From IMG/VR virus record IMGVR_UViG_3300004369_000751, positions 1 through 60,202 of that record: DNA of 60,202 nucleotides. One strand, written 5' to 3'. Below are positions 1-60,202 of the stretch, one piece after another (the first letter of the stretch is position 1; each line of letters begins with the position of its first letter). The notes under the pieces were generated by a model. That model was not told the DNA's origin. It did not search any database and saw only the letters and a list, made by a program, of their open reading frames with translations. Source of the stretch: a virus. Position numbers and translations under genes: made by a program.

Positions 1-99
1 GACCGACTGAACCCATACAAAGGGAAAAGGTCGGCCTTTTTCAGACCTTCGGACTTAAGGGCAGCTTTCCCTTCCTTGGTGTCTGCCCAATTAGTACCT
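1..99. repeat. terminal direct repeat, copy 1 (assembly overlap)
   Basis: Bases 1-99 are identical to 60104-60202. The identity stops at 99 bp and a gene reads through the junction, so this is most simply the k-mer overlap of a circularised contig. A circular or circularly permuted genome of about 60,103 bp is implied. A genuine short terminal repeat cannot be excluded from sequence alone. Confidence 0.9.
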
Positions 100-281
100 T
101 GGCGGATAACTTCGCCAATCTTCAGGTGAATGGCCAAGACTGACTCTTCGCCTTTCTTTAGCTGTGCAGTTAACTTCTCTACAGCAGCGACATTAAGATT
201 CTTTTTCAAATTGCTCATAACATATGGTATTAAATTACGCGGCATCGTTTGGTCAACCGCTCCGCTAAGGTATGTAGACAT
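1..281 (-). CDS. N-terminal part of junction-spanning HTH-like protein
   Basis: This is the 5' part of the minus-strand gene that continues at 60202-59344. Read through the 99-bp overlap, the frame is open from an ATG at 281-279 to the stop at 59344, giving about 346 aa; an internal ATG at 218-216 would give 325 aa. The N-terminal region is Lys/Glu-rich and helical and contains a segment reading YGFSRSWAYKLIQAA, which looks like the recognition helix of a helix-turn-helix. I infer a DNA-binding protein. No canonical -7 box is visible upstream, and the start choice is uncertain. Confidence 0.6.
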   Translation of the reverse strand, partial: MSTYLSGAVDQTMPRNLIPYVMSNLKKNLNVAAVEKLTAQLKKGEESVLAIHLKIGEVIRQGTNWADTKEGKAALKSEGLKKADLFPLYGFSR

Positions 282-833
282 TTTGAATAAACAAGCACTA
301 AATTGGAATTTGGAGTGTTAAGATTTGTTAACGCCTTTATTCGCAAGGGATTGCGGACGTAAAAAAAAATTATGGGTTAGGCTACGGCAGTTTATGGGAG
401 AGAGGGAACACCTGACCTTCTGTCATGTCTCTGCCGATTCTCTGCCATTTTGTCAGCACAACACCTGACATTTTGTCAGTCATTCCGTAACAGCATGACA
501 GCAGGGCAGCATGACAGCATGACAGACAGCGGACAGCATGACAGCATGAGCGACAGCATGGCAGCATGACAGCGACAGCATGACAGCAGACAGCAGGCAG
601 GCATCATGGCAGGCAGCAGGCAGCAGGCAGCAGGCAGCAGGCATTCGCAGGCATCCGCATCCGCAGGGGACATGGCAGCAGCGCAGCGCAGCATGGCAGA
701 AAAACGCCAAAAAATCGGGAGTAGGGCAGGGCGCAAGCACCCCCCTCCCCACAGAAAACATCGGTTTCACATCGGGCCCGGCCGCGCAGAACCGGGGGGG
801 AACCCAAAGCCTCTTATTATCTCGACCTTTTTG
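282..833. other. gene-free region between the divergent arms
   Basis: About 550 bp lie between the leftward junction gene and the first rightward gene. No credible gene is seen. The long frames here come from low-complexity repeats and read as runs of Cys, Leu, Ala and Pro or Gln, Arg and Ala. The stretch holds a hairpin at 465-479 (CTGACA/TGTCAG), two direct copies of CATTTTGTCAG (446-456 and 469-479) and the GACAGCAT/GGCAGCA repeat tract. By position it is a candidate for a replication origin or packaging site, which is inference. Confidence 0.6.
485..660. repeat. degenerate GACAGCAT / GGCAGCAG tandem repeat
   Basis: The tract is built from about twenty imperfect copies of a 7-8 bp unit, GACAGCAT on the left grading into GGCAGCA on the right. 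It is strongly strand-asymmetric and far more GC-rich than its surroundings. Reverse-complement words (CTGTCATG, CTGCC, TGTCAG) lie just to the left at 419-479, so the two sides could fold together. Function unknown. Confidence 0.75.
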
Positions 834-841
834 TATCTTTG
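834..841 (+). promoter_or_regulatory. Bacteroidota -7 box (TATCTTTG)
   Basis: The sequence TATCTTTG matches TAnnTTTG and lies 14 bases before the ATG at 856. There is no TTG 19-21 bp upstream, so this belongs to the -7-only class common to the right arm. Confidence 0.65.
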
Positions 842-855
842 TCAAAACACTTGAT

Positions 856-1101
856 ATGAAAAAACCTATGATAATGCGTGGACTGTCTAATGGATTAGAT
901 GTTCGCGGTGGCCGGTTGATTAACAATCGTCCTTGCAGTGTAAATGGAATTCAGAGAGCTGCTGAGATGAAGAGTGCTATGAAGAGGGAGAAGAAGGTGA
1001 GTATGATTGCCGAGGGCATTCGTCGTGCTGAGATGGAGAAGGAGATAGGCAACATGATGATTCTTGGACCTATGAAGCCTATGAAGATGAAGAAGTATTG
1101 A
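856..1101 (+). CDS. small basic Met/Lys-rich protein
   Basis: This 81-aa protein starts at the ATG just downstream of a -7 box. The frame is open further upstream, but only through the repeat tract, so 856 is preferred. It is rich in Met, Lys, Arg and Glu, with a helical middle and a C-terminal run of Met-Lys pairs. It resembles in composition the small basic proteins at 5.4-6.7 kb. A hairpin terminator follows directly, so it forms its own transcription unit. I recognise no domain. A nucleic-acid-binding or virion-associated role is possible but unproven. Confidence 0.65.
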   Translation: MKKPMIMRGLSNGLDVRGGRLINNRPCSVNGIQRAAEMKSAMKREKKVSMIAEGIRRAEMEKEIGNMMILGPMKPMKMKKY

Positions 1102-1116
1102 TATTAATTTCGACAC

Positions 1117-1143
1117 AAGGGGCTTTATACGGCCCCTTTTTTT
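1117..1143 (+). terminator. rho-independent terminator
   Basis: AAGGGGC pairs with GCCCCTT across an 8-base loop and is followed by a T run. It closes the small unit of the gene at 856-1101. Confidence 0.85.
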
Positions 1144-1195
1144 ATTACATATACTGTTTATATTCTGTAGATATTCTTATAGTAGTGTCAATTAT

Positions 1196-1354
1196 TGTCA
1201 TATTAATGTCGTTTTTATGACAGTTAAAATACTAATAATCAATAAGATGTCGAAAATGTCGAAAATAAATGTGAAATGAAATAATAAAAAAAAGTTGCGT
1301 GTGATATTAAAATAGAGAGAGATAGGGAAAGAAGAAAATCGACATAATCGACAT
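1196..1354. promoter_or_regulatory. duplicated regulatory element, copy 1 (before groEL)
   Basis: From left to right the element has a 27-bp inverted repeat TGTCAT...ATGACA (1196-1222), two ATGTCG sites 9 bp apart in tandem ATGTCGAAA units (1247-1264), an AT-rich then purine-rich segment, and two inverted sites CGACAT 9 bp apart (1340-1345, 1349-1354). The second copy at 50527-50686 repeats this plan with the same spacings. The right-hand pair ends 2 bp before the -33 TTG of the groEL promoter, so a protein bound there would be expected to affect groEL transcription. Operator and origin are both possible roles. Confidence 0.7.
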
Positions 1355-1356
1355 TG

Positions 1357-1387
1357 TTGTTTGGTATAAATCTTTTGCATATATTTG
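1357..1387 (+). promoter_or_regulatory. groEL promoter (TTG-N20-TATATTTG)
   Basis: A -33 TTG at 1357-1359, a 20-bp spacer and a perfect -7 box TATATTTG at 1380-1387 form a full Bacteroidota promoter. The groEL ATG lies 18 bases downstream. A TTG inside the -7 box is in frame with groEL but cannot be the real start if this promoter is used. Confidence 0.8.
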
Positions 1388-1405
1388 TCGCAAATCTATT
1401 TGCAT

Positions 1406-3031
1406 ATGAATGAAATTGGATACTCACCCAAGGAGCTTATGTTTGGGGATGATGGTCGCAAGCGGTTGCTTAGTGGCATCAAGAAGATGGCCGGTGCTGT
1501 GAAGAGCACGTTAGGTCCAAGTGGCAACACTGTTCTTATTGAGTCGAACAATCATTTAGGCGGTATGACTGTCACCAAGGATGGTGTTACGGTTGCCAAG
1601 TCTGTTGATTTGTTGGACCCGGTAGAGAACTTAGCGGTAAAGATGATGAAGGAAGCTGCTGACCGGACAGCGACAACGGCCGGTGATGGAACGACAACAG
1701 CGATTGTTCTTACTGAGGCCATGGTTGAGAATGGGATGGCGGTTTTAAATGAGAATCCTTCTTTGAACAGGACCGAGGTTTTGCGTCACATGACGAGTAT
1801 TGTTGGCGAGGTGGTGAACATCCTAAAGTCCCGGAAGAAAAAAGTAACAAAGAAGATGCTCTTAGATGTTGCTACCATCTCCGCCAACAACGATAAGGAG
1901 ATTGGTCGAATCATTGCTGAGGTGTATGGGAAGATTGGTACCGATGGGATTGTCACCGTTGAGAAGTCTCAGAGTTCAGAGACGTATGCTGACGTGTCGC
2001 ATGGGTTTATGGTTGAGCGTGGGTACTCGAGCAACTTGTTTGTGAACGACCAAAAGAGGGACGAGGTGATATACGAGGACGTGATGATATTGGTATCGGA
2101 CTCTGAGATTAGCAACATCCTTCAGATTGAGCAGGTGTTAAAGCCGGTGATATCGGAGAACAAGCGTTTGTTAATCATTGCCCCTTGCAGCACGAATGTG
2201 ATAAACACCTTGGCGGCGAACAAGATTAAGAACAACTTGAAGGTGGTTGCAATTCCTCCTCCTCAGTTTGGGTATAAGCAGCACGAGCTTATGAGTGACA
2301 TCGCGGTGAGTGTTGGTGCCACGTACTTTTCTGAGAAGACCGGGGATGATTTGTCGTTGATGACGTTTGCGGACTTGGGTCACGCGAGCAAGGTGGTGGT
2401 GAGTCGCGACAATACGGTGATAGTAAACTCTGCGTTCCGAACAGACTCCGATGAGGTTTCTCAGAGGGTTGCTCAGCTTCGCGGTGCATACGCGGAGGCC
2501 AACAAGAAAGCGGACCGGGACTTCATCTTGAGCAGGATTGCATCTTTGTCCGGTGGAGTAGGGGTGATATACGTAGGTGGAAACACTGACATTGAGCAGA
2601 AGGAGTTGTATGACCGGGTGGACGATGCGGTGTGTGCTGTACGCAGTGCGCTTGAGGAGGGGATTCTTCCCGGTTCGGGCCGAGCTCTGCACTACATCTC
2701 TTCTGAGTTGGCAGACAGGAGTTCGCTTGGCAAGACTCCGGAGTACGATGCGGCCCTTGAGATTATTGTAGCTTCGATTTCTTCTCCATTGAAGCAGATA
2801 CTTGAGAACGCAGGGTACTCCGACTTTAGCTTGTACTTTGAGAAACCAAACATGGGGCCATCTGATGGTGTTTGCTTGAAGACGATGAGGGAGGGGGACT
2901 TGTTTTCTCTTGGTGTTGTCGACCCGATGAAGGTTACGAGGAGTGCGATTCAGAACGCGGTGAGTGTGGCAACTACAATTCTTAGCACCAATGCCATTAT
3001 CACTATGGCTCGCTCTTACGAAACCCAATAA
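1406..3031 (+). CDS. groEL: phage-encoded chaperonin GroEL
   Basis: This is a 541-aa Hsp60 chaperonin, near the usual length, expected to form the folding cage with a GroES lid. The N-terminal GPSGNTV and GDGTTTA nucleotide-binding motifs are present. The RVDDAVCAVRSALEEG segment carries the aspartate equivalent to GroEL Asp398 needed for ATP hydrolysis. The later PGSG replaces the usual GGG. The Gly-Gly-Met tail of bacterial GroEL is missing, as the protein ends after a normal last helix. The ATG at 1406 is chosen because the upstream TTG lies inside the promoter. It heads an operon with the DUF3310 gene and groES. Assisting capsid or tail folding is inferred. Confidence 0.95.
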   Translation: MNEIGYSPKELMFGDDGRKRLLSGIKKMAGAVKSTLGPSGNTVLIESNNHLGGMTVTKDGVTVAKSVDLLDPVENLAVKMMKEAADRTATTAGDGTTTAIVLTEAMVENGMAVLNENPSLNRTEVLRHMTSIVGEVVNILKSRKKKVTKKMLLDVATISANNDKEIGRIIAEVYGKIGTDGIVTVEKSQSSETYADVSHGFMVERGYSSNLFVNDQKRDEVIYEDVMILVSDSEISNILQIEQVLKPVISENKRLLIIAPCSTNVINTLAANKIKNNLKVVAIPPPQFGYKQHELMSDIAVSVGATYFSEKTGDDLSLMTFADLGHASKVVVSRDNTVIVNSAFRTDSDEVSQRVAQLRGAYAEANKKADRDFILSRIASLSGGVGVIYVGGNTDIEQKELYDRVDDAVCAVRSALEEGILPGSGRALHYISSELADRSSLGKTPEYDAALEIIVASISSPLKQILENAGYSDFSLYFEKPNMGPSDGVCLKTMREGDLFSLGVVDPMKVTRSAIQNAVSVATTILSTNAIITMARSYETQ

Positions 3032-3042
3032 CTGTTAATCAT

Positions 3043-3465
3043 ATGGCAAAAATTGTAGGGTGCTGCGGCACCGGATGCCCACTTAAGGAAACGTGCTACA
3101 GGTTCTTGGCTCCCAAGACAGCGCGTGGTGAAAACTTTGTAGATGGACCACCTCATTCAAACGGTGAGTGTGATTTCTATTGGGGGGAGACTCCGGGATT
3201 CCGAGTAAAGGAACAGGAAGATGCAACAAAGTTGCAAGAAACTGAGTACAACTATGTGAGTCCGGACCACTATCGTGGCAGTTCATCGGGGATGGAGGTG
3301 TTCGAGATGATGATAGCCATATGGGGCAAGGAGAAGTACATTGCTTTTTGCGAGATGAATGCGTTCAAGTATCGGATGAGGGCCGGCAAGAAGCCCGGGC
3401 AAGCTGCGAGCTTGGACCTTGACAAAGCAAATTGGTATGAGAATCAAATAAAGAAATTGAAATGA
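3043..3465 (+). CDS. DUF3310-like protein with N-terminal Cys cluster
   Basis: This 140-aa protein has two parts. The N-terminal ~45 residues carry Cys7, Cys8, Cys12, Cys18 and Cys43 and could bind zinc. The C-terminal part has the DUF3310 pattern: PDHYRG, then a helical segment ending AFKYRMRAGKK, then a D-LDKANWYENQI helix. DUF3310 proteins are common in phages and are sometimes annotated as nucleotide-kinase-like, but their reaction is not established. The gene lies between groEL and groES and overlaps groES by 4 bases, so it is co-transcribed and probably translationally coupled with the chaperonins. Confidence 0.8.
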   Translation: MAKIVGCCGTGCPLKETCYRFLAPKTARGENFVDGPPHSNGECDFYWGETPGFRVKEQEDATKLQETEYNYVSPDHYRGSSSGMEVFEMMIAIWGKEKYIAFCEMNAFKYRMRAGKKPGQAASLDLDKANWYENQIKKLK

Positions 3466-3719
3466 AAGCAATAGGAAAGAACATCATTGTGCATACAATT
3501 GAGGAGGAGGTTCGCACAGCTTCCGGTCTTTTGATTAGTGGTGAGGAGGCTCAATCATTGCGGTACCGGAAGGGCCGCGTGGTTATGCCGGGCACCGAGG
3601 TTCAGAACATTATGAAGGGTGACTTGATTTACTATGACACTCGTCAGTCCTACAAGATGTTGATAAAGGATGAGCCTTACACCATTATTCAAGAGCGAGA
3701 CGTTGTTGTGGTTGAGTAG
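3462..3719 (+). CDS. groES: co-chaperonin GroES (short)
   Basis: This 85-aa protein has a GroES fold signature. It has an N-terminal strand, a mobile-loop segment with SGLLI in place of the usual GGI motif, a KGRVVMPG turn, and the closing strand pair ending in a run of Val. It is shorter than typical bacterial GroES (~95 aa). It is translationally coupled to the DUF3310 gene by an ATGA overlap and ends the chaperonin operon. It should cap the phage GroEL. A second, longer GroES-like protein is encoded at 11586-12149, so the pairing of lids with rings is open. Confidence 0.9.
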   Translation: MKAIGKNIIVHTIEEEVRTASGLLISGEEAQSLRYRKGRVVMPGTEVQNIMKGDLIYYDTRQSYKMLIKDEPYTIIQERDVVVVE

Positions 3720-3789
3720 TTCGTCCCAAATATCTACCAAATTTGCGACGAATAATCGGAAAAACCGATTTATATCCTTTTTTGTTACA

Positions 3790-3850
3790 GCAAACATCCC
3801 CTTCCGTTCTTTATTTCGAATTCACACATTTTTGGGGGTGTTTGCTTTTT
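3790..3850 (+). terminator. terminator of the chaperonin operon
   Basis: GCAAACATCCCC pairs with GGGGGTGTTTGC across a ~32-base loop and is followed by five T. The long loop is unusual. The -33 of the next promoter overlaps the end of the stem. Confidence 0.7.
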
Positions 3851-3872
3851 AGTAAGTAAAGCAGTAACTTTG
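3841..3872 (+). promoter_or_regulatory. promoter (TTTG-N20-TAACTTTG)
   Basis: TTTG at 3841-3844, a 20-bp spacer and TAACTTTG at 3865-3872 match both Bacteroidota boxes. It drives the small gene at 3965 after a ~90-base leader. Confidence 0.7.
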
Positions 3873-3964
3873 AGCGAAAAGCATCGAAAAGCAATACCTT
3901 TTGCAATTATGACGAAACGTATCTTTTAAGTGAGTTTAAAAATCACCAAACAACTACAAAACGT

Positions 3965-4201
3965 ATGAGCAAATTAATTTTAGAATTTAATATGCCCGAT
4001 GAAGAGCTTGCAGCTCGCCTTGCAATGCAAGGTGAATTGTATGCTGTTGTTTTGAAGGAGCTTGACAAAGAGCTAAGAGATATTACCAAATATGATTACA
4101 ACTCATTCGATGGGCGCAAGCCAACCAATCAAGAAATTAAACTTGCCGAGAAGATTAGAGAGTACCTTCGTGAACAAGGTATTGATGAGTTGTGGAGGTG
4201 A
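3965..4201 (+). CDS. small acidic protein, unknown
   Basis: This 78-aa protein is acidic and mostly helical, and no family is recognised. It has its own full -33/-7 promoter and an unusually long, A-rich leader. It is the last rightward gene before the antisense HNH/winged-helix island, whose HNH stop lies only a few bases from this gene's stop in convergent arrangement. Confidence 0.7.
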   Translation: MSKLILEFNMPDEELAARLAMQGELYAVVLKELDKELRDITKYDYNSFDGRKPTNQEIKLAEKIREYLREQGIDELWR

Positions 4202-4204
4202 GTA

Positions 4205-4756
4205 TTATATAAAGATGTGCTCCAATTTTTTTCCTTTCTTAAGATTTTTTTCAGCTTCAAGAGGTTGGAGGTTGGTGTAGTGCAGCAGTTCTTTTACTTG
4301 TTCTTCTGTTGTTGCTAATCCAAGTGGGATGATGTGGTCGATGTGCCAATATTTACCATAGTTATCCCAAGTCATCCCGGGTTTGAATTGCTTTTCAATA
4401 TGAGCTTTAAAATATTCAATGGTGCACCCAATATACTTTATGGTAGGCTTTGATTTTGTGAGCTGATTTTTTCTTAGTACTGATGATACTTGATTCCTGA
4501 GTATCTTTTTCATCATATACAACTTATTGTTTTTGTATTTATTATAGAGTTTTCTTTGATTTTCTCTTACCTTTTCTGCGTTGTTTTTTTTCCACTCTTT
4601 TATGTTTTGGACTTCACAGTCTCTACACATTCTTCTCCTTGATTGGAGATGTGGTTTTGTTTTTCTAAATCGTTCAATAGGCTTATCGATAAGACAAGTT
4701 TTACAAGCCATCGTTGGCTCCAAACTTTTTTTCTTTTCGTTTTCTGTTGAGCTCAT
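4205..4756 (-). CDS. HNH endonuclease with N-terminal zinc ribbon
   Basis: The protein is up to 183 aa. Cys18/Cys21 and Cys44/Cys47 form a likely zinc ribbon. A basic helical linker follows. The C-terminal HNH core carries the WHIDHIIPL motif (His138 and His141), then YTNLQPL with Asn162 and EKNLKKG with Asn171. It should cut DNA and may be a free-standing homing nuclease. The gene is antisense to the surrounding rightward genes and overlaps the winged-helix gene upstream. Starting at the internal Met16 (4711) would reduce that overlap from 56 to 11 bases and is equally plausible. Confidence 0.88.
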   Translation of the reverse strand: MSSTENEKKKSLEPTMACKTCLIDKPIERFRKTKPHLQSRRRMCRDCEVQNIKEWKKNNAEKVRENQRKLYNKYKNNKLYMMKKILRNQVSSVLRKNQLTKSKPTIKYIGCTIEYFKAHIEKQFKPGMTWDNYGKYWHIDHIIPLGLATTEEQVKELLHYTNLQPLEAEKNLKKGKKLEHIFI

Positions 4757-5141
4757 GTATGTAGTTTTTGTATACCTTTTCTGTATATCCTACTTTCTTT
4801 GCAAACATCGGGTTGTTCTTTTGGTCAACCGATATATCTTCTCCATTCAGCTTGCTATACAAGCTGCTAATCATTCTTGTTGCTTTTCTTGAGAGCTTGT
4901 AGATTCTTCCTCTTTCTTTTGGGTAGTCTCGTAGTACTTCAATCCACCCATCTCGAAGAAGGTTGTCAAATCTTTTTTTGTCCCACGACAGCAATTTTTC
5001 GTACTCTTGCACATCTGAGCGCATGAAGTACTTTTCCGAGGACAAGAACAGCAGGTACTCGATGTTTTGTTCTGACAATCCATATTTCTTCTTTATGAAA
5101 AACTTAATAGGTCTCCAATACTTAAGGTAATCGTATTTCAT
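4701..5141 (-). CDS. winged-helix DNA-binding protein
   Basis: This 146-aa protein has helix-helix-wing spacing like MarR/PadR-type regulators. It has a helical N-terminus, a helix-turn-helix around residues 25-65, and a turn with a Lys-Glu-Arg-Gly-Arg wing near residue 80, followed by basic C-terminal helices. I infer a transcription regulator; this is the only clear regulator candidate in the genome. It is the first gene of the two-gene antisense island. Its -7 box faces and nearly overlaps the rightward promoter of the basic-protein cluster, so its expression and that of the cluster may exclude each other. Confidence 0.65.
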   Translation of the reverse strand: MKYDYLKYWRPIKFFIKKKYGLSEQNIEYLLFLSSEKYFMRSDVQEYEKLLSWDKKRFDNLLRDGWIEVLRDYPKERGRIYKLSRKATRMISSLYSKLNGEDISVDQKNNPMFAKKVGYTEKVYKNYIHELNRKRKEKKFGANDGL

Positions 5142-5154
5142 TTGATTTTTTTTT

Positions 5155-5162
5155 TACCTTTG
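5155..5162 (+). promoter_or_regulatory. -7 box for the basic-protein cluster (TACCTTTG)
   Basis: TACCTTTG is a perfect TAnnTTTG, 18 bases before the ATG at 5181. There is no TTG at 19-21 bp. It lies 5 bp from the oppositely directed -7 box at 5168-5175. Confidence 0.7.
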
Positions 5163-5167
5163 TAGTG

Positions 5168-5175
5168 CAAAGATA
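5168..5175 (-). promoter_or_regulatory. -7 box for the winged-helix/HNH island (TATCTTTG on minus)
   Basis: CAAAGATA on the plus strand is TATCTTTG on the minus strand. It is placed 26 bases upstream of the winged-helix ATG. It faces the rightward -7 box, and each predicted start site would fall in or next to the other box. Confidence 0.65.
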
Positions 5176-5180
5176 GCAAT

Positions 5181-5390
5181 ATGGCTGAGACCAAAAAAAC
5201 TTTATCGGAAGAGATTCGTTCTGTAAACGAGAAGTATGCTAAGCTGAGAGCGGCTCGTTCTAAGGTTCGCTCTGATGCTCACGCAAAGCGCAAGGCTGCT
5301 ATCGGCACCACCAAGAGAAAACAATCTGAAGGGGGGTCCTATGGGCTTCAGCAACTTCAAGGTTTCTCATCATCTAAAAAAACCTCATAA
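5181..5390 (+). CDS. small basic protein
   Basis: This 69-aa protein is strongly basic and rich in Lys, Arg, Ala and Ser. It has an N-terminal helical part and a Gly/Ser/Gln tail ending in Lys-Lys-Thr-Ser. No domain is recognised. It is the first of five basic proteins in a tight rightward cluster that ends at the DUF5872 gene. Positive charge and low complexity suggest nucleic-acid binding or DNA condensation in the capsid, which is inference. Confidence 0.7.
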   Translation: MAETKKTLSEEIRSVNEKYAKLRAARSKVRSDAHAKRKAAIGTTKRKQSEGGSYGLQQLQGFSSSKKTS

Positions 5391-5401
5391 CAACTACAGA
5401 T

Positions 5402-5707
5402 ATGCCAGCAATGCGTAAACCAATGACAAAAGGCCCAATCAAGGGTGCTAAGAAAGCCACAACCGCCAAAGGAAACGGAGATGGCAAAATGAAGCCAATG
5501 AAAGAAAAAGCCGGCGGAGTTACCCGGACTATTTCAAATCGTGGTCAAGATACTTCATACACATACTCTCCGAGAGAGGTTGGTGGAATGTTAAGCAAAA
5601 AAGCGGCTGAGGCTCGTTTTAATAAGGCTTATGATGCTCGTTCTACTGCCTATAAAAAAAGCGTGGAAAGCGGAGCAAGGGCTGCAATGGCTAAAAAGAA
5701 AAAGTAA
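5402..5707 (+). CDS. small Lys/Gly-rich basic protein
   Basis: This 101-aa protein has an N-terminal half of Lys, Gly, Met, Pro and Thr and a C-terminal half of Ala/Lys/Arg helices ending in five lysines. No known domain. Its stop overlaps the ATG of the next gene by one base, so the two are translationally coupled. The GNGDGK segment resembles the PGDGK segment near the N-terminus of the two following proteins, which hints at a distant family link. Confidence 0.7.
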   Translation: MPAMRKPMTKGPIKGAKKATTAKGNGDGKMKPMKEKAGGVTRTISNRGQDTSYTYSPREVGGMLSKKAAEARFNKAYDARSTAYKKSVESGARAAMAKKKK

Positions 5708-6000
5708 TGGCAAAAATGAAAACAGGTCGTAAATCGGGTGGACCCGGTGACGGCAAAGGAAATGGAGATAGCAAAAAATCATCAGGACCAACATACGAGG
5801 GGTTAAGGCATTTGACGAAGTCCGGAGTTAAGGGACCTGCTACTTTTGCTGATAGCGTTGCGTACCGTCAAGGTTTTGTTCAAGGCAAGATGGGTACCGC
5901 TCCAAAGCCTGTTTCTTTCAAGAGCAAGGTGCTTAGCACAGACTACGCTCGTATGGCCGGCCGCGCCGAAGGAATGCGTGCTCGCACTAAAAAGAAATAA
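5707..6000 (+). CDS. small basic protein, paralogue A
   Basis: This 97-aa protein begins MAKMKTGRKSGGPGDGKGNG, a segment almost identical in DNA (5707-5766) to the start of the next gene (6003-6062). The rest differs: a Ser/Thr/Gly middle and an Ala/Arg helical tail ending in lysines. The pattern suggests a conserved N-terminal tag, for example a packaging or DNA-binding signal, attached to different bodies. No domain is recognised. It is coupled to the previous gene by a one-base overlap. Confidence 0.72.
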   Translation: MAKMKTGRKSGGPGDGKGNGDSKKSSGPTYEGLRHLTKSGVKGPATFADSVAYRQGFVQGKMGTAPKPVSFKSKVLSTDYARMAGRAEGMRARTKKK

Positions 6001-6002
6001 TC

Positions 6003-6338
6003 ATGGCAAGAATGAAAACAGGTCGTAAGTCGGGTGGCCCCGGTGACGGCAAAAAAAATGGTTCACAGCCTGAGCCCACAAATAAGGGTGGGACATATAT
6101 GGCATTTGATAATGGAAGGTTGGCGAGAACTTACGGAAAATCTTCCCCAACGGAGTCTATTGACACTTCAGGTTTTGGCAAAGGCAAAAAGGAATTTCCT
6201 TTTACAACCTCTTACGCAGGATTTAAACCAACAGTTAAATCTGTAAAAAGAGGTGATGTTATGGGAGTAATTTCTAAATTGAAAAAAGGAGCAACAAGGG
6301 TTGAAGATTTTAGAAGCCCAAGTAAAAAGAAGAAGTAA
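6003..6338 (+). CDS. small basic protein, paralogue B
   Basis: This 111-aa protein begins MARMKTGRKSGGPGDGKKNG, matching paralogue A over its first 20 residues with only two changes. The remainder contains aromatic and Gly/Lys-rich stretches and ends in four lysines. Its stop overlaps the next ATG by one base. The near-identical 60-bp gene starts imply recent duplication or recombination at this spot. Function unknown. Confidence 0.72.
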   Translation: MARMKTGRKSGGPGDGKKNGSQPEPTNKGGTYMAFDNGRLARTYGKSSPTESIDTSGFGKGKKEFPFTTSYAGFKPTVKSVKRGDVMGVISKLKKGATRVEDFRSPSKKKK

Positions 6339-6733
6339 TGGCCTACACTAAGCCCGAGCTGCGTGAACGCTTGAAGAATCAAGTGATGCGTTCCGGTGAC
6401 GGAGGGAAGCCGGGGCAGTGGTCAGCACGTAAAGCTCAGATACTTTCGAAGAAGTACGAAGATGCCGGTGGTGGATACTCCGGGTCCAAGACAAAAGCTC
6501 AAAAGAGCCTAAGCAAGTGGACTAAGGAGGATTGGGGAACCAAGAGCGGCAAGCCATCTACCCAAGGCCCTAAAGCCACCGGGGAGCGTTACCTCCCGAA
6601 AGCAGCAAGGCAGTCGTTGTCATCCAAGGAGTATGCGGCTACCTCTGCAAAGAAACGGTCGGACACAGCAAAGGGAAAGCAGTTTAGTCAGCAGCCAAAG
6701 TCAATAGCAAAGAAAACCTCAAAGTACAGATGA
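6338..6733 (+). CDS. DUF5872-like basic protein
   Basis: This 131-aa protein matches from memory the DUF5872 family of phages and large viruses. It has KPELRERLKNQVM at the start, GGKPGQWSARKAQ near residue 25, LSKWTKEDWGTKSGKP in the middle, RYLPKAARQSLS after residue 80, and AATSAKKR and GKQFSQQP towards the end. The role of the family is unknown. Its stop codon overlaps the first base pairs of the palindromic terminator at 6732. Confidence 0.8.
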   Translation: MAYTKPELRERLKNQVMRSGDGGKPGQWSARKAQILSKKYEDAGGGYSGSKTKAQKSLSKWTKEDWGTKSGKPSTQGPKATGERYLPKAARQSLSSKEYAATSAKKRSDTAKGKQFSQQPKSIAKKTSKYR

Positions 6734-6760
6734 GTCTCTTCGAAGAGACTCTTTTTTTTT
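6732..6760 (+). terminator. palindromic-element terminator
   Basis: The 20-bp perfect palindrome GAGTCTCTTCGAAGAGACTC (6732-6751) is followed by an uninterrupted T run. It overlaps the stop of the DUF5872-like gene. It is one of about twelve copies of this palindrome in the genome, and the only one placed directly before a long T tract. Confidence 0.85.
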
Positions 6761-6761
6761 G

Positions 6762-6769
6762 TAAATTTG
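6762..6769 (+). promoter_or_regulatory. -7 box (TAAATTTG)
   Basis: A perfect TAnnTTTG directly after the terminator T run and 19 bases before the ATG at 6789. There is no -33 TTG. Confidence 0.6.
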
Positions 6770-6788
6770 TAATCTAAAACCTTTTGAG

Positions 6789-6881
6789 ATGAAATCAGTT
6801 CCTTGCACACACAAAGTTAAGGCCGCTACCTCTTCCAAGAAAATGGGAGGTAAGATGTCTTACGGTTCAAAGAAAAAATAA
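6789..6881 (+). CDS. 30-aa Lys/Ser-rich miniprotein
   Basis: A short frame starts at an ATG 19 bases after a -7 box. It encodes 30 residues with two Cys or His near the N-terminus (PCTHK) and a Ser/Lys/Gly tail ending in three lysines. The composition matches the neighbouring basic proteins, and it ends 3 bases before the next gene, so it is probably real although very short. Confidence 0.55.
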   Translation: MKSVPCTHKVKAATSSKKMGGKMSYGSKKK

Positions 6882-6884
6882 GTT

Positions 6885-7175
6885 ATGGCCGAAAAGTCAA
6901 AGATGAGCTGTAACCGGCCGGTTCCATCGGACCGTCCGGGGAAGAAGCGTATGGTTAAGGCTTGTGCCAATGGTCAAGAAAAGCTGTTGCACTTTGGTGC
7001 AAAGGGGTATGGCCACAACTATTCTGCTGCGGCTCGTAAATCTTTTAAGGCTCGCCATGGATGCGATACGGCCACCAACAAGTTGACTCCTAAGTATTGG
7101 GCTTGCAAGAATCTTTGGGCCGGCCCGGGTGGGTCCACTCAGAGCAGTCCCAAGGGTAGGAAAGGAAAATATTAG
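6885..7175 (+). CDS. conserved phage basic protein (KSFKARHGCD motif)
   Basis: This 96-aa basic protein has a central segment HFGAKGYGHNYSAAARKSF followed by KARHGCD and later KYWACKNLWAGP. I know similar 'SFRARHNCD ... KYWSCKxW' proteins from marine and cyanophage genomes as uncharacterised proteins. Conserved Cys and His could bind a metal. It lies between a miniprotein and a small Cys-containing gene in the basic-protein region. Function unknown. Confidence 0.7.
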   Translation: MAEKSKMSCNRPVPSDRPGKKRMVKACANGQEKLLHFGAKGYGHNYSAAARKSFKARHGCDTATNKLTPKYWACKNLWAGPGGSTQSSPKGRKGKY

Positions 7176-7183
7176 TATATTTG
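7176..7183 (+). promoter_or_regulatory. -7 box giving a leaderless start (TATATTTG)
   Basis: TATATTTG is followed by only four bases (TCGT) and then the ATG at 7188. With the usual Bacteroidota distance to the transcription start, the mRNA would begin at or next to the start codon. Confidence 0.65.
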
Positions 7184-7187
7184 TCGT

Positions 7188-7370
7188 ATGAAACTGAGCG
7201 AGAAGAGCAAAGGTTTTGGCGATACGGTTGACAAGTTCACCACGGTAACAGGGATTAAGAAAGCTGTGAAAACAGTTGCCGCCTCTGTGGGTGTTGAGGA
7301 TTGTGGCTGTGAGGCAAGGAAAGACTCTTTAAATCGTATGTTTCCTTACGACGTTAAAAAACAAAGATAA
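7188..7370 (+). CDS. small protein with CGCEARK motif
   Basis: This 60-aa protein has a helical N-terminal half and a C-terminal DCGCEARKDSLNRMFPYD segment with two Cys. Similar 'CGCEKRR..LN..FPY' endings occur in uncharacterised Bacteroidota phage proteins. Its ATG lies four bases after a perfect -7 box, suggesting a leaderless message. Its stop overlaps the next ATG by one base. Confidence 0.65.
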   Translation: MKLSEKSKGFGDTVDKFTTVTGIKKAVKTVAASVGVEDCGCEARKDSLNRMFPYDVKKQR

Positions 7371-7855
7371 TGGCATACTTAAAGTTACAAGTTGGTCGGG
7401 CTCTGCCGGTTGTTCTGAGCGACACCATCAACATTCCTAATCCATCTGCGCCGGTTGGTTCCGGAGCTACTACCGGTACCGGTGGTGGTGGTACTCACCT
7501 TATTGATTCAAGTGCAAACTTCATTACTCAGAACGTAAGGATTGGTGATATCATCTACAATCTTACTGATGGTACTGCTGCAACTGTTTCGAGCATTTTA
7601 AATGCAACGACCATTGTTTGTAGTGCTGCGATATTTTCTGCGAGTCCAAAGAACTATGGCGTGTATCCATCGGCTGCAAATGAAAACGGATGCGTTCTTT
7701 ATGTTGGTACTGCCGGGGATGTTAGGGTTTTGACGATTGGCGGAGACACTGTTACCTTTACTGCTGTTCCGGCCGGCACGTTTATTCCTGTAAGTGTAAA
7801 GAGAGTTTACTCTGCCGGAACCGTAGCTGCTGCAAGCATCTTAGCTCTTTGGTAA
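7370..7855 (+). CDS. beta-rich virion protein with repeated module
   Basis: This 161-aa, Gly/Ala/Thr/Val-rich protein looks all-beta. Residues ~43-100 (LIDSSANFITQNVRIGDIIY onward to the KNYGVY end) form a module that recurs inside the connector protein at 21439-22395. The fold is typical of phage head or fibre accessory proteins. It is coupled to the preceding gene by a one-base overlap and lies one base before the fibre-like gene. A head-decoration or fibre-attachment role is inferred. Confidence 0.6.
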   Translation: MAYLKLQVGRALPVVLSDTINIPNPSAPVGSGATTGTGGGGTHLIDSSANFITQNVRIGDIIYNLTDGTAATVSSILNATTIVCSAAIFSASPKNYGVYPSAANENGCVLYVGTAGDVRVLTIGGDTVTFTAVPAGTFIPVSVKRVYSAGTVAAASILALW

Positions 7856-7856
7856 T

Positions 7857-8681
7857 ATGGCACCACCTCTTGGTATAGGGATTGGATTGGGATTGTCATT
7901 TATATCTCCTCCATCATCAGGTGGTGGGCTTGACCCTGATGCTGCTGCTTTTTTGGCCGCAGCCTCTATAACAGACCCAACAATAACTTCGGCTATAGAT
8001 TCTTTAGTTGTTGATTTAAAAGACTATGGAATTTGGAATAAAATGAAAGCCATTTATCCATTTGTTGGGGGAACAGGAACTACCCACAAATTCAATTTAA
8101 AAGACCCTCAAGACTTAGATACTTCATATAGGTTGATATTTAGTGGAGGAATTACTCACAGTGCTTTTGGAGCAAAAGGAAATGGGATAAATGGGTTTGC
8201 CAACACTTGGTTTAATGTTGGCGTAGAGCTTGCTTCAGGGGTTGGAGGCTTGGGATTTTATTCAAGAACGAACATACAAGGCGGAAGGGAAATGGGAATA
8301 AATGTGACTAATGGTTCTCGTAGTTTGATTGTTATTCCAAGATACATTGATAATAATTTTTATGCCAATGAAGGTTCTGCTTCTTGGATTACTTCTGCCA
8401 ACTTAGATGGAAGAGGTTTTTATACTGTTACAAGAACAGGTTTGGGAGCTTCTAATGGTGCATCATATAAAAATGGAGTTAGAGTTGGTACAAGTTCTTT
8501 TCCATTTTTAAGTTTTAATTCTGCAAATGCATACATATTTGTTGCAAATGGATTTAGTCAGTTTAGTGCAAAAGAATGTGCTTTTGCATACATCGAAAAC
8601 CAAGGGGTTACAGATGCTGATAGTTTAAATTTATACAACATTGTTCAAGCATTCCAAACCACATTAGGCCGTCAGGTATGA
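7857..8681 (+). CDS. receptor-binding / fibre-like protein
   Basis: This 274-aa protein starts with a Gly/Pro-rich hydrophobic stretch. It then has DPDAAAFLAAASITDPTITS and DYGIWNKMKAIYPFVGG, a pattern I know from fibre and appendage proteins of Bacteroidota phages. A long beta-rich, Asn/Gly/Ser-rich lectin-like body follows, and it ends with a helical ADSLNLYNIVQAFQTTLGR tail. It probably contacts host surface glycans. The downstream gene overlaps by 4 bases. AT-rich codon use in the lectin body differs from the neighbours, as expected for an exchanged host-range module. Confidence 0.65.
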   Translation: MAPPLGIGIGLGLSFISPPSSGGGLDPDAAAFLAAASITDPTITSAIDSLVVDLKDYGIWNKMKAIYPFVGGTGTTHKFNLKDPQDLDTSYRLIFSGGITHSAFGAKGNGINGFANTWFNVGVELASGVGGLGFYSRTNIQGGREMGINVTNGSRSLIVIPRYIDNNFYANEGSASWITSANLDGRGFYTVTRTGLGASNGASYKNGVRVGTSSFPFLSFNSANAYIFVANGFSQFSAKECAFAYIENQGVTDADSLNLYNIVQAFQTTLGRQV

Positions 8682-8950
8682 TAACACGCAACGAAATACC
8701 GCAAGGGCAAGAAAACGAGTTTGTTGGTCTGATAACCGAAGCCCAAAAGGATAGCTTGGTAGGACAGCTATTCGCCCCCGATTCCTACTACAACCCAATC
8801 CAAGACGGAAACGAACCGCCCAATTGGGTTATTTCGGTTGAGGAAATCGACCAAACCGTCAACGAGGAATTTATGTGGGTAAAGGATTTGCCCTTGATTC
8901 CTTGGGTTGCCCCGACACCAATTAACCCATTTGAAGATGCGACCAATTAA
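8678..8950 (+). CDS. small acidic protein after the fibre gene
   Basis: This 90-aa acidic, Pro/Trp-containing protein is coupled to the fibre-like gene by an ATGA overlap. The tight link suggests a fibre chaperone or accessory protein. No domain is recognised. Its 3' end overlaps the amidase start by 14 bases. Confidence 0.6.
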   Translation: MITRNEIPQGQENEFVGLITEAQKDSLVGQLFAPDSYYNPIQDGNEPPNWVISVEEIDQTVNEEFMWVKDLPLIPWVAPTPINPFEDATN

Positions 8951-9359
8951 CCACATTGTTTTGCACACCACAGCGAGCAGCGTAAAGGCAACGGCTGACA
9001 GTATTAACCGATACCACCGCAAGGTGCTTAATTGGAGGTCGCCGGGTTACCATTTTATTATTGAAAGGGACGGCAAAGTGGTTGAAAATTGGCCAATTGA
9101 AAAAACAACCAACGGAGTGAAAGGCCATAACCATGACAGTATTCATATCAGCTACATTGGCGGCATTGATGCTAAAGGCAAGCCTACCGACAACCGCACC
9201 AAGGAACAAAAGAAAGCAATGGCCGAATTGGTTAAAAAGCTGACGCTCAAGTTTCCAAACGCTGAGGTATTGGGACATCGGGACTTTCCCAATGTTGCCA
9301 AGGCTTGCCCATGTTTTGAAGCACGAGCTTGGTGGGAGGAGGTAAAACAAGAGTTATGA
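8937..9359 (+). CDS. endolysin: N-acetylmuramoyl-L-alanine amidase
   Basis: This 140-aa Amidase_2 protein of the T7-lysozyme type cuts the amide bond between N-acetylmuramic acid and the stem peptide. Zinc ligands and catalytic residues are visible: His10 (IVLHTTA), Tyr38, His114 (LGHRDF), Lys122 and Cys124, matching T7 lysozyme His17, Tyr46, His122, Lys128 and Cys130. The ATG at 8937 gives the normal family N-terminus. There is no signal peptide, so export depends on the holin encoded two genes later. It heads the lysis cassette amidase-spanin-holin. Confidence 0.93.
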   Translation: MRPINHIVLHTTASSVKATADSINRYHRKVLNWRSPGYHFIIERDGKVVENWPIEKTTNGVKGHNHDSIHISYIGGIDAKGKPTDNRTKEQKKAMAELVKKLTLKFPNAEVLGHRDFPNVAKACPCFEARAWWEEVKQEL

Positions 9360-9369
9360 ATTAAAGTAT

Positions 9370-9377
9370 TACCTTTG
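9370..9377 (+). promoter_or_regulatory. -7 box giving a leaderless start (TACCTTTG)
   Basis: TACCTTTG is followed by CAAT and then the spanin ATG at 9382, the same four-base spacing as at 7188 and 33671. There is no -33 TTG. Confidence 0.65.
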
Positions 9378-9381
9378 CAAT

Positions 9382-9816
9382 ATGAGATACTTGCTGATAC
9401 TGTTGGTGCTATCATCTTGCATTACGGAAAGGAAATGCTATGATAAGTTTCCTCCCAAGACTACTGTCGATACAGTGGTTGTGGACAGTATCGCATATCG
9501 CGATACCCTAATATTTGTTCCCGGTGATACGATTATTTTTCAAATGCCCGACCTGTGTCCGGATATGGATACCATTGTTGTTTTTAAAGAAGGAAAGGTC
9601 AAGGTTGTAAGAAAAGACAGCATCCTTACTTTTGACTACGAGCAAAAGGAAAAGGAGCTTACGGCAAAGCTAATGGATAAGTATAAGTCTACTGTAATCA
9701 CAAAAACAATTGTTGTCAAGGAGCCTATTAAGTTTTGGCAGATGGTGTTCTTTTGGCTTGGTGTATTTTTTAGTGTTGGACTTTTACTTTTTGTGATATG
9801 GATGGCAATGAGTTAA
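9382..9816 (+). CDS. one-piece spanin (u-spanin) candidate
   Basis: This 144-aa protein starts with a lipoprotein signal (RYLLILLVLSSC, lipidated Cys13) for outer-membrane anchoring. A periplasmic region rich in Thr, Val, Asp and Lys follows (residues ~20-115), and it ends with a single transmembrane helix (residues ~118-142). A lipobox at one end and an inner-membrane helix at the other define unimolecular spanins such as T1 gp11, which fuse inner and outer membranes in the last step of lysis. It lies between endolysin and holin genes and overlaps the holin start. Confidence 0.8.
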   Translation: MRYLLILLVLSSCITERKCYDKFPPKTTVDTVVVDSIAYRDTLIFVPGDTIIFQMPDLCPDMDTIVVFKEGKVKVVRKDSILTFDYEQKEKELTAKLMDKYKSTVITKTIVVKEPIKFWQMVFFWLGVFFSVGLLLFVIWMAMS

Positions 9817-10253
9817 AAACTATAATTGCAAGCTACCTGCTTTCTTTGGTGGCTTTTTTTACTCCCTTAGCCGGGATGGTTCTGCTGATAACATTTGCTG
9901 TTCTTGTTGACACATATGTTGGCCGGTCATACGCAAAGTGGTCGGGTAAAGTTGTGACATCCGGTAAAACTCGGGTTGGGTTTATTCAAAAGATGATTAC
10001 CTACTCAGTGGCTATTTTGTTTTCATTCCTTCTTGACCACTTTATACTGAACGATTTTATTAAGATGATAATTGACAAGGACTATCTTTTTACAATTATT
10101 TCAACTTTGTTTTTGATTAATATTGAGTATACAAGCATAGATGAGAAAGTAAGGTGGCGTACCGGGAAAAGTATTACAGATAGGATAGGTGATTTTGTTA
10201 GGAGATTGAAGGATGTAATTGTAAAAGCCAAAGATATTAAAGCAGAACTGTAA
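9798..10253 (+). CDS. holin (phage_holin_4-like)
   Basis: This 151-aa membrane protein has about three or four hydrophobic helices (roughly residues 8-38, 65-85 and 95-112) and a charged C-terminal tail. The arrangement is like the Bacteroidota/Firmicutes phage_holin_4 family. It should open the cytoplasmic membrane so that the amidase reaches the wall. It overlaps the spanin gene by 19 bases and the next miniprotein by one base. Exact holin class is inferred. Confidence 0.8.
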   Translation: MDGNELKTIIASYLLSLVAFFTPLAGMVLLITFAVLVDTYVGRSYAKWSGKVVTSGKTRVGFIQKMITYSVAILFSFLLDHFILNDFIKMIIDKDYLFTIISTLFLINIEYTSIDEKVRWRTGKSITDRIGDFVRRLKDVIVKAKDIKAEL

Positions 10254-10399
10254 TGGCAGCTAAAAAGACATCGGATGCTAAGTCATCCTTTTTGAAGAAG
10301 CCCGAAGTGAATCGTCCGGGGGTACACGCAAAGTCTAAGACATCCAAGATAAAGGGCTCAAAGAATTATAAGAAGCAGTATAACCGCCAAGGTAGATAA
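10253..10399 (+). CDS. 48-aa Lys-rich miniprotein
   Basis: A short frame is coupled to the holin by a one-base TAATG overlap. It encodes 48 residues, over a quarter of them Lys, with MAAKKTSDAKSSFLKKPE at the start and a Tyr/Lys/Gln/Arg tail. The composition matches the basic miniproteins at 5-7 kb. The coupling argues that it is translated. Function unknown. Confidence 0.6.
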   Translation: MAAKKTSDAKSSFLKKPEVNRPGVHAKSKTSKIKGSKNYKKQYNRQGR

Positions 10400-10407
10400 A
10401 AAAATTC

Positions 10408-10415
10408 TATCTTTG
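10408..10415 (+). promoter_or_regulatory. -7 box (TATCTTTG)
   Basis: A perfect -7 box 15 bases before the ATG at 10431. No -33 TTG at 19-21 bp. Confidence 0.65.
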
Positions 10416-10430
10416 TAAAAATTAAATCAT

Positions 10431-10688
10431 ATGTCAAAAATTATCTCATTAAATGTTACTCAGGAAGAGCTTGAAATGCTTCAAGCCATGAACACTCAGT
10501 ACTCTCGTATGAAGCTGATGATTGCAGACTTGGAGCTTCAGAAACTTTCTGTGCTCAAAGAAATTGAGGTTTTAAAGCAGGACTTCTCTCGCAATGAAGC
10601 AGAGCTTATTTCTAAGTATGGTCGCAATGCTGTTATCGACATTAAGACCGGAATGATTACATACTCAAAAGAAGACTTACCTAACTGA
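10431..10688 (+). CDS. small coiled-coil protein
   Basis: This 85-aa protein is almost entirely helical, with heptad-like Leu/Met/Ile spacing over residues 10-60. It ends with a short polar tail including GMITYSKEDLP. No known domain. It starts a new transcription unit ahead of the fibre-like gene at 10691. Confidence 0.65.
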   Translation: MSKIISLNVTQEELEMLQAMNTQYSRMKLMIADLELQKLSVLKEIEVLKQDFSRNEAELISKYGRNAVIDIKTGMITYSKEDLPN

Positions 10689-10690
10689 TT

Positions 10691-11320
10691 ATGGCAAAGA
10701 TATCAACATACCCAAATGCGAGCCCTTCGTTAAATGACAAGGTCATTGGTACAAATGTTAATCCGTCAAATGAGACTGAGAATTTTGTTCTTTCTGACAT
10801 CCTTTCGTTATTTGTTGCGAACCTTCCGGCTCCTACTCCATTGCAGTACTCATTGGTTCTTAATGCCAAGGAGACTTTAGCGTTGGCCCCATCGGGACTT
10901 GATGCTCCTCTTCAGTTGACAATTGGGCCGGCACAGCTTGGCCCATCAGACCCTGTACAGTTAACCGCTCTTGGAGAGATACGTTTTAATCAAGCAGGGC
11001 AGTATATGCTTTCTCTTCAAGGGTTGTTTGAAAGGGTTGGGAGCTCAGGTGGGTTTGCGCTTTTGCACTTCCGAGCTTTGATAAATGGGGTTCAATCCGG
11101 CAACACACAGTCCATTGAGATTAATGACACTCAGACTTGGACTCCTTACGAAAGGACTATCCCTATTTATATTGCAACTCCCGGCACTGATTTGACATTT
11201 GAGATTGTAAGAGACAGCACCGGTGTTGATGCCGGGGGATTGTATCCTGCTTCGGTTTCTACTCCGGGGTGGCCATCAACTCCGAGCTTTGCGGTTCAAG
11301 TTTATAAAGCATCTCTGTAA
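10691..11320 (+). CDS. beta-sandwich virion or fibre protein
   Basis: This 209-aa protein has a short polar N-terminal part (residues 1-50) and a C-terminal domain with alternating hydrophobic strands of a jelly-roll or TNF-like type, including GQYMLSLQGLFERVG and a strand-rich end. Such domains occur at the tips of phage fibres and in head spikes. It overlaps the next gene by one base. The family is not identified with certainty. Confidence 0.55.
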   Translation: MAKISTYPNASPSLNDKVIGTNVNPSNETENFVLSDILSLFVANLPAPTPLQYSLVLNAKETLALAPSGLDAPLQLTIGPAQLGPSDPVQLTALGEIRFNQAGQYMLSLQGLFERVGSSGGFALLHFRALINGVQSGNTQSIEINDTQTWTPYERTIPIYIATPGTDLTFEIVRDSTGVDAGGLYPASVSTPGWPSTPSFAVQVYKASL

Positions 11321-11583
11321 TGAATACTTGGGTGACATCAGAAATGGATTATAGCTTTGCGTATGAGATACGTAAGATTTCTGTTGGGGCAGACTATAAG
11401 ACTGCTATGCATTACATCTTGGGTCAGTCTGTTTTAAATGATTCTCATAAGATAAGTGGATTCACTCGCGACAGTAACGGCCAACATTTTGTGTGGATTA
11501 TCAATGATAAGCAAGAGGTTCTTTTGTGGAAATCATTCGGAAACAATATGCCAATTTCAATTGAATACAACATTAATATTTAA
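11320..11583 (+). CDS. small unknown protein
   Basis: This 87-aa protein has mixed helix and strand with several aromatics and no recognised domain. It is coupled to the beta-sandwich gene upstream and followed 2 bases later by the GroES-like gene. Its position suggests a virion accessory or assembly role. Confidence 0.6.
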   Translation: MNTWVTSEMDYSFAYEIRKISVGADYKTAMHYILGQSVLNDSHKISGFTRDSNGQHFVWIINDKQEVLLWKSFGNNMPISIEYNINI

Positions 11584-11585
11584 AA

Positions 11586-12149
11586 ATGCAATCACCATTT
11601 CACTTCATTGCAAAGCCGCATGAGGGGAAGCGATACAACAACACGAAAAGCGTAGAGGGGATAGACCTCATCATTAGTACATCAGAGGAAGACCATCGCT
11701 TCTCAAACAGATATGCGGAAGTAGTAGCGGTTCCATTAGGATACTCCGGGCCCATACAGGCCGGTGACATTCTTTTGGTTCACCACAACGTGTTCAAGTT
11801 TTACAACGACATGAAAGGCCGCAGGCAGTCCGGCCGCAGTTTTTTAAAGGATGATTTGTTTTTGATTGAGGAGGACCAATACTTTGCTTACAAGAGGGAT
11901 GGATTTTGGAACGCATACGGCAGGTACTGTTTTGTTAGTCCGGCCCCGGTGATTGATTCTTTCATAAAGAAGCCGGGGAGTGAGGAGCCTCTTGTTGGAA
12001 TCATGGAGATTCCTAACGAAAGGATGCTGAGCCTTGGAGTAAACAAGGGTGACACAATATGTTTTAAGCCTGAGAGTGAGTATGAGTTTGATGTGGATGG
12101 GCAAAAGATGTTTCGTATGTTTGACCATCAAATAACAATTAAGTTATGA
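11586..12149 (+). CDS. long GroES-like co-chaperonin
   Basis: This 187-aa protein resembles a Cpn10 barrel over residues 1-100. It has an FIAKP first strand, a KSVEGIDLI segment at the mobile-loop place, RYAEVVAVPLGY, QAGDILLVHHN and a closing strand ending DQYFAY. A second segment (residues ~135-187, with VGIMEIP, NKGDTICF and the final ITIKL) looks like part of another barrel. It may be a T4 gp31-like lid for large capsid proteins. It is the second GroES-like protein here, is coupled to the oxygenase gene and sits just before the terminase genes. Confidence 0.6.
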   Translation: MQSPFHFIAKPHEGKRYNNTKSVEGIDLIISTSEEDHRFSNRYAEVVAVPLGYSGPIQAGDILLVHHNVFKFYNDMKGRRQSGRSFLKDDLFLIEEDQYFAYKRDGFWNAYGRYCFVSPAPVIDSFIKKPGSEEPLVGIMEIPNERMLSLGVNKGDTICFKPESEYEFDVDGQKMFRMFDHQITIKL

Positions 12150-12637
12150 ATGCTTTTGTTTATGACAATGTTATAAAAGACCCATTGGCTTACAAGAAGA
12201 AAATCTTGTCGGGTGTATTTCAAAATGCATTTGATGGTGTAAACTTGTTCAAGAATGTTCAGCCGCTGACATCAAGGGATGAGTTTGTTGATTTTTTAAT
12301 AAATGAGTTTTCTGTTTTGGATTTGGTTGTTTCTTGGAACTTTGCAAGGAAGTCTCCATATATGCAAGATGAGCCCAACTTTGTTCATTCAGATGAAATG
12401 ATGGGGAATCTTACTGCGATTCTTTATTTAAATGAATCACCCCCGGAAGGAGATGGCACCACGCTATATGATGAAGATGGTAAAATTATGATTGTGTCTC
12501 AGTCAAAGTTTAACAGAGCATTTGTGTTTAACTCGGATTGTTTGCACTCTCGAAATATTTATCATAACTTCGGACAAGGAGACGATGCAAGATTGATACA
12601 GGTTGTGTTTCTAAAACTAAGAAATGAGAAGCTCTAA
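12146..12637 (+). CDS. 2OG-Fe(II) oxygenase
   Basis: This 163-aa protein has the double-stranded beta-helix signature of 2-oxoglutarate/iron dioxygenases. The iron ligands are His81 and Asp83 (FVHSDE) and the distal His134 (DCLHSR), with a 2OG-binding Arg149 (DDARLIQVVF). LTAILYLN is the usual strand after HxD. It is likely a prolyl-hydroxylase-like or DUF6445-like enzyme that hydroxylates a protein or small molecule; the substrate is unknown. It overlaps the GroES-like gene by 4 bases and the putative TerS gene by 14 bases, so it may act on a virion protein. Confidence 0.82.
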   Translation: MNAFVYDNVIKDPLAYKKKILSGVFQNAFDGVNLFKNVQPLTSRDEFVDFLINEFSVLDLVVSWNFARKSPYMQDEPNFVHSDEMMGNLTAILYLNESPPEGDGTTLYDEDGKIMIVSQSKFNRAFVFNSDCLHSRNIYHNFGQGDDARLIQVVFLKLRNEKL

Positions 12638-12902
12638 GGAAATAAAGCTCAGGATTATTCAAGCCGGGCATCGGGCCGTAGAGCAACTAATTAAGGTTGC
12701 TGAGGAAGAGATTGTCGGTGGGGATGATGAGCTTTCTGCTGACAAACTAAAGAGTGCAGCTCAAGCCAAGAAGATGGCTATCTTTGATGCATTCGAAATT
12801 CTGTCAAGGATAGAGTCAGAGAAGGAGGTTCTTGAGCAGATGGAAAGGGGTTCAATGAAAACAGATAGTAAGCAAGGTTTTGCAGAGCGAAGGTCAAAAT
12901 AG
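12624..12902 (+). CDS. putative small terminase subunit
   Basis: This 92-aa, highly charged, all-helical protein is directly upstream of and overlapping terL. TerS subunits are small helical DNA-binding proteins that usually occupy this place. There is no clear helix-turn-helix, so the call rests on position, size and helical character. The overlap with terL, which has no ATG near its start, suggests coupled translation. Confidence 0.45.
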   Translation: MRSSKEIKLRIIQAGHRAVEQLIKVAEEEIVGGDDELSADKLKSAAQAKKMAIFDAFEILSRIESEKEVLEQMERGSMKTDSKQGFAERRSK

Positions 12903-15129
12903 TTTGTATCGGGTTCTTGATGGTTACATCCCAAGCAAGATTTACTCTACAAAAAACAAGAGTAAGGGGTGGGACTATGGATACAACGAAGAGCACGACA
13001 TGGTTGTGATATCTCGTACCGGTCAGATAGGTGAGATAGTAATGATATCGGGATTGGTTGTAGCTTTGCCTGCGGTTCCGGAGTATGTTTATTCAAGGAG
13101 TAACATTGTATCTGAGCAGTACTTTGAAAGGGAAAACTACCCATCTGAGTTGGCAAAGATTCAGACCATCTTTCAGTGGAATGAAAGGCCAAAGGAATTC
13201 AAGGACCGTTGGATTGATTACATAGAATCTCAGTTTGACTATAGGGAGAATGGCTATTGGTTTATGAACAATGGGTCTCCTACCTACATGACCGGAGCGC
13301 ATTGGATGTACCTTCAGTGGTCAAAGATTGACGTTGGCTATGCGGATTACCGAGAGGCCAATAGGATTTTGTTTTTATTTTGGGAGGCGTGCAAAGCGGA
13401 TGAAAGGTCATTTGGCATGATATACCTAAAGATTCGGCGTTCCGGATTCTCCTATATGTCATCATCGGAGTGCATCAACACAGGTACCTTGGCCAACAAT
13501 TCCCGGATAGGCATACTATCCAAGACCGGTAGTGATGCCAAGAAGATGTTTACCGATAAGGTTGTTCCTATTAGCACGAACCTTCCATTCTTCTTCAAGC
13601 CTATTCAAGATGGTATGGACCGGCCCAAGACGGAGTTGGCCTATAGGATTCCGGCATCCAAGATTACAAAGAAGAATATGCACGAGATTGGCGAGGAGGA
13701 TGAGCTAAAAGGCTTGAATACAACAATCGATTGGAAGAACACTGAGGACAACTCCTATGATGGAGAGAAGCTGCTGCTTCTTGTGCATGATGAAAGTGGA
13801 AAGTGGGTTAAGCCAAACAACATCCTAAACAATTGGAGGGTAACAAAGACTTGCTTGAGATTGGGTAGAAAGATAATAGGCAAATGCATGATGGGTTCTA
13901 CTTGTAATGCATTGGAAAAGGGTGGAGGCAACTTTAAGAGTATGTACTTTGATTCTGACATAACGAAGCGTAATGCAAACGGTCAGACCAAGAGTGGGCT
14001 CTACAGATTGTTTATACCCATGGAGTGGAACCTTGAGGGGTTTATTGACCGCTATGGGATGCCGGTGTTTCGGAAGCCAACGGAAAAGGTTATGGGGGTT
14101 GATGGCCAATTAATAACCAATGGTGCCATAGACTATTGGGAGGCTGAGGTTGATTCTCTTAAGAATGATGCTGATGCTTTAAATGAGTACTACCGTCAGT
14201 ATCCGAGAACCGAGTCTCACGCTTTTCGGGATGAGAGCAAGGCATCTCTTTTCAATCTCACGAAGATATATCAGCAGATTGACTACAACGATTCAATGAT
14301 TAAGGGCCATATGTTGACAAGGGGTTCTTTTCATTGGAAGGATGGCATAAAAGATACGAAGGTTGTATGGTCACCCGACAGCCGGGGCAGGTTCCTTGTG
14401 AGTTGGATTCCGCCAAAAGAGTTGCAGAATAGGTTTATTGAAAGGAATGGGATAAGGTATCCGTTAAACGAGCACATTGGGGCCTTTGGTTGTGATAGTT
14501 ACGACATATCAGGCGTTGTTGTCGGAAGTGGTTCGAATGGTGCGTTGCATGGATTAACCAAGTTCAACATGGAGAATGCTCCATCCAATGAGTTTTTTCT
14601 TGAGTACATTGCCCGGCCGCAGACAGCAGAGATATTTTTTGAGGAGGTTCTTATGGCTTGCGTTTTTTATGGGATGCCTATCCTTGTAGAAAACAACAAG
14701 CCAAGGTTGTTGTACCATTTGAAGAATAGGGGGTATCGTGGGTTTAGCTTGAACCGTCCGGACAAGAACATCTCAAAACTTTCAAAAACAGAGAGAGAGC
14801 TTGGTGGAATCCCCAACTCTTCGGAGGATGTGAAGCAAGCACACGCTGCTGCTGTAGAGTCATACATTGAGAAGCACATCGGCTTAGATTTTGAGGGGGT
14901 GTACAGAGACTCTGAGGAGATGGGTACGATGCCGTTTAACAGGACGCTTGAAGATTGGGCAAAGTTTGATATAAACAACAGGACTCTTTACGATGCGACA
15001 ATTAGTTCGGGATTGGCTATTATGGCGAATCAGAAGCACTTATATCAGCCCGAGGTAAAACAATCGAAAATTAGCGTTAACTTTGCAACGTATAACAATT
15101 CCGGAGTTTTCAGTAAGATTAATCAATGA
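12880..15129 (+). CDS. terL: large terminase subunit
   Basis: This 749-aa protein is the packaging motor. The ATPase part has a deviant Walker A (RRSGFSYMS, ~187-195), Walker B LLLLVHDE with Asp304/Glu305, and a GSTC coupling motif at ~339-342. The RNase-H-like nuclease starts at GAFGCDSYD with Asp539. Size and motifs resemble terminases of crAss-like and other Bacteroidota phages. No ATG lies between the in-frame stop at 12856 and the proposed start, so TTG at 12880 is used; the first Met is only residue 41. The gene ends in a TGA that overlaps the portal ATG. Confidence 0.92.
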   Translation: MQSEGQNSLYRVLDGYIPSKIYSTKNKSKGWDYGYNEEHDMVVISRTGQIGEIVMISGLVVALPAVPEYVYSRSNIVSEQYFERENYPSELAKIQTIFQWNERPKEFKDRWIDYIESQFDYRENGYWFMNNGSPTYMTGAHWMYLQWSKIDVGYADYREANRILFLFWEACKADERSFGMIYLKIRRSGFSYMSSSECINTGTLANNSRIGILSKTGSDAKKMFTDKVVPISTNLPFFFKPIQDGMDRPKTELAYRIPASKITKKNMHEIGEEDELKGLNTTIDWKNTEDNSYDGEKLLLLVHDESGKWVKPNNILNNWRVTKTCLRLGRKIIGKCMMGSTCNALEKGGGNFKSMYFDSDITKRNANGQTKSGLYRLFIPMEWNLEGFIDRYGMPVFRKPTEKVMGVDGQLITNGAIDYWEAEVDSLKNDADALNEYYRQYPRTESHAFRDESKASLFNLTKIYQQIDYNDSMIKGHMLTRGSFHWKDGIKDTKVVWSPDSRGRFLVSWIPPKELQNRFIERNGIRYPLNEHIGAFGCDSYDISGVVVGSGSNGALHGLTKFNMENAPSNEFFLEYIARPQTAEIFFEEVLMACVFYGMPILVENNKPRLLYHLKNRGYRGFSLNRPDKNISKLSKTERELGGIPNSSEDVKQAHAAAVESYIEKHIGLDFEGVYRDSEEMGTMPFNRTLEDWAKFDINNRTLYDATISSGLAIMANQKHLYQPEVKQSKISVNFATYNNSGVFSKINQ

Positions 15130-17561
15130 AGGACATCAAGGTCAACATAAGTGCCACAGGTTTCCCGAGTCAATTTGTTTCGGATGCTGAGAAAGCATCA
15201 GATGAGTTTGGATTACAGATTGGGCAAGCTATTCAATATGAATGGTTCAGAAAGGATGGAAACCAATGTAGATACTACAATCAATGGAGAGACTTTCACC
15301 GGCTACGGCTGTATGCTCGTGGAGAGCAGTCTACTCAAAAGTACAAAGATGAGATTGCTGTAAACGGAGACCTTTCGTATTTGAACTTAGATTGGACACC
15401 TGTGCCGGTGATTCCAAAGTTTGTTGACATTGTTGTGAACGGTATGTCGGACCGTATGTTTAAGGTCAAGGCATTTGCTCAAGATGCGATGTCACAAGAG
15501 CGCAGGAGTGTGTATCAAGATATGATTGAGGGGCAGATGGTGGCTAAGGACATCTTGATTAAGATTAAAGAGAAGACCGGTGCTGACCCATTTACGATGG
15601 ACCCGGATGAGTTGCCTAATACAGATGAGGAGCTTTCGCTGTATATGCAGTTGAACTACAAGCCGGCAATTGAGATTGCTGAAGAGGAGGCGATTAATAC
15701 TTTGCTTGAAGAGAATCACTACTATGATTTAAGGAAGAGGTTGGACTATGACCTTGCGACCATAGGTCTTGCTGTGTGCAAGCATGAGTTCTTGCCCGGG
15801 GCCGGAGTTGAGATATCTTACGTTGACCCGGCAAATGTTGTTTACAGTTACACTGAAGACCCACACTTTAAGGATTGTTTTTATTGGGGAGAGATTAAAA
15901 CCCTTCCGATTACGGAGCTGTACAAGATTGACCAATCACTTACCAATGAGCAGTTGGAGGAGATATCAAAGTACAGTCAGTCTTGGTATGACTACTTCAA
16001 TGTAGCTCAGTTCTATGAGAACAGTATATTTTACCGCGACACTTGCACGCTTCTTTATTTTAACTACAAGACCACCAAGCGTATTGTATACAAGAAAAAG
16101 ATTTCTGAAGGTGGAGGTGCCCGGGTGATTGAGAAGGACGATACCTTTAATCCTCCGGCAGAGATGATGGAAGAGGGTCGTTTTGAAAAAATTGAGAAGG
16201 TTGTTGATGTTTGGTACAATGGCGTTATGGTCATGGGTACAAACATCATATTGAAGTGGGAGATAGCGGAGAACATGGTCAGACCAAAGTCCTCATCTCA
16301 GCACGCACTTCCAAACTATATTGCGGTGGCACCCCGGATGTACAAGGGTGTTATTGAGTCATTGGTTCGCAGGATGATACCATTTGCTGACTTGATTCAG
16401 ATTACACACTTGAAGCTACAGCAAGTTATTTCCCGGGTGGTTCCGGATGGTGTGTTTATTGATGCCGATGGTTTGAATGAGGTTGACCTTGGAACCGGTG
16501 CCGCATACAATCCCGAGGATGCATTGCGATTGTATTTTCAAACCGGTAGTGTCATAGGCCGCAGCTTCACTCAGGATGGAGATTTCAATAATGCTCGAGT
16601 TCCTATTCAGGAGCTTAACTCAAACTCGGGAAGTGGGAAGACTCAGATGTTGCTTGCAAACTACAACCACTACCTTGACATGATTCGAACTGTGACCGGT
16701 TTGAATGAGGCGAGGGATGGCTCCACTCCGGACCCAAGAGGGTTGGTTGGATTGCAGAAGTTGGCAGCTTTAAACTCAAACACAGCTACTCGTCATATTC
16801 TTGATGGAGCCCTTTATATGTTCCGAACATTGGCGGAAGGACTTACCTATCGGGTCTCTGACATTTTGCAGTATGCTGACTTTAGGGATGATTTTGCAAA
16901 CAAGATTGGGAAGTATAATGTTGGTGTCCTTGACCAAATCAAGGACCTGTACATTTATGACTTTGGCATTTTCATTGAGGTATCTCCGGATGAAGAGGAG
17001 AAAGCTCAGCTTGAAGCCAACATTCAAATGGCGTTATCGAAGGGTGACATTAACTTGGAGGATGCAATCGATATCCGGGAGGTGAAGAATTTAAAGCTCG
17101 CGAATCAGTTGCTCAAGGTCAAGAGGATTAAGAAGCAAGAGCGAGAAGAGAAGATGCAGATGCAAATGCAAGCTATGCAGGCTCAGCAGAATCTTAAGGC
17201 CCAAGAGATGTCGAATGTGTTGGCGGTTCAAAAGATTCAAATGGAGACCGAGAAGGACATTAAGATTGAGCAAGCTCGCGTTGCTTTTGCTATTGAGAAG
17301 ATGAATGCTGAAGCTGAGTTGAAGAGCAGATTGATGGCTGAGGAGTTTGATTATAAAACAAGGATTGTTGAGATGACTGAGGCGCAGTTGGCTGAGAGAG
17401 AAGGAATGAAGGAGGAAGGAAAGTCAAAAAGAATTAGCCAACAGAACACTGAGCAATCGAGATTGATTAATCAGCGCAAGCTAAATCTTCCTCCACAGAA
17501 TTTTGAATCAAATGAGGATTCTTTGGATGGCTTTGACTTAGCCGAGTTCGAACCTCGATAA
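15126..17561 (+). CDS. portal protein
   Basis: This 811-aa protein follows terL with an ATGA overlap, the usual place for the portal. The middle has the mixed alpha/beta pattern of a portal with stem and wing (for example the RMIPFADLIQITHLKLQQVI helix). Residues ~665-780 form a long Gln/Met/Lys/Glu-rich coiled coil, as in the C-terminal barrel of podovirus portals. It should form the dodecameric DNA channel. Identification rests on order, size and pattern. Confidence 0.85.
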   Translation: MKDIKVNISATGFPSQFVSDAEKASDEFGLQIGQAIQYEWFRKDGNQCRYYNQWRDFHRLRLYARGEQSTQKYKDEIAVNGDLSYLNLDWTPVPVIPKFVDIVVNGMSDRMFKVKAFAQDAMSQERRSVYQDMIEGQMVAKDILIKIKEKTGADPFTMDPDELPNTDEELSLYMQLNYKPAIEIAEEEAINTLLEENHYYDLRKRLDYDLATIGLAVCKHEFLPGAGVEISYVDPANVVYSYTEDPHFKDCFYWGEIKTLPITELYKIDQSLTNEQLEEISKYSQSWYDYFNVAQFYENSIFYRDTCTLLYFNYKTTKRIVYKKKISEGGGARVIEKDDTFNPPAEMMEEGRFEKIEKVVDVWYNGVMVMGTNIILKWEIAENMVRPKSSSQHALPNYIAVAPRMYKGVIESLVRRMIPFADLIQITHLKLQQVISRVVPDGVFIDADGLNEVDLGTGAAYNPEDALRLYFQTGSVIGRSFTQDGDFNNARVPIQELNSNSGSGKTQMLLANYNHYLDMIRTVTGLNEARDGSTPDPRGLVGLQKLAALNSNTATRHILDGALYMFRTLAEGLTYRVSDILQYADFRDDFANKIGKYNVGVLDQIKDLYIYDFGIFIEVSPDEEEKAQLEANIQMALSKGDINLEDAIDIREVKNLKLANQLLKVKRIKKQEREEKMQMQMQAMQAQQNLKAQEMSNVLAVQKIQMETEKDIKIEQARVAFAIEKMNAEAELKSRLMAEEFDYKTRIVEMTEAQLAEREGMKEEGKSKRISQQNTEQSRLINQRKLNLPPQNFESNEDSLDGFDLAEFEPR

Positions 17562-17579
17562 AGTTCAAAAAATGTTTAT

Positions 17580-17587
17580 TAACTTTG
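17580..17587 (+). promoter_or_regulatory. -7 box (TAACTTTG)
   Basis: A perfect -7 box 16 bases before the scaffold ATG, without a -33 TTG. It would give the scaffold/MCP pair its own strong message. Confidence 0.6.
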
Positions 17588-17603
17588 TACAAATTTTAAT
17601 CTT

Positions 17604-18692
17604 ATGGACATTCAAGTAAAAGAGGTTTCGTTTAAGGAAGAGAAGTCGGTTCAAGAAATTGAGAAAGAGTTGCTCGAAAAACACGAGCAACAGAATCAAG
17701 AGCCGGCCCCAACACCGGACCCCACACCGGACCCGGTGCCACCTTCTGAAGACGAGCTCTTAGAAAAAGAGAAGGACGTTCTTTCATATATTGGCAAAAG
17801 GTACAACAAGGAGATTAATTCCTTGGATGAGCTATTCGATGCTCGTGAGCAGAATGAAGAGTTACCCGAGGATGTTGCATCTTTCTTGAAGTACAAAAAA
17901 GAGACAGGTCGTGGGATTCAAGATTTCCTGAAGTTACAAGAGGATTTTGATTCCATGGACGAAAATAATTTGCTACGCGAGTACTTCTTGCAGACAGAAG
18001 AAGGAATCGATGCTGAAGACGTAGATGCTATGCTCTCTGAGTATTCCTACGACGAGGAGCTCGATGACGAAGCTGATGTTAAGAAAGCTCGTTTGGCAAA
18101 GAAAAAGGCTCTGCATAAAGCCAAGACATACTTCAACAATCTGAAGGAGCAATACAAGCAACCCCTTGAGTCAAGTAAGGTTGGTATTCCGGATGAAGAA
18201 AGGGAGATGTATCAGGCTTATAAGGAGTCTGTCGAAAAGGCAAAGACCGAAATGGAGGCTACGCAAAAGAAGCGAGACTTCTTTACCAAGAGGACTGATG
18301 AGCTCTTTTCAAGTGAATTCAAAGGTTTTGAGTTTGACTTGGATGGAAGGAAATTAGTTTTCGCTCCCGGTGAGGCTGAGGCTTTAAAGAAATCTCAAGA
18401 CAGTCCGATGAACTTTATCAACAAGTACTTGGACGAGAATGGGATGATTAAAGACGCAGTTGGATACCACAAGGCTTTGTCAATGGCAATGAACCCCGAG
18501 CGGTATGCTAAGTTCTTTTATGAGCAAGGCAAGGCCGATGCAGTGGATGGGTTAGACCGCAAGCTAAAAAATGTAAACATGGGCGAGCGGAGAGCACCGG
18601 AATCTGTAAACAAGGGGGGAATGCAAGTGCGAGTGGTCAACGAAGATTCAGGTCGTGGACTTCGCATACGAAGTGTAAACAAGAAACAATAA
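17604..18692 (+). CDS. capsid scaffold / head morphogenesis protein
   Basis: This 362-aa acidic protein has a Pro/Glu-rich N-terminus (tandem PTPDP near residue 35) and long charged helices with a Lys/Ala coiled coil around residues 155-185. A conserved-looking C-terminal half follows and ends in a basic tail. Composition and position between portal and major capsid protein fit a scaffold. No protease domain is seen. It has its own -7 box. Confidence 0.7.
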   Translation: MDIQVKEVSFKEEKSVQEIEKELLEKHEQQNQEPAPTPDPTPDPVPPSEDELLEKEKDVLSYIGKRYNKEINSLDELFDAREQNEELPEDVASFLKYKKETGRGIQDFLKLQEDFDSMDENNLLREYFLQTEEGIDAEDVDAMLSEYSYDEELDDEADVKKARLAKKKALHKAKTYFNNLKEQYKQPLESSKVGIPDEEREMYQAYKESVEKAKTEMEATQKKRDFFTKRTDELFSSEFKGFEFDLDGRKLVFAPGEAEALKKSQDSPMNFINKYLDENGMIKDAVGYHKALSMAMNPERYAKFFYEQGKADAVDGLDRKLKNVNMGERRAPESVNKGGMQVRVVNEDSGRGLRIRSVNKKQ

Positions 18693-18712
18693 CCTTTTAA
18701 AACCTAAAAATC

Positions 18713-20152
18713 ATGGCAGGTTCATTACAGGTGTCACCTACATTCGCTTTGCAGCCATCTGCGGAGCAGGTAGCGTTGAGCACAAACTACATCACGAACT
18801 TTAACTTTTTGAATCAGTATCTTCCTGATACTTACGAAAAGGAGTTCGAGCGTTACGGCAATCGTACCGTAGCATCTTTCTTACGTATGGTAGGTGCAGA
18901 GATGCCCTCCAATTCTGACCTTATCAAGTGGGCTGAGCAAGGCCGTCTACACACCAAGTATGTGTCAGTTGGTACCGCTCAAACAGCAGGTCAGCCGGAT
19001 GCGATTTTCCAAGTGAATGACGCTAACGTCTCCGGTATGGCTTTCCGTCCCGGTCAAACCGTTATGATTGTTCAAAACAATGGTAGCGGATTTAACAAAG
19101 GTATCGTTACTGCTATCACTGCCGGTGGTACCGGTGTCGGTCAATTTACTGCTGCTTTTTACGAAACTGGCGGCTTGGTAACTACAGGAACCGGTCTTGG
19201 TAATGCAGACGTAACAGTTTTTGTTTATGGTTCTGAATTCAAAAAAGGAACCGTTGGAATGGTTGGTTCTTTGGAAGCCGAAGACGAAATCTTCGAAAAC
19301 AGCCCAATCATCCTAAAGGATAAGTACGCTGTTAGCGGTTCAGACATGGCCCAAATTGGTTGGGTTGAGGTTACCACCGAAAACGGAGCAACCGGTTACC
19401 TATGGTACTTGAAGAGTGAGCACGAAACTCGTTTGCGTTTTGAGGATTACCTTGAAACTTCAATGATTGAGGCTGTTCCTGCTGAAGTTAGTTCCGGTGT
19501 TGTAACCCCGGGTGTTAACCCAAACTTTGGTAACAAGGGTTCTGAAGGAATCTTTTATGTTGTTGAGAACCGCGGAAACGTATGGGCCGGTGGCAATCCT
19601 TCTACTTTGTCAGATTTTGACTCCATCATCTCTCGTCTTGACCGTCAAGGTGCCATTGAAGAGAACGTACTCTTCTTGAACCGCGAGTTTGGCTTTGATA
19701 TCGACGATATGTTGGCAGCTCAAAACTCTTACGGTGTTGGTGGAACCTCTTACGGTTTGTTCGACAACGACCAACAAATGGCTTTGAATCTTGGCTTCAC
19801 CGGTTTCCGTCGTGGCTATGATTTCTACAAGTCTGATTGGAAGTATTTGAATGACCCCACCATGCGTGGCGGATTGTCAGCGAACCCCGGTTCAGGCCGC
19901 GTAAACGGCTTGTTGGTTCCTGCCGGTTCTACTACCGTATACGACCAAATCCTTGGCAAAAACGCTAAGCGTCCTTTCCTACACGTCCGGTACCGCGCTT
20001 CAGAAACTGAAGACCGTCGCTACAAGACTTGGATTACCGGTTCTGCCGGAGGTGCTACCACAAGCGACCTTGATGCCATGGAAGTAAACTTCCTATCTGA
20101 GCGTGCTGTTTGCACCTTGGGAGCCAACAACTTCGTATTGTTCGAGCAATAA
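18713..20152 (+). CDS. major capsid protein
   Basis: This 479-aa protein is the likely HK97-fold shell subunit. An N-terminal arm (residues 1-60) leads to a helix with the pattern TYEKEFERYGNR. A Gly/Thr-rich beta insertion lies at residues ~100-180 (VNDANVSGMAFRPGQTV onward), and the C-terminal part carries the conserved domain. Length and order match MCPs of crAss-like and other Bacteroidota podoviruses. Codon use is more C-rich (gct, acc, ggt) than in neighbours, as expected for a very highly expressed gene. A strong terminator follows. Confidence 0.88.
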   Translation: MAGSLQVSPTFALQPSAEQVALSTNYITNFNFLNQYLPDTYEKEFERYGNRTVASFLRMVGAEMPSNSDLIKWAEQGRLHTKYVSVGTAQTAGQPDAIFQVNDANVSGMAFRPGQTVMIVQNNGSGFNKGIVTAITAGGTGVGQFTAAFYETGGLVTTGTGLGNADVTVFVYGSEFKKGTVGMVGSLEAEDEIFENSPIILKDKYAVSGSDMAQIGWVEVTTENGATGYLWYLKSEHETRLRFEDYLETSMIEAVPAEVSSGVVTPGVNPNFGNKGSEGIFYVVENRGNVWAGGNPSTLSDFDSIISRLDRQGAIEENVLFLNREFGFDIDDMLAAQNSYGVGGTSYGLFDNDQQMALNLGFTGFRRGYDFYKSDWKYLNDPTMRGGLSANPGSGRVNGLLVPAGSTTVYDQILGKNAKRPFLHVRYRASETEDRRYKTWITGSAGGATTSDLDAMEVNFLSERAVCTLGANNFVLFEQ

Positions 20153-20171
20153 GAAGAAAGGCAAAAACTAA

Positions 20172-20207
20172 GATGGGGGTCGCAGTTGAGCGGCCCCCTC
20201 TTTTTTA
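20172..20207 (+). terminator. terminator after the major capsid gene
   Basis: GGGGGTCGC pairs with GCGGCCCCC (one internal mismatch) across a six-base loop and is followed by a T run. It insulates the abundant MCP message. Confidence 0.88.
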
Positions 20208-20237
20208 TCTTTTAGTAAACCCTTTAATTTAAATACA

Positions 20238-20987
20238 ATGAAAACAAAGTTAGAACCCAAAGACCGTATCTACCGGTTAAAAAAGAATGCTGCTCCTTTG
20301 ACATACAGCATCCCTGTCCGAAACTCCAAGAGTATGCCATTGCTGTACTTTGATGAGGACCAAAACACAAACCGCGCTCTGCGTTATGCGCGAAATCAAA
20401 AAAGCCCTTTTGAGGATGAGCAAGATGGAAATGCCATCATTGAACCCATCGTTTTTGAAAACGGATTCCTTTCTGTTTCTCGTACAAATCCTGTGCTACA
20501 ACAGTTCTTGCACTACCACCCATTAAATGGTGTTTCCTTTGAGGAGATGAACCGAGAGCAAGATGCTGAAAGAGAGATGGAGAGATTATCAATTGAAGCT
20601 GATGCTTTGATTGAAGCTCGTCAGATGTCTGTTGAGCAGTTGGAGGTTGTCGGCCGGGTGTTGTTGGGCAAGGATGTAACTCGAATGACTACCGCCGAAT
20701 TGCGCCGGGACATTCTTGTGTACGCCAAGCAAGACCCATTTGGCTTTATGAATATTATCAATGACCCATCATTGCAAGCGAGCTCATCTGTTCGTATGTT
20801 CTTTGAGAAGGGATTGCTGACGATGCGGAACAACGGCAAGGAGGTATGGTATAATACTCCATCGAACAAGAAGAAGATGTTTAATATTCCATATGGAGAG
20901 GACCCATACGATATGGTCACCAACTACTTGCACTCAGGTGATGGTATTGAGGACTTGAAGATGTTGGAGAATTTCTTAGAGCAATAA
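20238..20987 (+). CDS. conserved structural protein downstream of MCP
   Basis: This 249-aa protein has a basic N-terminus, a middle region with LQQFLHYHPLNGVSFEE, a charged helix (residues ~115-140) and a C-terminal globular part ending in a Glu-rich helix. I recall proteins with a 'FLxxHPxNG' segment next to capsid genes in several marine phages. A head accessory role is inferred from position. Its stop abuts a copy of the 20-bp palindrome. Confidence 0.6.
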   Translation: MKTKLEPKDRIYRLKKNAAPLTYSIPVRNSKSMPLLYFDEDQNTNRALRYARNQKSPFEDEQDGNAIIEPIVFENGFLSVSRTNPVLQQFLHYHPLNGVSFEEMNREQDAEREMERLSIEADALIEARQMSVEQLEVVGRVLLGKDVTRMTTAELRRDILVYAKQDPFGFMNIINDPSLQASSSVRMFFEKGLLTMRNNGKEVWYNTPSNKKKMFNIPYGEDPYDMVTNYLHSGDGIEDLKMLENFLEQ

Positions 20988-21007
20988 GCGTCTCTTCGAA
21001 GAGACTC
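20988..21007. repeat. 20-bp palindromic element
   Basis: GCGTCTCTTCGAAGAGACTC starts at the base after the stop codon of the upstream gene. It is not followed by a T run; a separate terminator comes 5 bp later. Confidence 0.85.
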
Positions 21008-21012
21008 AAATC

Positions 21013-21040
21013 AAGGTCGCAAATCGCGACCTTTTTTTTT
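21013..21040 (+). terminator. rho-independent terminator
   Basis: AAGGTCGC pairs with GCGACCTT across a five-base loop, followed by about nine T. Confidence 0.88.
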
Positions 21041-21041
21041 G

Positions 21042-21049
21042 TACATTTG
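21042..21049 (+). promoter_or_regulatory. -7 box (TACATTTG)
   Basis: A perfect -7 box directly after a terminator and 31 bases before the ATG at 21081. No -33 TTG. Confidence 0.6.
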
Positions 21050-21080
21050 TGTTATTGTTTAACCCCCTTATTTTTTTATT

Positions 21081-21359
21081 ATGGAAAAGTTTTTAAGTAT
21101 CACAGTTTCCTCATTAGGAGAGCAGTATGTTTCTGTTGCAGGAGTTAAGTTAATTGACGAAACAACTTCAACTGCTACTACTACCACTATCCATTATATG
21201 GATGGAACTGTTACAACCATCACTCACGCTGCTGACACCGGCTTTAGTGTTTTGCTTGCTTTGCAAACTGCTATGGTTAGTGCTCTTTCAACAAATTGGC
21301 AGAATCCTGTATGGCCTGTAAATTTGAGTGTTGCTGTTAGTGGCATTGCAAACGCCTAA
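21081..21359 (+). CDS. small Thr/Val-rich protein
   Basis: This 92-aa protein is rich in Thr, Ser, Val and Ala and likely beta-rich, with a central Thr run and a short helix near residue 60. It lies alone between a -7 box and a terminator, the way abundant small virion proteins are often arranged. A head-decoration role is possible. No family is recognised. Confidence 0.65.
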   Translation: MEKFLSITVSSLGEQYVSVAGVKLIDETTSTATTTTIHYMDGTVTTITHAADTGFSVLLALQTAMVSALSTNWQNPVWPVNLSVAVSGIANA

Positions 21360-21382
21360 TTAATTATTGATTGTTCTGAAAA

Positions 21383-21412
21383 GGCACTCTCGTAAGGGGG
21401 TGCTTTTTTTTT
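21383..21412 (+). terminator. rho-independent terminator
   Basis: GCACTC pairs with GGGTGC and is followed by about nine T. Confidence 0.75.
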
Positions 21413-21415
21413 GTC

Positions 21416-21423
21416 TATCTTTG
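21416..21423 (+). promoter_or_regulatory. -7 box (TATCTTTG)
   Basis: A perfect -7 box 15 bases before the ATG at 21439. No -33 TTG. Confidence 0.65.
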
Positions 21424-21438
21424 TAAAAAAGTATTCAG

Positions 21439-22395
21439 ATGATAAACTCGGTAAGAAACACCGTACTGACAATACTGAACAAAAATAACTACGGATACAT
21501 CTCCCCTTCTGACTTTAACCTTATGGCTAAGCAGGCTCAGATGGAGATATTCGAAGAGTATTTTGCTGACTATAACGATACCATCAATCGCGAGAACGTG
21601 CGTCCATCAAACGCACCAAGTGCTATCGTGCTCGCATCAAATGCCGGATATGCTGATAAGAAGAAAGCCATTGAGGAAGCCATTGAAATATTCTCTACTA
21701 CCAAGTTCCTATCTCATAGCTCGGGTAATTTATTTTTCCTCCCAAGCCTCACGACTACAGGAGACAATTTCTACCTTCTCAATAAGGTGTTATGTTACCC
21801 TATCCTTTTGGCTTCAGGAAATAATACGAGCGTTCTCGCGAACAACTTAGTTGATGCCGGTGCAAACTTCATTTCCCTTGGTGTTGTTGCCGGGGATATT
21901 GTGACCAACACTACAACCGGTGCCACCGCAATTGCAACCGTTGTTACCGCAACCACAATCACTCTGAGTGCCGATATCTTTTTGGCATCTCCGGAGTCAT
22001 ATTCAATATTTGATGAGTCTGTGGTAAACGAAGTTGAGAAGGTGAATCACAGTAAGATAACCATGTTGAACAACTCGCTTCTTACATCACCAACGATTCA
22101 CTTCCCGGCATACACCCAAGAGGCAGACTTGATGTCTGTGTTCCCAAGGACAATATCAACCAAGGGTCAGATTCAGTGTCAGTACATACGATATCCCAAA
22201 GACCCTAAGTGGACCTTTGTTTCCCTTACAAATGGAGAGCCATCCTTTGACCAATCTCAGCCCGACTATCAAGACTTTGAGATTCCATTAGAGGATGAGC
22301 CTAAAGTGATTTACAAGATTCTTCAATTGGCCGGAGTTACAATCAGGGAGGCAGCGGTAATTACCGCAATCAAAACTGAAGAGCAAGAACTATAA
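21439..22395 (+). CDS. head-tail connector / ring-like protein
   Basis: This 318-aa protein has N-terminal helices (residues 1-95) that look like an adaptor domain. Residues ~140-195 carry a beta module (LVDAGANFISLGVVAGDIVT onward) closely resembling the one in the protein at 7370-7855. The C-terminal part has a KGQIQCQYIRYPKDPKW strand and a helical tail. It precedes a second connector-like gene by 9 bases. Order and size fit the ring proteins of crAss-like phages. The assignment is inferred. Confidence 0.6.
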   Translation: MINSVRNTVLTILNKNNYGYISPSDFNLMAKQAQMEIFEEYFADYNDTINRENVRPSNAPSAIVLASNAGYADKKKAIEEAIEIFSTTKFLSHSSGNLFFLPSLTTTGDNFYLLNKVLCYPILLASGNNTSVLANNLVDAGANFISLGVVAGDIVTNTTTGATAIATVVTATTITLSADIFLASPESYSIFDESVVNEVEKVNHSKITMLNNSLLTSPTIHFPAYTQEADLMSVFPRTISTKGQIQCQYIRYPKDPKWTFVSLTNGEPSFDQSQPDYQDFEIPLEDEPKVIYKILQLAGVTIREAAVITAIKTEEQEL

Positions 22396-22404
22396 AAGTA
22401 AGAC

Positions 22405-23328
22405 ATGGCTTTTTTATCAGCATTTGAATACTACACCAACAATGGTAACGCCCCACAAGATAAGAATTGGGGTTCGTATCAGTACGTTAGCTTGAAGGAT
22501 ATTGTCAATAACTTTATGCTTATGTACTCGGGCAACAACTCTGTTATCAACAACGAGGAGCGGTACAAGGTTTTGTTCCATGCAAAGAGGGCTATCCAAG
22601 AGTTGAACTATGATGCGTTCAAAGAGATAAAAGCTCTTGAGTTGAATGTGTGCGATTCGCTTCGCTTTGTTCTTCCACACGATTATGTGAATTGGGTTAG
22701 GATTTCCTTGTATAAGGATGGGTACTTGCTCCCATTGACGGAGAACATTCAAATTAACTCAGCCAAAGCGTACTTGCAAGGCAACAACTGTGAGATTCTG
22801 TTTGACCAAAACGGAAACATATTGGAGCCACAGTACTCAACCATTGATAAGGATAGGCTTGATGGTGCACTGAAGAGCATTTACTTGAATCCCGGGAATC
22901 CATTCCATGGGCAAGAGGGTTGGTGTATAGATGGTTGTTGGTATTTTCAGTATGGCATTGGTGCCCGGTTTGGATTGAACACTGAGACTGCGAATAGGAA
23001 TCCAACCTTTACCATCGATAAGAAAGCCGGTGTGATAAACTTCAGCTCTGAGATGTCAGGCGAGTTGTGCATCCTTGAGTACATATCAGATGGCATGGAG
23101 GGGAATGACGATTCTCTTATTTCTGTAAACAAGCTGTTTGAGAAGTACGTGTACGCGTACATTTCTTTTGAGATTTTGAGCAACAAGGCCGGAGTTCAAG
23201 AGTACATTATTGCTCGGGCCCGAAAGGAGAAGTCGGCTTTGCTTCGTAACGCTAAGATTAGAATCAGCAACATTCACCCCGGAAGACTTCTTATGAATCT
23301 ACGTGGGCAAAATAAGTGGATAAAGTAA
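22405..23328 (+). CDS. second connector / ring-like virion protein
   Basis: This 307-aa protein begins with LSAFEYYTNNG. It has KVLFHAKRAIQELNYDAFKE, then LPHDYVNWVRIS, and ends with a basic helical tail. This pattern is familiar in virion proteins next to the P22 gp10-like gene in Bacteroidota and marine phages. It lies one base before the 1595-aa tail gene. A tail-connector role is inferred. Confidence 0.65.
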   Translation: MAFLSAFEYYTNNGNAPQDKNWGSYQYVSLKDIVNNFMLMYSGNNSVINNEERYKVLFHAKRAIQELNYDAFKEIKALELNVCDSLRFVLPHDYVNWVRISLYKDGYLLPLTENIQINSAKAYLQGNNCEILFDQNGNILEPQYSTIDKDRLDGALKSIYLNPGNPFHGQEGWCIDGCWYFQYGIGARFGLNTETANRNPTFTIDKKAGVINFSSEMSGELCILEYISDGMEGNDDSLISVNKLFEKYVYAYISFEILSNKAGVQEYIIARARKEKSALLRNAKIRISNIHPGRLLMNLRGQNKWIK

Positions 23329-23329
23329 C

Positions 23330-26300
23330 ATGACCAACATCTCGAGAAATTTTATTGCAGGCAGAATGAATAAGACCGTCGATGAACGGCTTATTCCTGA
23401 AGGTGAGTACATCGATGCTTTAAACTGTAGATTGGGTTCGAGCGAAAAGTCAGAGGTTGGTGCTGTTGAAAACACCAAGGGTAACATAGCCCTTACCTCA
23501 TTGACATATATTGATGGAACTGCTCTTTCTTCTCAAGCCCGATGCATTGGTGCGTATGAGGATGGAGCCAACGAGACGTTGTATTGGTTTGTTCACGACC
23601 CGGCATTTACTGTTGGTGCTACCGGAAAGTTGGATATGATTGTTTCGTACAACACAACCACTACTGCTTTGACGTATCACGTTGTGAGTATTGATGATGG
23701 AGGTGGTGTTAACACTACGTTGAACTTCAATCCAATTTACTTGATTACAGGTGTAAATTTGGTTGAGGTTAATCCTCAAGGAAACTTCTTGCTGTTCTTT
23801 ACTGACAACTACAATCCACCTCGTTTTATCAACACCGGCCGCACGTATGCTCAGCCTGTGGCAAACGTGGACCAATTTGATGATGAGTCTATTCTTGTTA
23901 TCAAGCGTCCACCTAATCAGTCTCCGGGATTGATTCTTCAGGATACCGGTGGAGAGGAGAACTACATGAAGGATAGGTTCCTTTGTTTTGCGTACCGGTA
24001 TCGGTATGAGGATGGCGAGTACTCTGCGATATCTATGTTTTCGGCACCGGCTTTTGCCCCAAAGCAGTTTAACATATCTCCGGACAGCTACTTAAATGTT
24101 GGCATGGAGAACTTGTACAATTCAGTTGTTGTGACCTACAACACAGGTGGCCCATTGGTGAAGGGCATTGACCTTCTGTACAAGGACATGGAGAGCAATG
24201 TGATTCGCGTGATTGAGAAGTTGGACAAGGCTAAGCTCGGATTCCCGGACAACACTCTTCAGTTCTATTCATTTACAAACAGCAAGATATTTACTGTCCT
24301 TACGGAGTCTGAGATATTTAGGTTGTATGACAATGTGCCAAGGCTTGCTAAGGCTCAGACTATAATGGGGAACCGGTTGATGTATGGCAACTATGTCGAA
24401 GGATACGACCTTATTGATTTGAATGGGAATGAGGTTCGGTTTGATTATTACACCGACCCTGTGTCAACTGTTATTGGTCAAGTTGAGCTACCTACAGTTA
24501 GAGATTTTGGGTTATATGATTTACCACAATCGGGTACTCCTAATTCATTCCCCAACACAAAGTTTACTGTTGACCTTTCGAGTGTAGCAACAAAACTAAA
24601 AAAGGGGGGTGTTCTTAGGTTTGAGTTGCAAGTATCCCACAGTTCTGTGCCGCCATTTACTTTTGGGTGGAGTCCCGGGACCAATCCTATTCCTTTAGGA
24701 GTAAATTCATTTGGTGTTAATTTTGAGTTTGTTCTACCAAAAGATTATGCTAACGTGCCTGCATTATTTGCAAGCACTGAGTTTAAGAATGCAATAGGTG
24801 TGGCATCTCCTCCAAACTTTCAACCTCTTTCCCCTGTGTCTTTGGCTTCAAATGGCAAGACATTTACGGATTTTTATAACGCACAGCTTTTTAATCCGCT
24901 TCCTTCTCAGTCCGGAAACTTTTCTTTGCTGAGGTCTGCTATAGGTGTTTCGGGCCCCATACCAACTATTGGTGAGCCGATTCCGGTTGGCAACCCAACA
25001 ACAAATAAGTTGGACTTTAAGATACTGTTTCCTTTATACAGACAAGGTTCGAATATACTTACAGAAGAGTGGGAGATATTAAAGATTGACAGTGCAAAAG
25101 CGTACTTTACTCCGGCGTTTGGCGAGCGTTCACTGCATAGCAATCGTGGGTATGAGGTTGGCATTGTGTACATGGATGAGTTTGGACGTTCTTCTACAGC
25201 TCTTGTGAGTAACAACAACACTGTGTTTTTTGATTGTGGAAAATCTGTAAATAAGAATCAGATTAAGGTAACGATTCCAACAACACAAAGAGCACCTTCT
25301 TGGGCTACAAGGTACAAGTTTGTTCTCAAGCCTGACAAGGCAAACTATGAGACCATCTACTCTAACCTTTACTTTGTTGATGTTCCAACCAATACTCTAT
25401 GGGCATTGTTGGAGGGAGAGAATGCTCGCAAGGTTGAATCGGGTGATAGGCTTATTGTCAAGGCTGATGCATCGGGTGCTAAGACCTCTTGTGCTTATGT
25501 TACGATATTGGAGAAGGAGGCGAAAGCTGCTGACTTTGTTGCTATACCAAATCAGCTTGACCCATCTCAAGACATACCAATTCCATCGGGTGTGTATGCT
25601 AAGATAAGCACTGCGAATCCAAACCTTGATGTGTCACAAAGTCAGTTTAAAAATATTTCTTTCGGAACCAAAACGGTGATTCAAGATAACGTGAATGCTG
25701 TCCCTGTTATGGACTACACTGTAAATATTTTGGACCCAACATCGGGTAACTACATAGACAATCCCGGTGGTGAGCCATTAATAACTGCCGGTAGTCGTGT
25801 AATTTTAAGTTTTAAGTTTGAGCGTAAAGGCCCCGGTAATGGAGGTGGAGCTTGCGAAAGAAGGATATACACCTTGGACCAAACTTACATATCAACATCA
25901 GATTATCCTGATTTTAAGGCTTGGTTTGATGGGGACAACATAGATGGTTATTTGGATTTGGGGACAAAGGATGTTGGAGACCCAACAAACAACCCCCCAA
26001 TAAACAACAGGTACGATGCTACCCCATATTCGTCATCAACACCAAACGCCCAAATTATTTGCAATGGGTTTGGTGGGTGTGACTTTTTGTCATACAATTT
26101 TTATAGGTTCTTTAGAGACAGTGGCAATAACCGTCTTGCCTTAACTATGACAGGACCCCCTTCTTGCGGTTGGGATAATGATACTCAATCAAGCATTACT
26201 GTTAGCATCAGCATATTGAGAGCAGGAGGAACCTTGATTTTTGAGACAGAGCCGGTGGATGCATCTCCCGACATATTCTTTGAGAACGAGTTTTCGTATC

Positions 26301-28117
26301 CTATTGATACAACAACCGGAGACCACCTATCAGGAATCATGGTAGGAGATATGAATCAAGATATTGCCTTGGGTATCCCCGGGGTTGTGTATCCATCTTT
26401 CTTCAACTGCTTTACTTTTGGAAATGGTGCCGAGAGCTATCGGGTACGAGACTCTTTAAAGGGTCAACCATTCTTGTTGGGCAATCGCGTCACTGCGGTA
26501 TCTGCACAAGACTACAAGGAGGCACATCGATTTGCAGACATTACCTACAGCGGAATCTATAACGATGAGTCTAATGTCAATAAGCTAAACGAGTTTAACC
26601 TTGGTCTATTAAACTACAAGACGTTGGAGGATTCTTTTGGTCCCATTATGATATTGGATGGCCGGGAGACAGACGTGTTGGTTCTTCAAGAAGATAAGGT
26701 AAGCTACGTACTTGCCGGCAAGAACTTGCTGTCGGATGCTGCGGCCGGCGGTGCCATCACTTCGGTGCCCGAGGTGTTGGGCACTCAGATTGCAAGGATT
26801 GAAAAGAATGGCATCAGCTTCCATCCGGAGAGTTACGTTAAGTGGGGAGCCAATAAGTTCTTTACCGATGCCAAAAGGGGTGCTGTGATTCAGCTTTCGG
26901 GAGGCTCTTACAGCAATGAGCAGATGGGATTGATTTCATTGGCCGGTATGCGCTCATGGTTCCGGGACTTGTTCATCGATTCTATGTATACTCAAAAGCT
27001 CGGTGGTTATGACCCATACATGGATGAGTACGTGCTCAGCTCAAACGAAACGCCAATCCCAATAATTGATGATTGTATTGATTGCGGAATAACTCAGAAG
27101 TTCACGCTTCCGTTTCGTGGTGGTGGTGCAATACCATACTCGTACTGCGTAAACTTGGGGTTACCGATTGGCTCTGTTGATGTGGACTATACAATATCAA
27201 TAGTGAGTGGTGCGCCAACCGTCGACATATCTGCGACATTTGATGGAAGCACTGTATCGACAGGAGCTGTTAGCACTAATGGGACTCTGACGTTTTCAAA
27301 GTCAACGAATAACACCAACGGCACGATATCACTTCAGTATGGTGGTACCGGGATTATGATATTGGAAATTACTGTTCGTTGTCCCGAGTCAATACCATTG
27401 AACTTAGTTGAGGTATGCGTATCGGATAACGCCGATGCCGGAAAGTTTATTCACAATGAGTTCAGATACCAAAGTGGAGCGTACATCTCTCCGACTTCAT
27501 CAGACCTTGTGACTCTTGCTTCGGGATTTTCGTATCCATTGATTTCAAACTACGACCTTACTTCAGGGTTCCAAGGAACAGGGTATTTCCCGGTCAATGG
27601 CTCTACTGTTCGAATCATTTCAAACAAGATACTGTTCGACAACTACAACTTTGATAGCGTCAACAATAGGCTGATGTACTTTAGGACCAACGTGTTCTAT
27701 GCAAACAATCCTGTTGACATTCAGAACCTGCTGTTGGCCGCGACCAATGCCACTCCGCTTGTGAATGTGGGGTCGGCTTGGTATGCTGAGTTTATTATGC
27801 CGGGCGGTTCTCCCAATGATTATTTGTACCTGATATGGGACTACAGAACTCAGGTGTCTCAAGAGCTATGCTACTCATCTGTTAGTGCGGAGGATGCGTG
27901 TTGCGATTGTGAGCAGTGCGAAGAGCTATGTTCATCTTGGTCTGTTACAGCAGGGCCGACCGGTGCGTTGTTGGTCTACAACGACTGCTCAGAGGCTCAG
28001 TTCCCAACCATTGTTTATGTAGACCCCGAGGACACTATTATAATCTGTGCATCCAACGAACCTCAAATTATTGAGGGATTGGCAGAGATTAGCTTTGCTG
28101 ACTGCGGATGTGTATAA
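23330..28117 (+). CDS. large tail protein, P22 gp10-like stabilisation type
   Basis: This 1595-aa protein starts with NFIAGRMNKTVDERLIPEGE and YIDALNCRLGSSE, the hallmark opening of the phage DNA-stabilisation or tail-hub family related to P22 gp10 in crAss-like and marine phages. A long beta-rich body follows, with a repeat of aromatic strands and several putative beta-sandwich segments. The C-terminal ~60 residues form a Cys-patterned module, starting at CSSWSVTAGP and ending CGCV, that also occurs twice in the next protein. It should close the portal channel and carry receptor-contact domains. Confidence 0.75.
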   Translation: MTNISRNFIAGRMNKTVDERLIPEGEYIDALNCRLGSSEKSEVGAVENTKGNIALTSLTYIDGTALSSQARCIGAYEDGANETLYWFVHDPAFTVGATGKLDMIVSYNTTTTALTYHVVSIDDGGGVNTTLNFNPIYLITGVNLVEVNPQGNFLLFFTDNYNPPRFINTGRTYAQPVANVDQFDDESILVIKRPPNQSPGLILQDTGGEENYMKDRFLCFAYRYRYEDGEYSAISMFSAPAFAPKQFNISPDSYLNVGMENLYNSVVVTYNTGGPLVKGIDLLYKDMESNVIRVIEKLDKAKLGFPDNTLQFYSFTNSKIFTVLTESEIFRLYDNVPRLAKAQTIMGNRLMYGNYVEGYDLIDLNGNEVRFDYYTDPVSTVIGQVELPTVRDFGLYDLPQSGTPNSFPNTKFTVDLSSVATKLKKGGVLRFELQVSHSSVPPFTFGWSPGTNPIPLGVNSFGVNFEFVLPKDYANVPALFASTEFKNAIGVASPPNFQPLSPVSLASNGKTFTDFYNAQLFNPLPSQSGNFSLLRSAIGVSGPIPTIGEPIPVGNPTTNKLDFKILFPLYRQGSNILTEEWEILKIDSAKAYFTPAFGERSLHSNRGYEVGIVYMDEFGRSSTALVSNNNTVFFDCGKSVNKNQIKVTIPTTQRAPSWATRYKFVLKPDKANYETIYSNLYFVDVPTNTLWALLEGENARKVESGDRLIVKADASGAKTSCAYVTILEKEAKAADFVAIPNQLDPSQDIPIPSGVYAKISTANPNLDVSQSQFKNISFGTKTVIQDNVNAVPVMDYTVNILDPTSGNYIDNPGGEPLITAGSRVILSFKFERKGPGNGGGACERRIYTLDQTYISTSDYPDFKAWFDGDNIDGYLDLGTKDVGDPTNNPPINNRYDATPYSSSTPNAQIICNGFGGCDFLSYNFYRFFRDSGNNRLALTMTGPPSCGWDNDTQSSITVSISILRAGGTLIFETEPVDASPDIFFENEFSYPIDTTTGDHLSGIMVGDMNQDIALGIPGVVYPSFFNCFTFGNGAESYRVRDSLKGQPFLLGNRVTAVSAQDYKEAHRFADITYSGIYNDESNVNKLNEFNLGLLNYKTLEDSFGPIMILDGRETDVLVLQEDKVSYVLAGKNLLSDAAAGGAITSVPEVLGTQIARIEKNGISFHPESYVKWGANKFFTDAKRGAVIQLSGGSYSNEQMGLISLAGMRSWFRDLFIDSMYTQKLGGYDPYMDEYVLSSNETPIPIIDDCIDCGITQKFTLPFRGGGAIPYSYCVNLGLPIGSVDVDYTISIVSGAPTVDISATFDGSTVSTGAVSTNGTLTFSKSTNNTNGTISLQYGGTGIMILEITVRCPESIPLNLVEVCVSDNADAGKFIHNEFRYQSGAYISPTSSDLVTLASGFSYPLISNYDLTSGFQGTGYFPVNGSTVRIISNKILFDNYNFDSVNNRLMYFRTNVFYANNPVDIQNLLLAATNATPLVNVGSAWYAEFIMPGGSPNDYLYLIWDYRTQVSQELCYSSVSAEDACCDCEQCEELCSSWSVTAGPTGALLVYNDCSEAQFPTIVYVDPEDTIIICASNEPQIIEGLAEISFADCGCV

Positions 28118-28138
28118 ATTCCTCTTGAAATGTAAGAT

Positions 28139-29824
28139 ATGGCAACATCATCACTTTACTATTTGAATTCTTCATCGTTTGCTTCTGCAACTGCTGTATT
28201 TACGGATTCTGCTCTTACCACCTTGGCACCGGATGGGTGGTTTTCATTCGGTGGTATCGTAAGGCAACAAATAGGGGGTGTGCTACAGCCGGCAATACCT
28301 TGCCCATCTTGCTTCATTGATTGTGATAATCAGTTGGCGCATTCGGGAGACGATGGCATCTACAATGTTACCTTCAACACAGGGTTTAATGTCGGTGCCA
28401 TCATCATTAGATTCAATCCCAATAATGTGCCGGATGGATTCTTGGCAACGTATGATGGGGTAGACTACAACGGACTTGTGTCTCCGGCGGATGGTTGGTT
28501 GCAAGGTGGCGTGGCCGGTGAACCATCGTACATTGGCAGAACGGCTGATGATTGTGGTATATCGGGGACTACGTATGTCCTTGACAACTATCGGTTCCAA
28601 GGGGGCAGCTTTATTTTCGATGGCACCACTCCGAGTGTCACTGTCAATCCGCTGTCTGTGGATACCACAGTTGGTAATCCCGGAAACTGCGTGATGGTGA
28701 TACCAAAGGTGAACGCATCTCCTTCTTCTTTGTACCTTCAGATTGTATCTCCTTGCCCATCCGGTGCTTTCACTGTTGAGGTTGAGTGCCCGGCTTTGTT
28801 GCAAGGGTTTGCCTCAAGCAATGTAAATGGCTCCTCTACTGCTGCGTGCAATGATATCTTGGACCAAACGTACTACGTTGCTCACGTCAATGGGTCGGGA
28901 GGACTTTTGCTATTATATGACTATGTGTTTGCTGATGCTTATGGTCAGACACCCTTGTCGGCAGGATTCTACAATGTTTCAGGGATGAGTCTCCTTTATG
29001 ATTGGATTCAAGTTGATGCCAATGGTGTTGTAATAGGATTTGGAAGCTGCTCATATGAGGACAACTATTTAGTTCGCAGGTGTGGAGATAATCTTGAGAT
29101 TGTTGTCTACTCTGCATCGGCTCTTACTCCCGGCCAACTGATAAGCGTGAACGAGGCTGTCTATGCCGGATGTAGATTTACAGTGGTTGGGCCACAAGCT
29201 ACTCAAGCCGATGCCACTTTTAATGCTGTTATTCCGGGCACTTGCGAGAATGTATGTGTGTATTGGGAAGCGACAAGCAACTTTGAGGTTGGGAATGTGA
29301 ACTTAAACTTTGTTGATTGCTTTGGTGTGCCACAGGTTTACTCCTTGGGCCCCGGCGAAACATACAACTTCTGTGCAAGGGCTACGAGCTACGTGTCTCC
29401 GGAGGGAGTAACGAGCGTTATTGATAGCTGTGAATGCCCTGCTATTTATTACTACCAAGTAACGCGTTGTGGAGATGGCCTTTCTGTCATTATTGATTCG
29501 ACTACAGTGTTGAATCCGGGGGATGTGGTTTCCATTACAGGATACTCAGGTTGCTACTTCGAGGTTGTATCATCTTCGGCCCTTGCTCCTACGGAGTCAT
29601 TTGTTTCTCTTGAGCCGACAACGTGCAGTGAGGTGTGTGTGCTGATGTCGTTTCAGAATGTGAGCGGTGTTCCATCCACAATTAGTTGGACCGGATGTGA
29701 TGACCTTCCTTACTCTTACACGCTATCTGATTCGCAGACCATATTACGCTGCGTTAAGGGTGGTGTTTACACTGCGCCCGGAGGAATTGTTGTAACTTTG
29801 TCAAACTGTAACTGCGGAGTATAA
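28139..29824 (+). CDS. Cys-rich tail/adhesin protein
   Basis: This 561-aa beta-rich protein has a Gly/Asp-rich N-terminal half. The C-terminal half contains two Cys-patterned modules starting near residues ~375 (CVYWEATSNF) and ~505 (CVLMSFQNVSG), each ending in C-x-C. They match the end of the 1595-aa protein. YLVRRCGDNLEIVVY and YQVTRCGDGLSVII are another internal repeat (residues ~308 and ~437). Disulfide-linked modules fit an extracellular adhesin. Its TAATG junction is coupled to the next gene. Confidence 0.65.
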   Translation: MATSSLYYLNSSSFASATAVFTDSALTTLAPDGWFSFGGIVRQQIGGVLQPAIPCPSCFIDCDNQLAHSGDDGIYNVTFNTGFNVGAIIIRFNPNNVPDGFLATYDGVDYNGLVSPADGWLQGGVAGEPSYIGRTADDCGISGTTYVLDNYRFQGGSFIFDGTTPSVTVNPLSVDTTVGNPGNCVMVIPKVNASPSSLYLQIVSPCPSGAFTVEVECPALLQGFASSNVNGSSTAACNDILDQTYYVAHVNGSGGLLLLYDYVFADAYGQTPLSAGFYNVSGMSLLYDWIQVDANGVVIGFGSCSYEDNYLVRRCGDNLEIVVYSASALTPGQLISVNEAVYAGCRFTVVGPQATQADATFNAVIPGTCENVCVYWEATSNFEVGNVNLNFVDCFGVPQVYSLGPGETYNFCARATSYVSPEGVTSVIDSCECPAIYYYQVTRCGDGLSVIIDSTTVLNPGDVVSITGYSGCYFEVVSSSALAPTESFVSLEPTTCSEVCVLMSFQNVSGVPSTISWTGCDDLPYSYTLSDSQTILRCVKGGVYTAPGGIVVTLSNCNCGV

Positions 29825-30630
29825 TGCCTATCTACACTCTTTCATATGACCCCGGGGTACAAGGATGGCCATCCTTTTACTCGTTTGAGCCTGATTGGAT
29901 GATTGGGATGAACAACTATTTCTATACCTTCAAGGGTGGGAATCTGTACCGGCACAATGTAAACGCAGTAAGGAACAACTTCTATGGCGTTCAGTACACC
30001 TCAAAGATAAAGAGCGTGTTTAATGCTGAGGTGTTGAAGAACAAGCTGTTCAAGACCTTATCATTGCAAGGTGATGACAGTTGGTCTGCCGAGTTGGACA
30101 CCGACATTCAGGACACAGGCTTCATTCAGAAGTCTTGGTTTGAGAAGAAGGAGCAGACCTACTTTGCTTTTGTTCGCAACTCGGGAACCATACCGGCAAA
30201 CCCGGCTCAGAACTATCCCTTGCGGTCTTTAAATGGTATTGGTAGGAGCGTTACTGTTTCGGGGCCTCCCGGGGCTACGGTGATATCGTTCTCGATTAAC
30301 CCATTGATTTCTATTGGAGGAATCATAAGCATTGGTGATGCTTTGTACTTTGCTTTGCCTCCCACGTACTCAACTCCGTTGTTGGCCGGTGAGGTTACTG
30401 CTGTTAATGTAGACCTTCCAAACGGAATCAATCAGATTGTTATTGACACCACGATACCGGGGACCACGCCGATTGGTATTCAGGACCCATACTTCTTGTT
30501 CATTAAGAATGCTGTGGCTGAGTCCCATGGTGTGTTGGGTCATTACTGCATATTTACTCTTGAGAACAACTCCACTTTTGCTGTAGAATTGTTTCAAGCG
30601 GAGAGTGATATTATGTTCAGCTATCCATAA
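29824..30630 (+). CDS. tail structural protein
   Basis: This 268-aa protein begins with a SYDPGVQGWPSFYSFEPDWM segment followed by NNYFYTFKGGNLYRHN. I know this pattern from the C-terminal regions of gp10-like tail proteins in other Bacteroidota phages; here it is a separate gene. The second half is beta-rich. Overlap with the upstream adhesin gene suggests joint assembly. It ends just before a -7 box. Confidence 0.6.
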   Translation: MPIYTLSYDPGVQGWPSFYSFEPDWMIGMNNYFYTFKGGNLYRHNVNAVRNNFYGVQYTSKIKSVFNAEVLKNKLFKTLSLQGDDSWSAELDTDIQDTGFIQKSWFEKKEQTYFAFVRNSGTIPANPAQNYPLRSLNGIGRSVTVSGPPGATVISFSINPLISIGGIISIGDALYFALPPTYSTPLLAGEVTAVNVDLPNGINQIVIDTTIPGTTPIGIQDPYFLFIKNAVAESHGVLGHYCIFTLENNSTFAVELFQAESDIMFSYP

Positions 30631-30637
30631 AAACACT

Positions 30638-30645
30638 TATCTTTG
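30638..30645 (+). promoter_or_regulatory. -7 box (TATCTTTG)
   Basis: A perfect -7 box 8 bases before the ATG at 30654. A GTG at 30645 is in frame but overlaps the box, so it is not used as the start. No -33 TTG. Confidence 0.65.
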
Positions 30646-30653
30646 TGGTAACT

Positions 30654-31055
30654 ATGCTTGATATTAGAGCTATAACTCATGAAGACTATGACGGCATTCT
30701 TGTCAATTGGTGGAAAGATTGGGGGTGGACTCCGCCCACAAGGGACTTCTTGCCTTTAAACGGCACAGGTGGCCTGATGGTTTTTGATGGTGACACTCCG
30801 GTGTGCGCCGGATTTATCTATGCCACCAACTCGGCGGTTGCTTGGGTTGATTGGATTATCTCCAACAAGAACTATCGGGACAAGAGGGCAGAGGCCATTG
30901 AGCTGTTGTTGTCATCTCTTACGAGTGTTGCTCAAGGCTCGGGTGCCAAGATTGCGTATGCTCTCATAAAGCATCAAGGGTTGATATCATCATACGAGAA
31001 GTTTGGATACATAAAGGGAGATTCCTACAATACCGAAATGATTAAAGTTTTTTAA
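30654..31055 (+). CDS. GNAT-like N-acetyltransferase
   Basis: This 133-aa protein has the GNAT order: an N-terminal strand-helix (IRAITHEDYDGILVNWW), a central FIYATNSAVAWVDWI strand pair, a helix with conserved-looking charged residues at the usual acetyl-CoA position (RDKRAEAIELLLSSL), and a final SSYEKFGYIKGD segment typical of GNAT C-termini. It should transfer an acetyl group from acetyl-CoA; substrate unknown. Small GNATs at this place, between tail and internal virion genes, are common in Bacteroidota and marine podoviruses. Confidence 0.78.
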   Translation: MLDIRAITHEDYDGILVNWWKDWGWTPPTRDFLPLNGTGGLMVFDGDTPVCAGFIYATNSAVAWVDWIISNKNYRDKRAEAIELLLSSLTSVAQGSGAKIAYALIKHQGLISSYEKFGYIKGDSYNTEMIKVF

Positions 31056-31056
31056 T

Positions 31057-31887
31057 ATGGCAGGATTTACAACAATAGCAGCAGGCGTAGGGTTGGCCGC
31101 AACAGCGGCGAGTACAGCTATGTCTTTTTCTCAAGCGGCAGAGCAGAACAGCATTAAGAACAAGGCTGAGGCTGAGGCTGAAAAGGCTTTGGCTGAGGCT
31201 AAGAAGCGTCTTGATGTTAACGTGTACGAGGCATTGGATGTGAACTTGGATGCATTCCGCAGACAGCAAGAGGGTTTGTTGTCGGCTGCGGCCCAAGCTA
31301 CTGCTGCCGGTGCTGAGTCTGAGAGGGGCGTTGCGGCCACTGCCGGCCGGGTTCAAGCAGGTGTTAATGATGCCATGGCCGGAATTCGGGAGGCTGAGGT
31401 TTCTAAGTTGGAGGAGTTGGAGCGATTGACTGCCGGGGAGGAGAGCAGGCTTAAGGACATTGGGGCACAGATTAGTCTTGATGAAGCTGCCGGTGCTCAG
31501 GCTGCTGCTGCAAATGCTGCGGAGATGGAGCAGATGGCTTTAGCTCAGGGTATGGAGGGTGTTACCTCTGCCATTGGCCAAGCTGCTGAGATGGTTCCTT
31601 TGTTTGCTAAGACTAAGGGAGCGCGGCAAGCAGGACGATTGAAGCGTCAATTTGAAAGGGGTCAAAAGAAAGGTGTTGTGGCCGACCAATATAAGGGTGC
31701 AGGTTTTGCAAGTTCAGCTATTGATGCAGCAATAGGGAAGGGCATTGGTGTCCCTGAAAAATTGGATGATTTTAGAGCTTTGCAAAGAGGCGGAGTTGAG
31801 TTTCAAAATTGGTTAAGCCAAAGAACCCCCGATGAGTTTAATACTATAATGTCAAGTTTAGGATTAAGCGCACGACAATTTAGATAA
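31057..31887 (+). CDS. internal virion / ejection protein (gp14-like)
   Basis: This 276-aa, Ala/Glu/Lys-rich protein begins with a hydrophobic Gly/Ala segment (residues 4-25) that could insert in a membrane. A long coiled coil (residues ~27-160) and a more globular basic C-terminus follow. T7 gp14-type ejection proteins have this layout. Its neighbours, a 582-aa and a 3804-aa protein, complete a set like T7 gp14-gp15-gp16. Identified by pattern and context. Confidence 0.65.
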   Translation: MAGFTTIAAGVGLAATAASTAMSFSQAAEQNSIKNKAEAEAEKALAEAKKRLDVNVYEALDVNLDAFRRQQEGLLSAAAQATAAGAESERGVAATAGRVQAGVNDAMAGIREAEVSKLEELERLTAGEESRLKDIGAQISLDEAAGAQAAAANAAEMEQMALAQGMEGVTSAIGQAAEMVPLFAKTKGARQAGRLKRQFERGQKKGVVADQYKGAGFASSAIDAAIGKGIGVPEKLDDFRALQRGGVEFQNWLSQRTPDEFNTIMSSLGLSARQFR

Positions 31888-31890
31888 TCT

Positions 31891-33639
31891 ATGGCAACAT
31901 TCTATAAGTACGCAGAGAGAAACGCTCAGTCGCAAATAAATTGGGCTGAGGTTGGTCGCAACATCACCGATACCTTAAAGGAGGAGGCAAGGCTGCGTGA
32001 AGAAAAGATTGCAGCTATTGATGAGAACACAAGGCAGCTCGGCCTTACCCTTGAAAATAACATACAAGGGGAGCACGAAGGGCTGAACCAATGGTCATTG
32101 GACTACGCATCAAAAGCTCAGCAGATGAGGTTGATTCAAGACAGGCTTTTGAGGTCGGGTCAACTCAATGTTAAAGACTACACCAAGATGAGACAGAACC
32201 TATCGGATGGTACCGATGGAATCTTTGCTGCTCTTGAGGAGTATCAGACAGAGTACTCAGGCAAGATGGAGCGTTATAGAAATGGGGATTCTCAACCATT
32301 AGAGCAGTGGCTTATGGCTCAAGCTGAAGGACTTGCTAATTTTTCCGAATACAAACCGGTGATTGATTCGATGTCAAGCGAGGTGTTTATAGCCAAGATG
32401 AAAGATGGAAAGATTGACGAAGACCCCAACAACTACCTTTCTGTGAGTACTCTTCGCAACAGGATTAAAGGTAAGTTTGATAGGTTCAAGACCGATGACT
32501 ATGCTGAGAAAATTGCTTCGGGGTTTGGTGTTGAAACTCTTGAGGTTGCAAAAAAAATGGGGACAACTTGGGGTAAGATTATTTCTAAAGAAGGAGTAAG
32601 GGGAACTGTAAACCTAAGCCCGAAAGACCAAGCTGCTATTGATGCTTATGATATAGCGGAAAATGCTGCTGTATCATCTGCTCTTACGAATCCATACAAC
32701 TTTACATCTATCCTTAGCGACAATGGGTATACCTTTACTTTTAACCCAACAGAAGCACAAAATAACGATAAGCTAATTCTTTTGAAGAACGACCCTAAGA
32801 ATGGGTATCCGGTACCGGATACAGGAGCTACGAATTACAAAAGTCAAATGGGTGAAGCCGACAAGCTACTACGAAACATCATCCGCTCGAAGATGGATAA
32901 GAAGACGAATGAAAAGACATTCGGAATTGGTCAAGTTACTCCTCGGCAACCAGCCCCAAAATCACAAGGAGATATAGCAGCAGAGGCCAATACAAGTATG
33001 ATTGGAAGGTTGTACACAGGTGGGCAAAATTTGCAAACAGCATTGGATTATTTTAGAGGTAGATTGCCTGAAGGAACTAAAATAAATAGAGATGGAGATG
33101 GCATTACAATAATAGATGCAAATGGAAACAAGAAAAAAATAGGTTTTTATAATACGGATGGAACCCCAAGAAATCAAGCACAATTTATAGAAGCAGCATC
33201 ATCAGCACTTTTAGATGACTCTGAGAGTAAAAATGTTATTGGCCTTGTACTGAAAGGTGGGTATAGCGAAGGGGAGTTTGACCCTACTACAACAGGGTCT
33301 GCTTCTGTGCAAAAGCCAAAGACAATTACTGAAAAGCATAGGTCGCGTGTAAGTGGAATTCAAATTCCTCAAGACAGTGAAGCAGCATCTGTTTCTTATT
33401 TAGAATCACAATTTGGTGCAGCAGGATTTAAATTTGAAGAAGCAGGATTTGATTACCCGGGGTCTCCTAATAAAATAAAAATAACTGATGTCGATGGAGA
33501 ATCACAAGATTTTGAAACAACTGATGCCGCAGGAATAAAAGCATTCCTTAATAATAAATTTAATCCAACAAAGGCTAATGTATCGGGGTATTCCGCGGAT
33601 TTGAATGAAAGTGGGAGCGTAGATTATAGAACTAAGTAA
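31891..33639 (+). CDS. internal virion protein (gp15-like position)
   Basis: This 582-aa, mostly helical and polar protein has a charged N-terminal coiled coil (residues 15-70) and no recognised enzyme domain. The 3' third is markedly more AT-rich than the 5' part, suggesting a recombined segment. It lies between the gp14-like and giant polyvalent genes, so it is probably one of the proteins ejected with the DNA. Confidence 0.6.
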   Translation: MATFYKYAERNAQSQINWAEVGRNITDTLKEEARLREEKIAAIDENTRQLGLTLENNIQGEHEGLNQWSLDYASKAQQMRLIQDRLLRSGQLNVKDYTKMRQNLSDGTDGIFAALEEYQTEYSGKMERYRNGDSQPLEQWLMAQAEGLANFSEYKPVIDSMSSEVFIAKMKDGKIDEDPNNYLSVSTLRNRIKGKFDRFKTDDYAEKIASGFGVETLEVAKKMGTTWGKIISKEGVRGTVNLSPKDQAAIDAYDIAENAAVSSALTNPYNFTSILSDNGYTFTFNPTEAQNNDKLILLKNDPKNGYPVPDTGATNYKSQMGEADKLLRNIIRSKMDKKTNEKTFGIGQVTPRQPAPKSQGDIAAEANTSMIGRLYTGGQNLQTALDYFRGRLPEGTKINRDGDGITIIDANGNKKKIGFYNTDGTPRNQAQFIEAASSALLDDSESKNVIGLVLKGGYSEGEFDPTTTGSASVQKPKTITEKHRSRVSGIQIPQDSEAASVSYLESQFGAAGFKFEEAGFDYPGSPNKIKITDVDGESQDFETTDAAGIKAFLNNKFNPTKANVSGYSADLNESGSVDYRTK

Positions 33640-33658
33640 TTAATCAAACACAATTTAG

Positions 33659-33666
33659 TAACTTTG
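33659..33666 (+). promoter_or_regulatory. -7 box giving a leaderless start (TAACTTTG)
   Basis: TAACTTTG, then TAGT, then the ATG at 33671. Same four-base spacing as at 7188 and 9382. No -33 TTG. Confidence 0.65.
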
Positions 33667-33670
33667 TAGT

Positions 33671-36600
33671 ATGGATGAACAGGTGCTACAGGACCTTTAT
33701 GCAAGGGCCCAATCATTAGGATACAAAAAAGGAATAGAAGACTTTCGTACTCTAATCCAAACAGACCCAAGTGTACAAGACGATAACTTCGCCTACGTAC
33801 AAAGCAGAGGGTACAAGAAAACCAAAGAAGAATTCTTGGGCCTATTGGGGATGAACCAATCCACAAGCACCATCCCATTAAAAAAAAAAGAGTCAGCCCC
33901 AAGTACGGAATCGTTATCGGGCGATGGTTCATTGGGGCAATCTTTGCCGGAGATTACAAAGAAGACTCTCAGTAAAATTGGCATAGAGCCACAGCCACAA
34001 TCAAAGCCAAAAGAAGACCCACTTCGGTTTAACCAAATGCCCCCTCAAATGCAAGTTGAGGAGGCTTTCAAAATCATACAAGGGAAAGGATACCAAGGCA
34101 CAAAGGAAGACTTCATTGCCGAGTATGGAATCCAAGTCCCCCAAACCCAAGAAGAGGAGTACAAGAACAAGGACATCTTTGCTCAGAATATCCGGAATGC
34201 CTACAGCAGTGCACTTCGATACTCTCCTCAAAAGAAGGAGGTGGTTGCTCCGGCCAAGGCTGAGCCAACACTCATGGAGCAAACCAAAGAACAGTTTGCC
34301 GAGCAGTTCCCCAAGACCATAGAGCGAATAAAGAAAGCACCCGAAGAGGCCGAGCGAGATAAGGGATTCTTAGAGACTGTTAAGAAGGGTGAACGTGAGG
34401 CTGAGTTAGCTCAGATTCAGACCAACGACCAAGACGAAGAGTTTTTGCGTTTGGTATCCGGGGTTGACAACCTGTACATAAAAGGAGCTTCAGAGGAGAG
34501 AGCAGAAAGGGAGCTAAACGAAAGATTCAAGAAGTACGGAATAGTGTTTGCCCAATCTAAGGCAGGCCGAGACGTGCTGATTGCTCGCACAGCAGATGGG
34601 AAGAAGAGCATTGAGGTGCCCCTTGCAGCGTCAACTTCTGACTACAACTCAAAAAGACTCAGAGACTTTATCATACAGAACGGAAAGGCTCAGACTGAGT
34701 CCATGTCTGAGGACTTTATTACTAAGTCATTGCGTGCACAGAATATGCGCCGCGTTGGTAGGCTCAACAAGGATGGCAGTGCATCAACTGTAGAGTTTAT
34801 GTCCTTTGAGCAGGACGGCAAGTTCCTTGTGGCTCCAACCCTATTCCCAAAGGACAAGCTCAACTACGGCGCAGACCCGAGAGGATGGATGAAGTTGGAG
34901 CCGGCAAAAGCAATTGAAGAGGCCCGGGCAAGAGGTGAGCTGTTTGAGTTTAAAACCAAGGCCGAGGCAGAACGATTTGCAGAAGGTGCTTGGAAGGATG
35001 TAACCATGTCAGATTTAGAGGGGCAGAAGTTCTTCCAAGAGCGTGGCTTAGACTACTTTGATTACAAGAACAGAAGGGACGAGATGTTGTCTATCGACAA
35101 GGAGCAGGCCCTGATTGAGAATGTGAGTGGTGCCATTAAGAGAGGTGAAATCACAAACGCGAAGCAGTACTTTTCAAAGAAACTTTCACCGGAGGAGGCC
35201 ATCAAGTACTCCTACCTTTTGAATGGTAACAACCTTCGCCCCGACTTGGAGTCATACGTTCAGAAACGTCAGCAACAAAAGAACGAGCTTTATACCCAAG
35301 TGGAGGACCGCACTTTCTTTAACGATGGGAAGGTTCAAACAACATTTGAGGACTTCGATGTTTACCTTAACAAGAAGTCTGAGGAGTCAAAGAAAAAGGC
35401 TGAAGAAGCGAACAAGATAGCAAAGGAGAAGTACGAAGAGCTGAACGCCGTATCAATGGAGGCTTTTGGTGTTCCGGCAGCACAGCTTATGACCTACAAG
35501 CCGAAGACTCAAGATGAGGTGAACGTGATAAACGACATCAAGCAAAGGATGTCAGCCCTTGTTGACCTACAAAAAGTAGCTGCTGAAAGGTACTACGCTT
35601 CATCTACGTTCTTTGATTCCAAGCTAAACAAGGCTGCTCGCAACGAGTACGATGAGAACATGTCCGCTTGGTGGAGCGAGTTTAATTCTGCTTGGGCCCG
35701 AGGTGAGGCCGGGGCACAGTTGATGAAGACAATCATGGGCGTGAACTCTGTTGAAGAGGCAGGTCAGTTGATTTCAGAGGCTATGCAAGATGCAGAGGGT
35801 GGCACTCGTAGCCGAGCTTTCCAAACTTTTATGTCTGCCGGTGCTTTATCTGAAGATGATGAAAGAGCTGCAAGGGCTTTTTGGTCTGACCCATTTGAGA
35901 TATTAACAAACTTAGTGGCTACGAGTTTTGCTCAGCTTCTTCCTATAGGGTTTAGGATTGTGCCTGCTACAACCGTTGCCGGTGGTCTCACAGGTGCCGG
36001 AATTTCTGCCGCAACAACAGGCGGTTTTGGAACTTTCGGAGGTGCAGTTTCAGGGTTAAAGTATGGTTTTCAAACGGGTATGGAAATGGCGAACTTTGCC
36101 ATGGAGTACACCAACTCATTCTTTGAGGCAGCTCAAGAAAGAGGGTATGACGTGAAGGACCCCGAACAGTTTGTCAAGGCTTACGCTGACGATGCAGTTT
36201 GGAATGAGACCAACAACATTGGTATTCGAAGGGGATTGGCTATTGGTGGAGTTGGATTGATGTCGAGCAGTCTTGCCGGCAAGGTGTTTAAGGTTAGCAA
36301 ACTCGCATCCAAGGCTCAGAAGGTAGGAACATTCGTTGCGGAGCGTGCTGTTTTTGACCCCTTAATGGAGGGTGCCGGAGAGCTGTTAGCTCAAGAGTGG
36401 TCTACCGGAACGTATGACCTAAAGGAGATTGAGGGTGAGATGATGGGTGGTATTGGCAACAATGCCATCTCTGCCGGATTTAACATAGCTACATCGGCAT
36501 TAAAGAACACCAACATTGATTATGCGAACACGCTTACTGACATCTCTGCTGTTGCTGAGGAGTCTGCGAGTGATGAGCGCATATCAAATTGGGCTGCGAA

Positions 36601-39600
36601 TATGCGGAGGCTTGGTCAGATTGATGCTGAGACTGAGCAGAGGATTCAGAGGAATGTTGGATTGAGAAGGGAGTCCAAGGACTTGTTGTCTGTTGGTGAC
36701 AATGGAAAGATAGCTTCAAAGGATTCCAAGCTACAAGCAAGGATGATGGAGCTGATGGCTGCACGCGATGAGATGTCATCTACGGACAACCGTCGTGAGG
36801 TGTACCGAAACTACATAGCTCAGGTGAACGAGGAGCTGAGGGAGATTGCAGAGACCAAGAAACTCCGGGCCCCGGAGAATGCTGTGAACCTTTCTACCAT
36901 GAATGCTCCTACGTCAGCACCCGGCATACCTAAGTACAGCATCAATGGTCGCTCTATGACCAAGGCAAACTTTATGGATGCCGTTGGAAAGATGTCGAAG
37001 TCAAGGTTTATGCGTTCTCGCATTGTTGTTGACAATGATGAGGCTACCACCGGTGAGCTGAACCAAAAACTTATAGACAAAGGATTCATAACTAAACCAA
37101 AGACAGATGCCATTCAAGAGCAAAGCGCAGCGCAGGTATCTCCACAAGTTTCAGCCGCAGTTGGCGAAGGAGTGGGAGAGCAAGTACCCGGTCAAGAAGA
37201 AGTTGCCGGAGAAGTTGAACAAGAGCGTCTCCTCGAAGAGACGCAACAGCAAGTAGAGCAAAGTCGTGGTAGGCTGAGTGAGTTAGAGGCTGCTATTCCG
37301 GCGGCTATGGAGGTTACTCCGGAGGTTCTTGTTCAGGCAACCAACAATGAGTTGGCACCCGAGCAGTTGGATGGGGTGTTGTCCTCTATTGCTGACGATA
37401 TCATATCTGAGACTGAGCTAAGTCCTGAGCAGGACGCGTTGGTATCTGCGAACAAGGCCCGGGTTGATGAGTTGGTTTCATTGAAGTCTGAGCAGGAGGC
37501 GTTGAGCTCCGAGGTCAATGACTTGGAAACTATGCTGAGTCAAAGTGGTGGGTTTCAGTTCCGGGCCGGGGATGGTGTTAAAACCACAAGGGATGCAGCT
37601 TGGGATTCTAAGACTAAGGAGGAGCTTCCGGCTTCGAGCTTTGAGAGTGACGAGGCTTTTCAATCTACTATTCGCGATGGTCAGTGGGGTATGCTTACTG
37701 CGGAGAATCCTGATGCAACACAAGTATCTGATGCGGAGAATAAACAAGTAAATGAGCGTGCGGAGGAGTGGTTACGTAGCCGGGGATACAATCCTCAGCG
37801 AATCTTTGGGAAGTATGGCAACTCTGAGAACAGCTTTTTTGTTGAGGGGTTAAGCACAGAGGATGCTGTTGAGTTTGCCCGGGAGTTTTCTCAAGAGAGC
37901 GTAGCTACGGATAAGGGTCTTGTGTATCAAGATGGCAAGATGAATCCAAGGCAGAAGGGTCAAGAGACTTTTGCTCCGGCAGATGATTTTTACAGCACGA
38001 TTAAGATTGGTGACAAGCTGTCTGACTTCTCTGTATCGTATGACTTTGATGAAAAAACAGAGAGCGGAGTTAAGCCTGCTCCAAAGAAAGAAGGGAAAAC
38101 CGCTGTTGAGGGGGAGATTACTTTATATCATTCTACGCCAAGTAATTTTACTGAATTTAGAGTTATTGGGGAGAATGACGGAAAGACAGAATCTCAGTAT
38201 ACAGAACTTGGTATACACTTAGGAACTGAGGAGCAAGCTAAAAAAAGAGCCGAAACAAAGAGAATACCAAAAGAAAAACAAAGAATAATAAAAGTTAAAA
38301 TCAATCCTAAAAAAGTAATAAGAGTTACTGATAAGGGGAGGTGGACTTTATCTACATACAAAAACATACTTTTTGAGTTAGGCTTAATACAAGATAAAAA
38401 AGAAATCAAATCTTTTGAAGATGTTTTAGCGGTTCTAAAAGACAATAATATTGATGCCTTTGTTTACGATAATAAGTATGAAGGTAAAGGGGATTCTTAT
38501 ATTGTTTTTGATAATAAAAATATAGAAATAGAGCAATCCACCGGGGAGAATCCCTTGCAAGATGTGGAGAGTACAACTAAGGCGTTGGAGGGCGTGGATA
38601 CAACCATTATTGAAAAACCTTTTGGTGTAATGTATCATGGTACTGCAAGTCAATTTGATTTACCAAGCAAAAAAGAAATTGGAAAAGGTATAGGAGTATC
38701 AAAATTTGGAGAAGGATTTTACGTAACAACATCTAAAGAATCTGTAGATAAATATTATGGGTTAATAGCAGCCGCAAACTCAGCATTTCAAGATTTATAT
38801 CCTGATTCAGCTTCAATGTCAAACGCAAAAGAAACAAATTCATTTTTTAATCTGCAAATGCTTTATGATGCGTTACTTATTGATGGCACAAAAGAATCTG
38901 CATTAAAATCAGTAAAGAATAATCTTTCAGGGAAAAAAGCTGAAGCTGCTATAAAGTTAATTAACAATACATTTGATAAATTAAAAGTAAAAAAATTCAC
39001 ATTAAATAACGATAATATTGTAGATTTTGACCAACCCATTGCAGGGTCAAAATTTGATAGTGTTATTGATGAAAAGGATAGACCGGAAACATTTGGTGAA
39101 TTATTTGAAGATTTAGTAGAAGGAAACATAATACAAAATTATTTCGGTGAATATAAAAAAGGGTTTGATGAAAAAAGTGCAATAAGAAAAGCAACAAAAA
39201 TTTTAAAAGGTTATGGAATAGATGGGCTATCGTACAATACTAAAAAAGTAATCAATGAAGAATTAAAACTACCATATGATGTAAAAGGGGAAAAAGATTA
39301 CGTTATTTTTAATACCTCTGTTTTAAAACCATTTACCAATAAAAACATCGCCCAAGCCTACCACAAAGCCAAGGCAGACAATTCAAACCCTGAATTAGTA
39401 AAGGCGGTAGAAAGTTTATTTGGTGCTCCAAAGTCCGGGCCTCAGACACGCATTGACACAAAGTTAGAGCAGGTCCAAGAGATTGATGAGAATGCTGAGC
39501 TCGAAAGAATCGTTGGTGAAATGAATGAGTTGGATAGTCCACTCGTAGACACATCTGCCCAAATTGAATCAACAGAAGGTGCTTCAACAGATGTTCAAGA

Positions 39601-42600
39601 ACTAAACAGCAGGCTTGATACCCCACTCGATGTGGTAAACATTCAAATTCTTGATGGGGTACCGGTGCTTGTCACAATCTCAGACCAACTTGTAGCATCC
39701 AATGATGGTGTTACAGACAATGTCACAGGCACAGAGATTACCAACCTTTTCGGTGGCTTAGGATTCAACGGAATTAAAAAGTTCCTTAAGGCAGCTTGGG
39801 CAAATGTAAATGAAGATGAGGCCAAAAATCAGCACAAAAAAGCTACTGAAATATACGAAAACAATAAAGCAATCATTGAAAAGTTTTGGGCAGACAACCC
39901 CAAGTACGATGGGCACGTACCCATGTTGGTTGTAAAAATGGGGGAGAACTCAATACTTTCAAACGAGGCCGTATCAAGAGTGCTTATTGAAAGGATTAAG
40001 TCTTTAAATCTTTCAGAAGATACAAAGAAAGAAGCATTTTCAAATTTGCAAAAGAGGTTAGACAAATTTGTAGAAAACTACAAAAAAGAAAAGGCGGCTG
40101 TAGATAGAAAAAATGCAAAATTAAAAGAAGGTGAAAAGAAAAAAGCAATAAGTGCAAGCACAAAGAACCCTTATTCTTTAGCTAAGTTCATTAGTGAAAA
40201 TAACATAAAGGATTTTGATGGTGTTTTAAATAGCATAGCTCAAATGCCTATTTCTGCAAGAGGGGTTATTAATAAACTATTAACATCAGGTTCAGTTAGA
40301 AAGCCCGGGCAAAAGCCAAAAAACCCCGGGGGGCCCGGTAAAGATAGTATAGCAAAGATACTTCTTGGAGACAACAAAAATAATTCTTTACTGAGCATAC
40401 AATCTATAACTGATGTATTAACAGAGCCATCGACATCTAATGTTCCAATTGGAAGTGTTATATCTGTGGTGGGTGTTAAGGTTGCAGAGAAGCAAGCCGA
40501 TGGAACATATAAAGCGGCCGGTCGTGCCATAAAAGTTGGCCATCCAAACTATGAGTATGGAGCCGAGGGAATGTCTTTTGGTGTTGTAAAAAACCCTATG
40601 ACACTCCAAAGCATAATGCCTGCCGCATATGATGCTGTAGTATCAAAAAACATTGAGAAGGTAAAAGAAAAAAAGAAACCTATTGGTACTTCAACAGCCA
40701 TGGGTATTGGCCAAGGATTGAAGGGCTTAGTAGGAAGAACCATCAGCACCAACCCTCCCAAGATGATGGCCTTGATATCACTTATCAATAAGGCTTTCCC
40801 AAATGTTTCAGTGTACACCACAACAGAAGCATTCAACCGGATACTTCAAAACACCGACACAAAGTTGACGATGAAAGGAGACGCAGTTCTCTATGGAGTC
40901 ACAGCCAACGGTGATATCTACATCAACCCCGAGGTACACAAAACAGAGTCTGAGCTGTTCAACACAATCATCCACGAGTTCGGGCACGTTTGGCTTAATA
41001 TGCTTTTGACTTCTCCTGAAGGAAGCAAAGAGAGAAAGCTGTACCAACAAGGGATAAACATCATAAGAGAAGGAATCAAGACCGACCCGAAATTAAAGGC
41101 TCTCTACGATAGTCAGATGAAGTTGTTCAACAACAACGAAGCTGATGCCATCAACGAGATGTTGGCAATCTTGATTGGTAACCGGGGAGAGATGATATCA
41201 AAGGCGAGCATCAGAACCAAGTTCAATGACTTCTTGCTTGCGATGTGGGAGTACGTCCGCGCTACATTCAAGATGTCCAAGGACATTAGCGTAGATGAAA
41301 TCTCTAACATGAGCCTTGATGATTTCTTGGGCACAGCCATGGCAGACCTACTCAGTGGCGAGGATATGAAGATATCCGATGCTCAGCTCACAAAGATGAG
41401 GAACCTAACCTCTATGGCTCGCCAAGATGACTCAATGCAGAGCATCATTGACTTGGGCCGGGAGAACGGATTCTCAGACCAATCCATCAAAGAGATTCTA
41501 ATGCGTCGTGGCTTTAAAGCTGCCGACATCGATACGGCCATGGAGGTCCGCGTAGACCTAATGACCGAACTACCCGATGCGTTTGCCAACGTAGAAGGTG
41601 GCGTGAAGGAAGGTATGAAGCTATTCGCTGACGTGCGCCAACAGCTCAGCAAGTATGCCAAGAAGAAGGTGAAGGAGGCCGATGGCACCACTCGTACTCG
41701 GACCATGTCAGAGATACGTCAGAAAGCCTTAGAGCTTCTCAAGGAGCACCCAATATTCAAGGCCCAAGCAAACATAACGAAAGATGAACTCATCTTGGCT
41801 TTCGATAGGTCAATGTCAACCCGGGCGAACAGAGGTGTCGATGCTCAGATTGCAGAGATAAGGAAGGGCCTGAAATCAAAGAAGATGGGCGTGAAGGAGT
41901 TGGCTGCTGCTCAGAAGAAACTCATTGACTTTGTATCAAGCGTGCTCCCTCAATCTAAGGGATATAGCACAGCAAGGATTGAGCGTATAGTTCGATTGAT
42001 TGGAAGCACAAACATAAACAACTTCGATGCTCAAGCCGAGCGCGTGATGAAGATTGTTGAGGCTCAGAAGGATTTGATGGCCAAGAAAGATATTGCTGAC
42101 GCTGTTGCAAGACAAAGGCAAGAGATGCGCGACCGCCGGGCCGGACAAAAAGACCTTCGTTCTTTTCAGATTACACTGAAGAACTTCATCAGAACCAATC
42201 TGCCAAAGTCCAAAGGCTATAGCCAACTTATGGTGAACCGATTGGTTGCTGCTGTAGCAAACACCACAACACAAAATTACGCAGCACAAGCTGTAAAGGT
42301 TCTGAATGTAGTTGAAAAGCAGCGCAAACTGATGTCCAACCAAAGGATAAGGGAGATTGCAAATGTGATAGTCAAGTCATCTAAGATAGCCAAGACCGGC
42401 TCAAACAAACGTAGGGCCGGCCGGGTGGATGCAGACACTCAGGCTTTGTTTGCAACAATGAAGCAGACCATGAGGGCATTGGCAATGGCTAAGAAGGGTG
42501 ACTCATCTATGCTTGACAGGATTTCAGCATCTGTTGACCCTGCGATATTGGCCGGCAAGGGCATTGACCTTGATGAAGTACAACAGAAAATAGACAACGG

Positions 42601-45085
42601 AGAGGAGCTCACCGCGGCAGAACGCGATGCGTTCAACACAACTGTCGCACTCCAAGAGTTGGGCGGTATCTTCTCTATGTCTCTTGAGGAGTTGGACTCT
42701 CTATTGGAGAGAACAAAGGAGATGGCAACAGAGGGAATCGCACGACTAAAGGCAGACAAACTTGTCTTGAGTGCTGAGATATCTTCATTGAAGCAGCAGG
42801 CAGAGGCTCAGATAAAATCTGACTTTGGATTCTTGTACGATGAGAACGGAGACCTGAAGAGTAAGAACAGGCTTGACTCTGAGTTCCGGCAGATATGGGA
42901 GAACTTCCGCAAGCTAAAGGTTTGGGAAGGTATCAAGGGTTGGGTTAAGACAATCGACTTCCAATCTCTCACCGGATTCCAAGACTTTATGCGGAAGAAA
43001 ATATACCACCTTGGTACGCTGATGAACGTGTTGGACAAGGGTGGTGACTTCTTCAAGAAGAACGTATACGACGTTCTCAATAGAATGGATGAGAAGAGTA
43101 AGCGCGGATTCCAAATGGAGATGGCGAACTTAGACTCTTTCGCACGTTCTTTTGGATTCAAGAACTACAAGCAGTTTGCTCGTAGCTTGAACGGACCTCC
43201 GGCTAATGTCAACGGAAAGCTACTCACCATCGACCAAATGATGAGAATCTATGCCCTAAGCAAGAACCCAATACAGAGGAACAAGCTGATTGATATGGGC
43301 ATTGACATCGACAGTGTTGAGTCATTCCTTACAGATGAGCAAAGGGGATTCGCTGACATGGTTGTTGACTACCTATCCAACAGCTACTTCGATGGCGTTA
43401 ACAGCATCTACTCTTATGTAAACAATGTCAACCTTGGATACGTAGAAAACTACTTCCCAACCAAGACAATTCAAACTAAGATTGATGGGAACATCTTGGA
43501 GTCCGGAGACTTCGGCTCTGTGTTTAATGCGGAGACAGCACCTGCACTAAAGGAGCGTACTGATACTAAGGGAGAGATTGACTTGTCATCAGACTTTACT
43601 GCTGTTCTTGAGAATCACTTCCGGTCGATGGAAAGGTACAAGGCCATGGCCATTGGTGTTCGCAAGATGGTTCAGATTTTTAAGATGGAGGATGTCAAGA
43701 CTTTGCTTGAGCGCACCGGAACCAAGGACATGATTATGCGCGGTCTTAACTTCGCTATCAACCCCGACTCCATGACCCGGGAACCAACGACCATTGTCGG
43801 GAAGCTGTCATCCAAGTTCACCGGATTTGCTCTTTCTTTCAAGGCCATTCAAATTCTGAAGCAAGGCTCCTCTTTTGTTCAAGCATTTGAGGATTACACC
43901 GTAAGGAAGGGCAAGCCAACACCGGTATTGGACCACATAATGTTCATGCTTGACATGGCTTACATTGTTGCCACACTTCCAAAGCAGATTAAAAAGGCTT
44001 ACGATATGTCGGCCAATGTAAAGGACCGTCTCGACCAAGGATTGGAGGGGGATGTGTATGGACTTGAGTCCGGCACCGGAGTGTTCCGGCCAATATCAAA
44101 GTCATCAAGTGCATGGGCAAAAGCAAGGAGGGCTTTCAAAACCGGAGCCGCAGCACCTACTGTCCTTGGTGATATCATTGGTGTGCTTGGATACATGGCT
44201 GTGTACAACAGAATGATAAAGCAAGGCTTCACTCACGCTGAGGCGTTGGAGGCATTCAACAACTACAACTCTACGCAGCAGTCTCGCCGGGCAACTGAGA
44301 AGTCACCAATACAGATGAGCAACAATGAGTTTCAAAGGTTGTTCACAATGTTTGGAAGCACAGTGTTCTTGCAGATGAACAAGATTGCTCAGACATCAAC
44401 CAACATCATGCGTAGTGCCAAGAAAGGCAAGATGCCAAAAGCAAAGGATGTACGAGGGTTAATGTTGAACCTTGCCATCGCAAACGTGTTGTTCGTTGGT
44501 GCTGCTAACATTGCCAAGTTTATATACGGTGATGATGAGGATGAGGAAGAGGCTTTGAAAGCCATGCGTAATGCGATGCTTGGTCTCAATGTGATTTACG
44601 CTATACCCATCTTTGGTTCTGCTATTGAATCAATGGTTGCGTATGCTGAGGGTGAGCCTGACAGGGCTGATGACACCATCAATGTGTTTCAGAATCTATT
44701 CAGAAAGTATAAGAAAGCTGAAGAGGGATTGGATGATGGTAATGTTTGGGCTGCGGTACAGCCTTTAGTTGAGATTGTTATTGGAGCTCAGCTCGACCCA
44801 TTCATTGGTATCTACAACTACTTTGGCGGAGACGAGGATATGCAAGAGGATGCGGCTTACGATATGCTTGGAATCACTCCATCGTACAGGCCAAGCAATG
44901 ATGAGAAGCCTGTATCAACTATGGGCAAGGAGGACATGAAGCGTTACTTCCCTGAACTTTACGATGAGGTATACGGACCAAACTCCCCGGGGTATGACAT
45001 TCAGCAAGAGATAAAGGAGATGGAGAAAGAGATTGAGAAGGAGCAGCAACAGTTAAAGGATGAAGCCTACGGCTACTCTGAGTAG
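33671..45085 (+). CDS. giant polyvalent protein (two ART-like domains, zincin)
   Basis: This 3804-aa protein, about 19% of the genome, is probably packaged and injected. Residues ~10-160 repeat a RGYKKTKEEFLG-type motif. Residues ~755-930 hold a Gly/Ala-rich membrane-like segment. Two regions look like ADP-ribosyltransferase domains of polyvalent proteins: ~1480-1625 (LYHSTPSNF to GKGDSYIVFDNKNI) and ~1650-1890 (MYHGTASQF to EKDYVIFNTSVLKP). A zincin motif HEFGH lies at 2435-2439. Helical coils follow, and the C-terminus (~3380-3680) resembles the large polyvalent-associated region found at the end of such proteins. Residues 1475-1900 are coded in much more AT-rich DNA than the flanks, so the ART pair may be acquired. 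Confidence 0.75.
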   Translation: MDEQVLQDLYARAQSLGYKKGIEDFRTLIQTDPSVQDDNFAYVQSRGYKKTKEEFLGLLGMNQSTSTIPLKKKESAPSTESLSGDGSLGQSLPEITKKTLSKIGIEPQPQSKPKEDPLRFNQMPPQMQVEEAFKIIQGKGYQGTKEDFIAEYGIQVPQTQEEEYKNKDIFAQNIRNAYSSALRYSPQKKEVVAPAKAEPTLMEQTKEQFAEQFPKTIERIKKAPEEAERDKGFLETVKKGEREAELAQIQTNDQDEEFLRLVSGVDNLYIKGASEERAERELNERFKKYGIVFAQSKAGRDVLIARTADGKKSIEVPLAASTSDYNSKRLRDFIIQNGKAQTESMSEDFITKSLRAQNMRRVGRLNKDGSASTVEFMSFEQDGKFLVAPTLFPKDKLNYGADPRGWMKLEPAKAIEEARARGELFEFKTKAEAERFAEGAWKDVTMSDLEGQKFFQERGLDYFDYKNRRDEMLSIDKEQALIENVSGAIKRGEITNAKQYFSKKLSPEEAIKYSYLLNGNNLRPDLESYVQKRQQQKNELYTQVEDRTFFNDGKVQTTFEDFDVYLNKKSEESKKKAEEANKIAKEKYEELNAVSMEAFGVPAAQLMTYKPKTQDEVNVINDIKQRMSALVDLQKVAAERYYASSTFFDSKLNKAARNEYDENMSAWWSEFNSAWARGEAGAQLMKTIMGVNSVEEAGQLISEAMQDAEGGTRSRAFQTFMSAGALSEDDERAARAFWSDPFEILTNLVATSFAQLLPIGFRIVPATTVAGGLTGAGISAATTGGFGTFGGAVSGLKYGFQTGMEMANFAMEYTNSFFEAAQERGYDVKDPEQFVKAYADDAVWNETNNIGIRRGLAIGGVGLMSSSLAGKVFKVSKLASKAQKVGTFVAERAVFDPLMEGAGELLAQEWSTGTYDLKEIEGEMMGGIGNNAISAGFNIATSALKNTNIDYANTLTDISAVAEESASDERISNWAANMRRLGQIDAETEQRIQRNVGLRRESKDLLSVGDNGKIASKDSKLQARMMELMAARDEMSSTDNRREVYRNYIAQVNEELREIAETKKLRAPENAVNLSTMNAPTSAPGIPKYSINGRSMTKANFMDAVGKMSKSRFMRSRIVVDNDEATTGELNQKLIDKGFITKPKTDAIQEQSAAQVSPQVSAAVGEGVGEQVPGQEEVAGEVEQERLLEETQQQVEQSRGRLSELEAAIPAAMEVTPEVLVQATNNELAPEQLDGVLSSIADDIISETELSPEQDALVSANKARVDELVSLKSEQEALSSEVNDLETMLSQSGGFQFRAGDGVKTTRDAAWDSKTKEELPASSFESDEAFQSTIRDGQWGMLTAENPDATQVSDAENKQVNERAEEWLRSRGYNPQRIFGKYGNSENSFFVEGLSTEDAVEFAREFSQESVATDKGLVYQDGKMNPRQKGQETFAPADDFYSTIKIGDKLSDFSVSYDFDEKTESGVKPAPKKEGKTAVEGEITLYHSTPSNFTEFRVIGENDGKTESQYTELGIHLGTEEQAKKRAETKRIPKEKQRIIKVKINPKKVIRVTDKGRWTLSTYKNILFELGLIQDKKEIKSFEDVLAVLKDNNIDAFVYDNKYEGKGDSYIVFDNKNIEIEQSTGENPLQDVESTTKALEGVDTTIIEKPFGVMYHGTASQFDLPSKKEIGKGIGVSKFGEGFYVTTSKESVDKYYGLIAAANSAFQDLYPDSASMSNAKETNSFFNLQMLYDALLIDGTKESALKSVKNNLSGKKAEAAIKLINNTFDKLKVKKFTLNNDNIVDFDQPIAGSKFDSVIDEKDRPETFGELFEDLVEGNIIQNYFGEYKKGFDEKSAIRKATKILKGYGIDGLSYNTKKVINEELKLPYDVKGEKDYVIFNTSVLKPFTNKNIAQAYHKAKADNSNPELVKAVESLFGAPKSGPQTRIDTKLEQVQEIDENAELERIVGEMNELDSPLVDTSAQIESTEGASTDVQELNSRLDTPLDVVNIQILDGVPVLVTISDQLVASNDGVTDNVTGTEITNLFGGLGFNGIKKFLKAAWANVNEDEAKNQHKKATEIYENNKAIIEKFWADNPKYDGHVPMLVVKMGENSILSNEAVSRVLIERIKSLNLSEDTKKEAFSNLQKRLDKFVENYKKEKAAVDRKNAKLKEGEKKKAISASTKNPYSLAKFISENNIKDFDGVLNSIAQMPISARGVINKLLTSGSVRKPGQKPKNPGGPGKDSIAKILLGDNKNNSLLSIQSITDVLTEPSTSNVPIGSVISVVGVKVAEKQADGTYKAAGRAIKVGHPNYEYGAEGMSFGVVKNPMTLQSIMPAAYDAVVSKNIEKVKEKKKPIGTSTAMGIGQGLKGLVGRTISTNPPKMMALISLINKAFPNVSVYTTTEAFNRILQNTDTKLTMKGDAVLYGVTANGDIYINPEVHKTESELFNTIIHEFGHVWLNMLLTSPEGSKERKLYQQGINIIREGIKTDPKLKALYDSQMKLFNNNEADAINEMLAILIGNRGEMISKASIRTKFNDFLLAMWEYVRATFKMSKDISVDEISNMSLDDFLGTAMADLLSGEDMKISDAQLTKMRNLTSMARQDDSMQSIIDLGRENGFSDQSIKEILMRRGFKAADIDTAMEVRVDLMTELPDAFANVEGGVKEGMKLFADVRQQLSKYAKKKVKEADGTTRTRTMSEIRQKALELLKEHPIFKAQANITKDELILAFDRSMSTRANRGVDAQIAEIRKGLKSKKMGVKELAAAQKKLIDFVSSVLPQSKGYSTARIERIVRLIGSTNINNFDAQAERVMKIVEAQKDLMAKKDIADAVARQRQEMRDRRAGQKDLRSFQITLKNFIRTNLPKSKGYSQLMVNRLVAAVANTTTQNYAAQAVKVLNVVEKQRKLMSNQRIREIANVIVKSSKIAKTGSNKRRAGRVDADTQALFATMKQTMRALAMAKKGDSSMLDRISASVDPAILAGKGIDLDEVQQKIDNGEELTAAERDAFNTTVALQELGGIFSMSLEELDSLLERTKEMATEGIARLKADKLVLSAEISSLKQQAEAQIKSDFGFLYDENGDLKSKNRLDSEFRQIWENFRKLKVWEGIKGWVKTIDFQSLTGFQDFMRKKIYHLGTLMNVLDKGGDFFKKNVYDVLNRMDEKSKRGFQMEMANLDSFARSFGFKNYKQFARSLNGPPANVNGKLLTIDQMMRIYALSKNPIQRNKLIDMGIDIDSVESFLTDEQRGFADMVVDYLSNSYFDGVNSIYSYVNNVNLGYVENYFPTKTIQTKIDGNILESGDFGSVFNAETAPALKERTDTKGEIDLSSDFTAVLENHFRSMERYKAMAIGVRKMVQIFKMEDVKTLLERTGTKDMIMRGLNFAINPDSMTREPTTIVGKLSSKFTGFALSFKAIQILKQGSSFVQAFEDYTVRKGKPTPVLDHIMFMLDMAYIVATLPKQIKKAYDMSANVKDRLDQGLEGDVYGLESGTGVFRPISKSSSAWAKARRAFKTGAAAPTVLGDIIGVLGYMAVYNRMIKQGFTHAEALEAFNNYNSTQQSRRATEKSPIQMSNNEFQRLFTMFGSTVFLQMNKIAQTSTNIMRSAKKGKMPKAKDVRGLMLNLAIANVLFVGAANIAKFIYGDDEDEEEALKAMRNAMLGLNVIYAIPIFGSAIESMVAYAEGEPDRADDTINVFQNLFRKYKKAEEGLDDGNVWAAVQPLVEIVIGAQLDPFIGIYNYFGGDEDMQEDAAYDMLGITPSYRPSNDEKPVSTMGKEDMKRYFPELYDEVYGPNSPGYDIQQEIKEMEKEIEKEQQQLKDEAYGYSE
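37225..37244. repeat. palindromic element inside the giant gene
   Basis: GCGTCTCCTCGAAGAGACGC lies in frame in the polyvalent gene and reads RLLEETQ. The same frame and nearly the same peptide appear in the copies at 46942 and 59943. Confidence 0.85.
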
Positions 45086-45507
45086 TCGGGCTCTTTCTTG
45101 TACCTAACGTACTTGAGTCCTCTCTGCTTGTCGTAGTATGCCATCAGCTCGTTGTCGTTTGCTGCCCCTTCCCTTGGTTTCCTTCCTCCCATCTTAATGA
45201 TGCCGGAGATGTCTGCCGGCCGGCCAAAGATTATGCCATCGTCACACGCCCATATAACCAATGGGTTTAGCATCTTCATCTGAAGTTTTGATATCTTGTT
45301 CACAGAGATTGGTAGTGGGTATGCATCTCTGATGTACCGGTGTCTTCCTTTTACCTCTGCATATGCCACGAGCTTCCCCTCCTTATTGAATACCTTGTAG
45401 TCGATATCATCGGGTCCGAGCTTTTTAAATGAACCACCGAATACGTTTACGTATGTTTCGATTGCTCTTCGCTCACGTATCAAATCATCTTCAGTTTCAA
45501 AGCGCAT
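45073..45507 (-). CDS. PD-(D/E)XK nuclease-like protein
   Basis: This 144-aa protein has an N-terminal helix, then Asp36 in a DDIDYKVF strand, and Glu51-Val-Lys53 in AYAEVKGRHR, the D...ExK core of PD-(D/E)XK nucleases. A basic stretch follows. It probably cleaves or processes DNA; small proteins of this type in phages are often called VSR-like or recombination nucleases. It overlaps the end of the giant gene by 13 bases in convergent orientation, so the two arms meet with no spacer or terminator. Confidence 0.7.
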   Translation of the reverse strand: MRFETEDDLIRERRAIETYVNVFGGSFKKLGPDDIDYKVFNKEGKLVAYAEVKGRHRYIRDAYPLPISVNKISKLQMKMLNPLVIWACDDGIIFGRPADISGIIKMGGRKPREGAANDNELMAYYDKQRGLKYVRYKKEPDYSE

Positions 45508-45688
45508 CTCTTCCTTTTTGAATGATTATGTTTAGGTCATCTATAATTGCTTGGGCTTCCAACTTTGCCTTGGGCCAATCTTTATCTATCATGTGCTCAT
45601 AGAGCTCATTAAGATAGTCGTGAAGGGTGTTGGTGAACCTTGTCACCTTCGCAACCCTTTCTTTTTCTTTTGGTGATTGCTTTGTCAT
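45497..45688 (-). CDS. small helical protein
   Basis: This 63-aa, charged, helical protein (TRFTNTLHDYLNELYEHMID core) has no recognised domain. It is coupled by overlaps to the DnaA-like gene upstream and the nuclease gene downstream, so it belongs to the replication operon. Confidence 0.65.
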   Translation of the reverse strand: MTKQSPKEKERVAKVTRFTNTLHDYLNELYEHMIDKDWPKAKLEAQAIIDDLNIIIQKGRDAL

Positions 45689-46188
45689 AGTCCGTTGAGT
45701 ATTCTGTTCAGTTTTAATATAAACTCTTGTTCTTTTCCGGGATAAACTCGTGCTCGTATCGTTGCAAAGATATCATCAAACCTTGAATTTTTTGCATTTT
45801 CTTGTTCAATTTTTTCTCTTAGCTCTTTGTTTTCTTTCTCGATGTTTCGAATGTGGTCTACGATGTTCTCGACATCTTCTGTATACCATTTTGATTTAGA
45901 ATCGTTCTCGAGTATTTCTTTGCAGGTCAGATATTTTTCTTGAATTGACTTTAGTTTAAGGTCATGTTCTGCACTGCGTATGTAATGAATTACGCTTGCG
46001 TGTCCCACACCTAAGATTTTTCCTATGTGGATGTAGGTGTATCCTCTTTCTCTTAGGATTGTTGAGAATACCTGACGTGCTGAAACGTAGTCTTGCTTTC
46101 GTGTTCTCTTCTTTATTGAGTCTATGTTGAACACATTCTCCACAATTTGAATCAGTAACGTATCGTCAAAAAAAACTTGATTGTTCAT
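45685..46188 (-). CDS. DnaA-domain-IV-like protein with coiled coil
   Basis: This 167-aa protein resembles the C-terminal DNA-binding domain of DnaA over residues ~30-85. It has VSARQVFSTILRERG, a turn-helix IHIGKILGVGHASVIHYIRS, and conserved HASVIH where DnaA has the DNA-contacting HSTV motif. Residues ~115-140 form a coiled coil that could dimerise it. There is no AAA+ domain, so it may mark an origin or act as a regulator. A second such protein is encoded at 52530-52829. Confidence 0.7.
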   Translation of the reverse strand: MNNQVFFDDTLLIQIVENVFNIDSIKKRTRKQDYVSARQVFSTILRERGYTYIHIGKILGVGHASVIHYIRSAEHDLKLKSIQEKYLTCKEILENDSKSKWYTEDVENIVDHIRNIEKENKELREKIEQENAKNSRFDDIFATIRARVYPGKEQEFILKLNRILNGL

Positions 46189-46433
46189 TCTCCTGTGTGT
46201 ATTTCTGTTCGTATTCCTTTCTTAGAGAGCTCTTCAATTCTGTATTTTTGGAGAGCACTTAGTTTTCCACCGGGCCTTTTCACTTCCACAAAGAACGTGT
46301 CGGTGTTGGGTGGCAGGACCAAGAGGTCAGGGATTCCATTCTTGTTGGTCTTCATTAGTTTGATGACGTAGAATCCTTGGGCCTCGAGGTCCTTTATCTT
46401 ATTGGCTTGTATCTGCTGTTCTGTTTTCGGCAT
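46185..46433 (-). CDS. VRR-NUC nuclease
   Basis: This 82-aa protein is a minimal VRR-NUC domain, a PD-(D/E)XK branch that acts on branched DNA. It shows GIPDLLVLPP (Asp36), FFVEVKRPGGKLS with Glu50-Val-Lys52, and a following Gln62 in LQKYRIEEL. Phage versions are thought to resolve recombination or replication intermediates. It is coupled to the DnaA-like gene by an ATGA overlap. Confidence 0.87.
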   Translation of the reverse strand: MPKTEQQIQANKIKDLEAQGFYVIKLMKTNKNGIPDLLVLPPNTDTFFVEVKRPGGKLSALQKYRIEELSKKGIRTEIHTGE

Positions 46434-46668
46434 TTTTGTTTACTATTTCTACGTGTCCGGAAGTTTCAATCCACACCTTTGCACCGCATGAAAGCGGCTT
46501 ATCGTGTGAGTAGATTATTCTTGCTGCTTCCTTTCCATCTTGGCCATATATTATGGCTTCGTGTGCGTAGTCATTGCTTTTGTATGTCTTGCAGGTAAGC
46601 ACAGGTCTGTTGGCACCATCTTTATTTGCTTTGATGTTGTGCTGATTTACATGGATTATTGTTCTCAT
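46399..46668 (-). CDS. conserved small phage protein (DKPLSCGAKVWIET)
   Basis: This 89-aa protein begins RTIIHVNQHNIKAN, has KTYKSNDYAHEAIIYG in the middle and DKPLSCGAKVWIET near the end. I recall similar short proteins in many phages of diverse hosts, always uncharacterised and close to replication genes. It overlaps the VRR-NUC gene by 35 bases in another frame and lies 13 bases after the helicase gene. Confidence 0.75.
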   Translation of the reverse strand: MRTIIHVNQHNIKANKDGANRPVLTCKTYKSNDYAHEAIIYGQDGKEAARIIYSHDKPLSCGAKVWIETSGHVEIVNKNAENRTADTSQ

Positions 46669-46681
46669 GGTTTTTGGATGT

Positions 46682-48145
46682 TTAAAGTGTTAAATGTTTC
46701 TTAAAATGAGAAATTGTGTAGTCTTTTTTCTTGCTTACAGCCTTGTAGATTTCATCTTCAATGCCATCCTCAGAAAAAATCCAATAGATGTCGCTCTCCA
46801 ATCTGTCCTTCGTTGTCATCCGGTCTCGGCTCTGCCAATAACTCGTGGCACTGAAGTCAATGTTGAAGTAAACTAAAGCGTCAGCCTGCCTCAAGGATAT
46901 GCCCTCCCTTCCACTTACAATCTGAAGGGCTATCGACTTTTGCGTCTCTTCGAAGAGACTCAAATCTGTGGTAAGCTCATCGCCAAACACCTGAGTCAAA
47001 GCACTCAGCTCCTCCTTGAACTTGTAGAAGATGCCAATCTTCTTGCCGGCAAAGTGATTCTTTATGAACTCCGCTTTGCTTAGGTCAAAGGTCATAGACT
47101 TTCCGCTCTCAAACTTTACCGTTCCGGAGTACATCTGATGTAACTTTTGCATCAACTTCACCGGTGTGTCAGCCAAGATTACCTCATCCTTACCTTGAAG
47201 AACCAATTCCTTCTTAAGCCTTTCAATCATAGCATAAGTCGAGTCCTTCATCCTAACCCTCAGAATGTGCTCCTTTGTTTGCACAACAAAGCCTGCTTGC
47301 TTCTGACTATAGTTGATGGTGTATGGCTCCATTGCCTTTATGATTTCCTCCTTTCCTCGGCTGTAGTCTTTTATCATCACAGAGTTTATCATCTTGGTCT
47401 TCACATCAATGTACGCGTCAGCAAAACGATAGAATGATTTGAAAGAAGAGAATGGGTTGCCGGGGATTCCGTACACCTGATGGTACATCTGAGAGTACGA
47501 CTCCGGTGTTGGTGTTCCGCTCAGGAGAATCACCCGAGGTCTGTGCTTTGCAATCAAATCGCGCACGTCCTTAGCTCTGTTGCTTGGCTTGGGGAAAGCA
47601 CCAAGGCTGTGTGCCTCATCGCAGATGATGACATCCCAACTCTTCTGTTCAACCTTGTGAAGACTCTCGTAGTTGATGGTATCCATGTGGAACTCAGGAG
47701 ACAGCGTAGCGTAGTCACTCTCAATGCTGCCGATTGCTTTCTTCTTGGTTATAAACAGAACAGACTTAGCACCAATCTTCCGGCAGATGCCGAGACTTGT
47801 GAGAGTCTTGCCGGTTCTCACCTCCATGGCCAAGTACAAGAAGTCATGCTCAAAGAGAATCTGAGCACCCTTCTCAATGATGCTTAGCTGATAGTCTCTG
47901 TACTCAAATGAATTCTGTTTCATCTCGGGTAGGTTTTGATAGTGTTCAATGCTTGCACGTATTGATTCAATTGTATGTGTAGGCACGTCATGCTTGAGAG
48001 CCACGACCTCAACCATCTTCCGGCCTTGCTTGACCTTCTTTGTTTTGGTTTTGGTCGCGACACCAAGCAGTAGCCGGAGCAGCTCCACCATCATCATGTT
48101 GCTGTATCCGGGCCTCCTCTCTATTATCTTAATCTCGTTCATCAC
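46682..48145 (-). CDS. SNF2-like superfamily 2 helicase
   Basis: This 487-aa ATP-dependent DNA translocase has Walker A RTGKT (110-114), DEAH (176-179), the LSGTP motif III (208-212) and a late SATSYWQSRDR motif VI. Phage SNF2-like helicases help replication or recombination. It is coupled to the primase-helicase by an ATGA overlap. A 20-bp palindromic element is inserted in frame between the helicase motifs of lobe 2 (46942-46961), where it encodes SLFEETQ. Confidence 0.9.
   Translation of the reverse strand: MMNEIKIIERRPGYSNMMMVELLRLLLGVATKTKTKKVKQGRKMVEVVALKHDVPTHTIESIRASIEHYQNLPEMKQNSFEYRDYQLSIIEKGAQILFEHDFLYLAMEVRTGKTLTSLGICRKIGAKSVLFITKKKAIGSIESDYATLSPEFHMDTINYESLHKVEQKSWDVIICDEAHSLGAFPKPSNRAKDVRDLIAKHRPRVILLSGTPTPESYSQMYHQVYGIPGNPFSSFKSFYRFADAYIDVKTKMINSVMIKDYSRGKEEIIKAMEPYTINYSQKQAGFVVQTKEHILRVRMKDSTYAMIERLKKELVLQGKDEVILADTPVKLMQKLHQMYSGTVKFESGKSMTFDLSKAEFIKNHFAGKKIGIFYKFKEELSALTQVFGDELTTDLSLFEETQKSIALQIVSGREGISLRQADALVYFNIDFSATSYWQSRDRMTTKDRLESDIYWIFSEDGIEDEIYKAVSKKKDYTISHFKKHLTL
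46942..46961. repeat. palindromic element inside the helicase gene
   Basis: GCGTCTCTTCGAAGAGACTC; on the minus strand it reads in frame as SLFEETQ within the second helicase lobe. Confidence 0.88.
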
Positions 48146-50532
48146 TCGTTTGTTTTAAAGCATATCCAACGCCCACCAAAGTCTCGACCTTCCTCCGGAA
48201 TGATTCCGTACTTGAACAATCCATAAGACACAAGCCACTTGTAGAACTTGGTCCTTGAGATTGTCATTCGACTCTTCGGGCCGTAGTCGGGATACTCGCT
48301 GATGAACTCGTAGTATAGCTCTTGCTTGTAGACCCTGATTCCCGGCTCTAACATCTTGGCCGGCTCTGTGTTGTCTACCAATCCGCACCACTCGATGAAA
48401 TCGTGGGTGGTCTCAGCCGATAGCTGACGAATCTTAAGGTTGACAAACTTACTCTTCACAAGACCGGTTGTCAAGTAGTTCTTCAAGCAAGACACCATGT
48501 AGTTGTCGAACTCGCACCAATCATCATCATTCCAATCACCGAAGAACAGTTTCCCGAACTCATCAAATGGAGTGAAGTCCTTGGAGTAGTACTGATGCAG
48601 CTCCAACTCCCACTTACGACGAGCAAATGAGTTGCCTGCTCCCTTGATGGCGTAGTTCGTGGTGATAGCAATCTTCGGAGACTTAGAGAATGGAATCTTT
48701 ATGGCATCCTTGTTCTTCTTCTCAAGGGTGAGTCCCTCCGTTACCACACTGAACAGACGCTCGAAATCAAAGTGCTTCTTCACGTCATCGAAAACAAGAA
48801 TCTGCGTGTCGGCAGACACCAACTGATAGGCGAAAGACCGCTCGAATGCAAAAGACTTTCCATCTATGGTTACCACCTTCTTCATTTGGCTCAGTGCGTT
48901 CATAACTATTCCCTTTCCTGTTCCTCCCTCCGGATTGTCGGAGATGACCTCATCATTCAAGATGATGGCCGGGCAGTAGGAGAAGTTCTTGTAGCCATGC
49001 ATCATGAACCCAATCGTACTACGCATAGACTCAATCCGCTCCGGCTCTGTGTGGCAGATATTCTCGATGAACCTTTTGAAAGCAAAGGATGGAGATGTCT
49101 TACACTGAATGAAGTTCCGGTCAATGACTTGGTCTTTCCATACGTATCCTCCAAGGTCAAGGTAGTCAATCGGTATAACGTCCGACTTTGTAATCTTGAC
49201 AGCGCAGTTCCTGTAGTACAGGTACGCAGTGTCCTTGGTATCCTCGATGAAGTAGATGTCAATGGTGTTAAGCATCGACAAGAACTCATCCTTAAAGAAC
49301 CGAGTTTGGTCAGCGAAGTAGTTGTACACGTTGATGTCATCCAACTCAAGGAGATGATTCAGAACGAAGTCCTTAATCTCCTTCTCGGATGCATGGTCAA
49401 TCAAGTTGTTTGTCACCTTAACGAATACGTAGTTCTTACCTCCCTCGGGGCAGAACTTGTAGAACCCATTGTCCTCCAAGAACTGCTTGAAAAGGATGTG
49501 AACAATCTTGACAGCACCCTTATCGTTCTTAGTCCAAAAGGTTAGCTTGGTGTTCTCATCTTCGATTCTGTTTAGAACAGCATCCACAACATCCCCATCC
49601 AAGTCTGACTCCAATAGCTGAGACCGAACCTCTTTCTTGGATACACCTCTGCGTATCTTGTTTTTTACTTGGTTTACTCGCTCCTCATCCTCGTAGTACT
49701 TCGTTCCGAAGTTTCGGATGTTCTGATATGCTGAGTCTATTGTTCTTACAATCTCCGACTCTGTAAAGTCTGCTGTTGCGTATTGACTCAAGACGTATCC
49801 GGCCAAGCTCTTGTTGACACCGAAGTCATTAAATGCCATGGCCAAGACAAAAGCATTTTGGTTTCTCTGTCCCTCAATCATCGGGTACTTCTTTGTCCAC
49901 CACTTCACGAGTATGTCCACAATCTTGTTCTCATCTGTGATGGGAATGGTAGGTACATCCCGATACTTAATCACCTCGTTGTAGGATGCCTCCTCAATCT
50001 TATCCCAAACGAATGAGTTGTTGTTGATGTAGATGAGTGGGTCATATGACTCGTAGCAAACTCGGCTTATGTTCTTCGTTGCTTTGTCAAAGTATGGGGA
50101 GTTGAAGTGAGACTGAAGTGAGTTGAAGTAGTTGATATGGTTCTCGGGGTCTGCCGGAATCTTTACCAAAACCTTGAGTCCATTTCCGGATGGAGATATA
50201 AAGACCGAGTAAACGTACTTGTCTTTGCTTAGGCTCTCCTTGTCGGACAGCAAGTCCTTTTGCTTCTCGTATCCATCGAAGTCCAAGCAGATGATTCCGC
50301 TGTGCTCGAGGAGGGATGCATCGTTTCTTTTGTTGAACGTGCCTGAGAAACATATGGCCGGAAGCATCTTCTTCATCTCTTGTCGCTCAGGCTTCCTCTT
50401 CTCGTTGCGTATCTTCTTCACCAACTCCTTTGATGCTCCCTCGCGAATGCGATTAAGGATGGAGTCTACCGGCCGGAAGAATGGGGCTGAGGTATCCTTG
50501 ATGTTCTGAAATATTGTGACGTTTGTTGTCAT
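48142..50532 (-). CDS. primase-helicase (BT4734-like primase, SF3-type helicase)
   Basis: This 796-aa protein has an N-terminal part (residues ~50-180) with LEHSGIICLDFDGY, FISPSGNGLKVLVK and NISRVCYESYDP, the pattern of BT4734-type primase domains of Bacteroidota. A middle helical primase-C-like region follows. The helicase has Walker A NPEGGTGKG (~530-538) and Walker B ILVFDDV (~577-583), then an SF3-like sensor KIAITTNYAI. It is the main replication enzyme here, since no DNA polymerase is encoded. Its start codon overlaps the inverted repeat of the second duplicated regulatory element. Confidence 0.87.
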   Translation of the reverse strand: MTTNVTIFQNIKDTSAPFFRPVDSILNRIREGASKELVKKIRNEKRKPERQEMKKMLPAICFSGTFNKRNDASLLEHSGIICLDFDGYEKQKDLLSDKESLSKDKYVYSVFISPSGNGLKVLVKIPADPENHINYFNSLQSHFNSPYFDKATKNISRVCYESYDPLIYINNNSFVWDKIEEASYNEVIKYRDVPTIPITDENKIVDILVKWWTKKYPMIEGQRNQNAFVLAMAFNDFGVNKSLAGYVLSQYATADFTESEIVRTIDSAYQNIRNFGTKYYEDEERVNQVKNKIRRGVSKKEVRSQLLESDLDGDVVDAVLNRIEDENTKLTFWTKNDKGAVKIVHILFKQFLEDNGFYKFCPEGGKNYVFVKVTNNLIDHASEKEIKDFVLNHLLELDDINVYNYFADQTRFFKDEFLSMLNTIDIYFIEDTKDTAYLYYRNCAVKITKSDVIPIDYLDLGGYVWKDQVIDRNFIQCKTSPSFAFKRFIENICHTEPERIESMRSTIGFMMHGYKNFSYCPAIILNDEVISDNPEGGTGKGIVMNALSQMKKVVTIDGKSFAFERSFAYQLVSADTQILVFDDVKKHFDFERLFSVVTEGLTLEKKNKDAIKIPFSKSPKIAITTNYAIKGAGNSFARRKWELELHQYYSKDFTPFDEFGKLFFGDWNDDDWCEFDNYMVSCLKNYLTTGLVKSKFVNLKIRQLSAETTHDFIEWCGLVDNTEPAKMLEPGIRVYKQELYYEFISEYPDYGPKSRMTISRTKFYKWLVSYGLFKYGIIPEEGRDFGGRWICFKTNE

Positions 50533-50686
50533 TTTAATGATGTTTTTATGACACTTAAGTAATTGATTATTAATTATATGTCGATTATGTCGATTTTAAA
50601 GTAAAAGTATATTTAAAAAATACTATTACAGAGAAAGAAAATAAGAGAGAGAGTAGGAGCGTTTATATTTTCGACATTTCCGACAT
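50527..50686. promoter_or_regulatory. duplicated regulatory element, copy 2 (before primase-helicase)
   Basis: The element has TGTCAT...ATGACA as a 27-bp inverted repeat (50527-50553, 24 of 27 positions shared with copy 1), two ATGTCGATT units in tandem (50578-50595), an AT-rich then AGAGAGAG-type purine segment, and CGACAT twice, 9 bp apart (50672-50686). The distance from inverted repeat to first ATGTCG (51 bp) equals copy 1. The outer span is 109 bp against 108. The inverted repeat covers the primase-helicase start codon. No CAAAnnTA box for leftward transcription is seen within it. Confidence 0.72.
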
Positions 50687-50742
50687 GAGAAAAGAATGGG
50701 GGAACGAATCCGCTCCCCCTATCTTTTTAGATTTGGCTTCAG
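50687..50742. other. end of the intergenic region upstream of the primase
   Basis: Together with copy 2 of the element, this makes a 210-bp gap between the SSB-like and primase-helicase genes. No additional gene or canonical promoter is seen. Confidence 0.5.
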
Positions 50743-51033
50743 TTAGAACGGAAGTCCATCGCCATCCACATCAGGAGCATGAGCAGGTTCAGGTGCTGAC
50801 CGAGTCGGTGCTTGGTCTCCACCCTTCGGTTGCCACGTGTCGAGTTCGATGTAGTAGTTACCGCTTCGCGCTTGCTTAATCTGAAGGTTCACCCATCCCT
50901 TCCGCTCGTTGTCCTTCATGAACTGAATGGCCTCATCGACCTTCATGGATAGGCTTCCAACAACGAAGTTGGGTGCTGACTCTTGACGCTTAAATGAAAA
51001 GCCGTCTGCGAAAACTTTTTCTTGTTCGCTCAT
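50743..51033 (-). CDS. SSB-like protein with acidic DGDGLPF tail
   Basis: The start at 51033 is chosen because the upstream part of the frame (to 51108) has no counterpart in usual proteins. The 96-aa product has a compact domain (residues ~20-70, with VNLQIKQARSGNYYIELDTW) and a Pro/Ala linker. It ends with DVDGDGLPF, the acidic tail through which SSB proteins recruit partners. It sits with annealing and exonuclease genes, so single-strand binding is likely. The fold is inferred rather than matched. Confidence 0.65.
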   Translation of the reverse strand: MSEQEKVFADGFSFKRQESAPNFVVGSLSMKVDEAIQFMKDNERKGWVNLQIKQARSGNYYIELDTWQPKGGDQAPTRSAPEPAHAPDVDGDGLPF

Positions 51034-51123
51034 ATAAAATGGTATTTGTTTTCCCCTCAGATAAATTTGTGATTGTTCTCCTCTCTTGAGCCCAAGGGGT
51101 TCGCCCAATTGATTTGATTTTTT

Positions 51124-51143
51124 GCGTCTCCTCCAAGAGACTC
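51124..51143. repeat. palindromic element copy
   Basis: GCGTCTCCTCCAAGAGACTC, slightly degenerate, directly abuts the stop codon of the RecE-like gene. No T run follows in the minus direction. Confidence 0.75.
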
Positions 51144-51887
51144 TTAGAGCAACTCCATTTCAATGTAGTGGTTGTCCACGCTATCGAATGCTGTCGGCCC
51201 GAAGTATCTGTTGTAGACCTCTATGGCCTGCTCAACCTTCTGCTTGCCGAACATAAGGAACTCCTCTGTTGGCCGGAACACACCGAGCTGTGCTGTCTCC
51301 TTGTCAATGACGTAGAACACCAATGGCTTACCGAATAGCTGCTCGTAGAGCCAAGCCTGAGAGTCGTAGTTGTACGCTCTTGCAGAGTACTTGAATCGGT
51401 GTATGTCTCCGGTGGTCTTTAGGTCAATGAGAATGTTCTCAGAGACAATGTCCGCCTTGCCCTTCCAAAGTTGACCAAGAACCTCCTTCACCTCCGGAAC
51501 TTCGTACTGATTTCCCGGCCGATAGATTTCATCGTAGAAGTGGATGTTGGCTTTCATCACCGATACAAGGTGCTCGATGTTCTCCTTCTCGTGCTGAAGA
51601 AGTGCTATCTCAAGTCCGCTCTCTGCAATAAACTGCTTGTAGATGTTGGTGTTTCTTGTGGACGCATCAACAAATGGAACTGACTCTGCCTTGTCAGGCT
51701 CAATGAGTAGCTGATGAAAGTACCTTCCCTCCAACAAAGACTTGGAATCGTCTCGACGTTTGCGGTAGTCCTTCGGGTTCGCGAGAAGAACTCCTATGTC
51801 GGAGTTCGACAGGAATTTCCTGCCGAACTCTCCATAGTAGTCAGAATCATCTTGGAGTCTTTGGATGATTTGCTGTTTGTTCTTCAT
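51144..51887 (-). CDS. RecE-like exonuclease (PD-(D/E)XK)
   Basis: This 247-aa protein fits the exodeoxyribonuclease VIII/PDDEXK_1 family. It has GRYFHQLL with His58, GKADIV with Asp146, LIDLKTT with Asp155 and Lys157, and a helix with Gln177 in YDSQAWLY. It should resect double-stranded ends 5' to 3' to supply single strands for the DUF1071 annealing protein, whose gene overlaps it by 4 bases. The pair is a phage recombination module. Confidence 0.88.
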   Translation of the reverse strand: MKNKQQIIQRLQDDSDYYGEFGRKFLSNSDIGVLLANPKDYRKRRDDSKSLLEGRYFHQLLIEPDKAESVPFVDASTRNTNIYKQFIAESGLEIALLQHEKENIEHLVSVMKANIHFYDEIYRPGNQYEVPEVKEVLGQLWKGKADIVSENILIDLKTTGDIHRFKYSARAYNYDSQAWLYEQLFGKPLVFYVIDKETAQLGVFRPTEEFLMFGKQKVEQAIEVYNRYFGPTAFDSVDNHYIEMELL

Positions 51888-52519
51888 GACAATAGCTCCT
51901 TAATTTTGTTTGCAACCGCAGGAGCAATGGTGTACTTCCGCTTCAACTGAGCCACAATCTTATCGTATCCCAACTCCTTGTTGGCATTGACGTAGGACAC
52001 AACTCGCTCCCAATTCTCTGTGCCGGTCTTCAGTGACTCAAGGGCAGCAGTGCCACCTGTTGGGTTTGATTGCACATTCGCAGAGGGACGTGGGTTGCCC
52101 ATGGTCGGGGCAGCAGCCGGCTCACCGGGGATGTCCTCTCCGCTCCATAGTTGGATGCCGAGTCCATGCATGGCAATTGCCTTGGCTGTTGAACGCTGAA
52201 TGGATTTGTTTACATCCGTTGCAGTAATCTTCTCAACAGGTATTGGATTGTTGCGGTAGTCCATGATTGGAAGGTAGTCGATGTGCTCAATGCCATCAAC
52301 GGATATTCCAACCTTTACGTATCCTGTTCTGCCATCGGTGAAGAAGTTGAGCCCTGTCGCAGGGTCTTCATACACGTTCCGATTTGCGCTCGGATAGTTT
52401 GACTTTAGCATAGACCATGCCCATGCCCATGAGAGGTAGTCCAAGCCACCTTTGTTCTCGATTTTGTCCCTGAAAGGAACGCTGCTTAAGGTCTCGAAGA
52501 CCGATTTGGTTGTTGCCAT
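51884..52519 (-). CDS. DUF1071-like single-strand annealing protein
   Basis: This 211-aa protein has the DUF1071/Sak-type pattern LDYLSWAWAWSMLKSNYPSA near residue 26. A strand-rich middle with GRTGYVKVGISVDG follows, then NKSIQRSTAKAIAMHGLGI, a linker and a basic C-terminal helix domain. Members anneal complementary strands in phage recombination. It is coupled to the RecE-like exonuclease and close to the SSB-like gene. Confidence 0.85.
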   Translation of the reverse strand: MATTKSVFETLSSVPFRDKIENKGGLDYLSWAWAWSMLKSNYPSANRNVYEDPATGLNFFTDGRTGYVKVGISVDGIEHIDYLPIMDYRNNPIPVEKITATDVNKSIQRSTAKAIAMHGLGIQLWSGEDIPGEPAAAPTMGNPRPSANVQSNPTGGTAALESLKTGTENWERVVSYVNANKELGYDKIVAQLKRKYTIAPAVANKIKELLS

Positions 52520-52529
52520 ATGAATGGAT

Positions 52530-52829
52530 TTAAATGGTTACTGAATTGATTACGTCATCTAAGAAATAGCGGAACTCTTTTTGGTGTGATGACTTTGCCA
52601 CCTTGTTGATTCCATGGATGATTGTTGTGTGAGCCATGTCAATCCCTGCGTACTGAAGTAGCATTGTCTTGATGTCGCACACTCGAATCCCTTTCCTTTT
52701 ACACAGATAGAAGATTGTTTGTCGGGCATCTGACGCGTACCTGCTCCTGCTGTTGACTAACTCGTCTTGGCTGAGTTCGTACATCTCTTTGACGCGCTCA
52801 ACGATTGATTTAAAAACCTTTGAGTTCAT
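52530..52829 (-). CDS. DnaA-domain-IV-like protein
   Basis: This 99-aa protein matches the DNA-binding end of DnaA. It has RYASDARQTIFYLCKRKGIRVC, a helix DIKTMLLQYAGI, and MAHTTIIHGINKV where DnaA has the HSTVIHAI-type contact motif. It lacks an ATPase domain. With the similar protein at 45685-46188, this phage has two stand-alone DnaA-like DNA binders. Expressed from its own promoter at 52879-52909. Confidence 0.78.
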   Translation of the reverse strand: MNSKVFKSIVERVKEMYELSQDELVNSRSRYASDARQTIFYLCKRKGIRVCDIKTMLLQYAGIDMAHTTIIHGINKVAKSSHQKEFRYFLDDVINSVTI

Positions 52830-52878
52830 TTGATTTTAGTTGTTGTGCGGATGTCAAAGGGCGCATCCGCTTCGCCAC

Positions 52879-52909
52879 CAAAGATAGGTAATAGGGTGGT
52901 AACCACCAA
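52879..52909 (-). promoter_or_regulatory. leftward promoter (TTG-N20-TATCTTTG)
   Basis: On the minus strand a TTG (plus 52907-52909) and a perfect -7 box (plus CAAAGATA 52879-52886) are separated by 20 bp. The DnaA-like gene starts about 50 bases downstream. Confidence 0.78.
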
Positions 52910-52910
52910 A

Positions 52911-53288
52911 TTATCCGTAAACTAATTCACCGAGAATCATGTACTGAAAAACAACGTCGGCCTCACAAGCATCGCAGTATCCGTTTATAAGGTTTTGTAT
53001 TGAGATTTCGATGTCTGAGTCTTGAAGTAGTTTTGATAAGTTTTTCATAGCAACGCTTCGATACAGAACAGCTATCTCTTCTGTTGGCTCTTCTGCATCA
53101 ACTACTTTTAGTACATGGCCATCACAGAAGTTCCGATAGACTCTAACTGAGAATGGCTCATCAGGATAGCGATTCTTCAGGGTTTCATAGGTTCTTTCAC
53201 TGACATCAAACCAATGGTTTGAACCACCTTCAATTGCTGTAACGAAGAGAGACTCAAGGTCAATTTCTAATTCGATTGTTGTTTTCAT
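52911..53288 (-). CDS. conserved phage protein, unknown
   Basis: This 125-aa acidic protein has an N-terminal TTIELEIDLESLFVTAIEGG segment followed by HWFDVS. A central strand region and C-terminal helices with Cys120-type residues (GYCDACEAD) follow. Similar 'AIEGG..YW' proteins occur in other phages without known function. It follows a promoter at 53316-53346. Confidence 0.65.
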   Translation of the reverse strand: MKTTIELEIDLESLFVTAIEGGSNHWFDVSERTYETLKNRYPDEPFSVRVYRNFCDGHVLKVVDAEEPTEEIAVLYRSVAMKNLSKLLQDSDIEISIQNLINGYCDACEADVVFQYMILGELVYG

Positions 53289-53315
53289 GTTGTGTGTATT
53301 TGATTAATTGTTTAA

Positions 53316-53346
53316 CAAAGATTGCAATAAACTTCGACATATGCAA
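53316..53346 (-). promoter_or_regulatory. leftward promoter with extended -33 element
   Basis: On the minus strand TTGCATATGTCGAAGTT (plus 53330-53346) carries the -33 TTG. A 20-bp spacer leads to AATCTTTG, one mismatch from TAnnTTTG (plus 53316-53323). The 17 bp at 53330-53346 are repeated exactly at 59244-59260, and they contain ATGTCG. Confidence 0.65.
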
Positions 53347-53385
53347 GTGCCAAATGTCAATTAAATGTTAATATTTCAGAAAAGA

Positions 53386-53688
53386 TTATTTTCTACCCTG
53401 AACTCCGTAGTACATACTGAAGTAGTCCTTGTTTATAGCAACGAACTTTGGCTTGATGTTCCGGTTCAGAAAATCAACAAGGTACAGGAACTTGAAGTTG
53501 TACTCTTCAACCAATGCATTGTGGTCAAAATCTTCTTCATCACAATTACTGCACACATCTTCCCAAAATTCTGACTCAAGTTGATGTATCCTTTCAACTA
53601 TGTTCTCGACCTCGTACTTTATATCACGTTTCATCGACCTGTTTGTCGGCTTTTTGACAAGGCTTATCATACTTATGAAATCACTCAT
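53386..53688 (-). CDS. unknown protein
   Basis: This 100-aa protein has a basic N-terminus, a Glu/Asp-rich helical centre containing two Cys, and an aromatic C-terminus. No domain is recognised. It lies downstream of two exact 20-bp direct repeats that may control it. Confidence 0.6.
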   Translation of the reverse strand: MSDFISMISLVKKPTNRSMKRDIKYEVENIVERIHQLESEFWEDVCSNCDEEDFDHNALVEEYNFKFLYLVDFLNRNIKPKFVAINKDYFSMYYGVQGRK

Positions 53689-53711
53689 GGTATTTGTTTT
53701 TAATTGTTAGT

Positions 53712-53772
53712 TTAAATTCGTACCCTATCGGTAGTTAAATGTATGGTTTTGGTTAAATTCGTACCCTATCGG
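53712..53772. repeat. two 20-bp direct repeats upstream of the 53386 gene
   Basis: TTAAATTCGTACCCTATCGG occurs exactly twice (53712-53731 and 53753-53772), offset by 41 bp, about four helical turns. It sits between two leftward genes where an operator would be. No perfect TAnnTTTG is visible nearby. Confidence 0.85.
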
Positions 53773-53795
53773 GGGTTGTTTTGCCTATGCATTAG

Positions 53796-54188
53796 TTATG
53801 TGATATTTTCCATAACGAGTTTAAACACTTCCTTTGTTTCTTGTTCTGCCCAACTAATTATTTCTTCTTCCAAATCCATATTATAATTGTGCATTTCTAA
53901 GGAGTGGTGCATAAGTTCGTGAAATACACCGCCATAGGTATCATAATTATCTGCACACCTTTGAAGGTTAATAAACACAAATCTTGCATCTCCAAACTTG
54001 TAATTTTGGTCATCTTTAGGTACATAGTTTGCTAATCCCCAAATATAAGCATCATCTTTAGTGTTGGAATACAAAACACAATCCTTGTAATTAAGACCGT
54101 GCATTTCTTCTACTCCATAGTGCCAAAACAATTCACACGGACTTTTGCCGAGTAAAAGGGTGTATTTATCTCTTTTTATTTCTACCAT
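53796..54188 (-). CDS. small zincin metallopeptidase-like protein
   Basis: This 130-aa protein carries HELMH (residues 90-94) in a GGVFHELMHHSLEMH helix, with acidic Glu108-Glu109 as a likely third ligand in LEEEIISWAEQET. That is the zincin arrangement with a following Glu helix. It may cleave a host or phage protein, or be one of the short phage peptidases called IrrE-like. There is no signal peptide, so it acts in the cytoplasm. Its DNA is more AT-rich than its neighbours. Confidence 0.7.
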   Translation of the reverse strand: MVEIKRDKYTLLLGKSPCELFWHYGVEEMHGLNYKDCVLYSNTKDDAYIWGLANYVPKDDQNYKFGDARFVFINLQRCADNYDTYGGVFHELMHHSLEMHNYNMDLEEEIISWAEQETKEVFKLVMENIT

Positions 54189-54398
54189 TGTAAAGTTTTG
54201 TGGAATTAAGCATTATAATGTGATTTGGCCGTTCTTTTCTTGCGTTAACAAGCATAAAGGCAGACAAATCATAGTATGGTGTGGTTTAAAAGTCTAAAGA
54301 ACGTCTAAAGAACGTCTAAACGCTTTGCATTTTAGACATTTATTGTGCCATATAAGGGGTGAAACATTGGGAGTTTATCCCTTTAATGACAAGTTAGT
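54189..54398. other. intergenic region with 11-bp tandem repeats
   Basis: A gene-free 210-bp stretch between the tRNA-Leu-like gene and the zincin gene. It holds GTCTAAAGAAC repeated at 54292-54302 and 54303-54313, a partial third copy, and a GTCTAAA...TTTAGAC hairpin at 54314-54337. No promoter is recognised. Confidence 0.6.
54292..54323. repeat. 11-bp tandem repeat (GTCTAAAGAAC)
   Basis: Two exact copies plus a third partial one in tandem. The same GTCTAAA core also appears in the odd anticodon arm of the neighbouring tRNA-like gene. Confidence 0.8.
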
Positions 54399-54507
54399 AG
54401 TCAGGACAGGACTCGAACCTGTATTGCACGTCTGCATCTGTGGAGCTCTATCTCAAGCGTGTCTATTTAGACCTAACACAAGCGTCTACCAATTTCGCCA
54501 CCTGACT
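54399..54507 (-). tRNA. tRNA-Leu-like gene with unusual anticodon arm
   Basis: The minus strand forms a perfect 7-bp acceptor stem (AGTCAGG with CCTGACT), a D arm like class II tRNA-Leu (GGCGAAATTGGTAGACGC), and a T arm ACAGG-TTCGAGT-CCTGT. The region where the anticodon arm should be is abnormal: TGTGT and ACACG enclose a 13-base loop containing a GTCTAAATAGAC hairpin. A long variable region with TGCA-GACG-TGCA follows. The total of 109 bases is too long. It may have an insertion or be a non-decoding tRNA-like RNA. No CCA is encoded. Confidence 0.65.
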
Positions 54508-54515
54508 AATGATAG

Positions 54516-54547
54516 CAAATGTATGAAATGTTTCAACCAAATGCCAA
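54516..54547 (-). promoter_or_regulatory. promoter of the tRNA-like gene (TTG-N21-TACATTTG)
   Basis: Plus CAAATGTA (54516-54523) is a perfect leftward -7 box, and CAA at 54545-54547 supplies the -33 TTG at 21 bp. The tRNA 5' end is 8 bases downstream. Confidence 0.7.
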
Positions 54548-55030
54548 CTATAGATGAGATTTTACCTTCATCCAATATGATTCAGTAGATGCCTTAGACA
54601 TTCCATTGGGCCCTCCGTTCCAACACCGAGCAATTGACTCGTAGTCCAAGTCCTTGTGGTGCTTCTCCACAATCACCATCAGCATATCCACAGACTTGTC
54701 GCAGTCCCACCTGTCATTCATGGTGTATACTTCAGAACCCAATAGTCTGTTGACCTCCCTGACCATGATTGGTCTTATCTGCAAACATCCAACTGCATCC
54801 TCCCTTCTATTGTATGCACATTCGTTGCCCCTACTCTCAACCTGAATCATGCCTGCAATCAATGTGTTAAGAGAATCAACAATCAATCTCGTTTCTGAAT
54901 CAGCAATCATTGTAGAGTCTCTTCGAAGAGACTCTGTTTTGATTGGTTCATGCATTGGATTGTTAGGAATCACAACGAATCCAAAATAGCTGCCAATAAT
55001 TCCGGCAATGATAAAAGAGATTGTCTTCAT
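54548..55030 (-). CDS. membrane-anchored lytic transglycosylase
   Basis: This 160-aa protein has an N-terminal transmembrane or signal helix (residues 4-22). The SLT-type domain has catalytic Glu65-Ser66 in IQVESRG, GCLQI (81-85), and a late ARCWNGGP (135-141) in place of the usual AYNGG. It should cleave the glycan backbone of peptidoglycan from the periplasmic side. It lies in the leftward arm, far from the amidase-spanin-holin cassette. A palindromic element lies in its coding region (54913-54934). Confidence 0.85.
   Translation of the reverse strand: MKTISFIIAGIIGSYFGFVVIPNNPMHEPIKTESLRRDSTMIADSETRLIVDSLNTLIAGMIQVESRGNECAYNRREDAVGCLQIRPIMVREVNRLLGSEVYTMNDRWDCDKSVDMLMVIVEKHHKDLDYESIARCWNGGPNGMSKASTESYWMKVKSHL
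54913..54934. repeat. palindromic element inside the transglycosylase gene
   Basis: AGAGTCTCTTCGAAGAGACTCT, a perfect 22-bp palindrome, falls in the linker between membrane anchor and catalytic domain. It reads ESLRRDS, a different frame from the other coding copies. Confidence 0.88.
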
Positions 55031-55290
55031 GGTCTTGTGAATTTAATGGTTAATGAATTTGTGCTTGAGCCAACAAGTATGGCTATCTCTGATGAAGGAT
55101 GAGTCTCGTGATACAGGTCATACGTCCTGACCTTCTGCTCCACGTCCATGGAATGCCAAAGCCGAAGGATGCTGCCCATACCCATACGCTCATCTAAGTC
55201 CAAGATGTCTCGCTTGTCAGCCATGCTCAGGCTGAAGAACCACCTGTCAATTTGACCTATCAGTGGCTCAATTATGTTACGAAAAATCAT
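55027..55290 (-). CDS. unknown 87-aa protein
   Basis: A helical protein with an amphipathic N-terminus (IFRNIIEPLIGQIDRWFFSL) and a C-terminal region that could be a small HTH (HPSSEIAILVGSSTNSLT). It is coupled by overlaps to the genes on both sides of a leftward operon, 56501 to 54548. Confidence 0.6.
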   Translation of the reverse strand: MIFRNIIEPLIGQIDRWFFSLSMADKRDILDLDERMGMGSILRLWHSMDVEQKVRTYDLYHETHPSSEIAILVGSSTNSLTIKFTRP

Positions 55291-55777
55291 AGCTCATCAC
55301 TGCTAAGTGTCCATTGTACTCCTGACCTCTATTGAGAACCCAAGAGTACTCGACAACAGATATTCTTTTTGTGTTCGTAGCAATCAGGTCAATTGTGTTG
55401 TAGCAAACGAGTGCATCGTAAAAGTCTTTGAACACATCATACACATCATCATCTGTGAAGACGTAGTAGTAGTAAATGATGTCTGACTCATCATCCAAGT
55501 GATGAATGTTTGACCAATCGGCCAAGTCCTGCTCTGTCAATGGATAGTAGGTCTTCCTGCCATACAACCCACAGATTGCCTCCCAAAACTTCCGACCTTC
55601 AGCAGATGCTGACCATGGGAATCCCCCAAAAAGTATTTGGTTGCCTCCAATCCATCGAGGATTGTCTTCATTGAGCCAATCTAAGCCTGCTTGTACTCCT
55701 CTCCACTTTAACGTGTTTTGGACAAATGACTCAGCAATTGTCTCTTCTAACTGCGAAATAAAATCAATCGGTCTCAT
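55277..55777 (-). CDS. unknown 166-aa protein
   Basis: An acidic, aromatic-rich protein with many Trp and Tyr (for example DNPRWIGGNQILFGGFPWSA). No domain is recognised. It overlaps both operon neighbours by a few bases. An Asp/Tyr-rich middle region suggests a compact soluble protein. Confidence 0.6.
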   Translation of the reverse strand: MRPIDFISQLEETIAESFVQNTLKWRGVQAGLDWLNEDNPRWIGGNQILFGGFPWSASAEGRKFWEAICGLYGRKTYYPLTEQDLADWSNIHHLDDESDIIYYYYVFTDDDVYDVFKDFYDALVCYNTIDLIATNTKRISVVEYSWVLNRGQEYNGHLAVMSYDFS

Positions 55778-56010
55778 AGGTTTCTGATTATGTTTTGGAT
55801 TTGAATGAATGAAAGGTTTACCTCATCTTCCGACAGGTAGTAGGTAATGCCCATGTCTATTCTGTAGGCTTCATCGGAAACGAATGCTCCGCTTACGTTC
55901 ATAAGAGCATCAGCAAGAGCCACAACGGACAGGTGATGCTCAATTCCATCAACGAAGACTACATACAAGGGATAGGCTTTCCCTTTGAAAATGATTCTCT
56001 CTGTGTTCAT
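55774..56010 (-). CDS. unknown 78-aa protein
   Basis: A small alpha/beta protein starting with TERIIFKGKAYPLYVVFVDG, with a helical second half. ATGA overlaps link it to both neighbours. No family is recognised. Confidence 0.6.
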   Translation of the reverse strand: MNTERIIFKGKAYPLYVVFVDGIEHHLSVVALADALMNVSGAFVSDEAYRIDMGITYYLSEDEVNLSFIQIQNIIRNL

Positions 56011-56501
56011 GATTCTTTATTGAAGTGATTGTTAAAGATTTCTTCTGCAATGTAGTTCGCTGAACTAAGATGTCCGCGGAGAATCCGAATCGAACTGACT
56101 TCTCTATTACCAACAATCTTGCCTGCTGTGTCTGTGAATATCATGCGATTCGCAAAATGTAGGATTCGCAAGGTCTCTTCGTTGTGGTCTGTGCAGTCCC
56201 ATCTGCCATTGTCTATGTAGTAGATAGGCTCAGAAACGTCTCCGTAGACCTCAACAAATGCTCCATCCAAGCTACATTCCAATGGCTCATATCCTCCGAA
56301 GGAGTAGTCTCTGCCATCAAAGACAAACTTGAATCCGCGACCTACGATACCCATGGCCGGCAAAGCACCCTCGTGAGACCATTCATCACCATCGATGTTT
56401 ACTTTGAAAATCGGAAGGATGTCCCGACCATCTTCTGCATCAGCCAACACTAAGGATTGGTAGTTAGACTCGATGCTGTGTTCAATTACAAGTTTTCTCA
56501 T
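56007..56501 (-). CDS. unknown 164-aa protein behind a tRNA-like leader
   Basis: An acidic protein with strand-rich N-terminal and middle parts (GRGFKFVFDGRDYSFGGYEP) and a helical C-terminus. It is the first gene of the leftward 56501-54548 operon. A tRNA-like element lies in its leader, ending 23 bases before the start codon, with a promoter just upstream of that element. Confidence 0.6.
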   Translation of the reverse strand: MRKLVIEHSIESNYQSLVLADAEDGRDILPIFKVNIDGDEWSHEGALPAMGIVGRGFKFVFDGRDYSFGGYEPLECSLDGAFVEVYGDVSEPIYYIDNGRWDCTDHNEETLRILHFANRMIFTDTAGKIVGNREVSSIRILRGHLSSANYIAEEIFNNHFNKES

Positions 56502-56524
56502 TTTGATTTAAATTTAAAGGTTAG

Positions 56525-56606
56525 TGTGGCTTTCGGACTCGAACCGAAGGAAGAGTCTCTTCGAAGAGACGCAAATTGCTGCTAATCATTCCGACCATCA
56601 ACCACT
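56525..56606 (-). ncRNA. tRNA-like leader element 1
   Basis: On the minus strand the T arm TTCGG-TTCGAGT-CCGAA is perfect. The 3' AGCCACA can pair with the 5' AGTGGTT at six of seven positions. The body contains the palindromic hairpin GCGTCTCTTCGAAGAGACTC where a long variable arm would lie. No convincing D or anticodon arm is found. A TTG-N20-AACCTTTG promoter predicts a start exactly at its 5' end. It is followed by CTAAC, as in the other two elements. Confidence 0.6.
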
Positions 56607-56609
56607 ACA

Positions 56610-56640
56610 CAAAGGTTGGGAATGTATGGGACATTAGCAA
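56610..56640 (-). promoter_or_regulatory. promoter of tRNA-like element 1
   Basis: TTG (plus 56638-56640), a 20-bp spacer and AACCTTTG (plus 56610-56617, one mismatch to TAnnTTTG). The predicted start lies about 4 bases on, at 56606. Confidence 0.6.
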
Positions 56641-56675
56641 TAGCCAAATGCCCCATAATTCTTAAGAATTGTTAA

Positions 56676-56900
56676 TTAAATTGAAATGGTTTCGATGTCT
56701 TGAATAAACGTGATGTGAGCATTTGGGAAACGATTTTCTAATGCATAGACCAAAGAATCATTGTCATACTCTTCGTAGCCATCTCGCTCTTGGTTGACCA
56801 ATGGAGTGATTACTTCGACAATGTCCTGTTCGCTCAGGTCTGTCAGCAGATAGAAATCTTCTTCTTCAAATGCTGTTGTGTTGATTCTGAAAATGTTCAT
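56676..56900 (-). CDS. unknown 74-aa acidic protein
   Basis: The start at 56900 is preferred because it follows the same leader (a TTAACACCTTAGAAACC-type sequence) as the gene upstream; an ATG at 56966 would overlap that gene by 53 bases. The product is acidic, with a DLSEQDIVEVITPLV helix and two strands. No family is recognised. Confidence 0.6.
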   Translation of the reverse strand: MNIFRINTTAFEEEDFYLLTDLSEQDIVEVITPLVNQERDGYEEYDNDSLVYALENRFPNAHITFIQDIETISI

Positions 56901-56913
56901 GGTTTCTAAGGTG

Positions 56914-57174
56914 TTAAAGGTTATTGTAATTGATTGATTTTTTAATTCTGTAGTAGTCATAAACATCTAATTCGTAGATGTCTCCCAAGTCTTCTTCGCT
57001 GACATACATTCTCTCGACCTGCTCACCTGAATGAAAGTGCAGGTAAAGGTCATACAATGTAGGGTAGATGATGGCTTCTCCATCTTTGATTAAGACGTGA
57101 ATGGCTGCTCCATTGTTATCGTGCCTGACTTCGTATGTCCTGTCGGCTTTGTCAAAATGCTCGTTATGAATCAT
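56914..57174 (-). CDS. unknown 86-aa protein
   Basis: A beta-rich acidic protein with RTYEVRHDNNGAAIHVLIKD at the start and an aromatic, Asp-rich end. It precedes the 56900 gene by 13 bases and shares its leader type. No family is recognised. Confidence 0.6.
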   Translation of the reverse strand: MIHNEHFDKADRTYEVRHDNNGAAIHVLIKDGEAIIYPTLYDLYLHFHSGEQVERMYVSEEDLGDIYELDVYDYYRIKKSINYNNL

Positions 57175-57195
57175 GGTTTCTAAGGTATTAAGTGA

Positions 57196-57699
57196 TTACT
57201 CTTTTTCGTAGATAGCTTCGCCATTGGAGAATCTTCCGACACAACGCAAAGGTGTGCATCCGATTGTCCTGAATTGTGACTCAATTGATTGCGACAAATT
57301 GTAAAAATCCAAATGCATCTTCCTGTTAATCATGTCAGCCAATAGCTGCATAACATCAGGATGAGTCTCATCATTTACTGCATAGGAATTGCGCTCCATC
57401 ATGTACAAAATCATGTCTGTACTCGGCAATTCATCGGCATCAATTTCGCCAAAGCCATCGATGTAAAAGTTTAGTCTCCAATCCAAATTTCCTCCTCCAT
57501 AATATCCATGTCGCAAGACTGCCTTTACTTCAACAGAGAAATCAATTGATTCTCCATTTTCGGGATTGTAAACTACATTGTGCGAAACGTGACTCCAATC
57601 ATCAAAATCAAGTCCATCGTTCCGCAGGTCTTCGATTTGGTCATTGTCAAGAGCAAAGATTCTGCTCGCATTTTTGTTTTCAAAATTAGCTGTTGCCAT
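57196..57699 (-). CDS. unknown 167-aa protein
   Basis: An acidic protein with an Asp-rich N-terminal region, a Gly/Tyr-rich strand hairpin (LRHGYYGGGNLDWRLNFYID) and a helical C-terminal half. Its leader carries tandem TTAATCAC words ending 9 bases before the ATG. No domain is recognised. Confidence 0.6.
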   Translation of the reverse strand: MATANFENKNASRIFALDNDQIEDLRNDGLDFDDWSHVSHNVVYNPENGESIDFSVEVKAVLRHGYYGGGNLDWRLNFYIDGFGEIDADELPSTDMILYMMERNSYAVNDETHPDVMQLLADMINRKMHLDFYNLSQSIESQFRTIGCTPLRCVGRFSNGEAIYEKE

Positions 57700-57728
57700 A
57701 ATTGATAAGTGATTAAGTGATTAAGTGA

Positions 57729-58034
57729 TTATTTGCGATTGTCTTCAATTTCTCCATTGGAAGTCTCATAGTAGAGTACGTTACCATTGGCATCTTGCTG
57801 ATACTTTCCACAATAGCCATTGGAATCTTCAAAGCAGAGGGCTTTGCCATTGGCATCGTACTGCCGCTTTATCCAAAAGCCATTGGAAGTCTCAAAGTAG
57901 ATTACGTTACCATTGGCATCGTATTCGTACTTCTCCCAATAGCCATCGGAATTCTCAGAGTAGATTACTTTGCCATTGGAATCATAAAGCCGAAAGGGGA
58001 ATTCTTTTGCATTTAATTGATTTGCAATTGTCAT
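57729..58034 (-). CDS. YD-like repeat protein, copy 1
   Basis: This 101-aa protein consists almost entirely of ~20-residue repeats with the pattern YDANGNVIYFETSNGFWIK. It resembles Rhs/YD repeats and a repeat known in small phage proteins. It is a close paralogue of the protein at 58563-58931: same start (MTIANQLNAKEFPFRLYD vs MTIAEQLNATEFPFRLYD) and same end (DNRK). Repeat number differs. A tRNA-like element lies 35 bases upstream of its start. Function unknown; repeat proteins of this kind often bind partners. Confidence 0.8.
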   Translation of the reverse strand: MTIANQLNAKEFPFRLYDSNGKVIYSENSDGYWEKYEYDANGNVIYFETSNGFWIKRQYDANGKALCFEDSNGYCGKYQQDANGNVLYYETSNGEIEDNRK

Positions 58035-58069
58035 GATTGATAAGTGATTAAGTGATTAAAAAAAGTTAG

Positions 58070-58135
58070 CTGTGGCATCGGAATCGAACCGACCTTGCGT
58101 CTCTTCGAAGAGACTCTCAATCACCATGGCCACAA
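58070..58135 (-). ncRNA. tRNA-like leader element 2
   Basis: This 66-base element has a complete 7-bp acceptor-like stem (TTGTGGC with GCCACAG, one T-G pair), a T arm GTCGG-TTCGATT-CCGAT, and the palindromic hairpin GAGTCTCTTCGAAGAGACGC in the place of the anticodon arm. There is no D arm. CTAAC and a seven-T run follow, then the start of the YD-like gene 35 bases on. The length and layout match element 3. Confidence 0.6.
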
Positions 58136-58149
58136 GACCAATGAGCATC

Positions 58150-58542
58150 TTACTCCTGAGAAGGGAATTTGAAATACTGAAGGTCAAAAGCATCTACGTC
58201 TCCATACCAATCATGTCTGTAGATAAGATGTCCTTCCCATGACAAACCTACCTGATAAGCAAATGATATGGCATCCTGAGTAGTGTATGCAATCAGGGAA
58301 GACATGAATCTTCTGACATTCAAGTTAAAGCCAATGGTATCAGGTGAACAATCACTGATGAAGCTAACCACAAAGGTCTCTTCGGGTTTGCCATCCCATT
58401 CACCTAAATGAGTCTCTACAATGGCGTCCCATAGGCTAAAATGTATGCCTGCCAATTCCATTACTCTGCGGAATTCAGCATCCGAAAATGCTCCAAAGGG
58501 ATTGTTCTCCTTCCCGATGTTTAAAATTACTTGATTGTTCAT
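58150..58542 (-). CDS. unknown 130-aa protein
   Basis: A soluble alpha/beta protein with Trp-rich parts (HFSLWDAIVETHLGEWDGKP) and a C-terminal HDWYGDVDAFDLQYFKFP. No domain is recognised. It lies between the two YD-repeat paralogues, each preceded by a tRNA-like element, so the whole gene-plus-element block looks duplicated around it. Confidence 0.6.
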   Translation of the reverse strand: MNNQVILNIGKENNPFGAFSDAEFRRVMELAGIHFSLWDAIVETHLGEWDGKPEETFVVSFISDCSPDTIGFNLNVRRFMSSLIAYTTQDAISFAYQVGLSWEGHLIYRHDWYGDVDAFDLQYFKFPSQE

Positions 58543-58562
58543 AACTGATAGGTATTAAGTGA

Positions 58563-58931
58563 TTATTTGCGATTGTCTGTGATGTGGCCATTGGAATTCT
58601 CAGAGTAGATTACTTTGCCATTGGCATCGCGCTGATACTTCGCCCAATAGCTATTGGAATCTTCAAAGGAGAGGGCTTTGCCATTGGCATCGTACTGCCT
58701 CTTTATCCAAAAGCCCTTGGAATCTTCGTAGTAGATTACTTTACCATTGGCATCGTATTGATACTTTCCCCAATAGCCATCGGAATCTTCAGAGGAGAGT
58801 ACTTTGCCATTGGAATCGTACTCTAACTTCCTCCAATAGCCATCGGAATCTTCATAGTAGATTTCGTTCCCATTGGCATCATAAAGCCGAAAGGGGAATT
58901 CTGTTGCATTTAATTGTTCTGCGATTGTCAT
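58563..58931 (-). CDS. YD-like repeat protein, copy 2
   Basis: This 122-aa paralogue of the protein at 57729-58034 has one more ~20-residue repeat (five or so in total). Consensus units such as YDANGKVIYYEDSDGYWGK have recurrent Asn-Gly turns and Tyr/Trp. DNA repeats (CCATTGGCATCGTA-type words) underlie the protein repeats, so unit gain and loss by slippage is likely. A tRNA-like element lies 35 bases upstream of its start. Confidence 0.8.
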   Translation of the reverse strand: MTIAEQLNATEFPFRLYDANGNEIYYEDSDGYWRKLEYDSNGKVLSSEDSDGYWGKYQYDANGKVIYYEDSKGFWIKRQYDANGKALSFEDSNSYWAKYQRDANGKVIYSENSNGHITDNRK

Positions 58932-58966
58932 GATTGATAAGTGATTAAAGGGTTAAAAAAAGTTAG

Positions 58967-59031
58967 CAGCAGCATCGGACTCGAACCGATTTATCGTCTC
59001 TTCGAAGAGACTCTAAGAACCTTCACTGCTT
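58967..59031 (-). ncRNA. tRNA-like leader element 3
   Basis: This 65-base element has an acceptor-like stem AAGCAGT with GCTGCTG (six of seven pairs), a T arm ATCGG-TTCGAGT-CCGAT and the palindromic hairpin in the anticodon position. There is no D arm. CTAAC and a T run follow, then the start of the YD-repeat gene. It is an evident relative of element 2. Confidence 0.6.
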
Positions 59032-59051
59032 CCATCTCTCGGAAGAGACTC
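59032..59051. repeat. degenerate palindromic element
   Basis: CCATCTCTCGGAAGAGACTC, a decayed copy of the 20-bp palindrome. It abuts the stop of the small membrane-protein gene and element 3. Confidence 0.55.
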
Positions 59052-59196
59052 AGGCAAACAGATGCGTCATAATGACAGCATAGGCAAAGCCAATCAGGAT
59101 GATGCCCATTCCGATAACATAGGATTGGATTGTCGCTCTGCGATTCTCTGCGCGGAGTCTATCTTGCTCTCGCTCAAGGTCAAATGAATTGTTCAT
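59050..59196 (-). CDS. small membrane protein
   Basis: The start at 59196 gives 48 aa: a charged N-terminal helix (FDLEREQDRLRAENRRA) and one transmembrane helix (residues ~26-46). The longer frame to 59340 crosses a promoter and is not used. It is driven by the promoter at 59230-59260. Function unknown; host takeover or superinfection roles are possible for such proteins. Confidence 0.65.
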   Translation of the reverse strand: MNNSFDLEREQDRLRAENRRATIQSYVIGMGIILIGFAYAVIMTHLFA

Positions 59197-59229
59197 GGTT
59201 AAATGGATTAAATGGTTAAAAGGTATACA

Positions 59230-59260
59230 CAAAATTACTTCAGAACTTCGACATATGCAA
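59230..59260 (-). promoter_or_regulatory. leftward promoter with extended -33 element
   Basis: TTGCATATGTCGAAGTT (plus 59244-59260) contains the -33 TTG. A 20-bp spacer leads to a perfect -7 box TAATTTTG (plus CAAAATTA, 59230-59237). The first 17 bp are identical to the promoter at 53316-53346. Confidence 0.78.
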
Positions 59261-59303
59261 TAGGCAAAGATGCCGATTTTGTTAAGAATTGTTAAAGGTA
59301 GCA

Positions 59304-59323
59304 GAGTCTCCGCGAAGAGACTC
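59304..59323. repeat. palindromic element copy
   Basis: GAGTCTCCGCGAAGAGACTC between the junction-spanning gene and the promoter at 59230-59260. The centre is changed but the outer stem is kept. It may terminate the junction gene. Confidence 0.75.
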
Positions 59324-59343
59324 CGCATACCTTCACACATTCA

Positions 59344-60202
59344 TTACTTGGCAGCTACATAGAAGTGAGCAGGAGACTCGGCCTGATAGCTAAACCCTAC
59401 CTTCGCAATTAGCTTGCTCACAGATTCGCTCAGCTCTCCGCCATCCCCAAACACTACCTGACCTTTGTGCTCCACGTACTGCAAGTTATCGGTGTACAGC
59501 ACGTTTCCGCGTCCGACCTTGGTCTCTATTCCAATGGCATTCAAGACCTTCTGTAGCTCCTTGGCAGATACCTTGGCCTTGGTCGGTGTTTTGGCCTGCT
59601 CAATTTCCTTAATCCATTCCGCCTTGGCCTTAGCCTTAGCCTTAGCATCAGCAATGGACTTGGCCTGCTCCTTGGCCTGCTCCTTGGCATCAGCATCCGC
59701 CTTTGCCTTGGCATTCCGCTCATCCACAATCGGCAGCAGTGCAGTCAATTGGTCAATGACTTGCTGAAGGTCAGCGGATGTGAAATCTCCCCTAAATGCG
59801 ACCTCACCATTGGAATTTAATTGAACCTTTACAGATGCATCGGATAAATGCCAAGTTAGACTGCCGACATTGGTAGGTTTACCTTCACCTTCACCTTCAC
59901 CTTCACCTTCACCTTCACCTTCACCTTCACCTTCACCTTCTTCCGTCTCTTCGAGGAGACTCCTTTTGCTGAATTCCAATAGGTTGGTCACTGACCTTTC
60001 CACAGCAATTCCGCTCTCCTCTTCCCGAAGGTTTGCCCAATCGTTAAACTGCTCTAAGGTCTCACCTTCCAAAGATGCTGCCTGAATTAACTTGTAAGCC
60101 CATGACCGACTGAACCCATACAAAGGGAAAAGGTCGGCCTTTTTCAGACCTTCGGACTTAAGGGCAGCTTTCCCTTCCTTGGTGTCTGCCCAATTAGTAC
60201 CT
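59344..60202 (-). CDS. C-terminal part of junction-spanning HTH-like protein
   Basis: This is the main part of the ~346-aa protein that starts at 281 (or 218) on the other side of the junction. After the HTH-like N-terminal part come a Ser/Leu/Glu region with the in-frame palindrome peptide SLLEETE, a Glu-Gly dipeptide run coded by GGTGAA-type hexamers, and a beta-rich segment. A long Ala/Lys/Asp/Glu helix and a final domain (GRGNVLYTDNLQYVEHKGQ onward) follow. I infer a DNA-binding protein with a flexible hinge. Function unknown. Confidence 0.65.
   Translation of the reverse strand, partial: GTNWADTKEGKAALKSEGLKKADLFPLYGFSRSWAYKLIQAASLEGETLEQFNDWANLREEESGIAVERSVTNLLEFSKRSLLEETEEGEGEGEGEGEGEGEGEGEGKPTNVGSLTWHLSDASVKVQLNSNGEVAFRGDFTSADLQQVIDQLTALLPIVDERNAKAKADADAKEQAKEQAKSIADAKAKAKAKAEWIKEIEQAKTPTKAKVSAKELQKVLNAIGIETKVGRGNVLYTDNLQYVEHKGQVVFGDGGELSESVSKLIAKVGFSYQAESPAHFYVAAK
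59879..59941. repeat. hexamer tandem repeat (ACCTTC)n
   Basis: About ten perfect copies of a 6-bp unit code for Gly-Glu dipeptides in the junction-spanning protein. Such a run is prone to length change by slippage without frameshift. Confidence 0.9.
59943..59962. repeat. palindromic element inside the junction gene
   Basis: CCGTCTCTTCGAGGAGACTC, in frame as SLLEET, next to the Glu-Gly run. Third coding copy with this reading frame. Confidence 0.82.
60104..60202. repeat. terminal direct repeat, copy 2
   Basis: Exact repeat of bases 1-99; see copy 1. Confidence 0.9.

What the first reader, a model, noticed from the sequence alone, without database searches (positions are those of the whole stretch)
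1196..1354. Duplicated ~160-bp element with four ATGTCG sites and conserved geometry
Copy 1 (1196-1354) and copy 2 (50527-50686) share, in the same order: a 27-bp TGTCAT...ATGACA inverted repeat (24/27 identical), 51 bp from its start to a tandem ATGTCG pair with 9-bp period, an AT-rich then purine-rich middle, and an inverted CGACAT pair, also with 9-bp period. The outer span of the hexamer pairs is 108 and 109 bp. The middle sequence differs, so spacing seems to be what is selected. This fits a looping operator pair or a replication origin with inverted iterons around an unwinding region.
Basis: partly seen in the sequence, partly recalled or inferred. Interest (0 to 1): 0.78.

Follow-up and report, generated by a model that had tools for sequence, protein, structure and literature searches.

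The report
Paired oriC-like elements in environmental phages
This phage and dozens of uncultured relatives carry two matching, easily melted DNA elements about 10 kb apart, studded with short boxes that resemble bacterial DnaA boxes; they are probably twin replication origins, because the same phages encode two proteins shaped like the box-reading part of DnaA.

Summary
Both copies exist as stated. A sequence-only profile built from 38 primase-side elements, with no groEL-side copy in it, also finds the groEL-side copies: 33 of 35 relatives (one of them a deposited genome) have two copies, always in the same orientation, about 9-15 kb apart. One copy precedes the primase/helicase gene; the other lies upstream of groEL, antisense to its neighbours. 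Anatomy: reversed 9-bp box pair, AT/pyrimidine tract, forward 9-bp pair at a nearly fixed distance, an IHF-consensus-like site, then forward boxes every 11 bp. The box, T(A/T)AT(C/T)GACA, resembles the DnaA box. In most genomes tested the elements are the least stable duplex segments. Box variants are shared by both copies of a genome, so one factor probably reads both. Two DnaA domain-IV-only proteins are conserved alongside. Best reading: twin replication origins, built like SPP1 oriL/oriR but with DnaA-type boxes and readers. Not shown: binding, origin activity, which copy fires. Some divergent relatives lack the primase-side copy. GC skew and protein-box covariation were inconclusive. Operator or promoter control is the main rival.

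The parts
50554..50691 (-). Primase-side element (copy P), whole
   Evidence: Profile R1 match 50556-50691, E 3.4e-18 (this copy is one of the 38 in the model); conserved in relatives
50672..50686 (-). Box pair A of copy P (reversed orientation, 9-bp period)
   Evidence: consensus
50594..50671 (-). AT/pyrimidine-rich tract of copy P, candidate DNA unwinding element
   Evidence: Copy P holds the least stable 110-bp segment of the window
50578..50592 (-). Box pair B of copy P (TCGACATAATCGACAT on the minus strand, 9-bp period)
50556..50568 (-). IHF-consensus-like site AATCAATTACTTA (WATCARNNNNTTR)
   Evidence: exact consensus in 58% of 99 relatives against 3% in shuffles, at a fixed offset
50527..50553 (-).
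   Evidence: in relatives a direct 11-bp-period box cluster
50698..50719 (.). Terminator-like GC hairpin before copy P, after the SSB-like gene
   Evidence: sequence; a comparable GC hairpin and T run is seen in most relatives by eye
1225..1356 (-). groEL-side element (copy G), same orientation as copy P
   Evidence: Profile match E 5.9e-11; copy G not in the training set
1340..1354 (-). Box pair A of copy G
1262..1339 (-). AT-rich tract of copy G (pyrimidine-rich on the minus strand)
   Evidence: copy G ranks 14th in duplex instability in this window, the segment starting at 1138 ranks 2nd
1247..1261 (-). Box pair B of copy G
1231..1246 (+). ACTAATAATCAATAAG: IHF-like segment, inverted and incomplete in this clade
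   Evidence: read
1196..1222 (-). Cluster C of copy G
1380..1387 (+). TATATTTG, Bacteroidota-type -7 element, probable groEL promoter next to pair A
   Evidence: sequence; consensus TAnnTTTG from established knowledge
1406..3031 (+). groEL (chaperonin)
   Evidence: PF00118, E 1.3e-52
48142..50532 (-). Primase/helicase (BT4734-like N-terminal domain; DUF5906 helicase-like region)
   Evidence: PHROG 28855
52530..52829 (-). Short DnaA domain-IV-only protein, candidate box reader
   Evidence: PF08299; model pLDDT 91.9, best PDB matches DnaA domain IV; syntenic in relatives
45685..46188 (-). Long DnaA domain-IV protein, candidate box reader
   Evidence: PF08299; syntenic in relatives
50743..51033 (-). 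SSB-like small protein upstream of copy P
   Evidence: position and acidic C-terminus ending GLPF; no family match
51144..51887 (-). PDDEXK exonuclease-like (DUF3799)
51884..52519 (-). Sak-type single-strand annealing protein
   Evidence: PF06378, E 9e-32

Best explanation
The two elements are twin replication origins of a Bacteroidota-type podovirus. Phage-encoded DnaA domain-IV-like proteins (short 52530-52829 and/or long 45685-46188) bind the 9-bp boxes. An IHF/HU-type protein probably bends the DNA between pair B and cluster C so that bound clusters meet. The AT/pyrimidine tract between the inverted pairs A and B melts, and the adjacent-encoded primase/helicase enters there. With two copies in the same orientation about 10 kb apart on the circle, one may fire first while the other is a second origin or a fork barrier that starts recombination-dependent concatemer replication, as proposed for SPP1 oriL/oriR. 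Shown: anatomy, conservation, two-copy layout, low predicted duplex stability, box type shared by both copies, co-encoded DnaA domain-IV fold (predicted). Inferred: binding, bending, melting, helicase entry, and which copy fires.
For: Two same-orientation copies in 33 of 35 relatives, 9-15 kb apart. Conserved anatomy: A-to-B 91-94 bp in 43 of 52, IHF consensus 58% against 3% in shuffles, box pair B 83% against 3%; cluster C period 11 bp in 62 of 76. No consensus RNA structure. In 13 genomes copy P is the least stable 110-bp segment in 8 and within the top nine in all; P and G are ranks 1 and 2 in five. P and G copies of one genome share 6-mers more than permuted pairs (0.267 against 0.172 +/- 0.014, none of 5000), including box switches to AACA or AGCA in both copies. 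DnaA domain-IV proteins are conserved and syntenic on both sides of the primase; the short one matches DnaA-box-bound DnaA (1J1V, 8BTG, probability 1.00). Elemovirus lacks both the element and the DnaA proteins. Canonical promoter motif not enriched (7% against 14%); copy G antisense to groEL and the small ORF beside it in the relatives examined. SPP1 precedent: two origins 12-13 kb apart, direct repeats plus AT-rich region, phage origin binder (PMC6316719, PMC3485210).
Against: No experiment or read coverage. GC-skew break at copy P is not robust. Residues of the DnaA-like proteins do not covary cleanly with the box class once the tree is considered, so the reader protein is unproven. The DnaA-box resemblance is modest: 6-7 of 8 specified positions, chance of at least 7 about 2.6%. 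No AAA+ domain was found in the phage DnaA-like proteins, so they could not melt DNA as DnaA does. Relatives G032, G062, L413-L417 and L421 have a primase but no copy P. G062 keeps boxes but no short protein was found in it.
Confidence: 0.6

Rival explanations
1. Transcriptional control modules: a phage regulator binds the boxes, and DNA bending or looping between clusters or between the two copies times expression of the primase operon and of groEL.
For: Copy P sits between a terminator-like hairpin and the primase start codon, with cluster C overlapping the start; a TATATTTG promoter-like motif lies just beside pair A of copy G; one trans-acting reader for both copies is equally expected.
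Against: No Bacteroidota promoter motif is enriched in copy P (7% against 14% in shuffles); copy G is antisense to its neighbours while the two copies keep one orientation; the AT tract is the least stable DNA of the genome, more than an operator needs.
Confidence: 0.22
2. One origin plus one accessory site: only one copy fires; the other is a fork barrier or titration site, or an enhancer site needed in cis, as recalled for P4 ori and crr.
For: Divergent relatives G032 and G062 keep a groEL-side copy and lack the primase-side copy; SPP1 oriR is proposed to act as the fork barrier; Sak annealase, exonuclease and SSB-like genes are present.
Against: Both copies keep the full anatomy, including the unstable tract, in most relatives. 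The P4 details are from memory, not tested here.
Confidence: 0.12
3. A site for partition, packaging or site-specific recombination between the direct copies.
For: Two direct-orientation copies bracket the early region.
Against: No recombinase or partition gene among the 27 window proteins scanned against Pfam (not every gene was scanned); copies are diverged in the middle and lie far from the structural genes; the A-tract-B anatomy with periodic boxes is not typical of these sites.
Confidence: 0.04

Closest known systems
Bacillus phage SPP1 oriL/oriR with origin binder gp38 (G38P)
   Same: Two similar origins on the circularised genome, 12-13 kb apart, made of repeats plus an AT-rich unwinding region; phage-encoded origin binder; annealase, exonuclease and SSB in the replication set (PMC6316719, PMC3485210).
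   Different: Here the boxes resemble DnaA boxes, the candidate readers have the DnaA domain-IV fold, pairs A and B are inverted around the tract, an IHF-like site is conserved, and an SF3-like primase/helicase replaces a DnaB-type helicase and loader.
Bacterial oriC / basal unwinding system (DnaA boxes, GC patch, DnaA-trio, DUE)
   Same: 9-bp boxes in tandem beside an unstable AT-rich tract; IHF-like site; [CT]T[AT] triplet runs (66% against 10% in shuffles); reader fold matches DnaA in the BUS structure 8BTG.
   Different: Box position 6 is G or A instead of C; canonical DnaA boxes are not enriched; no AAA+ domain found in the phage proteins; two copies per genome.
Phage/plasmid P4 ori plus crr with alpha protein (recalled, not tested)
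   Same: Two distant cis sites with repeats in a replicon driven by an SF3-type primase/helicase.
   Different: Box sequence and spacing differ; an origin-binding domain in this primase could not be established (model pLDDT 51.6).
Elemovirus (Flavobacterium phages vB_FspP_elemo)
   Same: Cultured phages with a similar genome layout, groEL and a related primase N-terminus.
   Different: No element and no DnaA domain-IV protein; a separate replication initiation gene is annotated.

Membership tests
Phage dual replication origin (SPP1 oriL/oriR type) | Two origin-like sites with repeats and an AT-rich unwinding region on one genome | tested here: met
Phage dual replication origin (SPP1 oriL/oriR type) | Spacing of about 12-13 kb on the circular genome | tested here: met
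   about 9-15 kb in relatives; 10.8 kb in the window (circularity)
Phage dual replication origin (SPP1 oriL/oriR type) | Phage-encoded protein that binds both sites | tested here: inconclusive
   Candidate readers and shared box type; no binding shown; protein-box covariation confounded by clade
Phage dual replication origin (SPP1 oriL/oriR type) | Replication initiates at one or both sites | not testable with these tools
   No reads; GC skew inconclusive
Phage dual replication origin (SPP1 oriL/oriR type) | Sequence homology to the SPP1 origins or gp38 | not tested
   Only the architecture was compared, from papers
DnaA-dependent oriC | Clustered DnaA boxes TTWTNCACA | tested here: not met
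   Exact boxes in 2% of elements against 4% in shuffles; the phage box differs at position 6
DnaA-dependent oriC | AT-rich DNA unwinding element next to the boxes | tested here: met
   By predicted stability only
DnaA-dependent oriC | Full-length DnaA initiator with AAA+ domain encoded with it | tested here: not met
   Phage proteins of 99 and 167 aa match only PF08299 among DnaA domains
DnaA domain IV (protein fold) | Six-helix DnaA box-binding fold | tested here: met
   short protein:
DnaA domain IV (protein fold) | Base-contacting residues R399, D433, H434, T435 conserved | tested here: inconclusive
   H434 mostly kept; 399 mostly K in the short protein and R in the long; 433 variable; 435 S/T/A/P
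Promoter/operator module | Recognisable promoter within the element in the direction of the gene | tested here: not met
   TAnnTTTG not enriched upstream of primase; other promoter types not testable
Structured RNA leader | Conserved base-paired structure | tested here: not met
   RNAalifold predicts no pair; no Rfam match there

The most novel reading that the evidence does not exclude
A widespread environmental phage lineage has taken the box-reading domain of DnaA without its ATPase, carries it as two proteins, and built twin oriC-like origins with a shifted box code that changes in step at both origins, with melting left to a phage SF3-type primase/helicase.
Probability: 0.4. Interest if true: 0.78.

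Novelty: new variant of a known kind. Interest (0 to 1): 0.62.

Why it matters
The origins of most environmental phages are unknown. It would show a phage using only the DNA-reading domain of DnaA with a changed box code, and give a natural series of box variants for testing how initiators and origins evolve together. It also makes two-origin phage replication testable outside SPP1.

Tried and rejected
RNA reading: no consensus structure, no Rfam match at the element. GC skew as origin test: raw third-position skew higher after copy P in 12 of 13 genomes (p 0.005), but with four-fold sites and without the primase p 0.15 and no clean break at P; treated as inconclusive. Covariation of DnaA-like contact residues with G- or A-type boxes: looked striking for the long protein but follows the clade on the primase tree; not used. 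A first, cruder count of box class between the two copies gave rank correlation 0.22 (p 0.32); the later 6-mer test with more box-variant genomes was significant, so the claim rests and the sequences. The shuffling there does not fully separate relatedness from concerted change. The exact ATGTCG pattern fails in most relatives because the boxes vary. Primase structure model too poor to test for an origin-binding domain; no solved homologue found. DnaA-trio-like runs are enriched but lie in pyrimidine-rich DNA and would need an AAA+ DnaA; not used as proof.

Full report
What is there. The window is a circular phage genome of about 60.1 kb (99-bp terminal repeat). Copy P lies between an SSB-like gene with a terminator-like hairpin and the start codon of a leftward primase/helicase; copy G lies between a small ORF and groEL. 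Across the circular junction they are about 10.8 kb apart and point the same way.

Relatives. Primase and groEL searches gave about 300 related loci, many of them overlapping stretches of the same contigs. Upstream of the primase the same element appears in nearly all of the first set of loci and in many of the more distant ones. A sequence-only covariance model from 38 such elements was then run on whole records: 33 of 35 have two same-orientation copies at E <= 1e-5, about 9-15 kb apart. Copy G sequences were not used to build the model. The exceptions are Elemovirus (none) and G032 (no match of the model at either place, though a groEL-side element with CGTCA boxes is visible by eye).

Anatomy, read in the direction of the primase. 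Reversed box pair A; a C-containing AT/pyrimidine tract; forward pair B, with 43 of 52 A-to-B distances between 91 and 94 bp; 23-24 bp after the start of B a match to the IHF consensus WATCARNNNNTTR (58% of 99 non-redundant elements against 3% of shuffles); then forward boxes with 11-bp period (62 of 76 spacings) up to the start codon. The box consensus T(A/T)AT(C/T)GACA differs from the DnaA box TTWTNCACA mainly at position 6; this degree of likeness has a chance of a few percent, so it is a lead rather than proof. Canonical DnaA boxes and Bacteroidota promoters are not enriched. No RNA structure is predicted.

Unwinding. In 13 genomes, among 110-bp segments ranked by nearest-neighbour stability, copy P is the least stable in eight and within the top nine in all; in five genomes copies P and G are ranks one and two, and in G004 the top two segments start at P and beside G. 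In the window P is rank 1, a segment just left of copy G rank 2, and copy G itself rank 14.

One reader for both copies. Box types vary between genomes (GACA, AACA, AGCA, CGTCA), and the two copies of one genome tend to share the type: 6-mer similarity within genomes 0.267 against 0.172 +/- 0.014 when pairs are permuted, none of 5000 permutations as high. An earlier, cruder count on fewer variant genomes was not significant. Relatedness is not fully controlled.

Candidate readers. Two proteins with only DnaA domain IV flank the primase: the short one about 2.3 kb upstream, the long one about 4.3 kb downstream in the window, and similarly placed in most relatives. The short protein's model (pLDDT 91.9) matches only DnaA structures at probability 1.00, including DnaA bound to its box (1J1V) and the basal unwinding complex (8BTG); a profile search agrees. 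Elemovirus lacks both proteins and the element. Against a simple one-to-one link, G062 has boxes and the long protein but no short protein was found, and the primase-side copy is missing in G032, G062, L413-L417 and L421, most of which keep the DnaA-like proteins. The groEL-side copy may therefore be the older one.

Mechanism. The layout matches SPP1, which has two similar origins 12-13 kb apart on the circle, made of repeats and an AT-rich unwinding region and bound by phage gp38; oriL fires and gp38 at oriR is thought to block the fork and start recombination-dependent replication. The present phage also carries Sak annealase, an exonuclease and an SSB-like protein. I therefore propose twin origins read by DnaA domain-IV proteins, bent by an IHF-type protein, melted at the tract and entered by the primase/helicase. 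Binding, bending, melting and firing are inferred.

Limits. GC skew did not give a robust break, protein-box covariation was confounded by clade, the primase model was too poor to look for an origin-binding domain, and no cultured phage with both parts was found. Transcriptional control is the main rival, because copy P abuts the primase start and a promoter-like motif abuts copy G; its weak points are the missing promoter signal, the antisense placement of copy G and the extreme instability of the tract.

Noticed in passing
window 54398-54507 (-): Rfam tRNA match of 110 nt (37.7 bits) that looks like a leucine tRNA with a long insertion near the anticodon loop; ARAGORN misses it. Possible intron or odd variable arm.
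   Followed up: partly
window, 12 places, e.g. 6730, 20986, 46940, 54913, 58095: A 22-bp palindrome (GTCTCTTCGAAGAGAC core) repeated 12 times; probably a shared terminator or another repeated site.
   Followed up: no
window 57171-58956: Repeated leader TCATGATTGATAAGTGATTAAGTGATTAA before several early genes, and 300-bp repeats among the genes themselves (57756, 58590, 58653).
   Followed up: no
window 420-700: Dense irregular run of ACAGCATG / CAGGCAG units near the divergence of left and right gene blocks.
   Followed up: no
window 58566-58931 (-) and 54551-55030 (-): Small early protein with weak RHS and MORN repeat matches, and a transglycosylase SLT domain protein.
   Followed up: no
G049:C1:52811-54406 and G051:C1:38108-39703: groEL match of two relatives holds one in-frame TAA.
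   Followed up: no
L422 about 4700-4890: A distant relative (46% primase) has 9-bp-period CAACA/TGTTG pairs near its primase, perhaps the same design with another box.
   Followed up: no

What the first reader, a model, noticed from the sequence alone, without database searches (positions are those of the whole stretch)
56525..59031. Three tRNA-like elements in mRNA leaders, two without a D arm
Minus-strand elements at 56525-56606, 58070-58135 and 58967-59031 each have a perfect T arm, an acceptor-like stem, the 20-bp palindrome as central hairpin, and a trailing CTAAC. Two are only 65-66 bases. All three end 23-35 bases before a start codon, and in two a T run follows. They may recruit tRNA-processing enzymes to cut the mRNA, act as translation or termination switches, or be tRNAs disrupted by the palindrome. 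I know of no described equivalent.
Basis: partly seen in the sequence, partly recalled or inferred. Interest (0 to 1): 0.82.

Follow-up and report, generated by a model that had tools for sequence, protein, structure and literature searches.

The report
tRNA mimics marking phage gene boundaries
Between genes of this Bacteroidota-type phage sit short RNA structures that copy only the top half of a tRNA; in related phages the same gene junctions hold self-cutting hammerhead ribozymes instead, so these tRNA mimics most likely mark places where host tRNA-processing enzymes cut the long viral messages into single-gene pieces.

Summary
All three elements carry a perfect T arm, a 6-bp acceptor-like stem, the palindrome as internal hairpin and R73-C-U-A. 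None has an anticodon arm or a supported D arm. They belong to a large class not found in Rfam or the papers I could search.

In 81 primase-anchored phage loci, T-arm motifs occur 60 times on the gene-sense strand and never antisense. Acceptor sequences differ almost completely but stay paired (20 compact elements: 94.6% of pair cells paired, 11 of 12 pairs with two-sided changes). A GG dinucleotide in the linker, like tRNA G18-G19, is invariant. Elements sit between a stop codon and a start codon.

The key result is that at two orthologous junctions, with both flanking genes homologous, some phages have the tRNA-like element and others a hammerhead ribozyme, with the same layout: stop, phage-specific hairpin, element, about 20-40 nt, ATG. 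A virome-wide pattern scan found 66 more such elements, none inside a same-strand ORF of at least 120 aa.

Best explanation: mRNA punctuation by host RNase P (perhaps with RNase Z), in place of self-cleavage. Cleavage itself was not tested. The palindrome is a separate dispersed hairpin that evolves in concert across each genome.

The parts
58967..59031 (-). tRNA-like element e3 (65 nt): N-1 A, 6-bp acceptor AGCAGU/GCUGCU, linker with GGU, palindrome hairpin, T arm AUCGG-UUCGAGU-CCGAU, N73 G
   Evidence: Sequence; minimum-free-energy fold gives this shape; conserved in L002 with a compensatory T-stem change
58070..58135 (-). tRNA-like element e2 (66 nt): acceptor UGUGGC/GCCACA (7th pair U-G), linker CAUGGU..., palindrome hairpin, T arm GUCGG-UUCGAUU-CCGAU, N73 G
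   Evidence: its L002 counterpart folds exactly so; acceptor differs from paralogue e3 by paired changes
56525..56606 (-). tRNA-like element e1 (82 nt): N-1 A, acceptor GUGGUU/AGCCAC, linker GAUGGU..., palindrome hairpin, T arm UUCGG-UUCGAGU-CCGAA, N73 A
   Evidence: conserved in L002 with the hairpin centre inverted
58996..59011 (-). Palindrome hairpin core GTCTCTTCGAAGAGAC inside e3
58099..58114 (-). Palindrome hairpin core inside e2
56555..56570 (-). Palindrome hairpin core inside e1
59034..59049 (-). Second, imperfect copy of the hairpin between the TGA stop of the upstream ORF and e3
   Evidence: 3 mismatches; the L002 site reads GTCTCCGACAAGAGAC
58962..58966 (-). CTAAC trailer of e3 (C74-U75-A76 in tRNA numbering), then T7
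   Evidence: the trailer type N-C-A/T-A is general in relatives and like the host-type tRNA genes of a Cytophagales MAG
58065..58069 (-). CTAAC trailer of e2, then T7
56520..56524 (-). CTAAC trailer of e1
58563..58931 (-). ORF downstream of e3 (122 aa, RHS/MORN-like repeats)
   Evidence: ATG 35 nt after e3
57729..58034 (-). ORF downstream of e2 (101 aa, paralogue of the previous one)
   Evidence: ATG 35 nt after e2
56007..56501 (-). ORF downstream of e1 (164 aa, no known family; 91% identical in L002)
   Evidence: ATG 23 nt after e1
54398..54507 (-). Fourth tRNA-like element, Leu-type: full acceptor AGTCAGG/CCTGACT, Leu-type D-arm sequence, T arm, abnormal anticodon region; trailer A-CUAAC
   Evidence: Rfam tRNA 37.7 bits; not called by ARAGORN; relatives carry the same arms with highly variable middles

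Best explanation
The elements are intercistronic tRNA mimics that punctuate the early operon. In the transcript each folds into the upper half of a tRNA: an acceptor stem stacked on a T arm, with a GG-containing linker that can dock on the T loop as G18-G19 do. The inferred mechanism is that host RNase P recognises this elbow and cuts at the 5' side of the acceptor. Host RNase Z may also cut after N73. The polycistronic message is thereby split into gene-length mRNAs: the upstream piece ends just after the stop codon and, in most relatives, its hairpin, and the downstream piece starts at or after the minihelix, about 20-40 nt before its start codon. They do the job that hammerhead ribozymes do at the same junctions in related phages. 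Shown: structure, covariation, sense-strand and junction placement, and ribozyme swaps at orthologous junctions. Inferred: the enzymes, the cut sites and the benefit to mRNA stability or translation. In this phage and L002 the hairpin sits inside the linker rather than 5' of the element; why is unknown.
For: (1) T-arm motifs: 60 sense, 0 antisense. (2) Covariation in 20 compact elements: 94.6% of cells paired (shuffles 56%, slid controls 42-54%), covariation score 1.005 versus 0.204, linker GG invariant. (3) Placement: ATG typically 17-44 nt after the element; HHR typically 18-31 nt. (4) Hammerheads confirmed by Rfam (E 1e-6 to 1e-3) and by a strict core scan (24 sense, 0 antisense, 0 in shuffles). 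(5) 22 element/hammerhead pairs with both flanking genes homologous, at two junctions; a third swap at the gene homologous to window 56676-56966, downstream gene only. L096 has a hammerhead at one junction and a tRNA-like element at the other. (6) Trailer N73-C-A/T-A matches tRNA genes of a Cytophagales MAG that carries a related phage contig. (7) Virome-wide: of 78 unique pattern hits with a good T stem, 66 have an acceptor run of at least 5 bp (random 7%); 0 of the 66 lie inside a same-strand ORF of at least 120 aa, and 52 have a downstream ORF, in 43 protein clusters.
Against: No cleavage data. CCA is not encoded (C75 in only 3 of 54), which weakens bacterial RNase P; T4 pre-tRNA with UAA there is cut less well (review PMC11143913). 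The window's own variant, with the hairpin inside the linker, is seen only here and in L002, and the compact model does not score it well (best E for e3 1.8 and e1 5.2, T arm only). Single-sequence folding of e1 and e2 is not strongly better than shuffles (z about -1.1). The fourth element has lost its 5' half in L002.
Confidence: 0.66

Rival explanations
1. 5'-leader stabiliser or translation element: the minihelix, made at or near the mRNA 5' end or left there after cutting, protects the message or tunes ribosome access, without being an enzyme substrate.
For: Start codons follow at a narrow distance of about 17-44 nt. By eye, e1 and 54398-54507 follow Bacteroidota-type promoter sequence, so they may begin a transcript. 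The downstream product of a hammerhead cut would also start with a structured leader.
Against: e2, e3 and most relatives lie 0-40 nt after an upstream stop codon. A full tRNA-type T loop, GG linker and N73-C74 are more than a stabilising stem needs. Swapping with self-cleaving ribozymes points to cutting.
Confidence: 0.17
2. Released tRNA-like small RNA: the element is excised and acts in trans, for example as a decoy for tRNA-cleaving defence enzymes or for the CCA-adding enzyme.
For: Tight tRNA mimicry of elbow, N73 and C74; several copies per genome; an array of four Leu-type elements within about 700 nt in L033.
Against: Acceptor sequences are unrelated between elements, there is no anticodon loop to mimic, and placement is tied to gene junctions and shared with ribozymes.
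Confidence: 0.08
3. Remnants of tRNA genes disrupted by the mobile palindrome.
For: The Leu-type element at 54398-54507 and type-B relatives keep a tRNA-Leu-like D-arm sequence; the palindrome is dispersed.
Against: Strong two-sided covariation and sense-only placement. Compact relatives have no palindrome inside and no room for an anticodon arm.
Confidence: 0.04
4. Junction markers for recombination: elements and hairpins are short homologies where gene cassettes are exchanged.
For: e2 and e3 precede paralogous ORFs with nearly identical leaders; in L002 the gene after e2 is different.
Against: Acceptor arms differ between copies, giving little shared homology. Selection on pairing and one strand only is not expected from DNA homology, and the ribozyme swaps would be unexplained.
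Confidence: 0.03

Closest known systems
Clustered hammerhead ribozymes flanking genes in (pro)phages (Perreault et al. 2011, PMC3088659)
   Same: [quoted passage not shown] in haloviruses HF1/HF2 one sits 13 nt upstream of a start codon with the mRNA 5' end mapped at the cut.
   Different: Those are self-cleaving RNAs. The elements here have no ribozyme core and mimic a tRNA, so an enzyme would have to cut; that paper reports no tRNA-like replacement in the passages read.
tRNA punctuation of mitochondrial transcripts (from general knowledge)
   Same: tRNAs, sometimes without a D arm, lie between protein genes and guide RNase P and RNase Z cuts.
   Different: Those are functional tRNAs. These lack anticodon arms and are only 42-82 nt.
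Non-tRNA RNase P substrates in bacteria and phages: T4 gene 32 mRNA, phage M3 RNA, C4 antisense RNA, his and other operon mRNAs (review PMC11143913)
   Same: RNase P cuts in mRNAs and intercistronic regions, including phage RNAs.
   Different: The review passages read describe individual substrates, not a conserved covarying element class repeated at gene junctions.
Theta (HDV-like) ribozymes next to phage tRNAs (PMC10879173)
   Same: Phages of Bacteroidota and Bacillota combining tRNA-type RNA and ribozymes in transcript processing.
   Different: There a ribozyme is proposed to trim the 3' trailer of real (suppressor) tRNAs; here a tRNA mimic replaces a ribozyme between protein genes.
tmRNA tRNA-like domain (from general knowledge)
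   Same: Acceptor plus T arm with a stem-less D loop and no anticodon arm.
   Different: No tag-coding part, no fixed acceptor identity. Rfam tmRNA models gave only weak T-arm matches to sampled compact elements.

Membership tests
Functional tRNA gene | Anticodon arm with 7-nt loop and a complete cloverleaf | tested here: not met
   ARAGORN finds none in the window; Rfam tRNA hits none of e1-e3
Functional tRNA gene | T arm, 7-bp acceptor, discriminator plus C74 | tested here: inconclusive
   T arm and C74 present; acceptor is 6 bp in e1 and e3, 6 bp plus a U-G pair in e2
Hammerhead (self-cleaving) ribozyme | CUGANGA...GAAA core with three stems | tested here: not met
   No core in window or L002; present in relatives at orthologous junctions
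tRNA-type RNase P substrate | Acceptor and T stem stacked, about 12 bp, with T loop and D-loop GG | tested here: met
   Compact relatives: 7+5 or 6+5 bp, UUCRANY loop, invariant GG; e1-e3 carry GGU in the linker
tRNA-type RNase P substrate | R73-C74-C75 at the 3' side | tested here: not met
   C74 45/54, C75 3/54; tRNA genes of a Cytophagales MAG are likewise C74 without CCA
tRNA-type RNase P substrate | Cleavage 5' of the acceptor | not testable with these tools
   Needs biochemistry or 5'-end sequencing
mRNA punctuation element | Lies between genes in sense orientation, interchangeable with another cleavage element | tested here: met
Intrinsic terminator | GC-rich hairpin followed directly by a U run | tested here: not met
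   T run after 6 of 60 elements, separated by CTAAC in e2 and e3; the terminator scan of 56300-59400 found no more sites than shuffles
tmRNA | tRNA-like domain plus tag ORF | tested here: not met
   No ARAGORN or Rfam tmRNA in the window
Known Rfam family | Score above the gathering threshold | tested here: not met
   e1-e3: none. In 18 sampled loci with compact-element pattern hits, families above threshold (tRNA, permuted tmRNA, RAGATH-1 hammerhead) lie at other positions

The most novel reading that the evidence does not exclude
A virome-wide, undescribed class of anticodon-less mini-tRNAs acts as the enzyme-recruiting counterpart of self-cleaving ribozymes: phages interchange autocatalytic and RNase P/Z-dependent cut sites at the same gene boundaries, coupled to a phage-specific 3' hairpin, as a general mRNA-maturation system.
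Probability: 0.5. Interest if true: 0.92.

Novelty: new variant of a known kind. Interest (0 to 1): 0.82.

Why it matters
Phage hammerhead ribozymes have been known for over a decade, but why they flank phage genes has stayed open. A tRNA mimic that takes their place at the same junctions says that what is selected is a cut between genes, not the ribozyme chemistry, and it makes that directly testable in laboratory phages and in vitro. It would also show a tRNA-punctuation system in DNA phages built from minimal tRNA elbows, give natural substrates for studying how little of a tRNA RNase P and RNase Z need, and add a class of RNA that current tRNA finders and Rfam do not report. The compact form is easy to search for in any phage genome.

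Tried and rejected
Intrinsic termination: T runs in only 6 of 60 elements, and terminator-like sites near e1-e3 are at chance level. tRNA gene or pseudogene: ARAGORN none, Rfam none for e1-e3, strong covariation. Integration (attP) remnant: rejected because both acceptor strands are present and copies are many and dispersed. Palindrome as an inherent part of the tRNA mimic: rejected, because in relatives it lies 5' of the element, also precedes hammerheads, and occurs inside ORFs. Direct pattern scan for the window's exact arrangement in IMG/VR: 0 hits. A GTCTC-type hairpin within 5-35 nt of a T arm: 1 hit. Compact covariance model on the window: did not recover e1-e3 as whole elements, as expected from the inserted hairpin. 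Elemovirus isolate NC_055853: only an annotated tRNA-Met matched, so this isolate does not show the system. Acceptor criterion of 6 of 7 pairs over 90 positions: weak by itself (36% by chance), so the T-arm strand test, the fixed-linker test and the covariation test are relied on instead. The hairpin counts missed hairpins near the element; the corrected counts are.
Full report
WHAT THE WINDOW IS. The window is an IMG/VR virus record of 60,202 bases with a 99-bp direct terminal repeat, so a complete or near-complete phage genome. Terminase, portal and virion proteins match PHROGs, and the nearest isolates by primase are Flavobacterium and other Bacteroidota phages. A close relative, L002, has a 97% identical primase. 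One more distant relative lies in a Cytophagales MAG.

THE OBSERVATION. The three minus-strand elements are real. In a 6-bp register, each reads: 5' acceptor strand, a short linker containing GGU, the hairpin GTCTCTTCGAAGAGAC, a 5-bp T stem with a canonical 7-nt T loop, the 3' acceptor strand, R73, then C-U-A-A-C. ATGs follow 35, 35 and 23 nt later. RNA folding gives exactly this shape for e3, and for e2 and e3 of L002. For e1 and e2 of the window the shape competes with alternatives (z about -1.1). ARAGORN calls no tRNA and Rfam hits none of the three. A fourth element, 54398-54507, is a Leu-type tRNA mimic with an abnormal anticodon region (Rfam tRNA, 37.7 bits), also followed by CTAAC.

CHANCE AND SELECTION. 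In the window plus 80 relatives found through the primase, T arms defined only by stem and loop occur 60 times on the sense strand and never antisense. With the acceptor requirement there were 54, versus 2, 1 and 0 in Markov shuffles. Acceptor pairing at 6 of 7 is a weak criterion on its own (36% of random positions; 7 of 7 is 2.8%), but 38 of 60 elements have 7 of 7. For 20 compact elements with a 10-12-nt linker, 94.6% of pair cells are standard, 11 of 12 pairs show two-sided changes, and the covariation score is 1.005 against 0.204 in shuffles and at most 0.28 when slid. The pairing was part of how these were chosen, so the strand test is the cleaner statistic. Inside the window, e2 and e3 have nearly identical downstream leaders but acceptors that differ by paired changes, and L002 shows a compensatory T-stem change in e3. 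The linker GG is invariant, as expected if it docks on the T loop like G18-G19 of tRNA.

TWO FORMS, ONE PLACE. Compact elements (about 42 nt) are acceptor plus linker plus T arm. Larger ones have a Leu-type D-arm sequence and a highly variable middle. The window's e1-e3 are like the compact form with the hairpin inserted in the linker, a variant seen only here and in L002. Elements lie between genes, usually 0-40 nt after a stop codon and, where a start codon follows within 60 nt, mostly 17-44 nt before it.

HAMMERHEADS AT THE SAME JUNCTIONS. Reading the contexts of the palindrome in relatives showed typical hammerhead cores immediately downstream of it. Rfam Hammerhead_3 gives E from 1e-6 to 1e-3 (bits 35-45, just below its gathering score of 48.5). 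A strict core scan gives 24 sense, 0 antisense and 0 in shuffles, and a wider set holds 127 unique hammerheads. Clustering the genes on both sides of each element gives 22 tRNA-like/hammerhead pairs with both neighbours homologous. Junction S1 (about 200-aa gene, then about 300-aa gene): tRNA-like in L013 and L094, hammerhead in L079, L096, L110, L120, L143. Junction S2 (about 375-aa gene, then about 90-aa gene): tRNA-like in L011 and L096 (by downstream gene or inspection also L015, L016), hammerhead in L038, L060, L064, L065, L105, L122. L096 has a hammerhead at S1 and a tRNA-like element at S2. The layouts are superimposable: L011 tag-tgtcttcaaagacaca-[GGATGAATGGTTGCAAGGGGGGTTCGACTCCCCCCTCATCC]-gctaacccttaaaccaatataaa-atg, and L060 tag-...gtgtctttaaagacactaccct-[hammerhead]-aaacaatcaaaatcataatcac-atg. 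A third case, by downstream gene only, concerns homologues of window ORF 56676-56966: tRNA-like in L020, L120, L166, hammerhead in at least nine others. The window and L002 have no hammerheads.

TRAILER. Elements end N73-C-(A/T)-A: C74 in 45 of 54, A76 in 43 of 54, C75 in only 3. tRNA genes in a Cytophagales MAG carrying a related phage contig do not encode CCA either, but have C74 in 11 of 12. The mimicry thus extends to host-type tRNA 3' flanks, although CCA-dependent contacts of bacterial RNase P would have to be weaker or come after 3' maturation (compare the T4 case in PMC11143913).

BEYOND THIS GROUP. No hit overlaps an ARAGORN tRNA. Of 78 unique hits with a good T stem, 66 have an acceptor run of at least 5 bp (random 7%). 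None of the 66 lies inside a same-strand ORF of at least 120 aa (5 lie inside an antisense one), and most follow a stop codon and precede a start within about 55 nt. Fifty-two with a downstream ORF fall in 43 protein clusters, and locus GC ranges from 31 to 59%. One such phage (L207) also carries twister-P1 and RAGATH-1 hammerhead ribozymes on the same strand; two others carry a hammerhead and a tRNA-like element on the same strand.

MECHANISM. The most economical reading is mRNA punctuation: host RNase P (and perhaps RNase Z) cuts at the mimic where other phages self-cleave. That junctions tolerate exchange of a ribozyme for a tRNA mimic suggests that the cut itself is what is kept. The chemistry of the ends would differ (5'-OH after hammerhead, 5'-P after RNase P), which is a clean test. 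I put 0.66 on this. A leader-stabilising or translational role without cutting is the main rival (0.17).

THE PALINDROME. It is not part of the tRNA mimic as such. Each phage has its own version (GTGTCTTYRAAGACAC in many), dispersed in and between genes. Next to hammerheads it is extended by at least 4 gene-specific pairs in 72 of 101 cases, so it acts as an RNA hairpin there. Between the window and L002 all 12 sites are at homologous places and the five outer bases of each arm are nearly always kept, but the central six bases changed at 11 of 12 sites while flanks are 77-98% identical. What keeps the copies alike is unexplained.

NOVELTY. Hammerheads flanking phage genes, with the idea of cutting long transcripts, are known (PMC3088659). 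RNase P cuts in operon and phage mRNAs are known as individual cases (PMC11143913). I found no description of a covarying tRNA-mimic element at phage gene junctions or of its exchange with ribozymes in the open papers searched. Subscription papers and preprints were not searchable. I rate it a new variant of a known kind.

Noticed in passing
window 6734, 20990, 37227, 46944, 51126, 54917, 56555, 58099, 58996, 59034, 59306, 59945: Twelve dispersed GTCTC-N6-GAGAC hairpins. In L002 all twelve are at homologous sites but the central six bases changed in concert at eleven, in mixed orientation, while the flanks are 77-98% identical. Cause unknown.
   Followed up: partly
window 46944-46959 and helicase ORF 46682-48145: The palindrome lies at the same codons of the helicase gene in many relatives, each with its phage's own version; in L002 this changes the encoded residue (E to S).
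   Followed up: partly
window 54398-54507 (-): Leu-type tRNA-like element, 110 nt, with extra bases in the anticodon region and a repeated TAGAC(AC)GCTTG; in L002 only its T arm and 3' acceptor remain.
   Followed up: partly
Leader of the SSB-like gene (protein ends DGLPF; ORF about 50743-51034, -); best seen in L052, L065, L066, L070: Conserved pseudoknot-like leader (e.g. GCCTCAG...CTGAGGC) about 20 nt before the start codon in many relatives, perhaps autoregulatory like T4 gene 32; Leu-type tRNA-like elements often lie just upstream.
   Followed up: partly
L033 458-1196: Array of four Leu-type tRNA-like elements within about 700 nt, same acceptor and T arm, different middles.
   Followed up: no
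L207 (minus strand): Unrelated phage contig with twister-P1 and RAGATH-1 hammerhead ribozymes and a compact tRNA-like element on the same strand within about 1 kb.
   Followed up: partly
window 57729-58034 and 58563-58931 (-): Paralogous repeat proteins (weak RHS/MORN-like matches) behind e2 and e3, absent at these places in L002: recently duplicated or exchanged cassettes.
   Followed up: partly
window about 59870-59940 (-): Tandem GGTGAA hexanucleotide repeat inside ORF 59344-60123.
   Followed up: no
window ends: 99-bp direct terminal repeat: the record is a complete or circularly permuted genome.
   Followed up: no
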